A stretch of DNA of 57,773 nucleotides from Clostridia bacterium (GTDB lineage: Bacteria > Bacillota > Clostridia > Christensenellales > CAG-917): contig JAQUST010000003.1 of the NCBI GenBank assembly GCA_028710495.1, forward strand, positions 37,809-95,581, in the 5' to 3' direction. Shown here one piece after another: positions 1-57,773 of the stretch. The notes under the pieces were generated by a model. It worked only from the letters and a program-made list of their open reading frames with translations. It ran no database searches and was not told the DNA's origin. A program made the translations under genes and the position numbers. The stretch's first letter is position 1; every line of letters begins with the position of its first letter.

Positions 1-102
1 ACTAATAAGGCAACACCTACCAAAGTCAATGAGACTGCTCAGACTAAAAAGACAGCTTCAAAAAGCAAACCGAATATGACTAACAGCGAAAATAAAGGAT
101 AA
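1..102 (+). CDS. C-terminal tail of an upstream gene (partial, 5' end outside window)
   Basis: Frame 1 is open from the first base to a TAA at 100-102 and encodes 33 residues rich in Lys, Thr, Ser and Asn (it ends in NSENKG). The other two forward frames are closed by stops. The composition looks like a basic, disordered C-terminal tail, but nothing identifies the protein. It ends 24 bases before a short ORF and 56 bases before pncB, so it could be the preceding gene of the same transcript. Confidence 0.5.
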   Translation, partial: TNKATPTKVNETAQTKKTASKSKPNMTNSENKG

Positions 103-126
103 TATTGAATTTTTGAGGAGTATTAT

Positions 127-162
127 TTGAACTACGCTATAAAAAAAGAAGGCACTCAATGA
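127..162 (+). CDS. possible 11-codon leader ORF overlapping the pncB start
   Basis: A TTG codon at 127 follows the best Shine-Dalgarno sequence in this gap (GAGGAG at 115-120, 6 bases away). The frame reads MNYAIKKEGTQ and stops at TGA 160-162, which overlaps the pncB ATG as ATGA. A strong ribosome site serving an 11-codon ORF that ends on the next start suggests translational coupling or a leader peptide. It could also be chance, since pncB has its own weaker GAAGG. It is too short to test by composition. Confidence 0.35.
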   Translation: MNYAIKKEGTQ

Positions 163-1580
163 GAAATCTTACTTTAATGACAGACTTTTATGAACTCACA
201 ATGATGAATGGTTATTTGAAATGTGATATGGCAGACAAAGCAGCTGTTTTCGATGTATTTTACCGCGGTACAGGCGGGTATTCATATGCTATTGCCGCAG
301 GTCTTGAACAAGTCGTGGAATATATCGAAAATTTACATTTTGAAGAAAGTGACCTTGATTATCTTAGAGGATTGAAAACTTTTCCCGAGGAATTTATACT
401 TGAACTTGGCAAACTAAGATTTACCGGAAGCATTAAAGCAGTGCCGGAGGGAACAATGATTTTCCCGCAAGAGCCAATTCTCACAGTCAAAGCAAGACTA
501 TTTGAGGCGCAACTTGTGGAAACAGCAATATTGACTTTGCTCAATCATCAGACTTTAATCGCCACAAAAGCAGCAAGGCTTTGTGAATGCACTAAGGCAA
601 ATATTATGGAGTTCGGTCTGCGTAGAGCTCAGGGTGCGGATGCTGGTATCTACGGCGCTCGTGCAGCGTATATTGGCGGATGCCGCTCGACTTCGAACTG
701 TTTATCGGGCAAAATGTTTGACATTGCGATCAAGGGAACACACGCTCACAGTTGGGTAATGTCGTTTCCTGATGAGTTGACTTCTTTCCGCGAATATGCA
801 AACACTTATCCTGACAATTGCATGCTATTGGTGGACACTTACAACACTTTGAAAAGCGGTATCCCAAATGCAATAAAAGTTTTTGACGAATTGAAAGCAG
901 CAGGACACAAACCTGTTGGGATTCGTCTCGACAGTGGAGACATTGCATATCTTTCAAAAAAAGCACGCATAATGCTTGATGAGGCAGGACATAGCGATGT
1001 TTCAATCTGCGCATCGGGAGATATCGATGAAGATATTTTGCTTGCTCTTGACACTCAAGAAGCAAAAGTTGACATCTACGGAATTGGCACAAAGCTTATC
1101 ACAAGCTATATCAATCCAAGTTTGGGTGGCGTCTACAAACTCTCAGCCATTGAAGAAAACGGTGTAATGGTGCCAAAGATGAAAATATCAAACACAGCCG
1201 AAAAGAATACAAATCCGGGAGAAAAGAAAATTGTGCGTTTGGTTGACAGAGAAAGCGGAATGGCGCTTGCAGACTTGATTTGTCTTGTTGAAGACAAGAT
1301 TGATGACAGTAAACCATTGACAATTTTTGACCCGCATCATACTTGGAAAAAGACCACTCTTGAAAATTTCGGTGCAGTAGAACTTATGCAAGAAGTATTC
1401 AAGGACGGGAAGTTGGTTTACAAATTGCCAACACTTTCTCAGATTGCAAAGTATTCGGATGCCAATAAATCTGCATTCTATCCTGAATATCGTCGTGTTA
1501 TAAATACACAAGACTACAAAGTTGACCTTTCAGATACACTATTTGAGCTGAAAAACAAATTGCTTCATAATATCGGCTAA
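159..1580 (+). CDS. pncB: nicotinate phosphoribosyltransferase
   Basis: This enzyme joins nicotinate and PRPP to make nicotinate mononucleotide, the first step of NAD salvage in the Preiss-Handler route, in the cytoplasm. The 473-residue protein opens with LTLMTDFYELTMMNGY, a typical start for the family. It keeps the GTHAHSW segment near residues 192-198, which holds the histidine phosphorylated in this family, and the later LDSGD segment of the phosphoribosyl-binding site. Length is normal. The ATG at 159 has a GAAGG 5 bases upstream and overlaps the stop of a short upstream ORF. A clear terminator follows, so the gene ends its transcript. I see no other NAD gene nearby. Confidence 0.93.
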   Translation: MRNLTLMTDFYELTMMNGYLKCDMADKAAVFDVFYRGTGGYSYAIAAGLEQVVEYIENLHFEESDLDYLRGLKTFPEEFILELGKLRFTGSIKAVPEGTMIFPQEPILTVKARLFEAQLVETAILTLLNHQTLIATKAARLCECTKANIMEFGLRRAQGADAGIYGARAAYIGGCRSTSNCLSGKMFDIAIKGTHAHSWVMSFPDELTSFREYANTYPDNCMLLVDTYNTLKSGIPNAIKVFDELKAAGHKPVGIRLDSGDIAYLSKKARIMLDEAGHSDVSICASGDIDEDILLALDTQEAKVDIYGIGTKLITSYINPSLGGVYKLSAIEENGVMVPKMKISNTAEKNTNPGEKKIVRLVDRESGMALADLICLVEDKIDDSKPLTIFDPHHTWKKTTLENFGAVELMQEVFKDGKLVYKLPTLSQIAKYSDANKSAFYPEYRRVINTQDYKVDLSDTLFELKNKLLHNIG

Positions 1581-1627
1581 AAGGTTAATATTCGACAAAA
1601 TTAATAAATCCAAAATTGTGCATTCTT

Positions 1628-1665
1628 GCTCTCTCTATTGCATTATAGAGAGAGCATTTTGTTTT
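1628..1665 (+). terminator. intrinsic terminator after pncB
   Basis: GCTCTCTCTA at 1628-1637 pairs perfectly with TAGAGAGAGC at 1646-1655 around an 8-base loop and is followed by ATTTTGTTTT. It lies 48 bases past the pncB stop. Confidence 0.85.
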
Positions 1666-1730
1666 CTAAAAATATTGATGAAAATTTCCTAAGTAAAACG
1701 AAAACAAAAAACAGTAAACAGGGGTGAAAT

Positions 1731-2462
1731 GTGAAAAGAAATCTAAAAAAAGCAGAGGAGTGCAAGTTTTCAATCGTAAAGATGGGCTACGACAAAAAAG
1801 AGGTTGAGAATTATTTGAAAACTCAGACTGAGCGTAACAGCATATTGATGAGTGAAAATCAGGCTCGTCTTCTCAGTATGAAAACAAAATACGGCGAACT
1901 TGAAGATGAGTTGAAAGAATTTCGAGGCAGAGAAGATGAAATCAAAAATAGTCTTTTTGCCGCAAACGACAAAGCGAATGAAATGACTATTGACATAAAA
2001 ATTCAGTATGCTTTGGAAATCGAAAGGCTCAAAATTTTTCAAGCTAAGTGGACAAATTGCTATGAGGAATTGAAAGAACGATATCACTTTGGAAAAGATG
2101 CATTAAATATGGAAAGTGTTATTGTTTCAACGACACTAGAACTTGAAAATCTGCTTGCTCGTGATTTTTCCTTGGCTCGTGAGAATTCAGGTGGAGAAAT
2201 TGAAAAGCAATTCAAGCGTGAAGTTGAGCGGTTGGGAGGAGGAGATGAGGAATTGACTTCATTGTTTGAAAAGCTAAAATCTGAGCTTAAAACCGCTACA
2301 AAACAGAAAGACGAAAATCGAAATGCATCTACTCATCCCGCATCAAAGATTGCCGCAAGTTGCGGAGAAGATAAATTTTCAATTATCGAGGCTTTAAACC
2401 CAACACAACCATTGGAGGATATATGCAAAGAAATGGGGCTTAATGTCAAACGAGATTACTAA
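1731..2462 (+). CDS. DivIVA-like coiled-coil protein
   Basis: The 243-residue protein has, at about residues 13-30, FSIVKMGYDKKEVENYL, which matches the N-terminal membrane-binding motif of the DivIVA/GpsB family (Phe, Gly-Tyr-Asp, Glu-Val, Tyr-Leu). Residues 30-200 are mostly charged and helical, consistent with coiled coil. DivIVA-type proteins gather at curved membrane and recruit division, cell-wall or chromosome-segregation partners. The C-terminal third has no recognisable domain. The GTG start at 1731 has GGGGTG 4 bases upstream. The next gene begins 23 bases after the stop, so the two are probably cotranscribed. The motif is convincing; which member of the family it is remains open. 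Confidence 0.7.
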   Translation: MKRNLKKAEECKFSIVKMGYDKKEVENYLKTQTERNSILMSENQARLLSMKTKYGELEDELKEFRGREDEIKNSLFAANDKANEMTIDIKIQYALEIERLKIFQAKWTNCYEELKERYHFGKDALNMESVIVSTTLELENLLARDFSLARENSGGEIEKQFKREVERLGGGDEELTSLFEKLKSELKTATKQKDENRNASTHPASKIAASCGEDKFSIIEALNPTQPLEDICKEMGLNVKRDY

Positions 2463-2485
2463 ATCTCTGAATATTGAGACTATAA

Positions 2486-3454
2486 GTGCATATAAATAAT
2501 AAAGTGAATAAGAGTTTCCTAGTAAATTGTGCAAGTGATGAATACATTTTGTTTGATGGAGTAATGAAAACGCAATCGTTCCGTTTCGACGGCGATGGCG
2601 GAGAACATATTCTGTCAAGTTTTCCTATTGGAGGCAAAAAGCTTCCACAAAGTGCGCGCATATGCACGGCAGCACCTGAGTTTGTGGGTTGCTTGTGCGT
2701 TACAAAATGGGCGGATGATTTCTTTGAATTATCGTTTGATAAGCTTGAGGTTGAGTGCTATCAAGCTCCTGAAGCTATTTTGCAGAAGCAGATTACCGAA
2801 AGAGGGCTTATGCACACTGCGACATTGTTTTTTGATACAAAGCAAAGGCTTTTGATTGAAAATCAATATACAAGCGCTACTTTTGATATGCTTGCTGAAA
2901 TGGAAAATCCGCGAATTGAACTTGTCAGTATATCTTTTGGCATATTGATTGCTTTGTTCGGAAAAGCTGGCGACAAAAAAGAGTTAACAGTTATTTTGGC
3001 AGAAAACAACTACAAAATGTTATGGCAGGGCATTGCAGATGATATAAGATTTTTCGAAGGCGGATTTGCAGTTTCAACACAGCTGTACGATATGTTGGGC
3101 AGAGTGAAAGAGGAAAGTTTTTCTTTCCAAAATGATACACGCGATTATAAGATGATAAGCCGAAAATTTTCGTACACCAATGACCGCAAATATATCCCCA
3201 GTTTGACTCAATATTTGTTGCTTGAAGCATTGATGTGCAAGGATTTTGAACGCGCACAAACATACTTGGCTGAAAATGTTTTGGCGGAGGACTTGGCTCA
3301 GTATCTTGGAGATTTTGAGCGAATAGAAAGTCCAAAATTGAATGGCGCAAAAGATACGACAGCGGTGATACTTGTTCGTGAAGGCAATGTTCTTGTTGCA
3401 AGGGAATTAAAATTTGAAATGAAATTAGGAAAGATTGCAAATATTTCAGATTGA
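2486..3454 (+). CDS. hypothetical protein linked to the DivIVA-like gene
   Basis: I do not recognise this 322-residue protein. There is no signal peptide or membrane segment. The first 200 residues alternate short hydrophobic and polar stretches in a way that suggests beta strands; the last 100 look helical around LTQYLLLEALMCKDFERAQTYL. The GTG start at 2486 has only a weak ribosome site and other GTG starts nearby are no better. It follows the DivIVA-like gene by 23 bases and precedes a strong two-way terminator, so the pair probably forms one transcript and the protein may act with its neighbour. That link is inference from position only. Confidence 0.7.
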   Translation: MHINNKVNKSFLVNCASDEYILFDGVMKTQSFRFDGDGGEHILSSFPIGGKKLPQSARICTAAPEFVGCLCVTKWADDFFELSFDKLEVECYQAPEAILQKQITERGLMHTATLFFDTKQRLLIENQYTSATFDMLAEMENPRIELVSISFGILIALFGKAGDKKELTVILAENNYKMLWQGIADDIRFFEGGFAVSTQLYDMLGRVKEESFSFQNDTRDYKMISRKFSYTNDRKYIPSLTQYLLLEALMCKDFERAQTYLAENVLAEDLAQYLGDFERIESPKLNGAKDTTAVILVREGNVLVARELKFEMKLGKIANISD

Positions 3455-3680
3455 AACAATTTTGTAACAAACAAAAGCTCTGTTGAAAGCAACTAAGCAT
3501 TTATATAAATCTTTGCTGGTGGGCACACTAAAAAACAAGTATTCAAAGCTAATATAGAATCTAAGACAAAATTCATTGTTGCGATTTCCAACTCGAATAA
3601 TCAGTTTTGAAAGAAACAAGCAGTTCCGAAAATAGTGTTACAAGAAATAATTCGAGAAGAGTTAAATATAGTTTGCATAA

Positions 3681-3707
3681 AAAAAGGAACGCGTCTGCGT
3701 TCCTTTT
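3681..3707. terminator. bidirectional terminator between convergent genes
   Basis: AAAAAGGAACGC at 3681-3692 pairs with GCGTTCCTTTT at 3697-3707 around a GTCT loop. A-rich and T-rich flanks on both sides allow it to serve the plus-strand hypothetical gene and the minus-strand lipoprotein gene. The rest of the 349-base gap (3455-3803) holds only AT-rich sequence and the short repeats listed next. Confidence 0.85.
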
Positions 3708-3736
3708 AGCTATTCTAAAAAAAGTCAAAGATAAAT

Positions 3737-3811
3737 ATTAGTCAAATTCAAATTGATAAATACAGCAATGTTTTTACTAATTTGCATTAGTCAAATAAAA
3801 AGATTAGTCAA
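3737..3811. repeat. three copies of ATTAGTCAA at the lipoprotein 3' end
   Basis: ATTAGTCAA occurs at 3737-3745, 3786-3794 and 3803-3811. The last copy overlaps the stop codon of the minus-strand lipoprotein gene, so the downstream copies look like short duplications of that gene's end. Confidence 0.5.
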
Positions 3812-4670
3812 TAAATCCTAAAACTGAAACCTCAACTAAATCATATTCAACACTACCTTCAATAATTTTGACAAGAGGGCGAGTAATTTTCCAATTGCTG
3901 ATTGTCATTTGCTCAGTGCCATAAAACAATGTATAGTATGTTCCTGAAACATCGGTTTTTCTTGAAAGATTGACTTGGTAGCAGTTGATGCCTTCTCCAT
4001 AAAGTTCGTTTGCACTTTCTTGTGGCGAAGTTAATTTTGCTGTTATTGAGCAGGCGGCAGTCAAATTTGCAGCGGTGTTTTCTGCAGGAAGCGGAACATC
4101 AAATGACATTGAAAAACCAGTTCCGAGTGTTGAAGCTCCACGAAGCGTGTTGTATATTTCGTTGGTGTCATAGTACGGCGAGCTGTAGCTTATTGCTCCT
4201 TCTTGTAGAACTCCGTTTGTATCTATTTCGTAAGTGCAAGTTGTGCCATCATAATTTATTGTTGTTGTGGTGGTTTTGTCACTTTCAACAACTTTGCGCC
4301 AGCTTGCGACAGGAACTAAAAAGTTGTTTCCCGATGCAATTTCAAAAAAGCAAGTTGTTTCGATTGTTACTCCGTTAATATCCAAATATCCTTTGACAAG
4401 TTTGCCGTCTTCAACATCACTGAGAACAAAATCAGTTGCCAATGTCACATTTTCGCCCTCATTTTTTTTCTCAATAGAGAGAAAATATGTTCCCGTAACA
4501 GGTGCGTTTTCTACGGTTTTATCGGTCACGGTGTAGGTAAAATATTCTTTATTGCACCAAAAATCGCCAAGCTGTCCTTGCGGAGTCGCATTGCTACATG
4601 CGGTAAATGCAAACGACATTGAAATTATCAATACTAAAACAATTATCGAAAGAAACTTTTTCATTTTCAC
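3804..4670 (-). CDS. putative lipoprotein of unknown function
   Basis: The 288-residue protein starts with a classical lipoprotein signal: MKMKKF, a hydrophobic stretch of about 16 residues, then a lipobox ending in FTAC with the acylated Cys near residue 25. It should be exported by Sec and tethered to the outer face of the membrane. The mature part is rich in Thr, Ser, Asn and Tyr and in short alternating hydrophobic stretches, suggesting a beta-rich extracellular domain. I recognise no binding or catalytic motif. The ATG has GAGGTG 4 bases upstream and a good promoter sits just before it. It is transcribed alone, divergently from addB. Confidence 0.8.
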   Translation of the reverse strand: MKMKKFLSIIVLVLIISMSFAFTACSNATPQGQLGDFWCNKEYFTYTVTDKTVENAPVTGTYFLSIEKKNEGENVTLATDFVLSDVEDGKLVKGYLDINGVTIETTCFFEIASGNNFLVPVASWRKVVESDKTTTTTINYDGTTCTYEIDTNGVLQEGAISYSSPYYDTNEIYNTLRGASTLGTGFSMSFDVPLPAENTAANLTAACSITAKLTSPQESANELYGEGINCYQVNLSRKTDVSGTYYTLFYGTEQMTISNWKITRPLVKIIEGSVEYDLVEVSVLGFID

Positions 4671-4685
4671 CTCTTAGATTTTATT

Positions 4686-4713
4686 ATTATATCATAAAAA
4701 CTATATCTGACAA
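4686..4713 (-). promoter_or_regulatory. promoter of the lipoprotein gene
   Basis: Read on the minus strand, TTGTCA (4708-4713) is separated by 16 bases from TATAAT (4686-4691). The predicted start lies a few bases before the GAGGTG ribosome site of the lipoprotein gene. Confidence 0.65.
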
Positions 4714-4735
4714 ATGAATTGCGGTAAAAACTATC

Positions 4736-4855
4736 AATTATTTTAAGTTCAGATAAAGTAATTATTTTAAGATAAGATAAAGTGCTTAAATTATAGCGTA
4801 CGAATACCCATAAACTGAGTAACAGCAAAACAGATAAATAGCAAAACAGATAAAC
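4736..4855. repeat. short tandem repeats between lipoprotein gene and addB
   Basis: A 24-base unit beginning AATTATTTTAAG occurs twice (4736-4759 and 4760-4783, three mismatches). A 16-base unit AGCAAAACAGATAAAT occurs twice (4824-4839 and 4840-4855, last base differs). The remainder of this gap is AT-rich with the two divergent promoters at its ends. Confidence 0.75.
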
Positions 4856-4931
4856 AGAGAGTCTACAAATTAGATAAAAATATTTTGACAATAAGAATAA
4901 GCATAGATTTTTAACTCGGTAATAAATGGGA

Positions 4932-4960
4932 TTGCAAAATATATATGAAAATGTTACAAT
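4932..4960 (+). promoter_or_regulatory. promoter of addB, placing the start site on the GTG
   Basis: TTGCAA at 4932-4937 and TACAAT at 4955-4960 are 17 bases apart. Six bases after the -10 box comes the GTG start codon of addB at 4967, which is where transcription would be expected to begin. No Shine-Dalgarno sequence precedes that codon. Confidence 0.6.
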
Positions 4961-4966
4961 GCAGAT

Positions 4967-7900
4967 GTGAAACTTATTGCATCAAACACGACAAAAGGTG
5001 CCTTCAAAGGCATAATAGGGGAGCTCAAAACAAAGCTTGCTGACGGCGGGATACACACAATTATTGTGCCCGACCGTTTTTCTATGTCTGTTGAAAAAAC
5101 GATTCTGGCTGATTTGGGATTGACCGCTTCATTCAACATTGAGGTTGTCACTTTCACTAGATTTGCAGAGAAGTTTTTGAAAGGGAAAATCAATCGGTGC
5201 TTGACTCCTGAAGGTTCGGTTATGATGTTGCAACGCGTCATAGACCAAAACTTTGAAAAACTTGTTTATTATCGCAAGTCAATTAAAAAGCAAGGTTTCA
5301 CGCGTGATTTCTACGCCGCATTGACCTCACTTAGAAACAGTGGAATAACTCCGCAACAGCTAAGCGCAAATCTGGAAAAACTGCCTGTTTCAATTCGTGG
5401 CAAACTCCAAGACACTGCATTTTTATATCAAAATTATCTTGAAGAATTGGACAAAAATTTTACGGATTCCTCAACAAGACTCGAAACTTTTGCAGCAGAG
5501 CTTGAGAAAACCCCAACACTTTTGAAGCACATTTATATAAGTGGATTCTACGAATTCAAAGCGCCGGAACTAAAAATCATCGAGCAATTTTCGCGTTGTG
5601 CGCAATCGTTGACTGCAAGTTTAGTGGTCGGATTTTCAAATGAAAACGCTAGAATTTATCCTCATCGCACCTATGAAAAGCTTAAAACAATAGGACTCAA
5701 GGAAGGGCATTTTGAAGTGGTGCGTTCAAATGAAAAACTGGACACCCCCTTTGATGCTTTGTCAGGTTGGCTATATTCCTACGAACCGCCCAAAAAAATC
5801 TTTGCTCAAGACAAAGTTGCGCTTTTCAAAAGCCCAAGCACAACAGCTGAAGTCGAGAACATTGCTATAAATATAAAGAAACTTGTGATTGATGGCGGAC
5901 TGCGTTTTCGTGATATAGGAGTCGCAGTTTCCGACATCGATGAATACGCACCAATATGCAAAACGGTTTTTAAGAGATATGGGATTCCGTTTTTTATTGA
6001 TAAGCAGGAAATGCTTGTGGAGCAGGCAAAAGCAAGATTTTTGCTTTCTGCTCTCAATGTTGTATCTTCAAGATTTTCAAAGGATTCTGTTTTAGAGTTT
6101 GTGAAAAACCCGTTGTTTGAGCTTGAAGCTTTTGAATTCGAAAATTATGTTTTGGCGTTCGGAATTGATTATTCAAGGTTTTTGTCGCCGTTTACTTTGA
6201 AATATTCGGGCGGCAACAAAGAAGACATTGAACGCAAGGAAGAAAATAGAAAAGAAGCTGAGAAAGTGCGAAAGTATCTTTGTGATTTGCTGAGCGATTT
6301 TGCAACCGCAGACAAATACAGCGCGCTAGAGTATGTCGAAAAGCTTAAATCGCTTGAGAAAAAATGCGACAATGAATGGCAAAAATACACCGCAAAACTA
6401 TCTGCAGTAAGTTCATTTTATGATAAATGCGCCGAGCAAGTAGACAAGAAAATTGACGCAGTATTTCAGGAAATAAGTGAAGTTTTTGCTTCTTTATCCT
6501 TTTCTACATCCGACTTTTTCAATATGTTCAAAGCTATGTTGTCAACTCTCAAAATTGCGCTTTTGCCACTGTATATTGACAGCGTTTTTATTGGAGACAC
6601 AAGTGACAGCAGGTATTCAGATGTGGATACGCTTTTTGTTGCAGGTGCGGTTGAAGGCAAATTGCCTGCGCTTTCAGATGGCGGACAGTTCTTGACCGAC
6701 CGCGATGAACAGGCACTTGAAAAACAGGAAATAGTAATTTTTCCTTCAACTCGTGACAAAAATTTGAGCAATATGTTTGAAATTGTCGAGCTTTTGAAAA
6801 TGCCCAAGCGCAAACTCTATATATCTTATCCTGACAAGGGAGCTGATGGAAAATCTAAACGAGCGGCATCACTTATTACACAAATATCGGATTTGTTTTT
6901 TGAAGATGAGGCGAAAACAAAAGAAATATCTTGCGAAAATACTTCCGACACCGAATTTAATTTGATTTATGCAAACACCAATCCAAACCGTGCCAAAGAA
7001 ATGGCGTATAGATTGTGTAGTCGTGAAAACTGTTTTTCGAGTGTGCTAGACAAGGTTGTAGCGGGAGCGCTTGACACAATGTTTATGCAGCCGTTTGATG
7101 CATGTTACACTTTTTTGTCTGATGAGCAGAAAGCTCAACTCGATGCGCTTTATGAAGAAGTTGACTATGTCGGTGGAGAAGTTTTCGCAAAGAAAAACCG
7201 TGCAACACATACGAGCGTGAGCCAACTTGAAAAATACTATCAGTGTCCGTATCAGCATTTTTTCAAATACGGGTTGGAGCTTAAAGTTCGCGAGGAGTCA
7301 AAACTTCTAAACAATGAGCAAGGCACTATAATTCACGCAGTATTGGAAGGATTTTTCAAACTCACAGATATCGAAAAACAAGATATCAAGAGAGAGGTTG
7401 AGCGGATTTTTGATGAAACTATGGCCTGTGACCGTTTCAAAACTTTGGCAGAGCATTCATCTTCAAAGGGTATTATTCGCAGGTTAAAAAAAGAGAGTGT
7501 GCAGTTTTGCACTGAGCTTTATGACATTCAACAGCATTCAAAATTCAGACCATATTTGCTTGAAGCGCGCTTTTCGTCAAACTGGTCGCAAGAGATACTT
7601 ACACAAACTAAAAATGACAACCGTTGTGAAGCAATTCTGAAACCGCTCGCCCTCAATGTCGGAGGGAATGAAATCAACCTTGTTGGCGCAATTGACCGTG
7701 TTGACAGATGGAAAAATTATATTGCAGTCATTGATTATAAATCATACAAAAGTGTTGAACTCAAGCCGAAAGATGTTTATTACGGCGTCAAAATTCAACT
7801 ATACTTATACCTTTTGGCGTTGAGTGAAAACTTTGATTTGAAACCTGCAGGAGTGTTTTATTTGCCTGTTTTCGCTTCATATTTGAGTAACGAAAAAGAA

Positions 7901-8272
7901 AATCGCTATCAATATACGGGACAAGTGTTGAGCGACAAAAATGTGATTGAGGCACTTGATGACACATTTTTTGACAATTCGAAAAAATCTGTGCTTCCTG
8001 CTAGTTTGAAAAAAGACGGTAGTATCAATGGAAATGATGCGATTGATGAAAACACCTTCACAACGCTTTCAGAAACCGCAAAGGCCGTCGCGGAAGAAGG
8101 TATGAGCGAAATATTTGCTGGATATATTGCCCCGCGACCATTGGAAAAAAGCTGTGATTATTGTGATTTTAGGGAGATTTGCGGATACAAGGATGAAAAT
8201 GAGAGAAAACTTGCTTCTCTTTCGCTATCTGATTTATGTAGTGATGTGACAGAAGATAGTGAAATAGATTGA
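4967..8272 (+). CDS. addB: ATP-dependent helicase/deoxyribonuclease subunit B (AddB)
   Basis: AddB pairs with AddA to resect DNA double-strand ends and load RecA. The 1101-residue protein begins with the degenerate UvrD-like fold of the family and ends in a RecB-type nuclease: D910 in GAIDRVD and D923-Y-K925 in the VIDYK motif. Four cysteines that bind the family's 4Fe-4S cluster are visible: C760 (YQCPYQ) and C1063, C1066, C1072 (CDYCDFREIC). There is no intact Walker A motif, normal for many AddB proteins. The GTG at 4967 is the only plausible start and coincides with the predicted transcription start. addA follows 185 bases later, the usual partner order. Confidence 0.93.
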   Translation: MKLIASNTTKGAFKGIIGELKTKLADGGIHTIIVPDRFSMSVEKTILADLGLTASFNIEVVTFTRFAEKFLKGKINRCLTPEGSVMMLQRVIDQNFEKLVYYRKSIKKQGFTRDFYAALTSLRNSGITPQQLSANLEKLPVSIRGKLQDTAFLYQNYLEELDKNFTDSSTRLETFAAELEKTPTLLKHIYISGFYEFKAPELKIIEQFSRCAQSLTASLVVGFSNENARIYPHRTYEKLKTIGLKEGHFEVVRSNEKLDTPFDALSGWLYSYEPPKKIFAQDKVALFKSPSTTAEVENIAINIKKLVIDGGLRFRDIGVAVSDIDEYAPICKTVFKRYGIPFFIDKQEMLVEQAKARFLLSALNVVSSRFSKDSVLEFVKNPLFELEAFEFENYVLAFGIDYSRFLSPFTLKYSGGNKEDIERKEENRKEAEKVRKYLCDLLSDFATADKYSALEYVEKLKSLEKKCDNEWQKYTAKLSAVSSFYDKCAEQVDKKIDAVFQEISEVFASLSFSTSDFFNMFKAMLSTLKIALLPLYIDSVFIGDTSDSRYSDVDTLFVAGAVEGKLPALSDGGQFLTDRDEQALEKQEIVIFPSTRDKNLSNMFEIVELLKMPKRKLYISYPDKGADGKSKRAASLITQISDLFFEDEAKTKEISCENTSDTEFNLIYANTNPNRAKEMAYRLCSRENCFSSVLDKVVAGALDTMFMQPFDACYTFLSDEQKAQLDALYEEVDYVGGEVFAKKNRATHTSVSQLEKYYQCPYQHFFKYGLELKVREESKLLNNEQGTIIHAVLEGFFKLTDIEKQDIKREVERIFDETMACDRFKTLAEHSSSKGIIRRLKKESVQFCTELYDIQQHSKFRPYLLEARFSSNWSQEILTQTKNDNRCEAILKPLALNVGGNEINLVGAIDRVDRWKNYIAVIDYKSYKSVELKPKDVYYGVKIQLYLYLLALSENFDLKPAGVFYLPVFASYLSNEKENRYQYTGQVLSDKNVIEALDDTFFDNSKKSVLPASLKKDGSINGNDAIDENTFTTLSETAKAVAEEGMSEIFAGYIAPRPLEKSCDYCDFREICGYKDENERKLASLSLSDLCSDVTEDSEID

Positions 8273-8457
8273 ATAACGCAATATTTAACACAGATAAAAT
8301 TATGTATGCAGAAACAAACGCAAAAAACATATAAATAACCTTGAAAAAATATAAAACAATAAGCATATTTTAACAGCAATAAGTCTGTATCCTAATATAG
8401 ATAAATCCTAATATATTGGAAATAAATTCGTTCAATAAAAAAAACTTTAGAGGAAAG

Positions 8458-11400
8458 ATGAGCAAAGAAAAAAATACAAATCCAGAATGGACTGATGCCC
8501 AAAAACGTGCAATCTATGAAGATGGCAATATTTTAGTTTCAGCATCTGCAGGCAGTGGCAAAACCACCGTCATGATTGAGCGTGTTTTGAGAATGATAGA
8601 AAAAGGAATTCCACTCAGCCGAATTTTAGTGCTTGTTTTCAACAACTCTACAGCTGCCGAACTAAGGCAAAAAATAACCAAAGAACTGCTTGGTAAAATT
8701 TCGACAGCAAGCGATGCGCAGAGAGAAACTTACCGCAGATGTCTCGATGAACTTCCTTTTGCACGGATTTCAACCCTTGACGGTTTCTGTCTTTCGCTTG
8801 TTAAAGAATATTTTGAACTCCTAGGGATTTCGCCAAACGCAAACATCGCAGATGATGCCGATTTGAAAGCATATTTTGATATCGCAACAAAAGCGATGGT
8901 GGAGCACTTTGGACAAAGGGATGATGAGCTTTTCGATAGGCTTGTTTCTATGTTCGGCAAAAAAAGGAATGAAGAAGGACTGCTTGATGTTATATTAAAA
9001 ATTCATATTCTTAAATCAATTCAACCACGAGGCGATGAGTTTTTGAGAAAAATGGAAAAGTCATTCACCGCACTTGAGGGCGGAGTTTTCGCATCAACCA
9101 TATTGGAGAATGAAAAAGACGTTGCTCAAAAATTGTCTAACTATGCGTTGAAACTTGAAGGTGAGCTAAGGCTTGACGGGCAAACAGCAAAAGCGGACAC
9201 AATAGCATTGGTTGCGGGAATTTCGGGGCGAATTGCAAATTGCGCTAGTCTTGCGGATTTATGCAGTGTGTATTCTTCTTATGAATCAATAGGCAATCTT
9301 CCTAGAAGCCCCAAAGGTTCTAATGAGGAACTGCTTGAAGCCGCAAAAGCTGTGAAATCAAAATTTACTAATGTTATGAAAGAAGGTCAAAGCAACTTTG
9401 GTGACTATGATTTATTGGTGCGCGCGCACGAGCAGAATGCTGAGTTTTTTCTCAAAATTGCCGAGTCGGTAAAAGTTTTTGAAGACAAACTCGCCGAGGT
9501 TATGCAAAAGGATGAAAAGTTTAGTTTCAATGATATAGAACTTCTTGCAGTAAAACTTTTGGACAGTGAACAAAAAGATGCAATTATCGCGCAATTTGAT
9601 TGCGTGTTTGTGGATGAGTATCAAGATATAAACCCTGTGCAGGAGTTTTTGATAAATTCATTTATGAACGATGGTAATACTTTTATGGTAGGCGACACCA
9701 AACAGAGTATTTATGGCTTCAGAATGGCTGACCCGAAAATTTTCTTAAGCCGAGTTCAACAATATCAGAGTGGTGAAGGCAAAAATATTTTGCTCAACCG
9801 AAATTTTCGCTCAAATGATGATATCTTGAATTTTGTAAATAATATTTTTGATGTAATTATGACCGAAGGCAGTTGTGGTGTGGATTATAAAGCCAACGCG
9901 CGTTTTGAGTTTGCGCAGAGCAAACAAATAGCAAATGCCGATAGTTGTAAATTTCAATCCGATTTATACAAAGATAATAATTTAGAAAAGTTTTTTACAA
10001 AGGATTCTATTAAAGATTTGGTTGAAGACAAGACTAATGATTTGGTTCAAGAAACGACCAAAGATAATGAACTTTTGCACGATTCCAATCAAGAAGATAA
10101 TATATCCGCCGAGGTGATGGAAGAAGCGGTTTACAGCTCAGGTGCTTCAAATCTTTACAATTCAAATATTGTAGTGCGTTTGTTTACTGAACCGCAAAGA
10201 ATGAAAAGAAACATAAACGGTGAAGTTTACAAACTTATTGAGCACGAGAATTATGAAGAAGTCGAAAAGGCTGCGGTCGCCGAGGGAAGATATATTGCGG
10301 AAAAAATCAAGGCTATCGTAGGCAAAGAACAACATTTAAAAGCTGGTAGAAAATATAATTTTGGCGACATAGCGGTGCTTTACCGTTCTGGAAGTTCAGG
10401 AGTATCAAAGGTTATAGAAACTCTGAATGCAAGCGGAATTCCACTTGACAATACTTCACTCAAAAAATCAGATGCGTATGCTGAAAGAGAACTTGTCAAC
10501 TTGCTCAAAGTCATTGACAATCCAACTGCTGATATTGACTTTGCAGGCTTTATGCTTTCGTTTTTCGGAGGATTTTGCGAACAAGATTTGGCAAAAATCC
10601 GTATTGATTGCCCGAGCGGTTCGATTTACTCTGCGTGTTTGAAATATGCGAAATATGACAATAGCCTTGCTGACCGAATAAAGAACAAACTGCAATACCT
10701 TGAGCAATACCGTTTGAAATCGGCAGGAAAAAATGTGCGTGAATTGTTGGAAAGCGCACTATATGACAGCGGATATGATGCGTATCTTTTGGCAAAAGGC
10801 GGGGAGGAACTTGCGGAAGTCTCTGCACTTCTAAGTTCACTCTACGGCAAGGACTACAACGAAAGTGTACATAAATTTTTGAAGGTATACCCGTTTGTGC
10901 GCTCTATAAAATCAAATAATATTGTTGCCTCAAGCAATTCGAAAGTAGCCGTCAAGACCATTCACACAAGCAAAGGATTGGAGTTCCCTATTGTATTTTT
11001 GATAAATATTGATAAACCGTTTAGCACAAATTCAATAAAGGGTGATCTGCTTGTTGATGTTGAAGGCGCAGTTGGAATGATGTATTTCAATGAAGCAAAG
11101 AGAGTAAAATGCAAAACAATTTCTCATCTTGCCACAAAACTTGCAATCCGCAATCGTGAGCGCAGAGAAGAAATGAGACTTTTTTATGTTGCCCTAACTC
11201 GTGCACAACATAAATTGTATTTGACTGGGACATTTCACGAAGACAAAAATGAAAACAGTCTAGCTGAGCCAAATTCATATCTGGACTTTTTGCGTGAAGC
11301 CGTAAGGCAAGGCAATATTGAGAACAATTCGATATATGTTGTTCCTTCTGAAAATCTTTTGGTGACTCAAATAGAACATTGTGTGCCGACATTTGGTGAG

Positions 11401-12102
11401 CCTAAATCCGAATATTTTGAAGAAATAAAAAAGCAGTTCGAATTTGAATATGCTTTTAAGCAATCAACAGTTACTGCACAAAAATACAGCGTCACTTCAA
11501 TTGCGAAAGAAGCTTCCGTGCAAGATGATTTCGCTCCGCTATTGTTTGGAGATGAAGTCATTGAAGATGAGGAAAGAACGCTCGGTGTCAATGCAAAGCT
11601 AAAAGGCATCGCATATCACAAAGTGCTTGAGAATATTGACTTTGCCCAAAACAATGAGGATGCAGTGAAAGAGCAGATATCTAATCTTGTAAAAGCAGGG
11701 GAGATGACAGCAGAAATGGCTGAGCTTGTTTTAGTGAATGATATATTGGTATGCTTAAATTCAGACTTGGGAAGATTGGCTGCGCGGTCGATATGCGAAA
11801 GGGAAAAGCCGTTTATGATGTTGGTGCCTCTTTGTGATATATCCGATAGAGAAGAGGATAAATATATTGTGGACAAAGTACTTGTGCAAGGCGTTATCGA
11901 CTTGCTGATTTACGGTGAAACTGAAGGGGAGCAACTAGTCATTGTGGATTTCAAAAATACATCAAAAAGTGAACTAGAAATCAGAAAATTGTACAAAAAG
12001 CAACTTTATCTCTACAAAATGGCAGTAGAAAGTGCTCTTTTGCGTAAAGTAGACAAGCTCATTCTTTATTCATTCGGCAGTGGCAAGACAATAATTTTAT
12101 AG
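8458..12102 (+). CDS. addA: ATP-dependent helicase/nuclease subunit A (AddA)
   Basis: AddA is the motor and second nuclease of the AddAB recombination complex. The 1214-residue protein has a UvrD-family helicase: Walker A AGSGKT at residues 31-36, Walker B VDEYQD at 385-390, and later helicase motifs including HTSKGLEFP and YVALTRA. The C-terminal RecB-type nuclease shows D1148 (GVIDL) and D1164-F-K1166 (IVDFK). Residues about 495-570 are a low-complexity Asp/Asn/Lys/Glu insert between helicase motifs. I chose ATG 8458 because GAGGAAAG lies just upstream; a TTG 14 codons earlier has no ribosome site. It follows addB in the same direction. Confidence 0.94.
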   Translation: MSKEKNTNPEWTDAQKRAIYEDGNILVSASAGSGKTTVMIERVLRMIEKGIPLSRILVLVFNNSTAAELRQKITKELLGKISTASDAQRETYRRCLDELPFARISTLDGFCLSLVKEYFELLGISPNANIADDADLKAYFDIATKAMVEHFGQRDDELFDRLVSMFGKKRNEEGLLDVILKIHILKSIQPRGDEFLRKMEKSFTALEGGVFASTILENEKDVAQKLSNYALKLEGELRLDGQTAKADTIALVAGISGRIANCASLADLCSVYSSYESIGNLPRSPKGSNEELLEAAKAVKSKFTNVMKEGQSNFGDYDLLVRAHEQNAEFFLKIAESVKVFEDKLAEVMQKDEKFSFNDIELLAVKLLDSEQKDAIIAQFDCVFVDEYQDINPVQEFLINSFMNDGNTFMVGDTKQSIYGFRMADPKIFLSRVQQYQSGEGKNILLNRNFRSNDDILNFVNNIFDVIMTEGSCGVDYKANARFEFAQSKQIANADSCKFQSDLYKDNNLEKFFTKDSIKDLVEDKTNDLVQETTKDNELLHDSNQEDNISAEVMEEAVYSSGASNLYNSNIVVRLFTEPQRMKRNINGEVYKLIEHENYEEVEKAAVAEGRYIAEKIKAIVGKEQHLKAGRKYNFGDIAVLYRSGSSGVSKVIETLNASGIPLDNTSLKKSDAYAERELVNLLKVIDNPTADIDFAGFMLSFFGGFCEQDLAKIRIDCPSGSIYSACLKYAKYDNSLADRIKNKLQYLEQYRLKSAGKNVRELLESALYDSGYDAYLLAKGGEELAEVSALLSSLYGKDYNESVHKFLKVYPFVRSIKSNNIVASSNSKVAVKTIHTSKGLEFPIVFLINIDKPFSTNSIKGDLLVDVEGAVGMMYFNEAKRVKCKTISHLATKLAIRNRERREEMRLFYVALTRAQHKLYLTGTFHEDKNENSLAEPNSYLDFLREAVRQGNIENNSIYVVPSENLLVTQIEHCVPTFGEPKSEYFEEIKKQFEFEYAFKQSTVTAQKYSVTSIAKEASVQDDFAPLLFGDEVIEDEERTLGVNAKLKGIAYHKVLENIDFAQNNEDAVKEQISNLVKAGEMTAEMAELVLVNDILVCLNSDLGRLAARSICEREKPFMMLVPLCDISDREEDKYIVDKVLVQGVIDLLIYGETEGEQLVIVDFKNTSKSELEIRKLYKKQLYLYKMAVESALLRKVDKLILYSFGSGKTIIL

Positions 12103-12148
12103 TCCCAAAATTTAACGCATGCAACCCCGAATTTATTTATAATTGTTA

Positions 12149-12178
12149 TTGCAAATATCTAAACCCTTGTGTTATAAT
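12149..12178 (+). promoter_or_regulatory. promoter of the membrane-anchored acidic protein gene
   Basis: TTGCAA at 12149-12154 is followed after 18 bases by a perfect TATAAT at 12173-12178. The ribosome site AAGGAG lies about 20 bases downstream. Confidence 0.7.
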
Positions 12179-12211
12179 AAACTAACCATATATGCAAAAG
12201 GAGCGGTTTAG

Positions 12212-14734
12212 ATGAGCCTTTTAGACAAAATCTATCAAGCTATATCCAATTTTTCGGGCAATTTCCCCGCAATTGACACTTCACTTTTGTATGCTATTTT
12301 ATTGAGCGCAATCGCTTTTTTGGCAGTAGTTTGCGGATTAATTTTTCTTTCAACCGGCTGCTACAAAATGCAAAAATGGTCAAAAAAAATTATTAAATAT
12401 TTGGCGATGATTCCTTCCATTTCGGAAGAAAATGAAGCGTATTTTACAAAAGAATGTTTCGGGAGCAAGTGCCCGAAAAATTTGAAAGAAAGCTGGCAAT
12501 CGTTTTTGAATGTACGTTTTGGTTACCCAAGTGAAATCGTAAGCGAAAATAAGGTTTTTGAAACTGAACGCAAGTTCTCTTCTTATCCTATGTTTTTGTT
12601 TGGCACTCTATCTTTGATTGTTATCGTGGTCATAGGCATTATGCTCACAAGTGCTGTTGCACTCAACACACTTTTTGTTGGAATGCTCATTGCTTTCGCT
12701 TTTGCAGTTTGTTTGGAGATAGTGCTATATTTTGCTTATCGCTTTCAGCAAAAGGTTGCTCTCACTGCGTTTCGTGATATGCAAGATGAGTTGGACGCAA
12801 AAATTTTGCTTCAAAATATGAAAGAATTTGTTGCCGACACCGCGGGACTTTCTGAAATTGCCAATGAACTTGAAAAAATAATAGCTAAAATTGAAAGAGT
12901 TAAAATTCCTGACAACTATGAAGACCTTGTCGGAGACGAAGTTGAAGCCGAATTGGTTTTTGAAGCGGAAGAGATACCGCAATCACAACTCAAAGCGGAA
13001 GAGATACCGCAATCACAACTCAAAGCGGAAGTAATGCCGAAACCAATGTCAAAAGTAGAAGATAAGACTGCCGCTGTTGATGAGCCATTGGCCGCAACTG
13101 TACAAAATCCTACAATTCTACGAAATAACGAACTGTCAAAAGGTGCGGGAAGTAAAGAACTTGAAGCGGAAATAATACCTAACGAAGAAATTGAGAAAGA
13201 AACAACTCCCAAAGAAGAAATTTTAAAAGAAATTGAAGTAACGGCAGAAGTGGTTGAAGCAAGCGACGAAAATGTGAGTGAAGAAAAAAATGAAAGAATC
13301 GACGAAAATCTTTTGAAAGTCGGACAAGACAAAACTGACGAAGTATCCGATGAAGAAGAGCTTGTTGCCGAGATAGAACAAGAAGAACCTGAAGAAATCA
13401 CGGACAAGGCAACGGACAATGCAGAAATTGAGATAGCAGAAGTTGAGATAGACAAAATAGAAAATGAAACAACTGCAAAAACAGTTGAAACATCAGCACC
13501 CAAAGAAACAACAGAATCCAAAGAAATAGCAGCACCAGAAGAAATAACAGACGCTGTAATTGAGGAAGAAGAAACCGAAGCGATTGAAGAAGCATTAGAA
13601 GCCGAGATAGTGGAAGCGGAAATTGAAACAATAGCAGAAGAAGAGATAGCTCAAATTTCCGAAACAGAAACTGAACATAATGAAATCGATAGCAATGTTG
13701 TTGTCGCAGATATAGCAGAGATTGAAGAACTTGAGGAAGTTGGAGTTTCTGATGACAACGATGCAGTTGTGACAAAAAATAAAAATGATGCAACTCAAAC
13801 AAATGTTGTTGCTGAAACAAAAGAAATTGAAAATATAGAAGAGACCAATACGAATGAGCAAGAAGAAGTCGTTGCTGAACTGGTGGAAGATGAGGAAAAA
13901 AATTCCGAAACAGAAAACGCAGAAGCAGAGTCTGACTATGCACAAGAATATGAAGTTGCTGAAGTTTTGGAAGCAGAAGTAGTAGCCGAAAATGAAGATG
14001 CTCAAACAATAAAGACCACAAACATCAAAGATGAAGATGCTCAAACAATAGAAACTACAATAGTTGAAGACAAAGAAATAATTGAAACAGCCGAAACAGA
14101 AACAGCCGAAGCTAAAAGCGCAGAGGTAAAGATTGAGAAAGAAGAAAACGAAAACTCAGAAATAGAAACGGCAGAAATCGAAGGCAATGATATTTCCGAA
14201 ACCGTCGAAACCGAAACCGTCGAAACCGAAATTGCCGAAATAAAAAATTCCAAAATCGAAATTGAGAAAGAAGAAAACGAAATAACAGCCGAAGAAGAAG
14301 TTGAAGTCTCAAGTGCCCAAAATTATAAAGAAACATTGCCGATTGTTGCTTTGAATGAAGGAACATCAACTGAAAATAAATCTCAAACTATTGATGAAAA
14401 TTCAGAAGAATTTGAGAATGAAGAAGATTTACACATTAAAAAAAAAGATGATGACAGCGATAACAACGAAATAGTGAGCGAAAACGAAAGTTTGAATGAC
14501 TTGTATGAAAATAATGAAGATAAAGAAGATACTGAAGTTGCTCCAAAACAAGCCAAACTTGCAAAACTTCCGCTATTTATGGACTATTGCGTTTCTCAAA
14601 ATCTAAAGCACGATACATATATCAAAGTCGCAAAAGTTTTGTTTATGGCGTACAATATTTATAAAAATTCACCTGAGAACAAAGACATTACACTTTTGTG
14701 TATTAAAAAGCTTATTCCTAAACTCAAATACTAG
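12212..14734 (+). CDS. membrane-anchored protein with long acidic tail and conserved C-terminal domain
   Basis: I do not recognise this 840-residue protein. Three hydrophobic segments (about residues 25-47, 126-149, 153-177) anchor it. Residues about 230-770 are almost entirely Glu, Ala, Ile, Val, Thr, Asn and Lys in repeated patterns such as AEIVEAEIE, strongly acidic and probably disordered or loosely helical. The last 60 residues (781-840) are different: KLAKLPLFMDYCV, then VAKVLFMAYNIYKNSPENKD, a compact helical domain found again at the end of the next gene. An exact 30-base duplication encodes AEEIPQSQLK twice near residue 255. AAGGAG precedes the ATG. A cytoplasmic scaffold or tether is a guess. 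Confidence 0.8.
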   Translation: MSLLDKIYQAISNFSGNFPAIDTSLLYAILLSAIAFLAVVCGLIFLSTGCYKMQKWSKKIIKYLAMIPSISEENEAYFTKECFGSKCPKNLKESWQSFLNVRFGYPSEIVSENKVFETERKFSSYPMFLFGTLSLIVIVVIGIMLTSAVALNTLFVGMLIAFAFAVCLEIVLYFAYRFQQKVALTAFRDMQDELDAKILLQNMKEFVADTAGLSEIANELEKIIAKIERVKIPDNYEDLVGDEVEAELVFEAEEIPQSQLKAEEIPQSQLKAEVMPKPMSKVEDKTAAVDEPLAATVQNPTILRNNELSKGAGSKELEAEIIPNEEIEKETTPKEEILKEIEVTAEVVEASDENVSEEKNERIDENLLKVGQDKTDEVSDEEELVAEIEQEEPEEITDKATDNAEIEIAEVEIDKIENETTAKTVETSAPKETTESKEIAAPEEITDAVIEEEETEAIEEALEAEIVEAEIETIAEEEIAQISETETEHNEIDSNVVVADIAEIEELEEVGVSDDNDAVVTKNKNDATQTNVVAETKEIENIEETNTNEQEEVVAELVEDEEKNSETENAEAESDYAQEYEVAEVLEAEVVAENEDAQTIKTTNIKDEDAQTIETTIVEDKEIIETAETETAEAKSAEVKIEKEENENSEIETAEIEGNDISETVETETVETEIAEIKNSKIEIEKEENEITAEEEVEVSSAQNYKETLPIVALNEGTSTENKSQTIDENSEEFENEEDLHIKKKDDDSDNNEIVSENESLNDLYENNEDKEDTEVAPKQAKLAKLPLFMDYCVSQNLKHDTYIKVAKVLFMAYNIYKNSPENKDITLLCIKKLIPKLKY
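12965..13024 (+). repeat. exact 30-base tandem duplication inside the acidic-protein gene
   Basis: Positions 12965-12994 and 12995-13024 are identical and encode AEEIPQSQLK twice. Shorter in-frame repeats follow, such as EDAQTI twice near 13995-14052 and a repeated IEKEENE segment near 14131 and 14260. Recent slippage or unequal exchange is still changing the tail length. Confidence 0.9.
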
Positions 14735-14813
14735 ATTAATAACACAAATATTTTATCAAATAAGAAAAAATTTTACCGTATGTTTGTCGGTAAGGCAAAA
14801 TAAGGAGTAAAAA

Positions 14814-15728
14814 ATGTTTGGCAAGAAGAAAAACAAGCACGAGAATATCCTCGAGGCTGAGGTAATTATTGCAGACTCCGCCAAGGTTAGTGGCGAAAAA
14901 GTTCTGGAAGCCGTGGCTGAAGAAGAAGTTTTTGTGCAGGCAGAAATTGAAATGGATGTTGAGGCAGTCGCAGAAGAGAATATCGTTGCAGAAGTAGAAC
15001 CTGAAGAAGAAATAGAATTTTTGGATTCAGAAATTGATGTCGAACTGGACAAAATAGAAATGGTTCAGTTTGAAGAAGAAAAAACTGCTGAAGCAGAGAA
15101 GATAGCCGAAGCATCGCGCAAGATTGCTGAAGCTGCGCAAAAGCTTGCTGAGACTGTGCACGAAGAAGATGCAGGAGTTAAACTCGCAAATGAAAATGAT
15201 GAAGAGAAATCTATCGCAGAAAGCAAAGAAGAGATAAAATCAGTTGAAGAAGACAAACAAGAAAAATCTGACAGTGACAAGCTAGTTGAAGAAAAGAAAG
15301 AGGACGCAAATAAATTTGAAATCAAAAGTGAAACGGCAGAGCTTGAAGCAATTATTTTGGAAGCGGAACTTGTTGAAGATGAAAATTCCGAAGCCGATGA
15401 AAACGAAGCAAAGTTGGTGGTTTCAGGTCTAATTCAAGAAGTTAAATCCGATGACAAACCCGAAACAAAAGAGGTTGAGACGGCGGATGACGGAAATTCG
15501 GATTTAGATGATGATGAAACTCCGAAGCCTGCAAAACTTGCAAAACTCCCGTTGTTTATAGATTATTGTGTCACGCAGAATTTGAAATTTAAGACTTATG
15601 TTAAAGTTGCAAAAGTTTTAATTATGGCATTTGGTATGTACAAAAATTCGCCTGAGAATAAAGATATTGTTTTGAGTTGCATCAAAAAACTTATTCCTGC
15701 ACTTGTTGCCTCAAAAGCAAGAAAATAG
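14814..15728 (+). CDS. soluble acidic paralogue sharing the same C-terminal domain
   Basis: This 304-residue protein starts with a basic MFGKKKNKHEN, continues with a Glu/Ala/Val-rich acidic region (residues 15-235, with patterns like KIAEASRKIAEAAQKLAE that should form amphipathic helix), and ends in the domain of the preceding gene: KLAKLPLFIDYCVTQNLK and VAKVLIMAFGMYKNSPENKD, residues 240-304. It has no membrane segment, so the pair comprises a membrane form and a soluble form. AAGGAG lies 6 bases before the ATG; the gap to the previous gene is 79 bases with no terminator, so cotranscription is likely. Function unknown; partner binding through the shared domain is inference. Confidence 0.8.
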   Translation: MFGKKKNKHENILEAEVIIADSAKVSGEKVLEAVAEEEVFVQAEIEMDVEAVAEENIVAEVEPEEEIEFLDSEIDVELDKIEMVQFEEEKTAEAEKIAEASRKIAEAAQKLAETVHEEDAGVKLANENDEEKSIAESKEEIKSVEEDKQEKSDSDKLVEEKKEDANKFEIKSETAELEAIILEAELVEDENSEADENEAKLVVSGLIQEVKSDDKPETKEVETADDGNSDLDDDETPKPAKLAKLPLFIDYCVTQNLKFKTYVKVAKVLIMAFGMYKNSPENKDIVLSCIKKLIPALVASKARK

Positions 15729-15853
15729 TTGCATTTGTTGAAAATGCGGGGCAAAAGAAAAGGGAAGTTTTAATTTTTTAATGATATAGGTTTTAGAGTC
15801 AAGATAATCGAATCAAAATATTCAAAAGTTGCAATAGAAAAATTGTGAATTAG

Positions 15854-15885
15854 AAAAGGATGAGCACTTGCTCATCCTTTTAATT
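15854..15885. terminator. bidirectional terminator after the acidic-protein genes
   Basis: AAAAGGATGAGC at 15854-15865 pairs perfectly with GCTCATCCTTTT at 15870-15881 around an ACTT loop, a 12-base-pair stem with A and T flanks. It lies between the convergent acidic-protein and corA genes. The rest of this 431-base gap (15729-16159) is AT-rich and shows only the palindrome at 15923. Confidence 0.88.
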
Positions 15886-15922
15886 TACGTCGTTATATAT
15901 GTCTTTTTACTGTGTTGATTTT

Positions 15923-15945
15923 TTATAACAGTGTCACTGTTATAA
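15923..15945. other. perfect 23-base palindrome in a convergent intergenic region
   Basis: TTATAACAGTG and its exact reverse complement CACTGTTATAA are separated by a single T. With no room for a hairpin loop it resembles a dimeric regulator's operator more than an RNA terminator, but no promoter or gene start lies nearby. Confidence 0.6.
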
Positions 15946-16159
15946 TATTTGATGCTTAAATTCAAATAATTAACAATGTCCATTGTGATGCTTGCAATAA
16001 CAAATAATGTAAGATACGCATTATTGTCATCTTTGCTTTTTATAAGCAAATTAGAATATAAAAAACTTAAAATAAAATTTCGATAAATTCCTAATAAAAT
16101 TACAAATAAAATAATTACAAACAAATGATTTAAATAGAAATAAATTCAAGCACGAAAAT

Positions 16160-17113
16160 TTATTTGAACATCTTCTTTTTGAACATAATCACGCCAGTGA
16201 CAATACAAAGCACGAGAGAAATGCCTATAACAATCCAAAAACCATAAGGTTTGCCTTCCCACGGAACACCGGTATTCATTCCCCAAAATGCAGCAATCAT
16301 TGACGGAACTGCAATCATAATTGTGATGAGTGTGAGAACTTTCATAACAATGTTCAAATTATTTGATATGAGTGATGCGTATGCATCCATTGTCCCACTC
16401 AAAATATCACGGTAAATGTTACACATTTCAATAGCTTGTCTGTTTTCAATCCCGACATCTTCCCACAAATCCTTATCTTCCTCATAAAAATCAGTGACCT
16501 TCGGCAACTTGTCTAGAACTACTGTGTTTGAGCGGAGAGAAGTGGAGAAGTAAACAAGAGATGTTTCAAGCTCCAACATTTCAATAAGCTCTTTATTTTT
16601 CATCGATTTTTCGAGTTCCGCTTGAATTCGCTGTGAAGTTTTGTCAATCTGCTTTAAGTATTGCAAATATTTCGTGGACACTCTATACAAAAATTGAAGT
16701 AGAAAACGAGTGCGCTTGTTTATTGAAACATTTTTTACGCGTCCAAAAATAAAGTCATTAATAAGGGTGGTGTCGTTTATGCAAACGGTTACCACTAGTT
16801 TGTCGGTGACAATAAATCCAAATGGCAAAGTGGAATAAGTGTAGCGGTCATCATCCTCTTCAATAATTGGAATATCAGTGATTGTGAGAGTGATGTTTTC
16901 CTCTGTTTCAATACGTGGGCGCTCTTCTTCATCCAAAGCTGCTTTTATCATTTCTTCGGGAATAGCACAAAGACGAGAGATAAGTTCAATCTCTTTATCT
17001 GTCGGGTTCGACAAATGCACCCAATGGTTTGAAAAATCAAATTGGTCTGTGATAAGTTCGAAAGGGGTTTGATGGAGAGTTCTCTCCTTGTCATTATTGA
17101 AAATTTGAATCAT
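16160..17113 (-). CDS. corA: CorA-family divalent cation (magnesium) transporter
   Basis: CorA forms a homopentameric channel for Mg2+ (sometimes Co2+ or Ni2+) in the inner membrane. The 317-residue protein has the long soluble N-terminal domain, an extended helix, and two C-terminal membrane segments. The first ends in the selectivity signature GMN (residues 278-280, FWGMNTGVPWEG) and the tail is basic (FKKKMFK), all standard. Length is normal. The ATG has AAGGAGG 5 bases upstream. An unusual 5' leader with a short ORF and a terminator hairpin lies before it. It ends convergently with the acidic-protein genes and is divergent from ppdK. Confidence 0.92.
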   Translation of the reverse strand: MIQIFNNDKERTLHQTPFELITDQFDFSNHWVHLSNPTDKEIELISRLCAIPEEMIKAALDEEERPRIETEENITLTITDIPIIEEDDDRYTYSTLPFGFIVTDKLVVTVCINDTTLINDFIFGRVKNVSINKRTRFLLQFLYRVSTKYLQYLKQIDKTSQRIQAELEKSMKNKELIEMLELETSLVYFSTSLRSNTVVLDKLPKVTDFYEEDKDLWEDVGIENRQAIEMCNIYRDILSGTMDAYASLISNNLNIVMKVLTLITIMIAVPSMIAAFWGMNTGVPWEGKPYGFWIVIGISLVLCIVTGVIMFKKKMFK

Positions 17114-17130
17114 TTTGCGCCTCCTTAAAT

Positions 17131-17156
17131 AAAAAAGTACAGCGAGAACACTGTAC
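17131..17156 (-). terminator. leader terminator upstream of corA (attenuator)
   Basis: On the minus strand GTACAGTG (17149-17156) pairs with CGCTGTAC (17137-17144) around TTCT, followed by TTTTTT. The hairpin lies between the leader ORF and the corA ribosome site, so it would stop transcription before corA unless prevented. Confidence 0.8.
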
Positions 17157-17164
17157 CAAAGGGA

Positions 17165-17211
17165 GACCTTATAGTACGAGTGTCTTAATTTTTGTTGCTA
17201 CTCAAAGGGTC
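17165..17211 (-). promoter_or_regulatory. anti-terminator and competing stem of the corA leader
   Basis: CACTCGTAC (minus strand, 17174-17182) can pair with the terminator's 5' arm GTACAGTG over eight pairs with one bulge, which would prevent termination. TACTATAAGGTC (17165-17176), overlapping that segment by three bases, can instead pair with GACCCTTTGAGTA inside the leader ORF (17199-17211). These are alternative structures of the attenuator type, paired by eye and not folded by program. Confidence 0.5.
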
Positions 17212-17220
17212 AGCATCCAT
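17185..17220 (-). CDS. corA leader peptide MDADPLSSNKN
   Basis: An 11-codon ORF with a good ribosome site (GAGGTG, 7 bases before the ATG) lies at the start of the corA transcript. It reads MDADPLSSNKN. An acidic-proline stretch close to the N-terminus recalls EPDP of the enterobacterial MgtL leader, where low Mg2+ destabilises ribosomes and switches on a Mg2+ transporter. The ORF's aspartate-proline codons fall inside one arm of the alternative hairpins before corA. The peptide is probably only a sensor of ribosome behaviour. Confidence 0.6.
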   Translation of the reverse strand: MDADPLSSNKN

Positions 17221-17251
17221 ACTTTTACACCTCATAGTATATTTCTTTTTC

Positions 17252-17280
17252 ATATTAACAAAATAAAATAGATTTGGCAA
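17252..17280 (-). promoter_or_regulatory. promoter of the corA leader transcript
   Basis: Minus-strand TTGCCA (17275-17280) and TAATAT (17252-17257) are 17 bases apart. Transcription would start about 15 bases before the leader ORF's ribosome site. Confidence 0.6.
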
Positions 17281-17333
17281 TTGAAAAACAAAAATCTTTT
17301 TATCAATTTATTTCAAATCTTATATGCTTTTGG

Positions 17334-17362
17334 TTGCAAATTTTGCTATATTTTGTTAATAT
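17334..17362 (+). promoter_or_regulatory. promoter of ppdK
   Basis: TTGCAA at 17334-17339 and TAATAT at 17357-17362 are 17 bases apart, 43 bases before the ppdK ATG. It is arranged back to back with the corA promoter. Confidence 0.6.
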
Positions 17363-17405
17363 TTATATATCTATTTAATTTGAATAACCTATTGGAGGAG
17401 TATCA

Positions 17406-20048
17406 ATGAAGAAATTTGTATATCTTTTCAAAGAAGCCAGTGAAACTGAATGCGACAGAAGAGCTATGTTTGGTGGAAAAGGTGCGAACCTTGCTGAAAT
17501 GACAAAGCTCGGTATGCCAGTCCCACAAGGCTTTACCATTACCACAGAGGCTTGCACACAATATTATGTTGACGGCGAAAGCATCAATGAAGAAATTCAA
17601 GCCCAAATTATGGAAAATATTGCGAAGTTGGAGAAAGTAGTCGGCAAAAAATTTGGTGACCTTGACAATCCGCTTTTGGTTTCTGTTCGTTCAGGAGCAA
17701 GAGCTTCAATGCCAGGCATGATGGATACAATTTTGAACCTTGGAATGAATGACGAAGTTGTTGAGCGTTTTGCAGTCAAAACAAACAATCGTCGTTTTGC
17801 TTATGATTCATATCGTCGTTTCATCCAAATGTACAGCGATGTTGTTATGGAAGTCGGCAAGAAATTCTTTGAAGCACACATCGATGCATTAAAAGAGAAG
17901 AAAGGCGTCAAACTTGACACCGAACTTGATGCAGACGATTTGAAACAACTCGCAAATGAGTTTAAAGCTGAATATAAAGCAAAAATTGGCAAAGAATTCC
18001 CACAAGATCCAAAAGAACAACTTATGGGCGCAATCAAAGCCGTTTTCCGTTCATGGGACAATCCACGCGCAATATATTACAGAAGAATGAATGACATCCC
18101 AGGTGATTGGGGCACAGCAGTCAGCGTTCAAATGATGGTATTTGGCAATATGGGAAATACTTCAGGCACTGGCGTTGCATTCTCACGCAATCCATCAACC
18201 GGCGAAAAAGGCTTATACGGCGAATATTTGATGAATGCACAAGGCGAAGATGTTGTCGCAGGCGTCAGAACACCACTTACTATCGACCAGTTGAAGAAAG
18301 AAAATACAGCTGTGTATGAGCAATTCAAGGCAATCGTTGAAAGACTTGAAAAGCATTACAGAGATATGCAAGATATGGAGTTCACCATCGAAGAAGGCAA
18401 ACTCTTTATGCTTCAAACCAGAAACGGCAAGCGTACAGCAGCTGCAGCATTGCAAATTGCTTGTGACCTTGTTGACGAAGGAATGATAACCGAAAAAGAA
18501 GCTATTTTGATGATTGACCCGAAACAACTTGATGCACTATTGCACCCACAATTTGATGTTGCAACTCTTAAAGCCGCGGCACCAATCGGATGCGCACTTC
18601 CAGCATCACCAGGCGCAGCTTGTGGCAAAGTTGTCTTTACAGCAGAAGACGCAACAGACTGGGTTGTAAACAAGAAAGAAAAAGTCGTTTTGGTCAGACT
18701 TGAAACATCACCTGAAGATATTGAAGGTATGCATTATGCACAAGGCATCTTGACAGTTCGTGGAGGTATGACATCACACGCAGCAGTTGTTGCCCGTGGT
18801 ATGGGTACTTGCTGTGTATCAGGTTGTGGCGAAATCAAAATTGATGAAGATAAGAAAGTTTTCTCACTTGGCGGAGTCACATTCCACGAGGGAGACTGGC
18901 TTTCACTTGACGGCTCAACAGGCAAAATATATCAAGGACAAATCAAGACTGTCTCAGCAACAGTTTCCGGAAACTTCGGAAGATTGATGGCATGGGCAGA
19001 CAAATATCGTGCTTTGCAAGTTAGAACAAACGCAGACACTCCAAAAGATGCAAGACAAGCAAAAGCATTTGGAGCAGAAGGTATTGGTCTTTGCCGTACA
19101 GAGCATATGTTCTTTGCACCTGAAAGAATTGCAGCAATGCGTGAAATGATTGTTTCTGACACAGTTGAACAAAGAGAAACAGCACTTGCAAAATTGCTCC
19201 CAATGCAACAAAGCGACTTTGAAGGTCTCTATGAAGCTTTGGAAGGCTCACCAGTTACAATTCGTTTCTTGGACCCACCACTTCACGAGTTTGTCCCAAC
19301 AGATGAACAAGAAATAATAGCTCTTGCAAAAGAGATGAAAATGGATGTTCAAGATTTGAAGGATGTTATCACTTCACTTCACGAGTTCAACCCAATGATG
19401 GGTCACCGTGGTTGCAGACTTGCTGTCACATATCCAGAAATTGCAGTTATGCAAACAAAAGCTGTTATTCAAGCGGCTCTTGCAGTCAAAGCAAAGCATG
19501 CAGATTGGAACGTTGTTCCTGAAATTATGATTCCATTGGTTGGTGAAATCAAGGAATTGCAATATGTTAAATCAATCGTGACAAAGACAGCTGATGAATG
19601 CATCGCTAAATCTGGCACAGATTTGCATTACAAAGTCGGAACAATGATTGAAATTCCAAGAGCAGCTATCACAGCTGACGAAATTGCAAAGGATGCGGAA
19701 TTCTTCTCATTCGGAACAAATGATTTGACACAAATGACATTCGGCTTCAGCCGTGATGATGCAGGCAAGTTCCTTGGCGCATATTATGAGAAGAAGATTT
19801 ACGAATCAGATCCATTTGCAAGACTTGATCAAGCAGGCGTTGGCAAGCTTATGAAGATTGCTTGTGAACTTGGAAGACAAACTCGCCCTGACATCAAACT
19901 CGGTATCTGCGGAGAACATGGTGGCGACCCGTCAACTATAGAGTTCTGCCACAACATCGGCTTGTCATATGTTTCATGTTCACCATTCAGAGTACCGATC
20001 GCAAGACTTGCAGCAGCACAGGCTAACCTTAGAAATCCTCGCAAGTAA
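17406..20048 (+). CDS. ppdK: pyruvate, phosphate dikinase
   Basis: PPDK interconverts pyruvate, ATP and Pi with phosphoenolpyruvate, AMP and PPi; in anaerobes it often works with PPi-linked glycolysis or in the gluconeogenic direction. The 880-residue protein has the N-terminal nucleotide-binding domain (MFGGKGANLAEM), the swivelling phosphohistidine domain with H458 in GGMTSHAAVVARGMG, and the PEP/pyruvate barrel ending in GICGEHGGDPSTIEF with the catalytic Cys near 835. Length is normal. GGAGG is 9 bases before the ATG. A strong terminator follows directly, so the gene stands alone. Its wording uses more preferred codons than its neighbours, consistent with high expression. Confidence 0.96.
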   Translation: MKKFVYLFKEASETECDRRAMFGGKGANLAEMTKLGMPVPQGFTITTEACTQYYVDGESINEEIQAQIMENIAKLEKVVGKKFGDLDNPLLVSVRSGARASMPGMMDTILNLGMNDEVVERFAVKTNNRRFAYDSYRRFIQMYSDVVMEVGKKFFEAHIDALKEKKGVKLDTELDADDLKQLANEFKAEYKAKIGKEFPQDPKEQLMGAIKAVFRSWDNPRAIYYRRMNDIPGDWGTAVSVQMMVFGNMGNTSGTGVAFSRNPSTGEKGLYGEYLMNAQGEDVVAGVRTPLTIDQLKKENTAVYEQFKAIVERLEKHYRDMQDMEFTIEEGKLFMLQTRNGKRTAAAALQIACDLVDEGMITEKEAILMIDPKQLDALLHPQFDVATLKAAAPIGCALPASPGAACGKVVFTAEDATDWVVNKKEKVVLVRLETSPEDIEGMHYAQGILTVRGGMTSHAAVVARGMGTCCVSGCGEIKIDEDKKVFSLGGVTFHEGDWLSLDGSTGKIYQGQIKTVSATVSGNFGRLMAWADKYRALQVRTNADTPKDARQAKAFGAEGIGLCRTEHMFFAPERIAAMREMIVSDTVEQRETALAKLLPMQQSDFEGLYEALEGSPVTIRFLDPPLHEFVPTDEQEIIALAKEMKMDVQDLKDVITSLHEFNPMMGHRGCRLAVTYPEIAVMQTKAVIQAALAVKAKHADWNVVPEIMIPLVGEIKELQYVKSIVTKTADECIAKSGTDLHYKVGTMIEIPRAAITADEIAKDAEFFSFGTNDLTQMTFGFSRDDAGKFLGAYYEKKIYESDPFARLDQAGVGKLMKIACELGRQTRPDIKLGICGEHGGDPSTIEFCHNIGLSYVSCSPFRVPIARLAAAQANLRNPRK

Positions 20049-20066
20049 CAATAATATGTCGCACTC

Positions 20067-20091
20067 AAAACCCCCAAAATTTGGGGGTTTT
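20067..20091 (+). terminator. intrinsic terminator after ppdK
   Basis: AAAACCCCCAAA pairs with TTTGGGGGTTTT (20067-20091), 19 bases after the stop. The A-rich left arm could also serve the other strand, but no minus gene ends there. Confidence 0.88.
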
Positions 20092-20413
20092 GTATGCAGA
20101 CAGAAATGATGTAAAGCATTGAAAGTGTGGCAGATGTGATAGCTGTAATTATACTTAGTTTTGTATGCTTATAGAAATCACGTGAAGCTGTTCTAAATTG
20201 CTATTATAAATCATTATCATTTTAACCTTATGAAATCAGTTTTAATATTCATAATTTGATATTCATAAGTGAAAGTTATATTTTAATTTCAAATATACTT
20301 TTGTTCATTGAGCAAGTATTAAAAGAGTGCTAACCTCATAGAAAAAGCATTAAATATGTTTAGCATAATCTGAAATTCAACTACTACAAAGTTTTCGATT
20401 TGGGAGAAAAACA
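20092..20413. other. AT-rich gap before purB, no gene seen
   Basis: These 322 bases contain no convincing ORF with a ribosome site, no terminator and no riboswitch I recognise. ATATTCATAA occurs twice near 20240-20270. No promoter with both boxes is clear; GGGAGAAAAAC before the purB ATG is its ribosome site. Confidence 0.5.
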
Positions 20414-21811
20414 ATGTACAACACTTTTGAAAATCCTTTTGAGACAAGATACTCCAGCGATGAGATGAAAAAGCTTTTTTCGCAGGACACAAAATTTGGA
20501 CTTTGGCGCAGACTTTGGCTTGCCCTTGCCACAGCAGAAAAAAAACTTGGGCTTCCAATAACAGACGAACAACTTGATGAAATGCGCGCGCATCTTGATG
20601 ATATCAATTATGATGTTGCAGAAGCTCGCGAAAAAGAAATTCATCACGATGTTATGTCACATATCTATGCTTTTGGCGTTCAATGCCCGAAAGCAAAGCC
20701 AATTATACATTTGGGCGCGACAAGCTGCTTTGTTGGTGACAACAGTGAGCTTATTGTTATGTTCCGCGCACTTGAGTTAGTAAAAAAAGAACTTGTTGAG
20801 GTTATCTCTGTTTTATCAGAAAAAGCCTTACAGTATGCCGAACTTCCGACTTTGGCATTTACACATCTTCAACCAGCACAACTTACTACAGTAGGCAAGC
20901 GTTTATCGCTATACTTGCAGGAGTTGACAATGGATTTGGAGGAGATTGAAACTACACTTGAAAATTTCAAGCTACGCGGAGCGAAAGGCACAACCGGAAC
21001 TCAAGCGAGCTTTCAAAAATTATTTGACAATGATGAGAAAAAAATATTTGAGCTTGACCGTCTTGTGGCTGAGCAGATGGGCTTCAAAAAAACATTCAGC
21101 GTGACTGGGCAGACCTATCCAAGAAAGTATGACTACAAGGTTTTGTCGGTGGTCAGCGGTATCGCTCAAAGTTGTGCTAAATTCGCAAATGACATGAGAT
21201 TGCTTCAAAGCAAAAACGAAATGCAAGAGCCTTTTGGCAAATTGCAGGTGGGTAGCAGTGCAATGGCTTACAAGCGCAATCCGATTATGGCAGAGCGCAT
21301 TTGTTCTCTTTCAAGATACAATATTTCGCTTCCAGTCAACTGTGCTATGACTTCATCTGTGCAATGGTTTGAGCGTACTCTTGATGACAGTGCAAACCGT
21401 CGTATTGTGCTTGCGGAAAGTTTTCTTTCAATAGATGCGATATTGCTTCTTATGAAAAAAATCATTTCAGGGTTGGTTGTGAACGAAAGCGTCATAAAGC
21501 GCCATGTTCAAGCTGAACTTCCATTTATGGCAACCGAAAGCATTCTTATGAAATGTGTTAAGAAAGGAGGAGACAGACAAACACTTCACGAAGTTATTCG
21601 AATTCATTCTATCGCAGTTGCTAAGGCGCAGAATGAAGAAGGTAAAGCGAATAATCTGTTTGAAAAATTGAAAAATGATAAGGCATTCGAAAACTTTCAA
21701 GATTGCTTTGATGACAATATCGATAGCCGTGAGTATACGGGCATATCTGAGGTTCAAACAAGAAACTTTGTTAATAATGTAGTTTTGCCAAAACTGGCAG
21801 AACAAAAATAG
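20414..21811 (+). CDS. purB: adenylosuccinate lyase
   Basis: PurB cleaves SAICAR to AICAR and adenylosuccinate to AMP, releasing fumarate both times. The 465-residue protein shows the superfamily's three conserved patches: a TSCFVGDN segment, GAKGTTGTQ, and the signature SSAMAYKRNP (from residue 281) that carries the mobile catalytic loop. Length is normal. GGGAG precedes the ATG. purA starts only 9 bases after its stop, so the two steps that convert IMP to AMP are cotranscribed. No other purine gene is present. Confidence 0.95.
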   Translation: MYNTFENPFETRYSSDEMKKLFSQDTKFGLWRRLWLALATAEKKLGLPITDEQLDEMRAHLDDINYDVAEAREKEIHHDVMSHIYAFGVQCPKAKPIIHLGATSCFVGDNSELIVMFRALELVKKELVEVISVLSEKALQYAELPTLAFTHLQPAQLTTVGKRLSLYLQELTMDLEEIETTLENFKLRGAKGTTGTQASFQKLFDNDEKKIFELDRLVAEQMGFKKTFSVTGQTYPRKYDYKVLSVVSGIAQSCAKFANDMRLLQSKNEMQEPFGKLQVGSSAMAYKRNPIMAERICSLSRYNISLPVNCAMTSSVQWFERTLDDSANRRIVLAESFLSIDAILLLMKKIISGLVVNESVIKRHVQAELPFMATESILMKCVKKGGDRQTLHEVIRIHSIAVAKAQNEEGKANNLFEKLKNDKAFENFQDCFDDNIDSREYTGISEVQTRNFVNNVVLPKLAEQK

Positions 21812-21820
21812 GGGTGAATT

Positions 21821-23098
21821 ATGAATACTGCAATTGTTGGAATAAACTGGGGTGATGAAGGCAAAGGGCGTATGGTTGACCTTCTTTCAGCAAATTATGA
21901 TATTGTTGTGAGATATCAAGGTGGAAACAACGCAGGTCACACTGTTGTCAATGAAAGAGGTAAGTTTATATTGAACCTTTTGCCGTCCGGAATATTGAGA
22001 GAAGGTGTTGTCAATGTTATGGGCGCGGGTATGGTTATAGACCTCAAACATTTGGTAGAGGAAATGGGTAGACTCAAAGAAAAAGGTATATCTGTTACTT
22101 CCCAAAACTTGAAAATCAGTGACCGAGCGACAATCTGTTTGCCATACCATGTTATGCAGGATTGCCTTGAAGAAGAGCGTTTGAAGGACAAAAAATTCGG
22201 TTCAACAAAACGCGGAATAGCTCCTGTTTACGGTGATAAGTATCTGAAGAAAGCATTAAAGCTGGGAGATTTACTTTACACAAAGAATATAAAAGGCAGA
22301 CTCTATGACCTTGTTGAATGGAAAAATTTGCAATTTGTTGCAACTGGAAAATCCATAAATTTTGAAGAAACTTTTGAGTGGCTTGAGACTTATGGAGAGC
22401 AGATCAAGCCGTTCATTTGTGATACAGGTGAATTTTTGTTAAATGCGAACAAGAATAACAAAAGAATAATGTTTGAAGCACAACTCGGCGCACTTCGCGA
22501 TATTGACTATGGTATTTATCCATACACATCCTCATCAAATACAATTTCTGCTTATGCACCCATCGGCAGTGGCGCACCGTCACTCAAAATAGATGGCTCA
22601 ATAGGAATTGTCAAAGCATATTCATCTTGCGTTGGAGAAGGCCCATTCGTTTGCGAATTATTTGGCAAAGACGGAGACGACTTGCGTGAAGCAGGAAGTG
22701 AGTACGGAGCAGCAACCGGCAGACCACGTCGTGTTGGAGGATTTGATGTTGTGGCAACAAAATACGGGGTGTCAGTTCAAGGGGCAACAGAAATTGCGAT
22801 AACAAAAATTGATATACTTTCAACATTACCAAAAATCCCTGTCTGTGTGGCATACGAGCTTGATGGCGAGCGCATAGACTGCTTTCCTTATGGAGATAGG
22901 CTCGAACGTTGCAAGCCCGTTACAGAGTGGATGGAAGGTTGGATGTCCGATATCAGCGGCTGCCGAACAATAGATGAACTTCCAAAGGCTGCTCGTGATT
23001 ATGTGCGTTATGTTGAGCAACAAATTGAGTGCCCTATAACATACATTTCGGTTGGTGCAGGGCGCGAAGAATATATCAAAGTCGATAAAAAGATTTAA
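21821..23098 (+). CDS. purA: adenylosuccinate synthetase
   Basis: PurA uses GTP to join aspartate to IMP, forming adenylosuccinate. The 425-residue protein begins with the signature GINWGDEGKGRMVDLL, containing the catalytic Asp and the P-loop (GDEGKG), followed by NNAGHTV. The central GTKRGIAP-like segment appears as STKRGIAP and the C-terminal half keeps the TGRPRRVGGFD region. GGGGTG is 5 bases before the ATG. It is the second gene of the purBA pair. Its 3' end is followed by degenerate repeats and then a symmetric terminator. Confidence 0.96.
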   Translation: MNTAIVGINWGDEGKGRMVDLLSANYDIVVRYQGGNNAGHTVVNERGKFILNLLPSGILREGVVNVMGAGMVIDLKHLVEEMGRLKEKGISVTSQNLKISDRATICLPYHVMQDCLEEERLKDKKFGSTKRGIAPVYGDKYLKKALKLGDLLYTKNIKGRLYDLVEWKNLQFVATGKSINFEETFEWLETYGEQIKPFICDTGEFLLNANKNNKRIMFEAQLGALRDIDYGIYPYTSSSNTISAYAPIGSGAPSLKIDGSIGIVKAYSSCVGEGPFVCELFGKDGDDLREAGSEYGAATGRPRRVGGFDVVATKYGVSVQGATEIAITKIDILSTLPKIPVCVAYELDGERIDCFPYGDRLERCKPVTEWMEGWMSDISGCRTIDELPKAARDYVRYVEQQIECPITYISVGAGREEYIKVDKKI

Positions 23099-23213
23099 TT
23101 GAGAAACTAATGTAATATTATGATTTGCCGACGTAAAATGGCGGAACAATAAATTGTAATTTTACAAAATAGATGTGAACAATGTAATGTCGACAAATAC
23201 AGATGAAAATAAT

Positions 23214-23414
23214 CTTTTGGCGAGAAAATGAATTTGTAATTTGATTTACTCAAAATACACTCGATTTTTCGGTGATAATTGAAGTAAGAAAACTTAGAAC
23301 CACTGTATAAGTGAACTTTTCGTCGAGAATATGAATAAATAATTTGATGTAAATATAAAGAAAACACTTTCGAAAGCGCTTTTCTGCGAGAATATGAAGT
23401 AAAAAATATGATGT
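23214..23414. repeat. degenerate repeats between purA and the flavoprotein gene
   Basis: A unit like CTTTTCGTCGAGAATATGAA followed by an AT-rich spacer occurs at 23214, 23316 and 23379, with a weaker copy near 23264, so the spacing is about 50, 52 and 63 bases. Together with the terminator this fills the 367-base gap after purA. Confidence 0.65.
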
Positions 23415-23420
23415 TGACAC

Positions 23421-23450
23421 AAAAAAACACGGTAGCTACCGTGTTTTTTT
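23421..23450. terminator. symmetric bidirectional terminator
   Basis: Positions 23421-23450 form a perfect 30-base palindrome, AAAAAAACACGGTAG and its complement, giving a hairpin with A and T tracts on both sides. It separates the convergent purA and flavoprotein genes. Confidence 0.88.
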
Positions 23451-23465
23451 ATTTACAAATAAATT

Positions 23466-24122
23466 TCAATTTATCCGTTCAAAATCAGAGGCGGGGTGTC
23501 CACATATAGGACAAATAAAGTCCTCTGGTAGTGGGTCGCCAGTGTAGATATATCCGCAAATTTTGCAAATATATCGCACCTTTGACTCGGTGTTGCTTTC
23601 TTTTACATCAGGTGCGGAGGAAGCATTGTATGATGACGCTTTTGGAGGTGTTTTGCCTTTTTTTACTGTTTGATAATATGCGTAGGTGAGAGACTCATCA
23701 TCATTAAGAGGTTTCGCATCCAAAACATCTGCTATATAAATTTTGTGAGTGCCGACATCAATTGTGCGACTCACTTTTAAGTTGAAGACTGCGTTCGTGT
23801 GTTGTGTGACATAGGCAATACCGTTTTGGTCACGCACAAAAGAAAGCCCGTCAAACTTGTTGATATCTTTGCCTGATTTGAAACCGAACGTTCCAATCAA
23901 TTCCATTGGTGCATCAATCGAAAGTGATGTAGCAGTGATGTATCCGTTTTTGTCTATCATTTTTGAAGTATAATTTTCTTTATTGATTGCGACTGATATT
24001 TGAGCGGGAGTTGATGTGATTTGAGCAAGAGTGTTGACGATGCAACCATAATCCTTGCCATTATGAGATGTTGAAACTATGTAAAGACCATAGCTCATTT
24101 TATAAAATGCTTTTGTATCCAT
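23466..24122 (-). CDS. flavin reductase domain fused to rubredoxin (high-molecular-weight rubredoxin type)
   Basis: Residues 1-160 form an FMN-binding split-barrel domain like flavin reductases ([23 protein letters not shown]). A Lys/Pro/Ser linker leads to a short rubredoxin domain with C186-x2-C189 (CKICGY) and C204-x2-C207 (CPICGH). This layout matches Hrb proteins of anaerobes, which pass electrons from NAD(P)H carriers to oxygen- or NO-reducing flavodiiron proteins. The rubredoxin part lacks the usual 12-15-residue middle loop, resembling the rubrerythrin type. GAGGAGGGG precedes the ATG. It is transcribed alone, divergently from dnaX. The role in oxygen or NO defence is inferred from the family. 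Confidence 0.88.
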
Positions 24123-24150
24123 TTATTTCCCCTCCTCGGCATCTAAATTT

Positions 24151-24179
24151 AGTATAGCATTGCAAAAATTAAATTGCAA
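24151..24179 (-). promoter_or_regulatory. promoter of the flavin reductase-rubredoxin gene
   Basis: Minus-strand TTGCAA (24174-24179) and TATACT (24151-24156) are 17 bases apart. ATTGCAAT-like words also occur near 24205 and 24227, and could be further promoters or binding sites. Confidence 0.65.
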
Positions 24180-24283
24180 TACTGAAAATGATTTTGCAAT
24201 TCACTTCTTGTATAGTATCGCAATTTTGTATATTTATATTGCGTTTCGCAAACAAAACAACCGATATTGTGCGCAGTTTTTTA

Positions 24284-24312
24284 TTGATTATTTTTGTCTT
24301 ATAGTATATACT
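24284..24312 (+). promoter_or_regulatory. promoter of dnaX, placing the start site on the ATG
   Basis: TTGATT at 24284-24289 and TATACT at 24307-24312 are 17 bases apart. Six bases later is the dnaX ATG at 24319, with no Shine-Dalgarno sequence before it. Confidence 0.55.
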
Positions 24313-24318
24313 TTAGTC

Positions 24319-25869
24319 ATGGCATACAATTCACTTTACAGGCGGTTTCGTCCGGATACATTTGAAAAGGTTATAGGTCAAGACCATATAGTCAAAACCT
24401 TGGTCAACCAAATCAAAAATAATTCCATAGGACATGCATATCTTTTTACCGGTACTCGTGGCACAGGAAAAACTTCTGTCGCTAAGATTTTTGCGCGTGC
24501 GGTAAATTGTGAAAATAATGTTAACGGTTCACCTTGCGGAAAATGCGATTCTTGTCTTGAACTTAAACTTTCAAGCAATTTTGATATTATGGAAATAGAT
24601 GCTGCCTCAAACAATAGTGTTGAACAGGTCAGAGATTTGACCGACAAAATCAATTTTCCTCCAACCATTGGACGCTACAAAGTATATATTGTTGATGAAG
24701 TCCATATGCTGTCAAAGAGCGCTTACAATGCATTGCTAAAAACATTGGAAGAACCGCCATCACACGCTATTTTTATTCTCGCCACAACTGAAGTTCATCA
24801 AATTCCAGCAACAATTTTGTCGCGTTGCTTGCGATTTGATTTCAGACTTATTTCGAATGCAGTTATAGTTGAGCATCTCCGAAATGTTTACCGCGAAGTC
24901 GGCGCAACTTGCGAAGAAGAAGCCTTGGTGCTTATTGCATCAGCGGCGACAGGAAGCGTTCGTGACGCGCTGTCTATTGCAGATATGTGCTTGTCTTATT
25001 GCAACAATCAAGTCACTTATCAAGGAGTCTTGGAAGTGCTTGGAGCAAGCGACCCTCAAAAACTGCTTGCACTTGCAACGGCAATTTTGGATGGAAACAC
25101 CGACAAGACTTTGAGAAATATTGCTGAACTTTGCGATTTGGGAAAGAATGTCAGGTTGCTTTCAACCGATTTGGCTACCATTTTTAGAAATATATTGTTT
25201 ATAAAGAATTGCAACAATGCAGAAACAATACTAGCATTGCCTCAAGATATGTATGCGTGGCAAAAGGAACTGTCAACAACAAATTCAAATGACAAACTTT
25301 TGTTTGCAATGACAACTCTTAATTCTCTTGAAGCATCATTCCGTACAAGTTCACAGCACCGCATTATTTTTGAAGCGGCAGCAGTACAAATTGCAACCTT
25401 TGGCGAAAATAATATTGCAGGCTCAAGTGGAAATGGAGATAAAATCCGACAGCTTGAAATGAGATTGGCAAGACTTGAAAAAAGTGATGCAGTGTCGCAA
25501 GCAAATGCGGACGCTCAAAAAAAAAATATAGTAGCTGAACCACTAAAATCTGCAAAGCAAATTTGGAATTTCGTCACAGCAAAACTAAATTCAGAAGTCG
25601 ATGAATATGGTGAGAGCAAAAACAAATTGCTCGTGCTTGCCGCAACTGAAGGCGAACCGCATATTGAAGGCGATACTCTTGTTGTTATGTTTCCAACAAA
25701 ACTCACCGTCAACCTCTTGTCCGAAAAGAACAATAAGGCAAAGCTGATTAGTGTTCTTGAAGATGTTTCAAAATTCAATTTGAGACTTGATTGTCATCTT
25801 CGTTTGTCTGAAGATAATGCCGAACAATATGTTCGTACAATGTTTGGTGAAGATGTGACAATAAAATGA
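24319..25869 (+). CDS. dnaX: DNA polymerase III subunit gamma/tau
   Basis: DnaX is the ATPase of the clamp loader and organises the replicase. I start it at ATG 24319, where MAYNSLYRRFRPDTF matches the family's N-terminus exactly; reading further upstream adds 53 residues with no homologous look. The 516-residue protein has Walker A GTRGTGKT (45-52), a four-cysteine zinc module (C64 to C79), Walker B VDEVHMLS and the sensor motif. After residue 370 comes a Lys/Ala-rich linker and a short C-terminal domain. The start codon follows a promoter directly and lacks a ribosome site. ybaB and recR follow, the standard Firmicutes order. Confidence 0.95.
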   Translation: MAYNSLYRRFRPDTFEKVIGQDHIVKTLVNQIKNNSIGHAYLFTGTRGTGKTSVAKIFARAVNCENNVNGSPCGKCDSCLELKLSSNFDIMEIDAASNNSVEQVRDLTDKINFPPTIGRYKVYIVDEVHMLSKSAYNALLKTLEEPPSHAIFILATTEVHQIPATILSRCLRFDFRLISNAVIVEHLRNVYREVGATCEEEALVLIASAATGSVRDALSIADMCLSYCNNQVTYQGVLEVLGASDPQKLLALATAILDGNTDKTLRNIAELCDLGKNVRLLSTDLATIFRNILFIKNCNNAETILALPQDMYAWQKELSTTNSNDKLLFAMTTLNSLEASFRTSSQHRIIFEAAAVQIATFGENNIAGSSGNGDKIRQLEMRLARLEKSDAVSQANADAQKKNIVAEPLKSAKQIWNFVTAKLNSEVDEYGESKNKLLVLAATEGEPHIEGDTLVVMFPTKLTVNLLSEKNNKAKLISVLEDVSKFNLRLDCHLRLSEDNAEQYVRTMFGEDVTIK

Positions 25870-26000
25870 TGGTGCAATAAAGATTTTTTGATTTATATTA
25901 ATGTGTTAAATATATATTTTTTTTCAAAATGCAAAGAGAAAATGGCGCAAGATTTTTTGTTGAACATGAAAATCAACTTGCAAAAATAGAATTAGGATTG

Positions 26001-26029
26001 TTCCAAAATAAATAGTTTATTCATATAAT
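26001..26029 (+). promoter_or_regulatory. possible promoter of ybaB-recR
   Basis: TATAAT at 26024-26029 has TTCCAA 17 bases upstream (26001-26006), a poor -35 box. The -10 box is perfect, so a separate ybaB-recR transcript is plausible. Confidence 0.4.
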
Positions 26030-26093
26030 TTATGATATGAACTGCCTATTAGGGCAAAATCATAATCAAACAACAATATTAAGGAGAAACAGT

Positions 26094-26420
26094 ATGGGCA
26101 ATTTTGGTGGATTTGGTGGCGGTGGAAACATGGGTCAACTTATGAAGCAGGCGCAGGCAATGCAGAAGCAACTTCAAGAGGCACAAGGAAAGCTAGCCGA
26201 AGAAGAAGTTGTTGGAAGCGCAGGTGGCGGAATGGTTGTGGTTACTATGAAAGGTAACAAAACTTTGGTTTCGATATCTATAAAACCAGAGGCTGTCGAC
26301 CCTGAAGATGTAGAAATGCTTGAGGATTTGGTTCTTGCTGCATTCAATGAAGCAATGGCGGCTGCTGATGCTTTGAACAAAGAATTGCTCGGACCAATGG
26401 CTGGCAATGGATTGTTCTAA
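26094..26420 (+). CDS. ybaB: YbaB/EbfC family nucleoid-associated protein
   Basis: Members are small dimeric DNA-binding proteins that associate with the nucleoid and are nearly always encoded between dnaX and recR. The 108-residue protein starts with a Gly/Phe-rich stretch and [19 protein letters not shown], then the strand pattern [19 protein letters not shown] and [19 protein letters not shown], all typical. I start it at ATG 26094, which has AAGGAG 7 bases upstream; an in-frame ATG 19 codons earlier has none. recR follows after 141 bases that include a hairpin. Confidence 0.93.
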
Positions 26421-26525
26421 AATAAAAAATTAAGCTACTGAGTAAATAAGTATATTGAAACAAATTAATAATTTATTTCAAACACAGTATAGCGAACATT
26501 ATTATTTTTAACGCAAAGTAAAAAA

Positions 26526-26547
26526 GCAAAATGGTTTTCCATTTTGC
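26526..26547 (+). other. hairpin just before recR
   Basis: GCAAAATGG at 26526-26534 pairs perfectly with CCATTTTGC at 26539-26547 around TTTT. It sits directly before the AGGAAT ribosome site of recR and lacks a T-tract, so it may be an RNA-processing or translation-control element rather than a terminator. Confidence 0.6.
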
Positions 26548-26561
26548 AATAGGAATAAAAT

Positions 26562-27146
26562 TTGAAATATATCGAGCCTTTGGCAAAATTGATAGCTGAA
26601 TTGACACACCTTCCAAGTGTTGGTGAAAAGACTGCTGCGCGTTATGCATACAGTCTTTTGAATGCTCCCCAAGGCGATATCGACAACTTGATTGCAGCAA
26701 TCAAAGAAGTCAAAGAAAAAGTGCATTTTTGCAAGATATGCGGAAATTTTACGGAAAATGAGTTGTGCGATATTTGCGCTTCCAGAGAAGCAAAGGTTAT
26801 TTGCGTTGTCAAAGAACCAAAGGATGTTTCAGCGTTTGAAAGAGTGAAAGACTTTAAAGGCGTGTACCATGTGCTTCACGGTGTTATCTCTCCTATGGAC
26901 GGGATTGGCCCTGACAAACTCAAAATCAAAGAACTGCTTGCAAGACTCAACGGCGTGGAGGAAGTTATTATTGCCACAAATCCTGATGTTGAAGGAGAGG
27001 CAACTGCGCTTTATCTCGCACGACTTATCAAACCACTTGGAATAAGAGTCACACGCATAGCAAGAGGATTGCCAGAAGGCAGTATTATTGAATACGCTGA
27101 TGAAAACACTTTGAGTCGTGCACTAAAATCTAGAATTGAACTGTAG
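26562..27146 (+). CDS. recR: recombination protein RecR
   Basis: RecR works with RecO and RecF to load RecA at single-strand gaps. The 194-residue protein has the N-terminal helix-hairpin-helix (LTHLPSVGEKTAARYA), a four-cysteine zinc finger (CKICGNFTENELCDIC), and a Toprim domain (VVKEPKDVSAFE, then ATNPDVEGEATALYL). Length is normal. The start is TTG at 26562 with AGGAAT a few bases upstream; no ATG is better placed. It closes the dnaX-ybaB-recR cluster and is followed by a terminator. Confidence 0.95.
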   Translation: MKYIEPLAKLIAELTHLPSVGEKTAARYAYSLLNAPQGDIDNLIAAIKEVKEKVHFCKICGNFTENELCDICASREAKVICVVKEPKDVSAFERVKDFKGVYHVLHGVISPMDGIGPDKLKIKELLARLNGVEEVIIATNPDVEGEATALYLARLIKPLGIRVTRIARGLPEGSIIEYADENTLSRALKSRIEL

Positions 27147-27378
27147 CTTGAGAATTTGGCATATGGCAAATTTACAAGCAAATGTTTTTATAAAACCAAT
27201 ATTATAATTCATTATTTTGTAGCTCTTAAATTTTCAATGAAAATAAGAATGTAAAGATATTCTCAATATTGTGTATGTAAATTTTTATTCCTCAAAATAT
27301 TCGATTGAGATTGTTGCGATTTTTATAACATAAATCAACCTTAAATATTAAACTTCGACATGGTGTGTCAAAATGAGG

Positions 27379-27401
27379 GAAAACGCGTTGCGTTTTCTTT
27401 T
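27379..27401 (+). terminator. terminator after recR
   Basis: GAAAACGC at 27379-27386 pairs with GCGTTTTC at 27390-27397 around GTT and is followed by TTTT. The rest of the 349-base gap before dnaG (27147-27495) is AT-rich; a TATAAT at 27414-27419 may belong to the dnaG promoter but has no good -35 box. Confidence 0.7.
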
Positions 27402-27495
27402 GCTATATTTATATATAATAAATATTTAAGAATATTTAGGAAATAACAAACATCGTGTCGAATACTAAAGTATTGTCGTTTTTTTAGGGGGCATC

Positions 27496-29292
27496 GTGGC
27501 AGGCGGATTCCAAATGGAGTGGCTTGAAGAATTAAAATCTAAATGTGGCATCGTTGAGGTTGTGGCGCAATATGTCCAATTAACAAAAAAAGGCGGTAAA
27601 CATTTTGGTTGCTGTCCTTTTCACAATGAAAAAACCGCATCATTCTGTGTGAATGAAGACGGACAGTTCTACCATTGCTTTGGATGCGGCGAATCGGGTG
27701 ATGTAGTGAAATTTGTTATGGAAATGGAAAGCTGTTCATTTATGGATGCTGCAAAGATTTTGGCAGAAAAAGTGAATTTTACGCTACCTGAATTCAAGCA
27801 CGATGAGCATTATCAAGAGAAAAAAGACAAAAACGAAATACTGCTTGGTTGTATGCACGATGCGTTTGGTTATTACTACAAAAACTTGAGAGGTAGCGAA
27901 GGCAAGGATGCTAGCGATTATCTTGCTAATCGCAAAATATCTGCTGAGATTTGCAATCATTACGGAATTGGATTGTCAATTTCGTATGACGGTTTGACTG
28001 GTTATTTACGCCGCAAAGGCTATACGCTTGAAAACTTGAGAGAATGTGGACTTATTGAAGGCGTTAATAATAATGATGCGTTTTCAAATCGAATTATTGT
28101 TCCGATTTTGAACTCAATGGGCAAGGTGGTCGCATTTGGCGGTCGCATTTACCACGGCGAAGAAAATAGACCTAAATATAAAAATTCAACAAACACGCTT
28201 TTGTTTGACAAAAGCAAAACCTTATATGGTTTGAATTTTGCAAAAGAAGAAAAGAAAAACGGACTCAGCGAAATAATTCTTGTTGAAGGATATATGGATG
28301 TTATTGCATTAGGTTCGCACGGAATAAAAAATGCAGTTGCCGCTATGGGCACTGCGTTAACACCTGGACAGGCGAAAGAACTTGTGAGGCTATGCAAAAA
28401 TGTGCTCGTTTGTTATGACGGTGATGAAGCAGGGCGCAAAGCATCTGTCAAAAATGTTGAGATATTGACGCAAGAGGGTGCAGAAGTTAAAATCATTTGC
28501 CTTCCTGAAGGAAAGGACCCTGATGATTATGTGCGTGAAAACGAGGCGAACGGTTTTTTGATGCTTGCGCAACAGGCATTGCCTCTTGTAGATTTCAAAC
28601 TGCAATTGTGCGAAAATTTGTACGGATTGTCATCGGCAAACGGAAGGGCAAAGTACGCTTCGGCAGCAGTCAAAGTTTTATCAGCAATCGCAAACGAAAC
28701 GGAGAGAGAGGTTTATACTTCAGAGGTTGCAAAAAAATGTGGGGTCAATGCGGATTTTTTGGCGTCGCAAGTAAAATGCGATTTGATTGATAAACCACTT
28801 GTCAACAAAATTAGCCCCGTAGAAGTGAATTCAGGAAACATAAAAGCTGAACAATGTGTGCTTCATTATCTTTTGTTCAATAGCGAATTCGCAAAGATTG
28901 ATGAGCTTCAAAGAGAATGGTTCTCAAATGAAATACATATTGAAATTTTTGATTTCATTTCAAAGAAAAAAGCGAACAATGAAAATATTAACGCAGGAAT
29001 GCTTTACGGTATTATTCAAGAAAGCGATGAAATGAACGCTGTCGTAAATTTGGAACTGAAACTTGAAGACGAAAAGCTTGAAGAAAAATATTATAATGAC
29101 AGCGCCATTATGATAGCAAATTTATATCTCACAAAAATTATAAATGAAACGAGTGCAAGATATGAAGAAGAGAGTGAAGCAAGTGCGAAGAAATCACTCA
29201 TAGTCTCACTTACTTCAGCACAACAAAAACTTAAATTGACAACAATAGCAGGGAAAAAACTCAATTTTGAGAAGGAGAGAAACAATGGATAG
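27496..29292 (+). CDS. dnaG: DNA primase
   Basis: DnaG makes the RNA primers for replication. The 598-residue protein has the CHC2 zinc finger (C40, H43, C61, C64 in CPFHNEKT and CFGCG), the catalytic Toprim domain (VEGYMD near 263, then [10 protein letters not shown]) and a C-terminal helicase-binding region that is poorly conserved, as usual. The start is GTG 27496 with a run of five G a few bases upstream. Its stop codon lies inside the beginning of rpoD, an 8-base overlap that indicates translational coupling in the classic dnaG-rpoD operon. Confidence 0.95.
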
Positions 29293-30325
29293 AGAGCAGC
29301 TTCTGCAAATCGAAACAGAAAAGCTAATTACGCTTGGCAAAATGAATGGTTTCGTGACTGAGGATGAAATAATGGCAAAGCTCGAGCACCTAGCCGCAAC
29401 CGCTGAGGACTTAGAAAACGTTTTCAATGTGTTGAAAGAGGAGCAAGTTCAGGTCAGAGAGAGCAAAAGTGAAGAGGAAATTGACAAGATAATTGAGGGG
29501 AGTGCTGATGACTCCGTCAAGATGTACTTGAAAGACATCGGCAAAGTTCCACTTCTGACCGCTGAGCGTGAGGTTGAACTTGCAAAGAGAATGGAAGAGG
29601 GCGACGAGGAAGCGAAGGCAATCTTGTCGGAAGCCAACCTCCGTTTGGTTGTTTCAATAGCAAAGCGTTATGTCGGTCGTGGTATGCAATTTCTCGATTT
29701 AATTCAAGAAGGCAATCTGGGACTTATGAAAGCCGTTGAAAAATTTGATTACACAAAAGGATTTAAGTTTTCGACATATGCGACTTGGTGGATTCGTCAA
29801 GCTATAACCCGTGCAATCGCAGACCAAGCTCGCACAATTCGTATTCCTGTCCATATGGTTGAAACAATCAACAAGCAGGTTCGAGCAACTCGACGCTTGC
29901 TTCAGGAACTAGGTCGAGAACCAACACCTGAAGAAATTGCGGAGCATTTAGGAATAAGCGAAGAGCGCGTCAGAGAAATTCAGAAAATTGCTCAAGACCC
30001 TGTGTCTCTCGAAACTCCAATCGGTGAGGAAGAAGACAGCCATCTCGGCGATTTTATCGAGGACAATTCCGCGCAGTCTCCAGCAGATGCAGCGGAAAGC
30101 AATATGCTCAAAGAGCAGCTCATTCAAGTTTTGAACACACTCACACCAAGAGAAGAAAAAGTTCTTCGTTTACGCTATGGTCTTGATGACAGTCACCCCC
30201 GCACACTTGAAGAAGTGGGCAAAGAGTTCAATGTCACAAGAGAGCGCATCCGCCAGATTGAGGCAAAAGCATTGAGAAAACTTCGTCATCCAAATAGACT
30301 TAAGAGATTGAAGGATTTTGATTGA
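29285..30325 (+). CDS. rpoD: principal RNA polymerase sigma factor
   Basis: RpoD directs RNA polymerase to housekeeping promoters. The 346-residue protein lacks the large non-conserved region of proteobacterial sigma 70. Region 1.2 starts near residue 75 ([17 protein letters not shown]), regions 2.1-2.4 include RFSTYATWW-type residues as [14 protein letters not shown], and region 4.2 ends in [20 protein letters not shown], the normal -35 recognition helix. I prefer ATG 29285, which has AAGGAG upstream, over an in-frame TTG six codons earlier. It overlaps dnaG, and trmK starts 8 bases after its stop. Confidence 0.97.
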
Positions 30326-30333
30326 GGTATTCA

Positions 30334-30999
30334 GTGAAACTTGACAGGCGACTCAACGAAATTTTGTCACATATAACGGGGCAGTCATTTGCAGATGTTG
30401 GCTGTGACCACGGAAAACTTGCGGTAAAGGCGATTGAATGCGGCTGCGTGAATAAGGTCATTGCGACCGACATAAGCGTACCAAGTCTTGACAAGACCAT
30501 TCGACTTGCGGACAGCCTTGACTTATCTCAAAACATAATATGCCGTGTCGGAGACGGACTAAGCGTTGTGAAAAATGGCGAAGTCGATACGGTTGTTATT
30601 GCAGGACTGGGCGGAGATGAAATCGCAAAAATTCTGCAAAATGCAAAAGCAGAGGGAAAGGAATTTCATCGTTTCGTTCTTTCACCGAACACTCACGCAG
30701 AACGCGTAAGAGCAGAAGCTATTGTTCAGGGTTTAGGGTTTGTGCGTGATTACTTGATTTTGAGTGATAGAAAGTTTTATTCTATAATCGTGCTTGAAAA
30801 AGAAGCGAAGAAAAAGATACCAAACCAAAAACAATTTGAATTCGGAATGGAGTATGCAGAATGTGAAGATTTTAGGGTGTGGGCTAATAATGAATTATCT
30901 CGACTTGCTACTCTTATAAAAAACACAAAGAATAACGAACAGCTAAAAATCCGCTTGCAACAAATAAAGGATGCTTATGAAGACAATAAATGTGAGTGA
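30334..30999 (+). CDS. trmK: tRNA (adenine(22)-N1)-methyltransferase
   Basis: TrmK methylates N1 of A22 in the D-loop region of tRNAs using S-adenosylmethionine. The 221-residue protein has the Rossmann SAM motif FADVGCDHGKLAVKA and the family's VVIAGLGGDEIAKIL, SPNTHAERVR and helical C-terminal part. It lies next to rpoD, its usual place in Firmicutes. I start it at GTG 30334 because GAGG lies 7 bases upstream; a TTG at 30322 overlaps the rpoD stop and has no ribosome site of its own. Its end overlaps the next gene. Confidence 0.88.
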   Translation: MKLDRRLNEILSHITGQSFADVGCDHGKLAVKAIECGCVNKVIATDISVPSLDKTIRLADSLDLSQNIICRVGDGLSVVKNGEVDTVVIAGLGGDEIAKILQNAKAEGKEFHRFVLSPNTHAERVRAEAIVQGLGFVRDYLILSDRKFYSIIVLEKEAKKKIPNQKQFEFGMEYAECEDFRVWANNELSRLATLIKNTKNNEQLKIRLQQIKDAYEDNKCE

Positions 31000-31756
31000 C
31001 GTCAAATCGATATTAGACAAATTTGCACCACAAGAGCTTGCAATGGAGTATGACAATGTGGGGCTTATTGTTGGGTCGCTTACTCAAAAAGTGAGTGGAG
31101 TATTGGTTTGTCTTGATGCGACACTTGAAGCGTTGAAAGAGGCAAAAGAAAAATCGTGCAATTTGATTGTCAGTCATCATCCGCCAGTATTTAAAGGTTT
31201 GTTTTCAATAGATATTGAAACGGAAATAGGCAAAATTGTGGAATACGCAATTGAAAACAAGATTTCGGTTTTGTCTTATCATACAAATCTTGATGTGACT
31301 GAAGGCGGAATAAATTCGTATCTTTCTAAATTACTTGGTGCAAAAGAAAGCGAATGCCAAAGAGATGGAGTGCTGTTCACGCTGCCAAAACAAACAACAT
31401 TGGCAGATTTTGCAAAGGAAGTGTCATCAACACTTTGTGACAGGAGTTTGAAGGTTTGTGGAAATCCCGACAAACAAATCAAAAAAGCTTTTGTTATCAG
31501 TGGCGCTGGTGGTAGAGATGAAGACGCATACCAATTTGCGAGAGAAAATGCAGACGTATTTTTGTCTGCGGAGATGAAACATAATTTGATGATTAGTGCC
31601 GTAGCAGAGGATTTCGCAGTGATTGAATTCAGTCATTATTATAGTGAAATTGTGTGTTTAGATATATTGTTTGACACGATAAAGTCTGCATTCGGCGATA
31701 TATGTATAATAAAAAGCGAACAAAGGTGTCCGTTTCGGACAATGGAGGAACTATGA
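30977..31756 (+). CDS. Nif3-like dinuclear metal centre protein
   Basis: The 259-residue protein belongs to the NIF3/YqfO family (also annotated as GTP cyclohydrolase I type 2-like). It binds two metal ions through residues visible as NLIVSHHPPVF near 57-67, LSYHTNLDVTEGGIN near 96-110 and the C-terminal IEFSHYYSE. The physiological substrate of the family is unclear. It lacks the extra middle domain found in longer homologues. Two ATGs (30971, 30977) are possible; AAAGG is best spaced for 30977. It overlaps trmK by 23 bases and the next gene by four (ATGA), so translation is coupled throughout. Confidence 0.88.
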   Translation: MKTINVSDVKSILDKFAPQELAMEYDNVGLIVGSLTQKVSGVLVCLDATLEALKEAKEKSCNLIVSHHPPVFKGLFSIDIETEIGKIVEYAIENKISVLSYHTNLDVTEGGINSYLSKLLGAKESECQRDGVLFTLPKQTTLADFAKEVSSTLCDRSLKVCGNPDKQIKKAFVISGAGGRDEDAYQFARENADVFLSAEMKHNLMISAVAEDFAVIEFSHYYSEIVCLDILFDTIKSAFGDICIIKSEQRCPFRTMEEL

Positions 31757-32463
31757 AATTTGATAACATTTTGGAATATCAAAGAATTGATGCTGACTTG
31801 GTAACGATTGAAGACGCAATCAAAAACAGCTCTGAGCGCGTACGCGTTTACAATTATAAGTTGAAACTTGATGAAGCAACAGAAATGGTCAAAAGACTTC
31901 AAGCGGAGTCTGCTGACGTAGTTGCGCAATATGAAAGAATAGCACAAAAGGCAAACGAACTTGTGGCAAAGATAACCGAGCTTGAAGGTATAATCGGTAA
32001 AGCGGACGATCTCAATGAAGTTGAGTATTACACAAAAATGTTGTCGGGCTTGATTGACGAACTCTCACAGATTGAGCGCGATGTCAACAAGGATATGTCA
32101 AAGGCTGACAACATAAGTTTTGAATATAAAAAGACTTGGGAACAGGGTCAAAAGGCAACTACTGCATACAAAAATGCAAGAATTGAATATGAAAAACTTA
32201 AGATGGAAAGGTCAATTGAGGCAAAGCCCCTTGCGGATGAATTGAGCAAATTGACAAAAGTAATTGAGCCTAGAATGCTGGAAATTTACAAAGGATTGCG
32301 TGCAAACAAGAAGCTTCCTGCATTCGTTGAATATCAGCCGGAAGACAAACGCTGTGGCAGATGTTTTATGGATATTCCGTCCGATACACAAGGCAAATTG
32401 AAAAAAGCAGGCGACTATGCAGAGTGTCCAAATTGCCATAGAGCGCTATATATTCCTGACTAA
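31753..32463 (+). CDS. coiled-coil protein with C-terminal C4 zinc ribbon
   Basis: The 236-residue protein begins with a helical region of about 175 residues likely to form coiled coil, and ends with a zinc ribbon: CGRCFMDIP, then AECPNCHRALYI. This is the COG1579-type architecture commonly found after nif3 genes; a nucleic-acid or scaffold role is suspected but not established. I start it at ATG 31753 (GGAGG 4 bases upstream; the codon overlaps the nif3 stop as ATGA) and not at ATG 31702, which lies in nif3 without a ribosome site. It closes the dnaG-rpoD transcript. Confidence 0.85.
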   Translation: MKFDNILEYQRIDADLVTIEDAIKNSSERVRVYNYKLKLDEATEMVKRLQAESADVVAQYERIAQKANELVAKITELEGIIGKADDLNEVEYYTKMLSGLIDELSQIERDVNKDMSKADNISFEYKKTWEQGQKATTAYKNARIEYEKLKMERSIEAKPLADELSKLTKVIEPRMLEIYKGLRANKKLPAFVEYQPEDKRCGRCFMDIPSDTQGKLKKAGDYAECPNCHRALYIPD

Positions 32464-32477
32464 ATCTTTAAGAATTA

Positions 32478-32525
32478 TTTCCACTTTTTTCGTGTTTAAT
32501 TGCGAAGTGAAGTGGAAATTTTATA
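32478..32525 (+). terminator. terminator of the dnaG-rpoD operon
   Basis: TTTCCACTT at 32478-32486 pairs with AAGTGGAAA at 32510-32518, with inner TTCG/CGAA pairing, followed by TTTTATATTT. It lies 14 bases after the zinc-ribbon stop. Confidence 0.65.
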
Positions 32526-32549
32526 TTTGTTGCAATCTTTGATATATAA

Positions 32550-35669
<3,120 letters not shown>

Positions 35670-35765
35670 AAATTGAAAACAAATTAAGCTTTTAAAAATT
35701 TTAATCCACATTCTTCTTTTGCTACAAGATGATGCAAGCACATTTTTGTCTAGAACGTTAAAATA

Positions 35766-35864
35766 AAAAGCTTTATTCTTGCTACACTGTCGATGCAGTA
35801 GTGTATTCTTTGACTGTAACTTTCAAATTAAAAGCTTTTTATTCGCAACGCAGATGTAGCAGTG
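35766..35864. repeat. degenerate repeat pair after the beta-galactosidase gene
   Basis: AAAAGCTTTATTCTTGCTAC (from 35766, ending GCAGTAGTG) and AAAAGCTTTTTATTCGCAAC (from 35830, ending TAGCAGTG) are related units 64 bases apart. A weaker third copy starts near 35686. The 253-base gap holds nothing else I recognise. Confidence 0.5.
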
Positions 35865-35922
35865 AGTCGAATTCTAAAAATAAGTACTGGAATTTGAAAT
35901 AAAATATAGGGGAAGATAAATT

Positions 35923-36630
35923 ATGAAGATAATAAATCTTGGAAGTTCTATGTACACAAACTACCTTGTCGAAACTTCGACAGGGTGTTTGCTTATTGAT
36001 GCGGGAAACAATACAACGTTCGAAAATTTTGAAAAGAAATTGCTTAAAAGCGGACATAATATTTCGGACATTAAATTTGTTTTTATAACGCACTCGCACG
36101 CTGACCACTTGTCGTATCTCGCTGATTTTGTAAACTCAAGTGAGGTCATTGTCTTGGCTCACAGCATTGCGAGGGAACGGATTGAAAAGGGTGAAAACAG
36201 TCCTTCTATTTTTACATCAAAAATGTCTTTAAAGATGAGCAAGTTTTCTGCAAAGTTTAATATTTTGAAAACAACATGGAAACCTGTCAAACTTGAGAGT
36301 CGTATTATTGAAGCGGACAAAAACACGGATATTTTGCGTAAAAATGGATTTCCATTTGACATTGTGTGTTTGAGTGGTCATACTCTCGACAGCATTGGAT
36401 TATTATCGGATGACGGCATGATGTTTGTTGGCGATGCAATTATGAATTCTTTCCCATCCAAAAATTGTTTGCCGTTAGTGTTTGAAGATGCTGAGAAGTT
36501 TAAGGCATCGTGGAAAAAAATTGTCGATTTGAAACCTTCAAATATTTATCTTGGGCACGGAAAACCTGTTTCTCTAAAAAAAGTTATTGTAAAACAAAAG
36601 TTCGCTGAAGAAATTAAACAGATGAATTAA
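35923..36630 (+). CDS. MBL-fold metallohydrolase
   Basis: The 235-residue protein has the metallo-beta-lactamase fold's metal ligands in order: H57, H59, D61, H62 (HSHADH), a later CLSGHTLDS histidine, D of FVGDAI and H of YLGHGKP. It resembles glyoxalase II-like hydrolases of small molecules, but the substrate cannot be read from the sequence. There is no signal peptide. AGGGGAAG lies before the ATG. Its last codons are the first copy of a tandem repeat that continues downstream. It stands alone between the beta-galactosidase and thrS genes. Confidence 0.88.
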   Translation: MKIINLGSSMYTNYLVETSTGCLLIDAGNNTTFENFEKKLLKSGHNISDIKFVFITHSHADHLSYLADFVNSSEVIVLAHSIARERIEKGENSPSIFTSKMSLKMSKFSAKFNILKTTWKPVKLESRIIEADKNTDILRKNGFPFDIVCLSGHTLDSIGLLSDDGMMFVGDAIMNSFPSKNCLPLVFEDAEKFKASWKKIVDLKPSNIYLGHGKPVSLKKVIVKQKFAEEIKQMN

Positions 36631-36744
36631 ACTATTTCGCAGAATAAATTATACTGATGAATTAAAGCATTTATCAGAAGAAATTACACTGATGAATTAA
36701 AACGTTTTTCAGAAAATGTTACAAAATGAATTAAACTATAAATT
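36621..36744. repeat. 35-base tandem repeats starting at the MBL stop codon
   Basis: GATGAATTAA begins at 36621, 36656 and 36691, and a changed copy at 36725, so the period is 35, 35 and 34 bases. The first copy contains the gene's last codons and stop; GAAGAAATTA and ATGAATTAA of the coding end recur in the downstream copies. Confidence 0.85.
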
Positions 36745-36782
36745 ATTGTGGCAAATATTATACATGATTGACCTTTAATCTA

Positions 36783-36812
36783 TTGACAAACAAAAGTATA
36801 CTGGCTTATAAT
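36783..36812 (+). promoter_or_regulatory. promoter of thrS
   Basis: TTGACA at 36783-36788 and TATAAT at 36807-36812 are 18 bases apart, both perfect. The predicted 5' leader is only about 45 bases, too short for a T-box. Confidence 0.8.
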
Positions 36813-36863
36813 CCAAGGACTAGGCTATGGCGTTCGTAGAGCCGTGTTGCCACTGGAGGATTT

Positions 36864-38795
36864 ATGTTTGTTACTTTGAAAGATGGAAGCAAAATGGAAG
36901 TTGAGAACGGTTTATCAGTTATCAACATAGTGAAGAAGTTGTCTGAAGGATTGGCGCGAGCCACACTTATTGCAAAGGTTGACAATGTTGTTGTTCCGCT
37001 AGACACTATAATAGAAAATGATTGCGCATTGGAAGTGTTCACATTTTCAGATGAGATTGGCAAGGAAGCGTATCGCCACACAGCATCGCATATATTGGCG
37101 CAAGCTGTATTAAATATCTATCCGACAGCATTGTTGGCAATCGGGCCATCAATAGCAAACGGATTTTATTATGATTTCGATTTCAAAACACCTATATTCA
37201 AAGAGGACCTTGACAAAATCGAAGCCGAAATGCGCCGAATAATCAAGGCTGATTTGCCTGTTGTCAAGTCATTTGAAACAAAAACGGCGGCAGAAAAGAT
37301 ACTCAAACGATTGGAACAAAAATATAAGTTGGAACTTTTGAATGATATTCCTGCAGGTGAAGATATTTCATTTTACAAACAGGGCGATTTTATTGACCTT
37401 TGCGCAGGACCTCATCTTGCATCAACAGGAAAAATTAAGGCATTCAAACTCACATCATTGACAGGCGCATATTGGCGTGGAAATGAAAAGAACAAAATGT
37501 TGACTCGTATTTATGGCACGGCTTTTGACAAGAAAGCTGACCTTGATGATTATTTGACAAAGCTTGAAGAAGCAAAAATGCGTGACCACAACAAGATTGG
37601 TCGTGAACTCAATATGTTTATGACTGATGAAAATGTTGGACAAGGTCTTCCACTTCTTATGCCAAAGGGCGCAAAGACTGTTCAGCTTTTGCAAAGATTT
37701 GTCGAAGATGAAGAAGAGAGAAGAGGCTATCTTTTGACCAAAACTCCTATTATGAGCAAGAATAATTTGTTCATAACAAGCGGACACTGGGATCACTACA
37801 AAGACAAAATGTTTGTTATTGGAGATGAGGAAGTAGATGATGAAGTGCTTGCTTTGCGTCCAATGACTTGCCCTTTCCAATTTACAATTTATAAAAATGG
37901 TTTGAAGAGCTATCGTGATTTGCCTATTCGCTATGGCGAAACCTCAACATTGTTCAGAAAAGAAGCAAGCGGTGAAATGCACGGGCTAATTCGTATAAGA
38001 CAGTTTACGCTGGCAGACGGACATATTGTTTGCACCAAAGACCAACTGGAAGATGAATTTGCCGATGCCGTGGATCTCATTCACTATATCGCAAAATGCT
38101 TGGGACTTGACAATGACATTACTTTCCGCTTTTCGCGTTGGGATCCAAAAAATAGCGAGAAATATATTGGTTCTGCTGAGGATTGGGAAAATACAGAGAC
38201 GACAATGAAAAATATTTTGGACCACCTCAAAATTGATTATATTGAAGAATGGGGCGAAGCCGCATTCTATGGACCAAAACTTGATGTTCAAGCCACAAAT
38301 GTGCACGGAAAGGAAGACACTTTGTTCACTGTCCAAGTGGACTTTGCGCTTGCTGAACGATTCGATATGATTTATATTGATGAGAACGGCGACAAAATTC
38401 ATCCACTTATCATTCACCGCAGTTCAATAGGTTGTTACGAACGCACGCTTGCAATGTTAATTGAAAAATATGCAGGAGCGCTTCCGCTTTGGATAAGTGC
38501 AGAACAAGTCAAAGTTTTGAGTTTGACTGACAGAACAATCCCTCAAGTAAAAGATGTTGTAGCAGAACTTAAGAAAGAAGGAATTCGAGCTGTTGCAGAT
38601 ATCCGTGGCGAAAAAATTGGTAAGAAAATTCGTGAGGCACAACTTGACAAAACTCCTTATATGTTAATAATTGGTGACAAAGAAGCAGAACAAGGTTTGG
38701 TTGCAGTAAGACATCGTTCAGAAGGTGACCTTGGAACAATGGAGCTTATCGCATTTATTGCAAAATTGAAGTCCGAAGTTGATGAAAAAAAGTAA
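36864..38795 (+). CDS. thrS: threonyl-tRNA synthetase
   Basis: ThrRS charges tRNA-Thr. The 643-residue protein has the N-terminal TGS domain (MFVTLKDGSKMEVENG), the editing domain with H72 and H76 (HTASHILAQAV) and later DLCAGPH, the class II catalytic core with the zinc ligand C336 (RPMTCPFQ), MHGLIRIRQF, and the C-terminal anticodon-binding domain. Length is normal. GGAGG is 5 bases before the ATG. It has its own strong promoter and its own terminator, so it is a single-gene transcript, and its short leader can fold into small hairpins. Confidence 0.97.
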   Translation: MFVTLKDGSKMEVENGLSVINIVKKLSEGLARATLIAKVDNVVVPLDTIIENDCALEVFTFSDEIGKEAYRHTASHILAQAVLNIYPTALLAIGPSIANGFYYDFDFKTPIFKEDLDKIEAEMRRIIKADLPVVKSFETKTAAEKILKRLEQKYKLELLNDIPAGEDISFYKQGDFIDLCAGPHLASTGKIKAFKLTSLTGAYWRGNEKNKMLTRIYGTAFDKKADLDDYLTKLEEAKMRDHNKIGRELNMFMTDENVGQGLPLLMPKGAKTVQLLQRFVEDEEERRGYLLTKTPIMSKNNLFITSGHWDHYKDKMFVIGDEEVDDEVLALRPMTCPFQFTIYKNGLKSYRDLPIRYGETSTLFRKEASGEMHGLIRIRQFTLADGHIVCTKDQLEDEFADAVDLIHYIAKCLGLDNDITFRFSRWDPKNSEKYIGSAEDWENTETTMKNILDHLKIDYIEEWGEAAFYGPKLDVQATNVHGKEDTLFTVQVDFALAERFDMIYIDENGDKIHPLIIHRSSIGCYERTLAMLIEKYAGALPLWISAEQVKVLSLTDRTIPQVKDVVAELKKEGIRAVADIRGEKIGKKIREAQLDKTPYMLIIGDKEAEQGLVAVRHRSEGDLGTMELIAFIAKLKSEVDEKK

Positions 38796-38840
38796 TATAA
38801 TTTTGTAACAAAATTTCAAATAAGTTGTTGAAAAACATAG

Positions 38841-38867
38841 AAAACGCACTTTATTGTGCGTTTTTTT
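38841..38867 (+). terminator. terminator after thrS
   Basis: AAAACGCAC at 38841-38849 pairs with GTGCGTTTT at 38856-38864 around TTTATT, followed by more T. Confidence 0.9.
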
Positions 38868-38893
38868 ATTTTGAATTCGTTTCAAAATCGTGC

Positions 38894-38922
38894 TTGCATT
38901 GCGTGAGGGTGTGTGTTAAAAT
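38894..38922 (+). promoter_or_regulatory. promoter of the HI0933-type gene, placing the start site on the ATG
   Basis: TTGCAT at 38894-38899 and TAAAAT at 38917-38922 are 17 bases apart. Seven bases later is the ATG at 38930, with no ribosome site before it. The spacer is unusually rich in G and T. Confidence 0.55.
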
Positions 38923-38929
38923 ATAGTAC

Positions 38930-40129
38930 ATGGAAATGAATTATGATGTCATAATTATTGGTGGCGGAGCGTCTGGGCTTTTCGCTTGCGCGGAGCTACA
39001 CGGCAAAAAAGTTGCGATAGCTCTTTTAGAAAGCAACGAAAGAGTCGGCAAAAAACTCATTGCAACCGGAAACGGAAAGTGCAACCTTACCAACTTGGAC
39101 ATGAATTTTATTCATTATAATTGCCCTCACTTTGTTGAGGATTTTTTGAATCGTTATGGAGCAGTGGAAACCATTATGAGCTTCGAGAAAATGGGATTGC
39201 TCACAAAAGTTATCGACAAGAGAGTTTATCCTTATTCAGAAACATCCGCGAATGTTTTGGATGTTTTGCGCAAAAGACTGTGCGACAACATTCAAGTTTT
39301 GACACAGCATACCGTAGACCAAATATTTGAAAAAGACGGACTGTTTGAGGTTTGCGGGTATACTACAGAAAAAGGCAAAAAAGTTGGTACATTTTCGCTG
39401 AGCGCTAAATACGTTGTTCTTGCTACAGGTAGCTTTGCATCGTTTGGTCGTGATAGCTTATCTCTTTACGGAAAACTCGGGCACAAAATCAAAACTCCTA
39501 GACCTTCACTTGTTCCAATCAAGACTGAAAAAGAGGCAATCAAAGGCTTATCAGGCGTGCGCGTGAAAGCTGGAGTCAGGCTTGGCTATCGCTATGAAAT
39601 TGGCGAGGTGCTTTTCAAGGATTTTGGTGTAAGCGGAATCGCGGTTTTCAATATGTCTAATGAGATTGCAAGAGGCAATGCGCAGACTGAGAAAATAATT
39701 ATTGACTTTATGCCCGAAAGCAGTATCGCCGAAGTAGAAACGATGCTTAGGAAGCGTGGCGCAAATACGGTTGGAGATTTGCTTGTTGGCACATTCCATA
39801 CAAAAGTTGTTGACCGAATAATGTGGTATGCAAAATGTGAAGTATATGACAATGCAAACGATAAGATAAGCGCGATTGCTAGCGCAATAAAAACATACCC
39901 ACTAAAAATTACCGGGCTTGGAGATGCAAGTCTTGCTCAAGTCGTGAGTGGTGGATTGTCATTTGAAGAATTTGACCAAAATTTGATGTCAACAATTGTT
40001 CCTAATTTATATGCTATGGGTGAAGCACTTGATATTGACGGTGACTGTGGCGGCTACAATTTGCAGTGGGCGTGGACATCTGCAAAAGTTTGTACTGAAG
40101 GAATCTTAAAAAAACTTAACGATAAATAA
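38930..40129 (+). CDS. HI0933-family FAD-dependent oxidoreductase (YhiN/BaiN type)
   Basis: The 399-residue flavoprotein begins with an FAD-binding Rossmann motif (VIIIGGGASGLFAC) and the family hallmark RVGKKLIATGNGKCNLTN. The C-terminal end GEALDIDGDCGGYNLQWAW, which completes the FAD site, is also typical. Members have been linked to bile-acid or other reductive reactions (BaiN) but most are uncharacterised, so the substrate is open. The ATG at 38930 begins the predicted transcript directly. A MarR regulator follows with its own promoter. Confidence 0.9.
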   Translation: MEMNYDVIIIGGGASGLFACAELHGKKVAIALLESNERVGKKLIATGNGKCNLTNLDMNFIHYNCPHFVEDFLNRYGAVETIMSFEKMGLLTKVIDKRVYPYSETSANVLDVLRKRLCDNIQVLTQHTVDQIFEKDGLFEVCGYTTEKGKKVGTFSLSAKYVVLATGSFASFGRDSLSLYGKLGHKIKTPRPSLVPIKTEKEAIKGLSGVRVKAGVRLGYRYEIGEVLFKDFGVSGIAVFNMSNEIARGNAQTEKIIIDFMPESSIAEVETMLRKRGANTVGDLLVGTFHTKVVDRIMWYAKCEVYDNANDKISAIASAIKTYPLKITGLGDASLAQVVSGGLSFEEFDQNLMSTIVPNLYAMGEALDIDGDCGGYNLQWAWTSAKVCTEGILKKLNDK

Positions 40130-40261
40130 GTGTGAAATTTGAATTTAGAATTTGAAACAATAATTTCAGTTAATTTATTTAAACTGACCGACAAGTCAAT
40201 ACAAAATGAATGTGATTTGAATTTGTGGAAACACAAAGATAAACAAGTTTACATTTTGATA

Positions 40262-40290
40262 TTGAAATTAGAAAAAAATTATGGTAGGAT
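40262..40290 (+). promoter_or_regulatory. promoter of the marR gene
   Basis: TTGAAA at 40262-40267 and TAGGAT at 40285-40290 are 17 bases apart; the ATG follows at 40297. The -10 box includes AGGA, so the same bases could instead act as a ribosome site. Confidence 0.4.
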
Positions 40291-40296
40291 ATATTT

Positions 40297-40719
40297 ATGG
40301 AAAATGCAAAATCGGAATTTTATTTTTCTTCTTTTAATAAATTATTAAAAGCGTATGTTTGTTTCGCACAATCTGAATTGAAACAATACAATCTTTCTCC
40401 AAATGAAATCGAAGTATTATCATTTATAAAGGAGAAAAGTTGCGGAAGTGAAGTTGCACGAGAATTCAATGTGTCAAAAACATTGGTTTCACGCTCCGTT
40501 TCATATTTGGAAAAGAAGAAATTATTGGTGAGCGAGCCAAGCACTCAGGATAAACGCGAAAAAATACTTACATTGACAGATGAGGGGAAGAAAATTTCAC
40601 GAGAAATAAATGAAATGAAAGAAAAATTCTTCGCCAAAACTTTTAAACACTTCGAAGAAAGAGAAATGCTTGTCTTGGAAGCTCTTCTTAAATTATTGCT
40701 AAAAAATATTTTCGATTAA
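40297..40719 (+). CDS. MarR-family transcriptional regulator
   Basis: The 140-residue protein has the winged helix-turn-helix of the MarR family: LSPNEIEVLSFIKEKSC, the recognition helix VAREFNVSKTLVSRSVSYLEKK, and the wing STQDKREKILTLTDEGKK. Such dimers usually repress nearby genes and are released by small molecules. The membrane peptidase gene starts 65 bases downstream in the same direction and is the likely target. ATG 40297 is preceded by AGGA at 7 bases. Confidence 0.9.
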   Translation: MENAKSEFYFSSFNKLLKAYVCFAQSELKQYNLSPNEIEVLSFIKEKSCGSEVAREFNVSKTLVSRSVSYLEKKKLLVSEPSTQDKREKILTLTDEGKKISREINEMKEKFFAKTFKHFEEREMLVLEALLKLLLKNIFD

Positions 40720-40784
40720 TATCGGAGCAGCTAGATTGCTGTTTTCGAATATTATATAGCAAAATTGATAAGGAAGGAAAAGTC

Positions 40785-42011
40785 ATGAGTTTGGAAAAAT
40801 TGAAAAAGGGCAAGGAGCAAAGTGCCGAGTATATGTGTTCAGAAATTGAACATATTATTAAAACATTCGGTAAGCGTGATTCTGGCAGTGTTGGCGAGCA
40901 TAAAGCAAGCGAATATATGGCAGAAGAACTCAAAAAATACTCGGATGATGTGAAAATCGAGGATTTTAAAGTTAATCCTGATTCATTTTATGGTTGGATT
41001 CCGATCACAATTTCACTGATGCTTATATCTGTCGTCGCATATTTTTTTATTCCAATAGTTTCATTGATATTATTGGTCGTTGCGCTGGCGTTGATGCTTG
41101 GTGAATTTATTTTTTACAAAAAAATTATAGATAAACTCTTCAAACAAAAAACCTCCTATAATGTGACAGCAATCAAAAAATCTAAAGGTGAGGCAAAGCG
41201 TCGTATTTTTTTCAATGGTCATCCCGATGCTGCTTGTGAATGGACATTCAGTTATCACTTTGGTGGTAAAGCTATGACTTGGCAGGTTTTGATTTCATTC
41301 GTAGGGATTGTGTACTTTGCGGCTATAATAATCGTGGCATTATTTATGCAGGGATTTGGGTTGGTCATTGCGCAGTCTACAGTGTTATATTTGGGCTTGG
41401 TTAGTTTGATTTTTGTTCCGCTTTGGTTTTCTATGTACTGGCTTTCAAATAGTAAAATTATAACTGACGGCGCCAATGACAACTTGACCGGATGTTATAT
41501 GGGCATTGCTATCATGAAAGCATTAAGTGATAATAAGGTCGCGCTTGAAAATACAGAAGTAGGCGTCATTTTATCAGGCTCGGAAGAAGCCGGTCTTCGT
41601 GGCGCAAAAGCTTGGTGTGGTGTACATAAAGATGATTATAAGGATGTTGAAACCGTCATCATTTCGTATGATACTTTGCACGAATCCAAATTTTTGACTG
41701 TGAACAAAAAGGATTTGAATTCAACGCTTCCAACCGACGATTGCTTAGGAAATCTATTCAAGCAAGCTGCTGACAACGTGGGTGCGGTGTGCAACTTCGG
41801 AGTCGTGCCAATAGGCGCAACTGATAGCGCAGCATTCACTCAAGGAGGATTCCGCGCAACAGGGATTACGGCGATGGATCATGTCATTCAAAATTACTAT
41901 CACACAAGAAAGGACAGTTATGACAATTTGGATAAGGAATGTTTAGCAGCAACTTTTGAAGTTTCTGTTGAAGCTCTTGACCTTTTCGACAATGGCGAAC
42001 TGAAAAAATAA
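40785..42011 (+). CDS. membrane-embedded M28-family metallopeptidase
   Basis: The 408-residue protein carries the zinc ligands and catalytic residues of M28 aminopeptidases: H146 and D148 (FNGHPDA), D232 (GANDNLTG), E267-E268 (GSEEAGLRGA), D296 (SYDTLHE), D347 (ATDSAAF) and H373 (YYHTRKD). Two membrane segments lie before the domain (about 70-90 and 92-112) and two more lie inside it (about 165-188 and 197-218), between the first and second metal ligands. That insertion is unusual. AAGGAAGG precedes the ATG. It probably follows the marR gene in one transcript and ends at a two-way terminator. The substrate is unknown. Confidence 0.85.
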   Translation: MSLEKLKKGKEQSAEYMCSEIEHIIKTFGKRDSGSVGEHKASEYMAEELKKYSDDVKIEDFKVNPDSFYGWIPITISLMLISVVAYFFIPIVSLILLVVALALMLGEFIFYKKIIDKLFKQKTSYNVTAIKKSKGEAKRRIFFNGHPDAACEWTFSYHFGGKAMTWQVLISFVGIVYFAAIIIVALFMQGFGLVIAQSTVLYLGLVSLIFVPLWFSMYWLSNSKIITDGANDNLTGCYMGIAIMKALSDNKVALENTEVGVILSGSEEAGLRGAKAWCGVHKDDYKDVETVIISYDTLHESKFLTVNKKDLNSTLPTDDCLGNLFKQAADNVGAVCNFGVVPIGATDSAAFTQGGFRATGITAMDHVIQNYYHTRKDSYDNLDKECLAATFEVSVEALDLFDNGELKK

Positions 42012-42051
42012 ACTAAGTTTTAATATTTGTATTATGATATTTGTTTACTAT

Positions 42052-42079
42052 AAAAGAGAAAGCTAAATCTTTCTCTTTT
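42052..42079. terminator. bidirectional terminator between convergent genes
   Basis: AAAAGAGAAAG at 42052-42062 pairs perfectly with CTTTCTCTTTT at 42069-42079 around CTAAAT. It serves the M28 peptidase gene and the minus-strand helicase-loader gene, whose stop is five bases away. Confidence 0.88.
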
Positions 42080-42083
42080 ATTA

Positions 42084-43022
42084 TTACCTATAGCTTCGCA
42101 AATCGTTACCTTCAAAAATACGAATGAGCGTATTTCTTTGATTTGTAAGTCTGTACGCAATTCTTTCTCCATATTTCTCGACCAATTGATCACTTAGATT
42201 TGTAGTAACGATGGTCGATTTGCAATTTACTTCTCTTTCACAAATAATTAATAAAAGGTATTCTTCAGTTATATTATTTAAGTACGGCTCAACGCCGAGA
42301 TCGTCAATGATAAGCAAATCAACTGTCAAAAAATCCTCGAGATATTGGTCGCGATCTTCAGGCAATGAAAAATGGCATGATTTCATTTTTTGGAACAACT
42401 CGTAAGACGAAATGAATATAACTGTAAATCCACGATTGACAAGTTCATTGGCAATAGCTGATGCAACACAAGTTTTTCCTGTTCCTGCCGGTCCTGCAAG
42501 CAACATGTTCTGAGTTTTTTTTGGAGAAAACATTTTGCAATAGATTTTGGCCTTTTTGTAGGTTTCTTCCAAAAAATTAAATTGAGAAATATCAAAGATT
42601 TTTGAAGCATCAAAATCTTTGAAGGTGAAAGGTGCAACAACTTCTAGATTTGCTATACTTTTTACCTTAGCGAGATAGCGTGAATTAAAACATTCACAAT
42701 ATGTATTTCCTATTTTTCCTGTATCATTACATTTCGGGCAAGTGTATTGTGGCTCAAAATCTAAATAGTTGTAGCCATATTTTAATAAAGATTTATTAAG
42801 CATTGATGATAATTCAATTTCATTTTGTTTGAAAGCAGAAGTATCCTTACCTTCAAATTCTGCTTTTACCATTTCGAAATTATTAAGTCTTATAGCTTTG
42901 TCGCATTCTTTAAGCTCAGGTATTGCAAATGCTATATCCGATTTTTTTTGCGCATAAAGTTCTTCCTGTTTTCGAAGTGTCTGAAGTTCATTAAGAATTA
43001 TTTTATATATTTTATTTCTCAT
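42084..43022 (-). CDS. DnaI/DnaC-like helicase loader ATPase
   Basis: The 312-residue protein has an N-terminal helical domain, a four-cysteine zinc module (CPKCNDTGKIGNTYCEC) and an AAA+ domain with Walker A GPAGTGKT, Walker B LLIIDDLG and a C-terminal arginine region (YRLTNQRNTLIRIFEG). This matches DnaI of Firmicutes, which loads the DnaB-type helicase onto DNA. It starts at ATG 43022, one base after the stop of the DnaD-like gene; no ribosome site is visible, so translation is likely coupled. A longer reading starting at 43055 would overlap the upstream gene without support. The gene pair fits a primosome role. Confidence 0.88.
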   Translation of the reverse strand: MRNKIYKIILNELQTLRKQEELYAQKKSDIAFAIPELKECDKAIRLNNFEMVKAEFEGKDTSAFKQNEIELSSMLNKSLLKYGYNYLDFEPQYTCPKCNDTGKIGNTYCECFNSRYLAKVKSIANLEVVAPFTFKDFDASKIFDISQFNFLEETYKKAKIYCKMFSPKKTQNMLLAGPAGTGKTCVASAIANELVNRGFTVIFISSYELFQKMKSCHFSLPEDRDQYLEDFLTVDLLIIDDLGVEPYLNNITEEYLLLIICEREVNCKSTIVTTNLSDQLVEKYGERIAYRLTNQRNTLIRIFEGNDLRSYR

Positions 43023-43023
43023 A

Positions 43024-44475
43024 TTAATAATTATTTTCATCATCAAACAAATCATTGTTTGAGAATATTCTCTTTAGTTCTTCTTTTGAATAATCATGGT
43101 TCATGTAGTTTGAAGCGTTATGTTGTTTTTTTCCGTTTTTCACGATATTACTGTCAGTTGATTTTGCTTTTTCGATTGACTTTATGTTTTGAGAATTCCA
43201 GTTTTGAAGAAGTTGACTCATTGCCGGTATGGGATAAGTTTTTAGTGCGGAGCATTCAGCTGCATACAAAATTATTTCATCTGAAAAGCCCCATGTTGTC
43301 GTCCATAGTTTATAACTCTCTCTGTCATTGTTTGTGACGTTGCGAATTCGCCCTGTAGCTTCGATTATTTTTTTGATTTTCTCATCATTCGCAAGCTGAA
43401 TCGCAATAAACTGGTCAATGCTATCCTTTGTGAGAAGTCCTTTTTTGAAGAATGAACTTACATATGAGTTGACGCCCCCAAGTGTCTTCACCCCGCCCAG
43501 AAAGCAATAATGAGCTATCGTGCAAAGTGCCTCGTCATCGAATCCTTTTTCAGTCCAAGGGACGGTGTAGACCTCGATGACATGATCCATACTTTCATAA
43601 AACACTCCAATGGTTTTGTTGATTTTTATTGCTAGTTCACGCAACGCAGTGATGTAGGACTCGTAGTCTTTCATCGCAGGTTGTGTAAATATATTTTTGC
43701 GGTAATAATCATCAAGTTGCGTGTCTAAACGCTTGAATGTTTTGCTTTTAAGCGATTTCGCAGCAAATACAATCGCATCCAATTCATAGCCCCAACTCTT
43801 TGTCCATTTGAGCAGCAATTGCTTCTCATCAAGGTCAGCTCCGCCTTTGCGTGCTAAAGCCTTGAGCAACTGACGCATACTGTCGGTTTGCGCTTCGTAT
43901 TCAAGCAGTTTTTCTTCGACATCGCTTATCGTTTTCACGCCGTTGTTCGCCCAGTCTTTTGCAACTGCGATTATGTAGGGATAACGCACATTGTTGCCTT
44001 TTTGGTCGATACAATATTGAGCAATCATAAGTAAAGCGCTTTGTTCCATTTTATAAACTTCTAGGAACATATAATATTCGTTGTATTCATTCGGCAGTAT
44101 TTGGCGGTCGTGAAACAGCTCTTGAAGTTGAACATTGAAGTCACCGTATTTTTCCGCCTTAAATTTGCGTGGAGGTTGGTTTCCGCGTTTCATTGATAGA
44201 TACAAGACTTCAAGCGGTTTTGCGGATATGATTTTCACTAGTCCGCATTCTGCCCAATATGAATAAATTTCTAGGATTTCTTCTTCTGCGACATCAAGTA
44301 CTCTTGTCATATCGTCAAGAGTGTTTGGTTCGGCAGGATTGTTGCATTGATAAAGTCCGTAAAGATAAACACGGATTTCTTTATCTTTTGCATAGGGCAA
44401 ATATTCGATGATGAATTTATTGTCCACCAGCGTGAATGTGTCCATGAGAAAATCGTTTGAAAATTTGAAAAGCAT
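43024..44475 (-). CDS. DnaD-domain primosome protein
   Basis: DnaD-type proteins (DnaD and DnaB of Firmicutes) remodel origin DNA and recruit the helicase loader. The 483-residue protein has an N-terminal winged-helix-like part (LDDMTRVLDVAEEEILEIYSYW) and at least two DnaD C-terminal-type segments with the aromatic pattern YIIAVAKDWANNGV and MSQLLQNWNSQNI, more like B. subtilis DnaB in length. The tail is low-complexity and polar. ATG 44475 is chosen; AAAGGA lies 12 bases upstream, a little far. It directly precedes the DnaI-like gene, an expected partner. Confidence 0.85.
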   Translation of the reverse strand: MLFKFSNDFLMDTFTLVDNKFIIEYLPYAKDKEIRVYLYGLYQCNNPAEPNTLDDMTRVLDVAEEEILEIYSYWAECGLVKIISAKPLEVLYLSMKRGNQPPRKFKAEKYGDFNVQLQELFHDRQILPNEYNEYYMFLEVYKMEQSALLMIAQYCIDQKGNNVRYPYIIAVAKDWANNGVKTISDVEEKLLEYEAQTDSMRQLLKALARKGGADLDEKQLLLKWTKSWGYELDAIVFAAKSLKSKTFKRLDTQLDDYYRKNIFTQPAMKDYESYITALRELAIKINKTIGVFYESMDHVIEVYTVPWTEKGFDDEALCTIAHYCFLGGVKTLGGVNSYVSSFFKKGLLTKDSIDQFIAIQLANDEKIKKIIEATGRIRNVTNNDRESYKLWTTTWGFSDEIILYAAECSALKTYPIPAMSQLLQNWNSQNIKSIEKAKSTDSNIVKNGKKQHNASNYMNHDYSKEELKRIFSNNDLFDDENNY

Positions 44476-44508
44476 CGTGAATGTAAGTCCTTTAGTAGAG
44501 TAACAAGT

Positions 44509-44537
44509 ATAATAACACACGCAAAGGCGCGCGTAAA
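44509..44537 (-). promoter_or_regulatory. possible promoter of the dnaD-dnaI pair
   Basis: Minus-strand TTTACG (44532-44537) and TATTAT (44509-44514) are 17 bases apart. The spacer is rich in alternating CG and GT, as at two other promoters in this window. Confidence 0.4.
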
Positions 44538-44701
44538 GTTCAAAAATAAAAAAAATAATATTGCCCTAGATGTTGTGCCATTTTGAAATGGTTGCCCAAC
44601 GGTTAAGTTTTGTTACGAGTGTTGTCATTACTATGTTTATAAGTCATTATAAACAGATAATTTGACAGGCGAGCATAATCATAAGTGCTATTACATATTT
44701 T

Positions 44702-45229
44702 TTACAAATCATCGTTTAAGTATTTTTTTCTGTGAATGATTGAAAATCCCTTTGGAATAATTTCATTTGGCATAGCTTTTCTAAGCCCTAAAGCAAGAGG
44801 TATACCAAGTGCACCGACAATCACTGCTTGTGATACTAAAATTGAAAACATATTCAGCCAATATAGCATATCAGTTTTATTTATAACCCAAATAAGCGGC
44901 ACAATCAATGCATTGATAATAACAGGCGGAATTGCCGCCAAAACTAGTTTATTGTGCAAAAGATAAGTGAGTATTGCCGCAATGAGTGTTGCGCTTGTGC
45001 CCAAAATTACATCTAAAATTCCGAAAGGGGAAAATAAATTTGTGAGCAAACATCCAATAGATAAGCCTAAAATTGCCTCAGGAAATAGTGCGGGCAAAAC
45101 ACATAAAGCTTCAGATATTCGAAACTGAATTGTGCCAAAGGTTATCGCTGGAACAGAGATTGACAAAATAAAATAAAGTGCAGCTATGAGCGCAGAGCGC
45201 GTGAGCCGTTTAAGATTTTTTGAACGCAT
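44702..45229 (-). CDS. queT: QueT-family queuosine precursor transporter
   Basis: QueT is the membrane substrate-binding (S) component thought to import queuosine precursors with a shared ECF energising module. The 175-residue protein is nearly all hydrophobic, with five or six membrane segments, and shows the family's RSALIAALYFILSISVPAI start and the IQFRISEALCVLPALFPEAI segment. I start it at ATG 45229, with GAGGT 8 bases upstream; a longer reading of 30 extra residues has no support. The ribosome site is the end of a preQ1-I-type pseudoknot, which fits the predicted cargo. No other queuosine gene is in the window. Confidence 0.88.
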   Translation of the reverse strand: MRSKNLKRLTRSALIAALYFILSISVPAITFGTIQFRISEALCVLPALFPEAILGLSIGCLLTNLFSPFGILDVILGTSATLIAAILTYLLHNKLVLAAIPPVIINALIVPLIWVINKTDMLYWLNMFSILVSQAVIVGALGIPLALGLRKAMPNEIIPKGFSIIHRKKYLNDDL

Positions 45230-45238
45230 AAAAAAATA

Positions 45239-45275
45239 CCTCGGTTTTTTTTCGTGATGGGTTGCCGTTACCATC
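45239..45275 (-). promoter_or_regulatory. preQ1-I-type riboswitch controlling queT translation
   Basis: Read on the minus strand, stem P1 is GATGG (45271-45275) with CCATC. The 10-base loop is TAACGGCAAC, then a tail of eight A and CCGAGG. CGG in the loop can pair with CCG in the tail to make the H-type pseudoknot, and loop C15 corresponds to the ligand-contacting C of the Thermoanaerobacter tengcongensis preQ1-I riboswitch, whose loop has the same length and ends AAC. The GAGG ribosome site directly abuts the pseudoknot, so ligand binding should block queT translation. Confidence 0.75.
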
Positions 45276-45441
45276 AAATGTATGGTATCATAATATACAT
45301 TGATGGGCAAGCAATTCAAGCTTTAGTTTTAATTTTTTGCCATAATTTTTTTCTTTATGCAAACAATAATTTTACATTCAAAAGCTTTTTGCCACGAAAA
45401 ACATATCTTTTCAAGTAGGTTAGCTTGAATAAAGGAGTAAT

Positions 45442-45912
45442 ATGCACGAATTTACAAACATTGAACAACCACTTTCGAATTATCTCAATTCAGGAGCATT
45501 TTTGGTTTCAGGAGACAATGTGATGACAGTCAGTTGGGGACTCATTGGAGTTATGTGGGGGAAGAAAGTTTTGGTTGCCCCAATCCGCGATACCCGATAC
45601 ACAAAGACTTTTGTTGATATGTCGAATGAATTTACACTTTCTGTCCCAAAGGCAAACGAAATGCGAGAGCAAATTGCTTTTTGTGGTTCAAGAAGCGGAA
45701 GAGATGTTGACAAATGGAAAGAATGTAATATGACAAAACAAAAAGCGAAAGAGGTTTCTTCGTTTGTTGTTGGTGGGTGTGATAAATATTTTGAATGCCG
45801 AGTTTTGACTGTCGTTGATATGAAAGATTCAGATCTCAGCAAAATTGATAAGTGGTATCCATCACACGATATGCACAACTTTTATTTTGCAGAAATTGTT
45901 GCAGAATACTAA
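45442..45912 (+). CDS. flavin reductase-like FMN-binding protein
   Basis: The 156-residue protein resembles the split-barrel flavin reductase fold: GAFLVSGDNVMTVSWGLIGVMWGKKVLVAPIRDTRYT, with a later FCGSRSGRDVDKWKECNM segment that matches the family's usual phosphate-contacting loop. Such proteins bind FMN and act as reductases or electron carriers; this one has no rubredoxin or other extra domain. AAGGAG is 5 bases before the ATG. A terminator follows, so it is transcribed alone, between queT and spoVT. Confidence 0.85.
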   Translation: MHEFTNIEQPLSNYLNSGAFLVSGDNVMTVSWGLIGVMWGKKVLVAPIRDTRYTKTFVDMSNEFTLSVPKANEMREQIAFCGSRSGRDVDKWKECNMTKQKAKEVSSFVVGGCDKYFECRVLTVVDMKDSDLSKIDKWYPSHDMHNFYFAEIVAEY

Positions 45913-45970
45913 ATTGTAAAACGGGCACATAGTTGCCAAATATATGTGTTGGAATTTTTTATAAAAAATA

Positions 45971-45998
45971 AAAGTATCGCTGTTGCGGTGCTTTTTTA
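45971..45998 (+). terminator. terminator after the flavin reductase-like gene
   Basis: AAAGTATCGC at 45971-45980 pairs with GCGGTGCTTT at 45985-45994 around TGTT with two G-T pairs, followed by TTTT. Confidence 0.75.
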
Positions 45999-46006
45999 TT
46001 TAGGGT

Positions 46007-46035
46007 GCATACAACCTAACATTTTATTGATACTA
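46007..46035 (+). promoter_or_regulatory. possible sigma-G promoter of spoVT
   Basis: GCATA at 46007-46011 fits the forespore sigma-G -35 consensus GHATR, and GATACTA at 46029-46035, after 17 bases, differs from the -10 consensus CATHHTA only in its first base. spoVT of B. subtilis is transcribed by sigma-G. The match is suggestive only. Confidence 0.35.
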
Positions 46036-46065
46036 ACTATAACAAAAACTGGGAGGATTTTTTTT

Positions 46066-46593
46066 ATGCAAACAACAGGCATTGTGAGAAGAATTGACGA
46101 ATTGGGACGTATCGTCATACCAAAAGAAATTAGACGTACTATGCGTCTGTTTGAGGGCGATGAAATGGAAATATGCGTTGCTGACGGTATGTTAACTTTG
46201 AAAAAGTTTTCGGAAATCGAGAATATGAGACGCGTGGCAGGCGATATAGTTATGACCCTTCGTGATTTTACTTCAGCTGAGGTTATGTTGGTGGATTTGA
46301 GCAATATTGTTCTTTGTGAGGGCGGGTTGAAAAAACGTGTTCAGGGCAAAGAAATTACAAACGAATTTGAGGATGTTTTGCGTGGCAGAAAATTTAAGCT
46401 GTTGACAGGCAGCGAGCGCGTTCCGCTTTACGAAGGAGACCCGATAGAGTTCAAAAGTCAGATAATCTCGCCAATAGTTGCACAAGGAGATGTAGTTGGC
46501 GGTTTGGTTATGCTCACCAACAACAATGGACAAGAACTCAGCGGATTTGTAAATTTGGCTGTGCAAATTCTTGTGCCAATTTGCACTAAATGA
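46066..46593 (+). CDS. spoVT: stage V sporulation protein T (AbrB-type regulator)
   Basis: SpoVT is a forespore transcription regulator with an N-terminal swapped-hairpin AbrB domain and a C-terminal GAF-like domain. The 175-residue protein begins MQTTGIVRRIDELGRIVIPKEIRRTM-like, split here as GIVRRIDELGRIV and PKEIRRTMRLFEGD, an almost canonical SpoVT start. ATG 46066 has GGGAGGA 8 bases upstream; a reading starting at 45946 has no ribosome site and runs through a terminator. spoVB follows with a 4-base overlap (ATGA), the order seen in B. subtilis. It is the best single sign that the organism sporulates or descends from sporulators. Confidence 0.94.
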   Translation: MQTTGIVRRIDELGRIVIPKEIRRTMRLFEGDEMEICVADGMLTLKKFSEIENMRRVAGDIVMTLRDFTSAEVMLVDLSNIVLCEGGLKKRVQGKEITNEFEDVLRGRKFKLLTGSERVPLYEGDPIEFKSQIISPIVAQGDVVGGLVMLTNNNGQELSGFVNLAVQILVPICTK

Positions 46594-48155
46594 AGTCAAA
46601 ACTAATGTCGGGTGCGGTGGTGCTCGCAGTTTCAAGCGTGGTAGCGAAAGTGCTTGGCGCACTTTATCGAGTACCGCTCACCAACATTTTGGGCGCAGAA
46701 GGAATGGGAATGTATCAGTTGGTATTTCCTATCTATGCACTCTTTTTGACAATGTCTACGAGCGGTCTTCCAACAGCGCTATCAAGACTTGTTGCTGAAA
46801 AAAAGACGAGGGGAGAAAGCTCAAAGAAATTTTTGGTTGCAACTGGGTTATTATTGGCGGCTTTTTGTATTGTGTCAGCACTTTTGGTTGCAGGCTTATC
46901 GCTTTACATTTCGAAATTGCAAGGAAATGTGGACACCCGTATTGGCTTTCTGATTATTGCTCCCTCAATTTTATTTGTGGGAGGTATTGCTGTTTTTAGA
47001 GGATGGTTTCAGGGCAATTTTAATATGTTTCCAACCGCAATCAGCAATATCGTCGAACAAATAGTAAAGCTTACGGTTGGACTGACTTTATCAATAATTC
47101 TAGCTAAATATTACGGAATGATATATGCTGTTTACGGCGCGCTTATCGGAGTTACGCTATCTGAAGTGGTCGCTTTTTTGTATTTGTTATTTCTATATTT
47201 TTTCAAAGAGCGCAAATCAAAAACTGAAGAACTTAAACCATCAAGAGAAGAGTTCCACGCTCTTAGGAAAGTAGCATTTCCTATTGCGCTAGTTGCCATT
47301 ATGCTGCCTTTATCGCAATTTGCTGACAGTTTTTTGATTGTCAATTTGTTGAAAGGTCAAGGACTTGCAACCGAAGTTTCTACTGCTCATTATGGATTGC
47401 TCTCCGGTCCTGTTGCTTCTCTTGTCAACTTACCTATAGTCATTATGCTGTCACTTGCGATTGCGATTGTTCCAAATGTTTCGGCAGGGCGTGTCAATCA
47501 TGATTTGCAGGGGATTTTGCAAAAGAGCGCACTTTCAATAAAATTAACATATCTGATTGGTATACCGTCAGCATTGTTTTTTTTGGTGTTTGCGCGACCA
47601 ATTTTGTCTCTGCTTTATCCTAGTATAAGCGTTGCAGAACTCAACTTGTCGGTTGTGTTGCTGTCAATTTCATCTGTATCCATAATTTTTTTGTCGGCAA
47701 TGCAGGTCTACACGGCGTTGCTTCAAGCGCTCGATAGACCGTCTTTGCCTGTCCGCAATCTTGCCATAGCTGTTTTGGTCAAAGTGACATTTACAGTTAT
47801 ACTGACAAGCAGGTTTGGAATTGTGGGAACTGCAGCTTCTAATGTGTTGATGGCATTCACCGCTTATCTATTGAACGCATTATCGTTCAGAAACTATATC
47901 GGAAAGGATATAAAATTGGTCAAGAATATCGGGACAATTTTGTTCTCAGGTGTTATAATGGCACTAGCTGGCTACGCCGTTATTGCACTTTTAGAAAATC
48001 CTTATATTGCGCTGTCACTTGGAATGGTGGTTTGTATATTGATTTATGGTGTGCTAACACTTATCGGAAACACGATTGATGATAGTGAAGCCGTTTCGTT
48101 GCCATTCGGCGGAGCTATACTAAAAATGAAAAAATCCTTAAGATTTTGGGAGTGA
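46590..48155 (+). CDS. spoVB: SpoVB-like polysaccharide/lipid flippase (MOP superfamily)
   Basis: The 521-residue integral membrane protein belongs to the MVF/Wzx/SpoVB branch of the MOP superfamily, which flips lipid-linked saccharides across the membrane; SpoVB-type members act in spore cortex synthesis. The family's start is clear (VVLAVSSVVAKVLGALYRVPL, about residues 10-30), with AEGMGMYQLVFPIYA next. Some 12-14 hydrophobic segments fill the rest. The ATG overlaps the spoVT stop and the next gene starts 2 bases after its own stop. The copy corresponds to yabM of B. subtilis by position. Confidence 0.9.
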   Translation: MKSKLMSGAVVLAVSSVVAKVLGALYRVPLTNILGAEGMGMYQLVFPIYALFLTMSTSGLPTALSRLVAEKKTRGESSKKFLVATGLLLAAFCIVSALLVAGLSLYISKLQGNVDTRIGFLIIAPSILFVGGIAVFRGWFQGNFNMFPTAISNIVEQIVKLTVGLTLSIILAKYYGMIYAVYGALIGVTLSEVVAFLYLLFLYFFKERKSKTEELKPSREEFHALRKVAFPIALVAIMLPLSQFADSFLIVNLLKGQGLATEVSTAHYGLLSGPVASLVNLPIVIMLSLAIAIVPNVSAGRVNHDLQGILQKSALSIKLTYLIGIPSALFFLVFARPILSLLYPSISVAELNLSVVLLSISSVSIIFLSAMQVYTALLQALDRPSLPVRNLAIAVLVKVTFTVILTSRFGIVGTAASNVLMAFTAYLLNALSFRNYIGKDIKLVKNIGTILFSGVIMALAGYAVIALLENPYIALSLGMVVCILIYGVLTLIGNTIDDSEAVSLPFGGAILKMKKSLRFWE

Positions 48156-48157
48156 TT

Positions 48158-49279
48158 ATGAATGAATTAGACTTAATTTTTGAAATATCCACAAAATTAA
48201 ATACTATTAAAACGGAATCTCACGCATTTTACATAGCAGATGATGTTGCTCATAGCAAAGTGTTTTTTCCTTCAAAGCGAATTCCATTGCTGGTTGCTTT
48301 CTCTAATGATAATAATATTGAAAAAACCGTGAAAAAACTGATTTTGTGTTATGGCGGTGACAAAACCGTTTTCGTGATTTCAAAAAATAACGAAGTTCAA
48401 TCGACTCTAAAAGAATTGAAAAACAAAATTTGCAAAACTCAATCCGAAATTGACGACAAACATAATATTTTCCCAATGCTTTTGTTGCTTCCTTCAGAAA
48501 CTCTGACAGAAAGCAAAAAATTTGATTTTTCCGATTTGATTGAAATAATGATAAAGCTGCGAGGTGAAGGCGGATGCGAATGGGATAGAGCTCAAACTCA
48601 CGAGTCAATTCGTATAAACCTCATTGAAGAAGCCTATGAGCTTGTTGAAGCTATTGATAAGGCTGACCGTGGTATGTTACTTGAAGAAACAGGAGATGTT
48701 TTGCTTCAGGCAGTTTTCCATACGCACATAGAAATGGACAAAAATAGTTTTGATTACGGAGATATGTTGACTGCACTGTGCGAAAAGCTTCTCACAAGAC
48801 ATACTCATATATTTGGGCAAAACCATGCGGAAAATGCTGAACAAGCATTAAGTTTTTGGAATGATGCTAAAAAGGTTGAAAAAGGCTACACAAGTTTTAC
48901 GCACGCAATGGATTTGGTGCCTAAAAATTTACCTTCATTGTTATATTCGTTCAAAATTCAAAAGAAAGCAAAGAAAGCAGGATTTGACTGGAATGATATA
49001 AATGGCGCAATAGATAAAATAAGCGAGGAATTGAGCGAAGTTTTGTCTGCATCTGAAGAAAATAAGGCTATGGAAGGTGGCGATTTGCTTTTTGCAGTCG
49101 TCAATGTTTTGCGATTTTTAGATATTGAACCTGAACTGGCGCTAAAAGCTGCAACGCAAAAATTTATTCACCGTTTTGAACTTGTCGAGATAGAACTCAC
49201 AAAAGACGGAAGCGAAATGGCGAGTCACACACTCGAAGAAATGGACGCAATGTGGAATAGCATCAAGATGTGTGAATAG
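48158..49279 (+). CDS. mazG: MazG-type nucleoside triphosphate pyrophosphohydrolase with an extra N-terminal region
   Basis: MazG hydrolyses NTPs to NMPs and PPi and limits non-canonical nucleotides. The 373-residue protein has two MazG repeats in its C-terminal 245 residues: EGGCEWDRAQTHESI, IEEAYELVEAI and EETGDVLLQAV in the first, SEELSEVL and EGGDLLFAVVNVL in the second. The first 125 residues are not MazG; in Firmicutes the gene here (yabN) carries a tetrapyrrole methylase domain of about 220 residues, so this may be a worn remnant of it. ATG 48158 follows GGGAG. It closes spoVT-spoVB-mazG. Short repeats begin at its stop. Confidence 0.9.
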   Translation: MNELDLIFEISTKLNTIKTESHAFYIADDVAHSKVFFPSKRIPLLVAFSNDNNIEKTVKKLILCYGGDKTVFVISKNNEVQSTLKELKNKICKTQSEIDDKHNIFPMLLLLPSETLTESKKFDFSDLIEIMIKLRGEGGCEWDRAQTHESIRINLIEEAYELVEAIDKADRGMLLEETGDVLLQAVFHTHIEMDKNSFDYGDMLTALCEKLLTRHTHIFGQNHAENAEQALSFWNDAKKVEKGYTSFTHAMDLVPKNLPSLLYSFKIQKKAKKAGFDWNDINGAIDKISEELSEVLSASEENKAMEGGDLLFAVVNVLRFLDIEPELALKAATQKFIHRFELVEIELTKDGSEMASHTLEEMDAMWNSIKMCE

Positions 49280-49350
49280 TAGCAAAATGTGTAAAAATTA
49301 GGGAATAGCAACAAATTGTGTGGTAATGAGAGAATAGCTTAAAAATGACA
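49258..49350. repeat. degenerate repeats of the mazG 3' end
   Basis: TAGCATCAAGATGTGTGAA at the end of the gene (from 49258) is followed by related TAGCAAAATGTGTAA (49280), TAGCAACAAATTGTGTGGTAA (49306) and TAGCTTAAAAATGACAG (49336). Spacing grows from 22 to 26 to 30 bases. Confidence 0.6.
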
Positions 49351-49496
49351 GTATAGTATTTTATTCAATTCAGCTATTTATTTGCTAAAACTTCAAAATC
49401 ATAATTGCTGAGCAAAAAAAATTAACAAAAAACAAAAAAAACATAAAACATAAAAATATATCGCTCCACTGGCGAAAAGCAAATTTCGGATATGAA

Positions 49497-50516
49497 ATGA
49501 AAATTGGAAATGTACAACTAAAAAATGAATATATTTTTGCGCCGATAGCAGGATATTCTGATGTAGGCTTCAGGTCGCTCTGTTCAAAATACGGCGCAGG
49601 TCTGACTGTGACTGAAATGGTCAGCGCAAAGGGACTCAATTTCAACAACCCAAACAGCGAAGTTTTGCTAGCTACAACAAAAGGTGAGAGCCCAGTTGCG
49701 GTTCAACTTTTCGGGAGTGATCCCGAGCAACTTTTCAAAGCATCTCAAAATCCACTTTTGAAGAAATTTGATATAATTGATATAAATATGGGTTGTCCTG
49801 TCCGCAAGGTTACATCAAACGGAGAAGGTTCAGCTCTTATGAAAAACCCGAAGTTTATAGCTGAACTTGTGCAAGCAACAGTTGAGGGCGGTAAAAGACC
49901 TGTGACTGTCAAATTGCGTTCGGGATTTGATTTGAACAAGCCAACTGTTGTCGAGTGCGCAGTTTGGGCTCAAAAGGGCGGGGCTTCCGCAGTTACAATT
50001 CATCCTCGGTTTAGAGAGCAATTTTATTCAGGATATGCTGACTGGTCACTTATTGGTGAAGTAAAAAATGCGGTGGATATTCCTGTTATTGCAAATGGAG
50101 ATATAGTCGATTTTGCAAGCGCAAAAGCAGTAAAACAAGTGACAAATTGTGATGGGATTATGATAGCAAGAGGAGCTCTCGGGAAACCCTACATATTTGC
50201 GGAATTGTTGGGAAAAGCATATATAAACGATGTTGGTAAGCTTATGTTGAAGTGCGAATTCAGAGATGATGAAACGGAATATTGCGGTTGTGAAGACGAT
50301 TTTGGGAAAGACAAGGTTATCGATATAAAAGCAGATATTTTGGAACAGATTGAAGTTTTGTCAAACTTTATGAGTGAGCGTGTTGTGGCAAACAATATGA
50401 AAATGCACTTATGTTATTTTGCGAAAAATATTGCGACACCAAAGGCTGTGCGTCAATCAATAACTACTGTCAAAACTTTATCTGATTTATTGAAAGTAAT
50501 TGATGAATTCTTTTGA
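49497..50516 (+). CDS. dusB: tRNA-dihydrouridine synthase (DusB type)
   Basis: Dus enzymes reduce uridines in the tRNA D-loop using FMN. The 339-residue protein shows IFAPIAGYSDVGFR for FMN binding, TEMVSAKGL, the signature IIDINMGCPVRKVTSNGEGSALM with the catalytic Cys, VKLRSGFD and the C-terminal IANGDI and IMIARGALGKP segments. There is an extra acidic, Cys-containing stretch near residues 245-265 (CEFRDDETEYCGCEDDFGK) that I do not recognise from the family. The ATG has only a weak CGGA before it. It stands alone between mazG and trmL. Confidence 0.92.
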   Translation: MKIGNVQLKNEYIFAPIAGYSDVGFRSLCSKYGAGLTVTEMVSAKGLNFNNPNSEVLLATTKGESPVAVQLFGSDPEQLFKASQNPLLKKFDIIDINMGCPVRKVTSNGEGSALMKNPKFIAELVQATVEGGKRPVTVKLRSGFDLNKPTVVECAVWAQKGGASAVTIHPRFREQFYSGYADWSLIGEVKNAVDIPVIANGDIVDFASAKAVKQVTNCDGIMIARGALGKPYIFAELLGKAYINDVGKLMLKCEFRDDETEYCGCEDDFGKDKVIDIKADILEQIEVLSNFMSERVVANNMKMHLCYFAKNIATPKAVRQSITTVKTLSDLLKVIDEFF

Positions 50517-50550
50517 TTTTATGAGTGTATTTTGGTAAATAAATCTTACA

Positions 50551-50633
50551 TAACCGAATTGAAATAATAATCGTAACTTGAAAATTCAAATTGAATTAAT
50601 GAGTAACTTGAAAATCTAAATTGAAATAACAGA
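50551..50633. repeat. 30-base tandem repeats between dusB and trmL
   Basis: TAACTTGAAAATTCAAATTG begins a 30-base unit at 50574, repeated at 50604 as TAACTTGAAAATCTAAATTG. A shortened related copy, TAACCGAATTGAAATAATAA, starts at 50551. Confidence 0.8.
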
Positions 50634-50679
50634 GGAAATCTGATAAAAAATAATTTGAAAAAATTGAGGAGCAGAAGAA

Positions 50680-51210
50680 ATGAATATAGTTTTGGTTGAG
50701 CCTGAAATCCCTCAAAATACGGGAAATATTGTGAGAACTGCTGCTGCAACAGGAGCGAAAGTACACCTTATTGAGCCACTTGGTTTTGACATTTCCGACC
50801 GTGCTCTAAAACGCGCAGGTCTTGATTATTGGCATTTTGTGGATATAGCGGTTTACAAAAGCCTCGAAGAATTTTTTGAAAAAAACGCAAACGGAAAATA
50901 CGAAATAACTGCTGACGGCAGCTTCAAACTTGACACTGATGCTAGATTTTTTTATGCCTCCACAAAGGCTAAAAAACGCTATGACGAGGTTGAATTCCAA
51001 AAAGATGACTATGTGCTTTTCGGCAAAGAAACAAAAGGACTTCCTGAAGAACTTTTGCGCGATAATTATGACAATTCATTCCGCATTCCTATGATTGAGG
51101 GCGCGCGTTCGTTGAATCTTGCAAATTCAGTAGCAATAGTGATATACGAAGGAATGCGCCAACAAGGATTTGAAAGTCTTTTGACAAAAGGTCATTTGAC
51201 GAAATTTTGA
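50680..51210 (+). CDS. trmL: tRNA (cytidine(34)-2'-O)-methyltransferase
   Basis: TrmL methylates the ribose of the wobble base in leucine tRNAs. The 176-residue SPOUT-fold protein starts MNIVLVEPEIPQNTGNIVRT, the family's unmistakable N-terminus, followed by LIEPLGFDISDRALKRAGLDYW, FGKETKGLP, and the knotted C-terminal IPMIEGARSLNLANSVAIVIYE. A slightly longer middle (residues 70-95) is the only departure. GAGGAG is 8 bases before the ATG. It ends 80 bases before the pgk promoter. Confidence 0.93.
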   Translation: MNIVLVEPEIPQNTGNIVRTAAATGAKVHLIEPLGFDISDRALKRAGLDYWHFVDIAVYKSLEEFFEKNANGKYEITADGSFKLDTDARFFYASTKAKKRYDEVEFQKDDYVLFGKETKGLPEELLRDNYDNSFRIPMIEGARSLNLANSVAIVIYEGMRQQGFESLLTKGHLTKF

Positions 51211-51289
51211 TTCGTGGATTTATAATGAAGATGTGGCCATTTATTATGGAGTTGTATATATAATTTCATTACGCTAAAGTAAAATTTTC

Positions 51290-51318
51290 TTGCTTTGTGC
51301 GTACGCGCGTGCTATAAT
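51290..51318 (+). promoter_or_regulatory. promoter of pgk
   Basis: TTGCTT at 51290-51295 and a perfect TATAAT at 51313-51318 are 17 bases apart. The spacer is alternating and GC-rich (GTGCGTACGCGCGTGC), striking in this AT-rich sequence. The predicted leader is about 200 bases. Confidence 0.7.
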
Positions 51319-51332
51319 TATGGTCGTTGAAG

Positions 51333-51470
51333 TCAAAACTTTATACCATAATAGCAGGCAACAACTTTATAATAAAAGTCGTGTCAAAGCTTCAATATAT
51401 GAATACACAACTTAATAAAAAAAATCAGCTCAAAACTTTAAGTTCAAGACTTCAAGCTCAAAACTTCATC
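51333..51470 (+). repeat. CAAAACTT-type repeats in the long pgk leader
   Basis: TCAAAACTT or close variants start at 51333, 51359, 51384, 51405, 51430, 51443 and 51458, mostly 13 or about 25 bases apart. They occupy most of the untranslated leader between the promoter and the pgk ribosome site; nothing else is seen in this 314-base gap. Confidence 0.6.
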
Positions 51471-51524
51471 AGAAGTTAAAACATCATAATTAGAAATTAA
51501 ATTTTTACATATAAGGAGATTCTT

Positions 51525-52823
51525 ATGGCAAAAAAGACAATCAGAGACATTGATGTCAAAGGCAAAAAATGTTTGGTTCGTTGTGACTTTAATGTCCCAA
51601 TGGTCGATGGCGTTATCACCGACGAAAACCGTATCAATGGTGCGCTCCCAACTATCAAGTATTTGCTAGATGGCGGTGCAAAAGTTATTCTTTGCTCACA
51701 TATGGGCAAGCCACACAATATCTTCACAGAAGGTTTTGGCTTGAACAAGAAGGAGAAAAAGGCAGTTGAAGCACTTCCTGCCGATGAGCAAGCAGCAGCA
51801 AAAGCAGATTTTATCGCTACAGCGCTGAAAAAAGACCAAAAGAAATTCACATTGAAGCCAGTTGCTGACCGTTTGAATCAAATCTTCCCTGGCAAAGTTA
51901 CTTTTGCAACAGACCTAGTTGGTGATGATGCAAAGTCAAAAGTTGCTGCACTCAAAGACGGTGAGGCAGTTCTTCTCGAGAATACCCGCTTTGATGCAGG
52001 TGAAGAAAAAAATAGCGAAGCACTTTGCGCAAAGCTTGCAGAGTTCTGCGAAGTGTATGTCAATGATGCATTTGGAACAGCACACCGTGCACACGCAACC
52101 ACAGCCGGTATTGTTCAATTCGGATTTGCAAAAACAGCAGTGAGCGGTTTCCTTATCGAAAAAGAATTGAAATTTTTGGGTGGCGCAATCGAAAATCCAG
52201 CCCGTCCGTTTGTTTCTATACTTGGGGGAGCAAAAGTCTCAGACAAAATTGGCGTCATCGAAAGTCTTATTGACAAATGTGATACACTCATCATCGGCGG
52301 CGGAATGGCATACACTTTCAGAAAAGCTCTCGGCTACAAAGTTGGTGGCTCGCTCTTGGAAGAAGACAAAGTTGAACTCGCAAAACAACTTATGGCAAAG
52401 GCTGAGGCAAAAGGCATCAAAATGTTATTGCCTATCGACAATGTTATTGCAGATGCGTTCTCAAATGATGCAAACATTAAGGTTGTTGATGGAGATATTG
52501 AAGATGGCTGGCAAGGACTTGACATCGGTCCAAAGACTATTGCTTTGTTCAGTGAAGCTATTGCAACAGCAAAGACAGTCGTTTGGAATGGTCCGATGGG
52601 AGTTTTTGAATTTGAGAAGTTTGCAGTCGGCACAAAGGCTATTGCAAAAGCTCTCTCAGAAACAGATGCAATCACAATAATCGGCGGCGGAGACAGTGCT
52701 GCAGCAGTTGCTCAACTCGGTTATGCGGACAAGATGAGTCATATATCAACAGGTGGCGGAGCTTCACTTGAATTCTTGGAAGGCAAGGTTCTTCCTGGAA
52801 TTGATTGCCTCAACAATAAATAA
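51525..52823 (+). CDS. pgk: phosphoglycerate kinase
   Basis: PGK makes ATP from 1,3-bisphosphoglycerate in glycolysis. The 432-residue protein has the signature [30 protein letters not shown], and the C-terminal WNGPMGVFE and GGGDSAAAV nucleotide-binding segments. It is about 35-40 residues longer than usual because of a Lys/Ala/Glu-rich helical insert at residues about 70-107, after SHMGKPHN and before [10 protein letters not shown], where most PGKs have a short loop. AAGGAG precedes the ATG. It has its own promoter; gapA, its common neighbour, is not in the window, but tpiA and gpmI follow. Confidence 0.95.
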
Positions 52824-52860
52824 ATTAATCGGCAATATTGTGCGAACCTTGCGAAAAAAG

Positions 52861-53020
52861 TAGAAAACTCTTCATTTCTTCTGGGCATCCAAATAGAAAA
52901 CATTACGTTTCTTCGTGGCGTTCAGGCGGAAAGCTTTGACTTTTCCTTGTAATACGGACAGATAATTATTATTTATCTGTATTATGCAGAAAGAAAGTTT
53001 TGACTTTTCCGTTTACTAAA
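52861..53020. repeat. 33-base repeats and inverted repeat between pgk and tpiA
   Basis: Units beginning TAGAAAAC (52861, 52894), CGGAAAGC (52927) and AAGAAAGT (52991) are 33, 33 and 64 bases apart and share CTTT or TTTCTTC-type interiors. Between the last two lies an inverted repeat, ACAGATAA (52958-52965) and TTATCTGT (52973-52980). With the tpiA promoter this accounts for the 356-base gap; no obvious T-tailed terminator for pgk is present. Confidence 0.6.
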
Positions 53021-53050
53021 CTGGAGAGAAAACTAAACTGTTTTAAAATG

Positions 53051-53078
53051 TTGCAATCTCGCCTCAATATTGTATAGT
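53051..53078 (+). promoter_or_regulatory. promoter of tpiA
   Basis: TTGCAA at 53051-53056 and TATAGT at 53073-53078 are 16 bases apart, leaving a leader of about 95 bases before the tpiA ATG. Confidence 0.55.
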
Positions 53079-53179
53079 ATTGCTTTTTATGAGAACTTCG
53101 TTACAAATGAAAAAGAAATACATTTGATATGAAGAATTCATAATCAACTAAAATTAAAAAAACTTTTGGAGGATTTACA

Positions 53180-53929
53180 ATGCGTAGACCTATAATTGCA
53201 GGAAACTGGAAAATGAACAACACAATCGCTGACACAAAGACACTTATCAACGATTTGAAACCACTCGTCAAAGACGCACAATGTGATGTTGTCATTTGCG
53301 TTCCTTATACCGACCTTGCAACCGCAGTTGCAGAAACAAAAGGCTCGAACATCAAAGTTGGTTCAGAGAATGTGCACTGGGCTGAAAAAGGCGCTTTCAC
53401 TGGAGAAATTTCAGCAAAAATGCTTGTTGAACTTGGCGTTGAATATGCCATCGTCGGACACAGCGAAAGAAGACAATATTTTGGTGAGACTGACCAAACT
53501 GTCAACGCACGCACAAAAGCTGCATTGGCTGCAGGACTCAAGCCTATCGTTTGCGTGGGTGAGCTTTTGGAAGAAAGAGAAGCGGGCAAAACTGAAGAAG
53601 TTGTTGTTCGTCAAACCACCGAAGCATTCAAAGATATTCCAGATGATGAACTTGTCAATATCGTTATCGCTTATGAACCTGTTTGGGCAATCGGAACAGG
53701 CAAAACTGCAACAAGCCAAGATGCAAACGATACAATCAAAATTATTCGTGACACAATGGCAAATCTTTATTGCCCGAAGTGCGCTGAAAACAAAGTTCGT
53801 ATCCAATACGGTGGCAGTATGAATCCAAAGAATGCTACAGAACTTATGGCTATGCCACAAATTGACGGCGGGCTAATCGGCGGAGCTTCACTTAAAGCAG
53901 AAGATTTCTCAAAAGTCGTTAATTTCTAA
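53180..53929 (+). CDS. tpiA: triosephosphate isomerase
   Basis: TpiA interconverts dihydroxyacetone phosphate and glyceraldehyde 3-phosphate. The 249-residue protein shows the catalytic Lys in AGNWKMNN, the electrophile His in IVGHSERRQYF, the catalytic Glu in AYEPVWAIGTGKTA (the flexible loop follows) and the phosphate-binding YGGSMNPKN and GGLIGGASL. Length is normal. GGAGG is 8 bases before the ATG. A hairpin terminator lies between it and gpmI, so read-through may set the ratio of the two. Confidence 0.97.
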   Translation: MRRPIIAGNWKMNNTIADTKTLINDLKPLVKDAQCDVVICVPYTDLATAVAETKGSNIKVGSENVHWAEKGAFTGEISAKMLVELGVEYAIVGHSERRQYFGETDQTVNARTKAALAAGLKPIVCVGELLEEREAGKTEEVVVRQTTEAFKDIPDDELVNIVIAYEPVWAIGTGKTATSQDANDTIKIIRDTMANLYCPKCAENKVRIQYGGSMNPKNATELMAMPQIDGGLIGGASLKAEDFSKVVNF

Positions 53930-53976
53930 ATCGCATTATGGCGAATTTGCCACTAGAGGATTAAATTTTACTTTAT

Positions 53977-54016
53977 AAAACGGCAAACCACTAAAATGGC
54001 TAATGCCGTTTTTATA
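53977..54016 (+). terminator. terminator between tpiA and gpmI
   Basis: AAAACGGCA at 53977-53985 pairs with TGCCGTTTT at 54004-54012 around an 18-base loop, followed by T. The loop contains an in-frame ATG for gpmI, which is unlikely to be its start. Confidence 0.65.
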
Positions 54017-54034
54017 GTAACAAAGGAAGACAAA

Positions 54035-55567
54035 ATGAAAAAAATAAACGCATTAATAATACTCGACGGATTTGGACTTAATCCGGAAGAGAGAGGGAAT
54101 GCAATCAAAATGGCAGGAACTCCTTATATCGACAGTTTGCTTGCTAAATATCCAAACACACAACTTGGCGCAAGCGGGCTTGATGTCGGTCTTCCCGATG
54201 GACAAATGGGAAATAGCGAAGTAGGACATTTGAATATGGGCGCAGGTCGTGTTGTTTATCAGGACTTGACACATATTTCAAAGGAAATAGCTGATGGTGG
54301 TTTCTTCAAAAACGAGGTTTTGCTTGATGCAATGCACGTCGCACGGGATAATGGCAAAAAATTGCATCTATATGGACTTCTGGGTCATGGTGGCGTGCAT
54401 AGCCACATCGAACATCTTCACGCCTTGCTCCGTATGGCGAAGGCAGAAGGAAACGAAACAGCGTATGTTCATTGTTTCTTGGACGGACGCGATGTACCGC
54501 CAAAGAGCGCAGGCGGATTTATTGACGACCTGCAAAATTATATGGACGAAATCGGTTTCGGTCAAATTGCGACCATTTGCGGACGGTTTTATGCTATGGA
54601 TCGTGACAACCGCTGGGACAGAGTTGAAAAAGCATACAATATGCTGACCCAAGGCGTTGGCGAACATTTTGGCAGCGCGAAAGCGGCAATTGAAGCAAGT
54701 TATACAAACAATGTCACCGATGAGTTTGTTTTGCCATCAGTCATTATGAAAGACGGAAAGCCAACCGCAATTATTGAAGAAGGTGACTCAGTCATATTCT
54801 TTAACTATCGCCCCGACCGTGCAAGAGAAATTACGCGCGCTTTCATCAACGATGATTTTGATAACTTTGAGCGTGTCACAGGCTTCCTCAATCCTAAATA
54901 TGTATGTTTCACACGTTATGATGCCTCATTCACTAATATGAAGATTGCATTTGCGCCCAGGTCACTCAAGAACACTTTGGGTGAGTATCTTTCAAAGATT
55001 GGCAAAACGCAACTTCGTATAGCAGAAACCGAAAAATATGCGCACGTTACATTTTTTTTCAATGGCGGTGTGGAAGCAGCAAATCCGGGAGAGGACAGGG
55101 AATTAATTCCTTCTCCAAAGGTTCAAACCTATGATTTGCAACCTGAAATGAGCGCAAATGAGGTAGCGGACAAAGCTGTTGAACTTATCAATAGCGGCAA
55201 GTATGACGTTATGATTTTGAATTTTGCCAACTGCGATATGGTCGGTCACACAGGTATTATAGAAGCAACAATCAAAGCAGTTAGAACAGTTGACGCCTGT
55301 CTTAAGAAGGTTGTGACAGCAATTCAAAATAACGACGGAGTTGCCCTTGTGACAGCTGACCACGGAAATGCTGACCAAATGTATGATGAGAACGGCAAAC
55401 CTTTCACAGCTCACACAACAAATCCAGTTCCGCTTATTTTGATTGATTCAAAGACAAATAAAACATTGATGGACGGTGGAAAACTTTGTGATATCGCTCC
55501 AACACTACTAGAAATGATGAATGTAGAAATCCCTGCCGAAATGACAGGACATTCGCTACTCAAATAG
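54035..55567 (+). CDS. gpmI: 2,3-bisphosphoglycerate-independent phosphoglycerate mutase
   Basis: GpmI converts 3- to 2-phosphoglycerate with two Mn2+ ions. The 510-residue protein starts LIILDGFGLNPEERGNAI with the first metal Asp, followed by the phosphoserine motif PDGQMGNSEVGHLNMGAGR (Ser near 62), CFLDGRDVPPKS, and the metal-binding VTADHGNADQM and FTAHTTNPVP near the end. I start it at ATG 54035, with AAAGGA upstream; the in-frame ATG at 53996 adds 13 residues and lies in a terminator loop. It is the last gene of the glycolytic group, followed by a strong terminator. Eno is not in the window. Confidence 0.96.
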   Translation: MKKINALIILDGFGLNPEERGNAIKMAGTPYIDSLLAKYPNTQLGASGLDVGLPDGQMGNSEVGHLNMGAGRVVYQDLTHISKEIADGGFFKNEVLLDAMHVARDNGKKLHLYGLLGHGGVHSHIEHLHALLRMAKAEGNETAYVHCFLDGRDVPPKSAGGFIDDLQNYMDEIGFGQIATICGRFYAMDRDNRWDRVEKAYNMLTQGVGEHFGSAKAAIEASYTNNVTDEFVLPSVIMKDGKPTAIIEEGDSVIFFNYRPDRAREITRAFINDDFDNFERVTGFLNPKYVCFTRYDASFTNMKIAFAPRSLKNTLGEYLSKIGKTQLRIAETEKYAHVTFFFNGGVEAANPGEDRELIPSPKVQTYDLQPEMSANEVADKAVELINSGKYDVMILNFANCDMVGHTGIIEATIKAVRTVDACLKKVVTAIQNNDGVALVTADHGNADQMYDENGKPFTAHTTNPVPLILIDSKTNKTLMDGGKLCDIAPTLLEMMNVEIPAEMTGHSLLK

Positions 55568-55595
55568 TAACACTAGTTGGTTTAATGTAAAATAT

Positions 55596-55634
55596 AAAAG
55601 CAGGAACTTAATTTACAAGTTCCTGCTTTTTATG
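55596..55634. terminator. bidirectional terminator after gpmI
   Basis: AAAAGCAGGAACTT at 55596-55609 pairs perfectly with AAGTTCCTGCTTTT at 55617-55630, a 14-base-pair stem with a 7-base loop, flanked by A and T. It separates gpmI from the convergent MATE gene. Confidence 0.9.
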
Positions 55635-55720
55635 TTTAATAATAAATTCTGTTTTTAATAATATAAATTAATTTTATACAAATAATTAAGTATTAGTTGT
55701 TTATCATTCAATAATTCAGT

Positions 55721-57175
55721 TTAGTGTTTATTGTCAGTATATTCGGTATTCTCTGCATTTTCGATTGCATTGACTTCGCATGTTTTCAATTCTAACGATA
55801 AAGGTTGCATTATATTCTTTGCAGCAAATATATCTTTTACAGTCTTAACAGCAATAGGAATAAATATAGCAATAGTGACTATATCAGATATTGGGAAAGC
55901 AAACCATAGAGCATTAAGTCCAATATATTTTCCAAATATAAAAGCAATTGGAAGCAAAAGCGCAATTTGTCGTAGCAAAGAAATCCAAAGTGCTTTCATT
56001 CCGTGCCCAATTGCAGCGAACATTGCAACCATAATCACATCAAAAGCTGCGGGAATAAAGCACAAAGATATTATTCTTAGAGCGGGGATTCCAATCGCTA
56101 GCATATTTGCATCAGCGCTGAACAGTTGAAACAACTGTTTTGGAATCAGCATAAACAACAAAGTTCCGATAGCCATTATGCACAACACAACGATGTTTGC
56201 AAGTGAATATGCTTTTTTGAATCGCTGTTTATTGTTCGCACCATAGTTGTAGCCCAGAATTGGCATTAGACCTTGATTTAGTCCGAAGCACGGCATAAAC
56301 ACAAATGATTGCAATTTGTAATATACTCCAAATACTGCAACCGCGGTGGTCGAGAAAGTAATCAAAATCGCATTGAGACCAGTGCTTAATACTGACCCGA
56401 TAGCGTTGAGTGCAAATGTTGGAAGACCAACCTTTGCAATTTCCATAATATATTTTTTTTGTGGTCTGAAGTGTTTGAAAAATATTTGCACATCAAACTT
56501 TTTGACAGCTATCATAATAAGAGAAAAAGCCATTGCTGCGCATTGACCAATAACTGTTGCAATAGCCGCGCCTTTTATGCCGAGGGCAGGGAAACCTAGA
56601 AGACCGAAAATCATAATTGGGTCTAAAATAATATTCGTTATAGCGCCAATAAGCTGAGCAATCATAGGCAAAACCATATTGCCCATTGCTTGCAAAGTAC
56701 GGGAAGCAAATATTTCAACAAAACTTCCTACACAAAATACAGTGACAATGGCAAGATACCAAAAGCCCATATCAATTATTTGCGCATCGTTTGTGAACAA
56801 TCCGATAAACCACTTCGAAATGAAAATTCCGATGACAAAGAACAAAGCTCCTGCTATAAGAGCAATAAAAAGTCCTGTTTGCGCTGCCTGGCTTGCTTCT
56901 TCATGCTTTCCTTCTCCTAGTCTACGCGATATAAGAGAACTAGTGCCAATCCCAATCCCTATAGCCACAGCAATCAGTAATAATTGCATAGGGAAAGCGA
57001 GTGACAGCGCTGTAAGCGCATTTTCACCTAAACGCGCAACAAAAATGCTGTCAACTATATTATAGAGTGACTGCACAAGCATGCTGAGCATTGCGGGGGC
57101 GCTCATTTTTAGGAGCAGTTTGCCAATGGGCATGTGTCCTAATTTTTTAGATTGTAAAACCTTTTGTACTTCCAT
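55721..57175 (-). CDS. MATE-family efflux transporter
   Basis: The 484-residue membrane protein is a MATE transporter that exports drugs or metabolites by H+ or Na+ exchange. About 12 hydrophobic segments are visible. The first half carries the family's PAMLSMLVQSLYNIVDSIFVARLGENAL-type start, read here as LSMLVQSLYNIVDSIFVA, and the second half repeats the fold. The extension after residue 450 is polar and Asn/Glu-rich. The ATG lacks a strong ribosome site. Its minus-strand end is followed by short repeats of the terminal codons (ACTGA and AAACACTAA-like words). The substrate cannot be deduced. Confidence 0.92.
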   Translation of the reverse strand: MEVQKVLQSKKLGHMPIGKLLLKMSAPAMLSMLVQSLYNIVDSIFVARLGENALTALSLAFPMQLLLIAVAIGIGIGTSSLISRRLGEGKHEEASQAAQTGLFIALIAGALFFVIGIFISKWFIGLFTNDAQIIDMGFWYLAIVTVFCVGSFVEIFASRTLQAMGNMVLPMIAQLIGAITNIILDPIMIFGLLGFPALGIKGAAIATVIGQCAAMAFSLIMIAVKKFDVQIFFKHFRPQKKYIMEIAKVGLPTFALNAIGSVLSTGLNAILITFSTTAVAVFGVYYKLQSFVFMPCFGLNQGLMPILGYNYGANNKQRFKKAYSLANIVVLCIMAIGTLLFMLIPKQLFQLFSADANMLAIGIPALRIISLCFIPAAFDVIMVAMFAAIGHGMKALWISLLRQIALLLPIAFIFGKYIGLNALWFAFPISDIVTIAIFIPIAVKTVKDIFAAKNIMQPLSLELKTCEVNAIENAENTEYTDNKH

Positions 57176-57369
57176 TTCTTATGCCTTCAACTTAAGATAA
57201 ATTAAACACTGTTGAGTATTAGTTTTTATGACTATTTTGATTTAGAATATTTAACGCAGAAATAATTTATATTGTCAAACATTTAGACACTTAAATAATT
57301 ATATATTTAGTATTTGTGAATGTTTTTTACAATTAAAGGCAAATTAATAATGTATTTAATAAATACTTC

Positions 57370-57398
57370 TTGCGTATAAATGAATAATTACGTATAAT
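57370..57398 (+). promoter_or_regulatory. promoter of the last, truncated gene
   Basis: TTGCGT at 57370-57375 and a perfect TATAAT at 57393-57398 are 17 bases apart, and AGGAGAG lies 12 bases before the ATG at 57430. Confidence 0.65.
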
Positions 57399-57429
57399 AT
57401 ATGTAGTTTGAAATTTTAGGAGAGAATTT

Positions 57430-57773
57430 ATGAAAGAAAAGTTTTTAGAAAATTTGAATGCCATGGTATATGCATTTGTCGGGTTTGTGACCCTCTTTCT
57501 TTTAGGATGCCCTTCGTTGATAAGCAATAATGTAGCGGGTTTGTCAACATTTGTGGATTCCTTTGGATTGTTTAATTATGCAAGTTATTGCGTTGGTGTC
57601 AATCTACAATGGAGTACATCAATCTTTTCAAATATAGGTGCGCTTGCTGCTGCGGGTGTTTTCAATATCTTTGTTTTAATTTCAGCGCTTTTGCTTTTTG
57701 CAATCGGAGTGTTGACACTTTTGAAGAAAGCGAAAATATTTGATTGGAAACTTGATGAGAAAATTGGAAACTT
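57430..57773 (+). CDS. membrane protein of unknown function, 3' end outside window
   Basis: An open frame runs from ATG 57430 to the window end (114 codons). After a short hydrophilic start (MKEKFLENLNAM) come a hydrophobic segment at about residues 13-26 (VYAFVGFVTLFLLG), a polar part with NYASYCVGVNLQW, and a second membrane segment at about 77-101 (GVFNIFVLISALLLFAIGVLTLL) followed by KKAKIFDWKLDEK. I recognise no family. A perfect -10 box and AGGAGAG support the start. Confidence 0.75.
   Translation, partial: MKEKFLENLNAMVYAFVGFVTLFLLGCPSLISNNVAGLSTFVDSFGLFNYASYCVGVNLQWSTSIFSNIGALAAAGVFNIFVLISALLLFAIGVLTLLKKAKIFDWKLDEKIGN

Follow-up and report, generated by a model that had tools for sequence, protein, structure and literature searches.

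A probable leader-peptide attenuator upstream of corA in a Clostridia bacterium and the widespread M-x-x-D-P leader family of Mg2+ transporter genes

The corA gene of a Clostridia bacterium is probably controlled by a translation-sensing attenuator, whose leader would belong to a widespread and apparently undescribed family of M-x-x-D-P leaders preceding Mg2+ transporter genes in Clostridia and other Bacillota. The gene lies in a stretch of 57,773 nt that was analysed as a whole (hereafter the window). In the literature that we searched, Mg2+ sensing by a hard-to-translate leader peptide has been described only in enterobacteria, where it works with Rho. This peptide register is now found again in a distant phylum, upstream of two unrelated transporter families and with outputs that are simple enough for reconstitution. 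With about a hundred natural variants, these leaders lend themselves to studying what makes ribosomes fail at low Mg2+, and they point to a way in which gut Clostridia that lack an M-box may control Mg2+ uptake.

All parts of the corA leader lie on the minus strand, in the order promoter, Shine–Dalgarno (SD) sequence, open reading frame (ORF), arms, terminator and corA. An earlier note on this DNA, which gave no strand, had described an 11-codon ORF with a ribosome site, a terminator and corA, and all of these are present. The ORF (17185..17220; ATG at 17220, stop codon TAA at 17187-17185) encodes MDADPLSSNKN behind the SD sequence GAGGTG (17228..17233), and its Asp4-Pro5 codons are GAC CCT (17211-17206). 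Arm 1, the 5' arm of the antiterminator, begins immediately past the stop codon (17167..17184); arm 2, its 3' arm (17147..17162), overlaps the 5' arm of the terminator. The latter, found by scanning and folding, is an intrinsic hairpin, GGTACAGTG TTCT CGCTGTACT (17136..17157), with a perfect 8-bp stem (GTACAGTG/CGCTGTAC). It is followed by the T run TTTTTTATTT (17127..17136), the corA SD sequence AAGGAGG (17120..17126) and corA itself (16160..17113), which encodes a 317-aa Mg2+ channel (Pfam PF01544, E = 1.8e-52). The promoter that had also been proposed holds by its position only: TTGCCA (17280-17275), a 17-nt spacer and TG plus TAATAT (17257-17252) make up a well placed candidate at 17252..17280, but such consensus matches are no commoner than in shuffled sequences. 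A pyruvate phosphate dikinase gene (17406-20048) is divergent from the leader. In a search of the window's own genome, a draft of 1.57 Mb in 39 contigs, the product of 16160..17113 was the sole CorA detected, and neither MgtE nor an M-box was detected; this absence is not final, since the draft is about 91% complete.

The spacer between the leader ORF and corA encodes two mutually exclusive hairpins. Arm 1 pairs with arm 2 (17184-17167 with 17162-17147) at −15.3 kcal/mol, compared with −9.8 kcal/mol for the terminator stem; the pairing of a segment after the ORF with the 5' arm of the terminator, which the earlier note had seen, is thus part of a longer antiterminator. None of 1000 shuffles matched the arm 1–arm 2 duplex, and just 0.5% of shuffled spacers held the terminator off equally well. 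To follow the effect of translation, the ribosome was modelled as a mask on the RNA up to a given edge and the remaining RNA was refolded, which gives equilibrium folds without RNA polymerase kinetics. The predicted probability of the terminator is 0.06 in the free leader, 0.08 with a ribosome at Asp-Pro and 0.07 with the edge at stop+3, and it rises to 0.98 at stop+6 and 0.999 at stop+15, in agreement with the proposal that a ribosome reaching the stop codon favours termination. The modelled leader therefore behaves as a ribosome-mediated transcription attenuator would: the position of the ribosome selects between antiterminator and terminator, and in these folds the outcome is decided once a ribosome arriving at the stop codon masks arm 1. 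A ribosome at the leader stop codon would cover arm 1 (17184-17167), arm 2 would then join the terminator and corA transcription would stop. With no ribosome, or none beyond Asp4-Pro5, arm 1 would pair with arm 2 and transcription would continue into corA. Stalling and drop-off at Asp-Pro have identical predicted outputs and are indistinguishable by sequence.

The same folds bear on a trp-type arrangement, in which stalling at Asp-Pro would place the ribosome over an ORF arm that otherwise sequesters the antiterminator. The earlier note had taken this to be how the antiterminator is freed, and the pairing that it proposed, 17165-17176 with the ORF, can indeed be drawn; the ORF plus arm 1 folds at −6.7 kcal/mol, and some relatives (L074, L081 and L094 among them) have a corA SD that is less accessible in the ribosome-free leader than with the first codons masked. 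Nevertheless, the pairing is at chance level, both in the window, where 21% of shuffles are as good, and in the family, where its mean z is −0.24 compared with −1.58 for arm 1 and arm 2, and it was rejected as the switch. Moreover, the free leader already adopts the antiterminator, so that no halted ribosome is needed to release it, and the leaders of six relatives are short enough for the corA SD to fall within the leader ORF, which leaves no room for such arms. We consider the trp-type arrangement unlikely, and prefer the switch in which the ribosome at the stop codon masks arm 1.

The peptide is conserved well beyond the window. We gathered CorA relatives from 60 related genomes and GTDB contigs, with CorA identities as low as 43%, and obtained 97 distinct upstream regions. 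An ORF of the form M..[DE]P with a good SD is present within 200 nt upstream of corA in 73 of the 97, which bears out the expected conservation of a short acidic-proline ORF; in the shuffle control, 71 of 96 real upstream regions carried such a leader, compared with 0.01 among shuffled ones. Many of the remaining upstream regions have variants at the same place (MDSDYRSSQ, MEADARSSHH, MSSDYHSQ, MEDHPRSK), and in one (L018) MEADPFSSNFF is located farther upstream of corA. When the variants are included (87 leaders), Asp4 is found in 83 and Pro5 in 76, residue 3 is nearly always Ala, Ser or Pro, residue 7 is mainly Ser or Gly, and the rest is free; D4-P5 is thus almost invariant while the other peptide positions drift. 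The two residues are encoded by GACCCT (40), GATCCT (11), GACCCG (8), GACCCA (6), GACCCC (5) and GATCCG (2), and this synonymous variation argues that selection acts on the peptide. Most relatives have GAGGTG or GGAGGTG as the SD upstream of the leader ORF. Judged from its sequence, with an SD, a start codon, synonymous Asp and Pro codons and conservation, the short ORF has what would be expected of the leader ORF of a ribosome-mediated attenuator. The evidence supports the view that the window leader attenuates corA through a leader peptide in which Asp-Pro is the conserved element.

Two features of the peptide deserve separate mention. The first is that Pro5 is missing in 11 of the 87 leaders (for example MDSDYRSSQ) and is therefore not strictly required. 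In one group of relatives (L005, L006, L009, L012, L014-L016) it is replaced by Tyr, His or Cys, as MDS-D-[YHC]-RS[SC], and Asp4, the frame and the arms are retained; these relatives provide a natural test of the need for proline. The second is codon 7 (17202-17200 in the window). Ser is encoded by AGT in 40 of 41 leaders from many lineages, and Gly mainly by GGG; this bias is a nucleotide-level constraint beyond what the peptide or the arms account for.

Among the relatives, the arm sequences diverge but the pairing is retained, and the RNA outside the ORF start is unalignable. As expected of covarying stems, arm 1 and arm 2 of 20 relatives gave 12 two-sided cells, compared with 4.4 when shuffled (0 of 500 shuffles as good). 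An RNAalifold consensus across the arms mostly failed, because the arm register varies between clades. These properties also bear on whether the element could be a metal-binding riboswitch in which the ORF is incidental. The gene does encode a Mg2+ transporter, and both the M-box and gammaproteobacterial corA motifs exist. However, Rfam covariance models gave no family covering the window leader, consistent with the expectation that no known metal riboswitch occupies these bases, nor did any cover the relatives' leaders that were scanned; there is no conserved aptamer, with arms that differ in sequence yet pair, and the ORF start is under selection at the peptide level. A riboswitch is accordingly the least probable of the readings considered here, and the conserved ORF is better taken as the sensing part of an attenuator.

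The output device differs among relatives. In most of them, arm 3 is the corA SD and not a terminator half; because most of the window's close relatives use SD sequestration, the intrinsic terminator is a minority platform. Besides the window, intrinsic terminators are found in L050, L051 and L024. In the abort state, the modelled probability of the terminator is about 0.5 in L050 and L051, and it reaches 1.0 with a ribosome at the stop codon; in L024 the terminator remains stable at equilibrium whichever state is modelled. For the SD, we used the opening energy as the measure, as the mean probability of openness was judged too blunt. In the short-ORF relatives (n = 40, four terminator types included), a ribosome at the stop codon makes the corA SD costlier to open than it is in the abort state, by +3.1 kcal/mol compared with −0.3 in shuffles (p = 2e-8, Wilcoxon test, which ignores relatedness). 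As long as the edge has not passed the stop codon, their mean cost is about 5.4 kcal/mol; it peaks at 8.2 kcal/mol with the edge 15 nt past the start of the stop codon, which is the expected footprint, and then drops. In the long-ORF relatives (n = 41), the cost starts at 3.0 kcal/mol and reaches at most 7.8 kcal/mol while the ribosome moves forward, which is an increase of 4.8 compared with 1.1 kcal/mol in shuffles (p = 5e-8, by the same test, which again ignores relatedness). In a further group, the six relatives with the corA SD within the leader ORF itself, it lies about 44 nt in. Terminator, SD sequestration and ORF overlap thus appear to follow one logic, in which passage beyond Asp-Pro turns the transporter OFF and failure there turns it ON.

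Since the leader ORF ends near or overlaps the corA start in some relatives, constitutive translational coupling or insulation without regulation was also considered. The window ORF, however, ends 71 nt upstream of corA; conservation extends to the alternative arms, whose switching coincides with the ribosome footprint, and D4-P5 hardly varies in a peptide that otherwise drifts. Unregulated coupling seems very unlikely on these grounds, and regulation by the position of the ribosome is preferred.

The association with Mg2+ transporters also emerges without knowledge of the genes. We searched 291 genomes of the class with a DNA pattern of SD, start codon and x-x-D-P that uses no gene information, with the reversed pattern as the control. 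The first pattern gave 19 matches compared with 8 for the reversed pattern; 13 are directly upstream of corA, two are upstream of genes with an MgtE_N domain, three are within long reading frames and one (L122) is upstream of no Mg2+ gene. A second pattern gave 31 matches compared with 6. It again matched the known mgtE locus L117, and of the 29 new loci that were read, 18 are upstream of corA (two of them at one and the same position), the N-terminus of a CNNM/CorC protein accounts for three and the remainder are mainly within long frames. Phylum-wide, the matches mostly arise by chance within long genes, above all where the genome is GC-rich, and only a minority are upstream of corA or mgtE; additional mgtE leaders and one corA leader were obtained in this way. 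Among the best-scoring loci of the class by Pfam profile, the motif is present in only about one in four corA loci (7 of 29) and in 2 of 30 mgtE loci, compared with 0.05 expected. D-P leaders were found upstream of mgtE at L113, L117, L147, L157, L158, L159, L160 and L239. Several of these have a layout of arm 1, arm 2 and SD like that of corA, for example GGGGGGAGGA ... TCCTCCCTCC ... GGAAGGGAGGA in L159.

In two genomes, the leader is stacked with an M-box. An M-box aptamer (Rfam, above the gathering threshold) comes first, a D-P leader second and corA last, with the M-box at 866-1074 and the leader (MDIDPYPNY...) from 1157 onward in L219, and on the minus strand the M-box at 2992-2826 and the leader (MDADPHTNS...) from 2662 onward in L227. 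The M-box has its own terminator-like hairpin in both, giving two Mg2+ sensors per leader.

Two further occurrences of the motif were noted. In three genomes of one family (G745, G304, G847), a CNNM/CorC protein itself starts with MDPDPNG behind an SD (L194, 1515-2831; L195, 186-1514, minus strand; L196). The CNNM/CorC family has Mg2+ exporters among its members, and a start that fails at low Mg2+ would therefore reduce export. In L144 and L145, loci of two genomes, a conserved 63-codon frame beginning MDADP[EG]PQ(M/L) lies about 220 nt upstream of the gene for a 430-aa membrane protein, for which no Pfam match was found within its first 90 residues.

That the leader responds to Mg2+ is suggested by analogy, from its association with transporters, the register that it has in common with MgtL and the M-box tandems. 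In the MgtL peptide, ribosomes drop off at low Mg2+ because of Glu2 and Asp4 in EPDP (PMC11282234). Complete translation of the upstream ORF represses mgtA and corA, and efficient translation of corL represses E. coli corA (PMC11552253). By the same token, ribosomes at low Mg2+ would pause or fall off at M-x-x-D-P, as at the enteric EPDP, and corA would be ON; with ample Mg2+ they would complete the ORF and corA would be OFF. Given that this Asp-Pro mini-gene recurs upstream of both CorA and MgtE in Clostridia and related bacteria, Mg2+ is probably sensed through the ribosome coping with one difficult peptide. A signal other than Mg2+, such as the supply of prolyl- or aspartyl-tRNA, the status of EF-P or an ABCF factor, or general translation stress, would also act through this peptide, as any slowing of the ORF affects the output, and Asp-Pro stalls B. 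subtilis ribosomes without EF-P and is eased by EF-P and YfmR (PMC11381351). Against such a signal, there is a single Asp-Pro pair and no codon run, the Pro-less variants retain Asp4, the controlled genes belong to two unrelated families of Mg2+ transporters, and the Mg2+ riboswitch M-box is in the same leader in two genomes. This alternative is rather unlikely, albeit the least improbable of those considered, and Mg2+ remains the favoured signal. Going further, M-x-x-D-P may well be a general translation-based Mg2+ sensor in Bacillota, covering CorA, MgtE, M-box tandems and at least three unrelated output devices, and either convergent with or older than enteric MgtL; we hold this broader claim with less confidence than the attenuator itself.

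There are similarities and distinguishable differences between this leader and the known systems. Like MgtL (mgtA of Salmonella and E. coli), it has a very short ORF, complete translation of which is predicted to repress a Mg2+ transporter gene, and an acidic-proline motif within the first five residues. The register is E2-P3-D4-P5 in MgtL and x2-[A/S/P]3-D4-P5 in this family, with several class members reading M-D-x-D-P-x-P. The output of MgtL is Rho-dependent termination and its gene encodes a P-type ATPase, whereas the Bacillota family uses an intrinsic terminator, SD sequestration or ORF overlap, and its genes encode CorA (in the window) and both CorA and MgtE among the gene-blind matches. 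Since the window carries an intrinsic terminator, its leader is not a member of the MgtL family and only works like one. CorL is likewise an upstream ORF of enteric corA, with translation inversely related to corA expression (PMC11552253), but it is Rho-dependent, has few acidic or Pro residues and differs in peptide and RNA. The MgtQ upstream ORF (Salmonella mgtC-mgtB) is also a translation-aborting short ORF that uses an inhibitory stem-loop to govern how a Mg2+ transporter is translated (PMC8092293), but is intergenic within an operon, enteric and of other sequence. The corA RNA motif (Stav et al. 2019) is a cis element upstream of corA as well, but is a structured-RNA candidate reported only from Gammaproteobacteria (PMC6429828). 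The M-box (ykoK, RF00380) controls Mg2+ transporters in Bacillota and is stacked with the D-P leader in the two tandems; however, its RNA binds Mg2+ directly, and it is absent from the window leader. A trp/his-type amino-acid starvation attenuator does not match a single Asp-Pro pair with a transporter as the target. The leader works like MgtL and CorL, but with Rho-independent outputs, other transporters and in another phylum. The suggestion that no Clostridial corA control of this type has been described agrees with the full-text literature, in which, with subscription journals and preprints outside its scope, only enteric systems were found; the Clostridial leader is therefore regarded as a hitherto undescribed form of this known type of control.

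Elsewhere in the window, two adjoining proteins encoded on the plus strand (12212-14734 and 14814-15728) have long acidic Glu/Ala/Val repeats and a common C-terminal domain (...AKLAKLPLFxDYCVxQNLK...), an apparent duplication.
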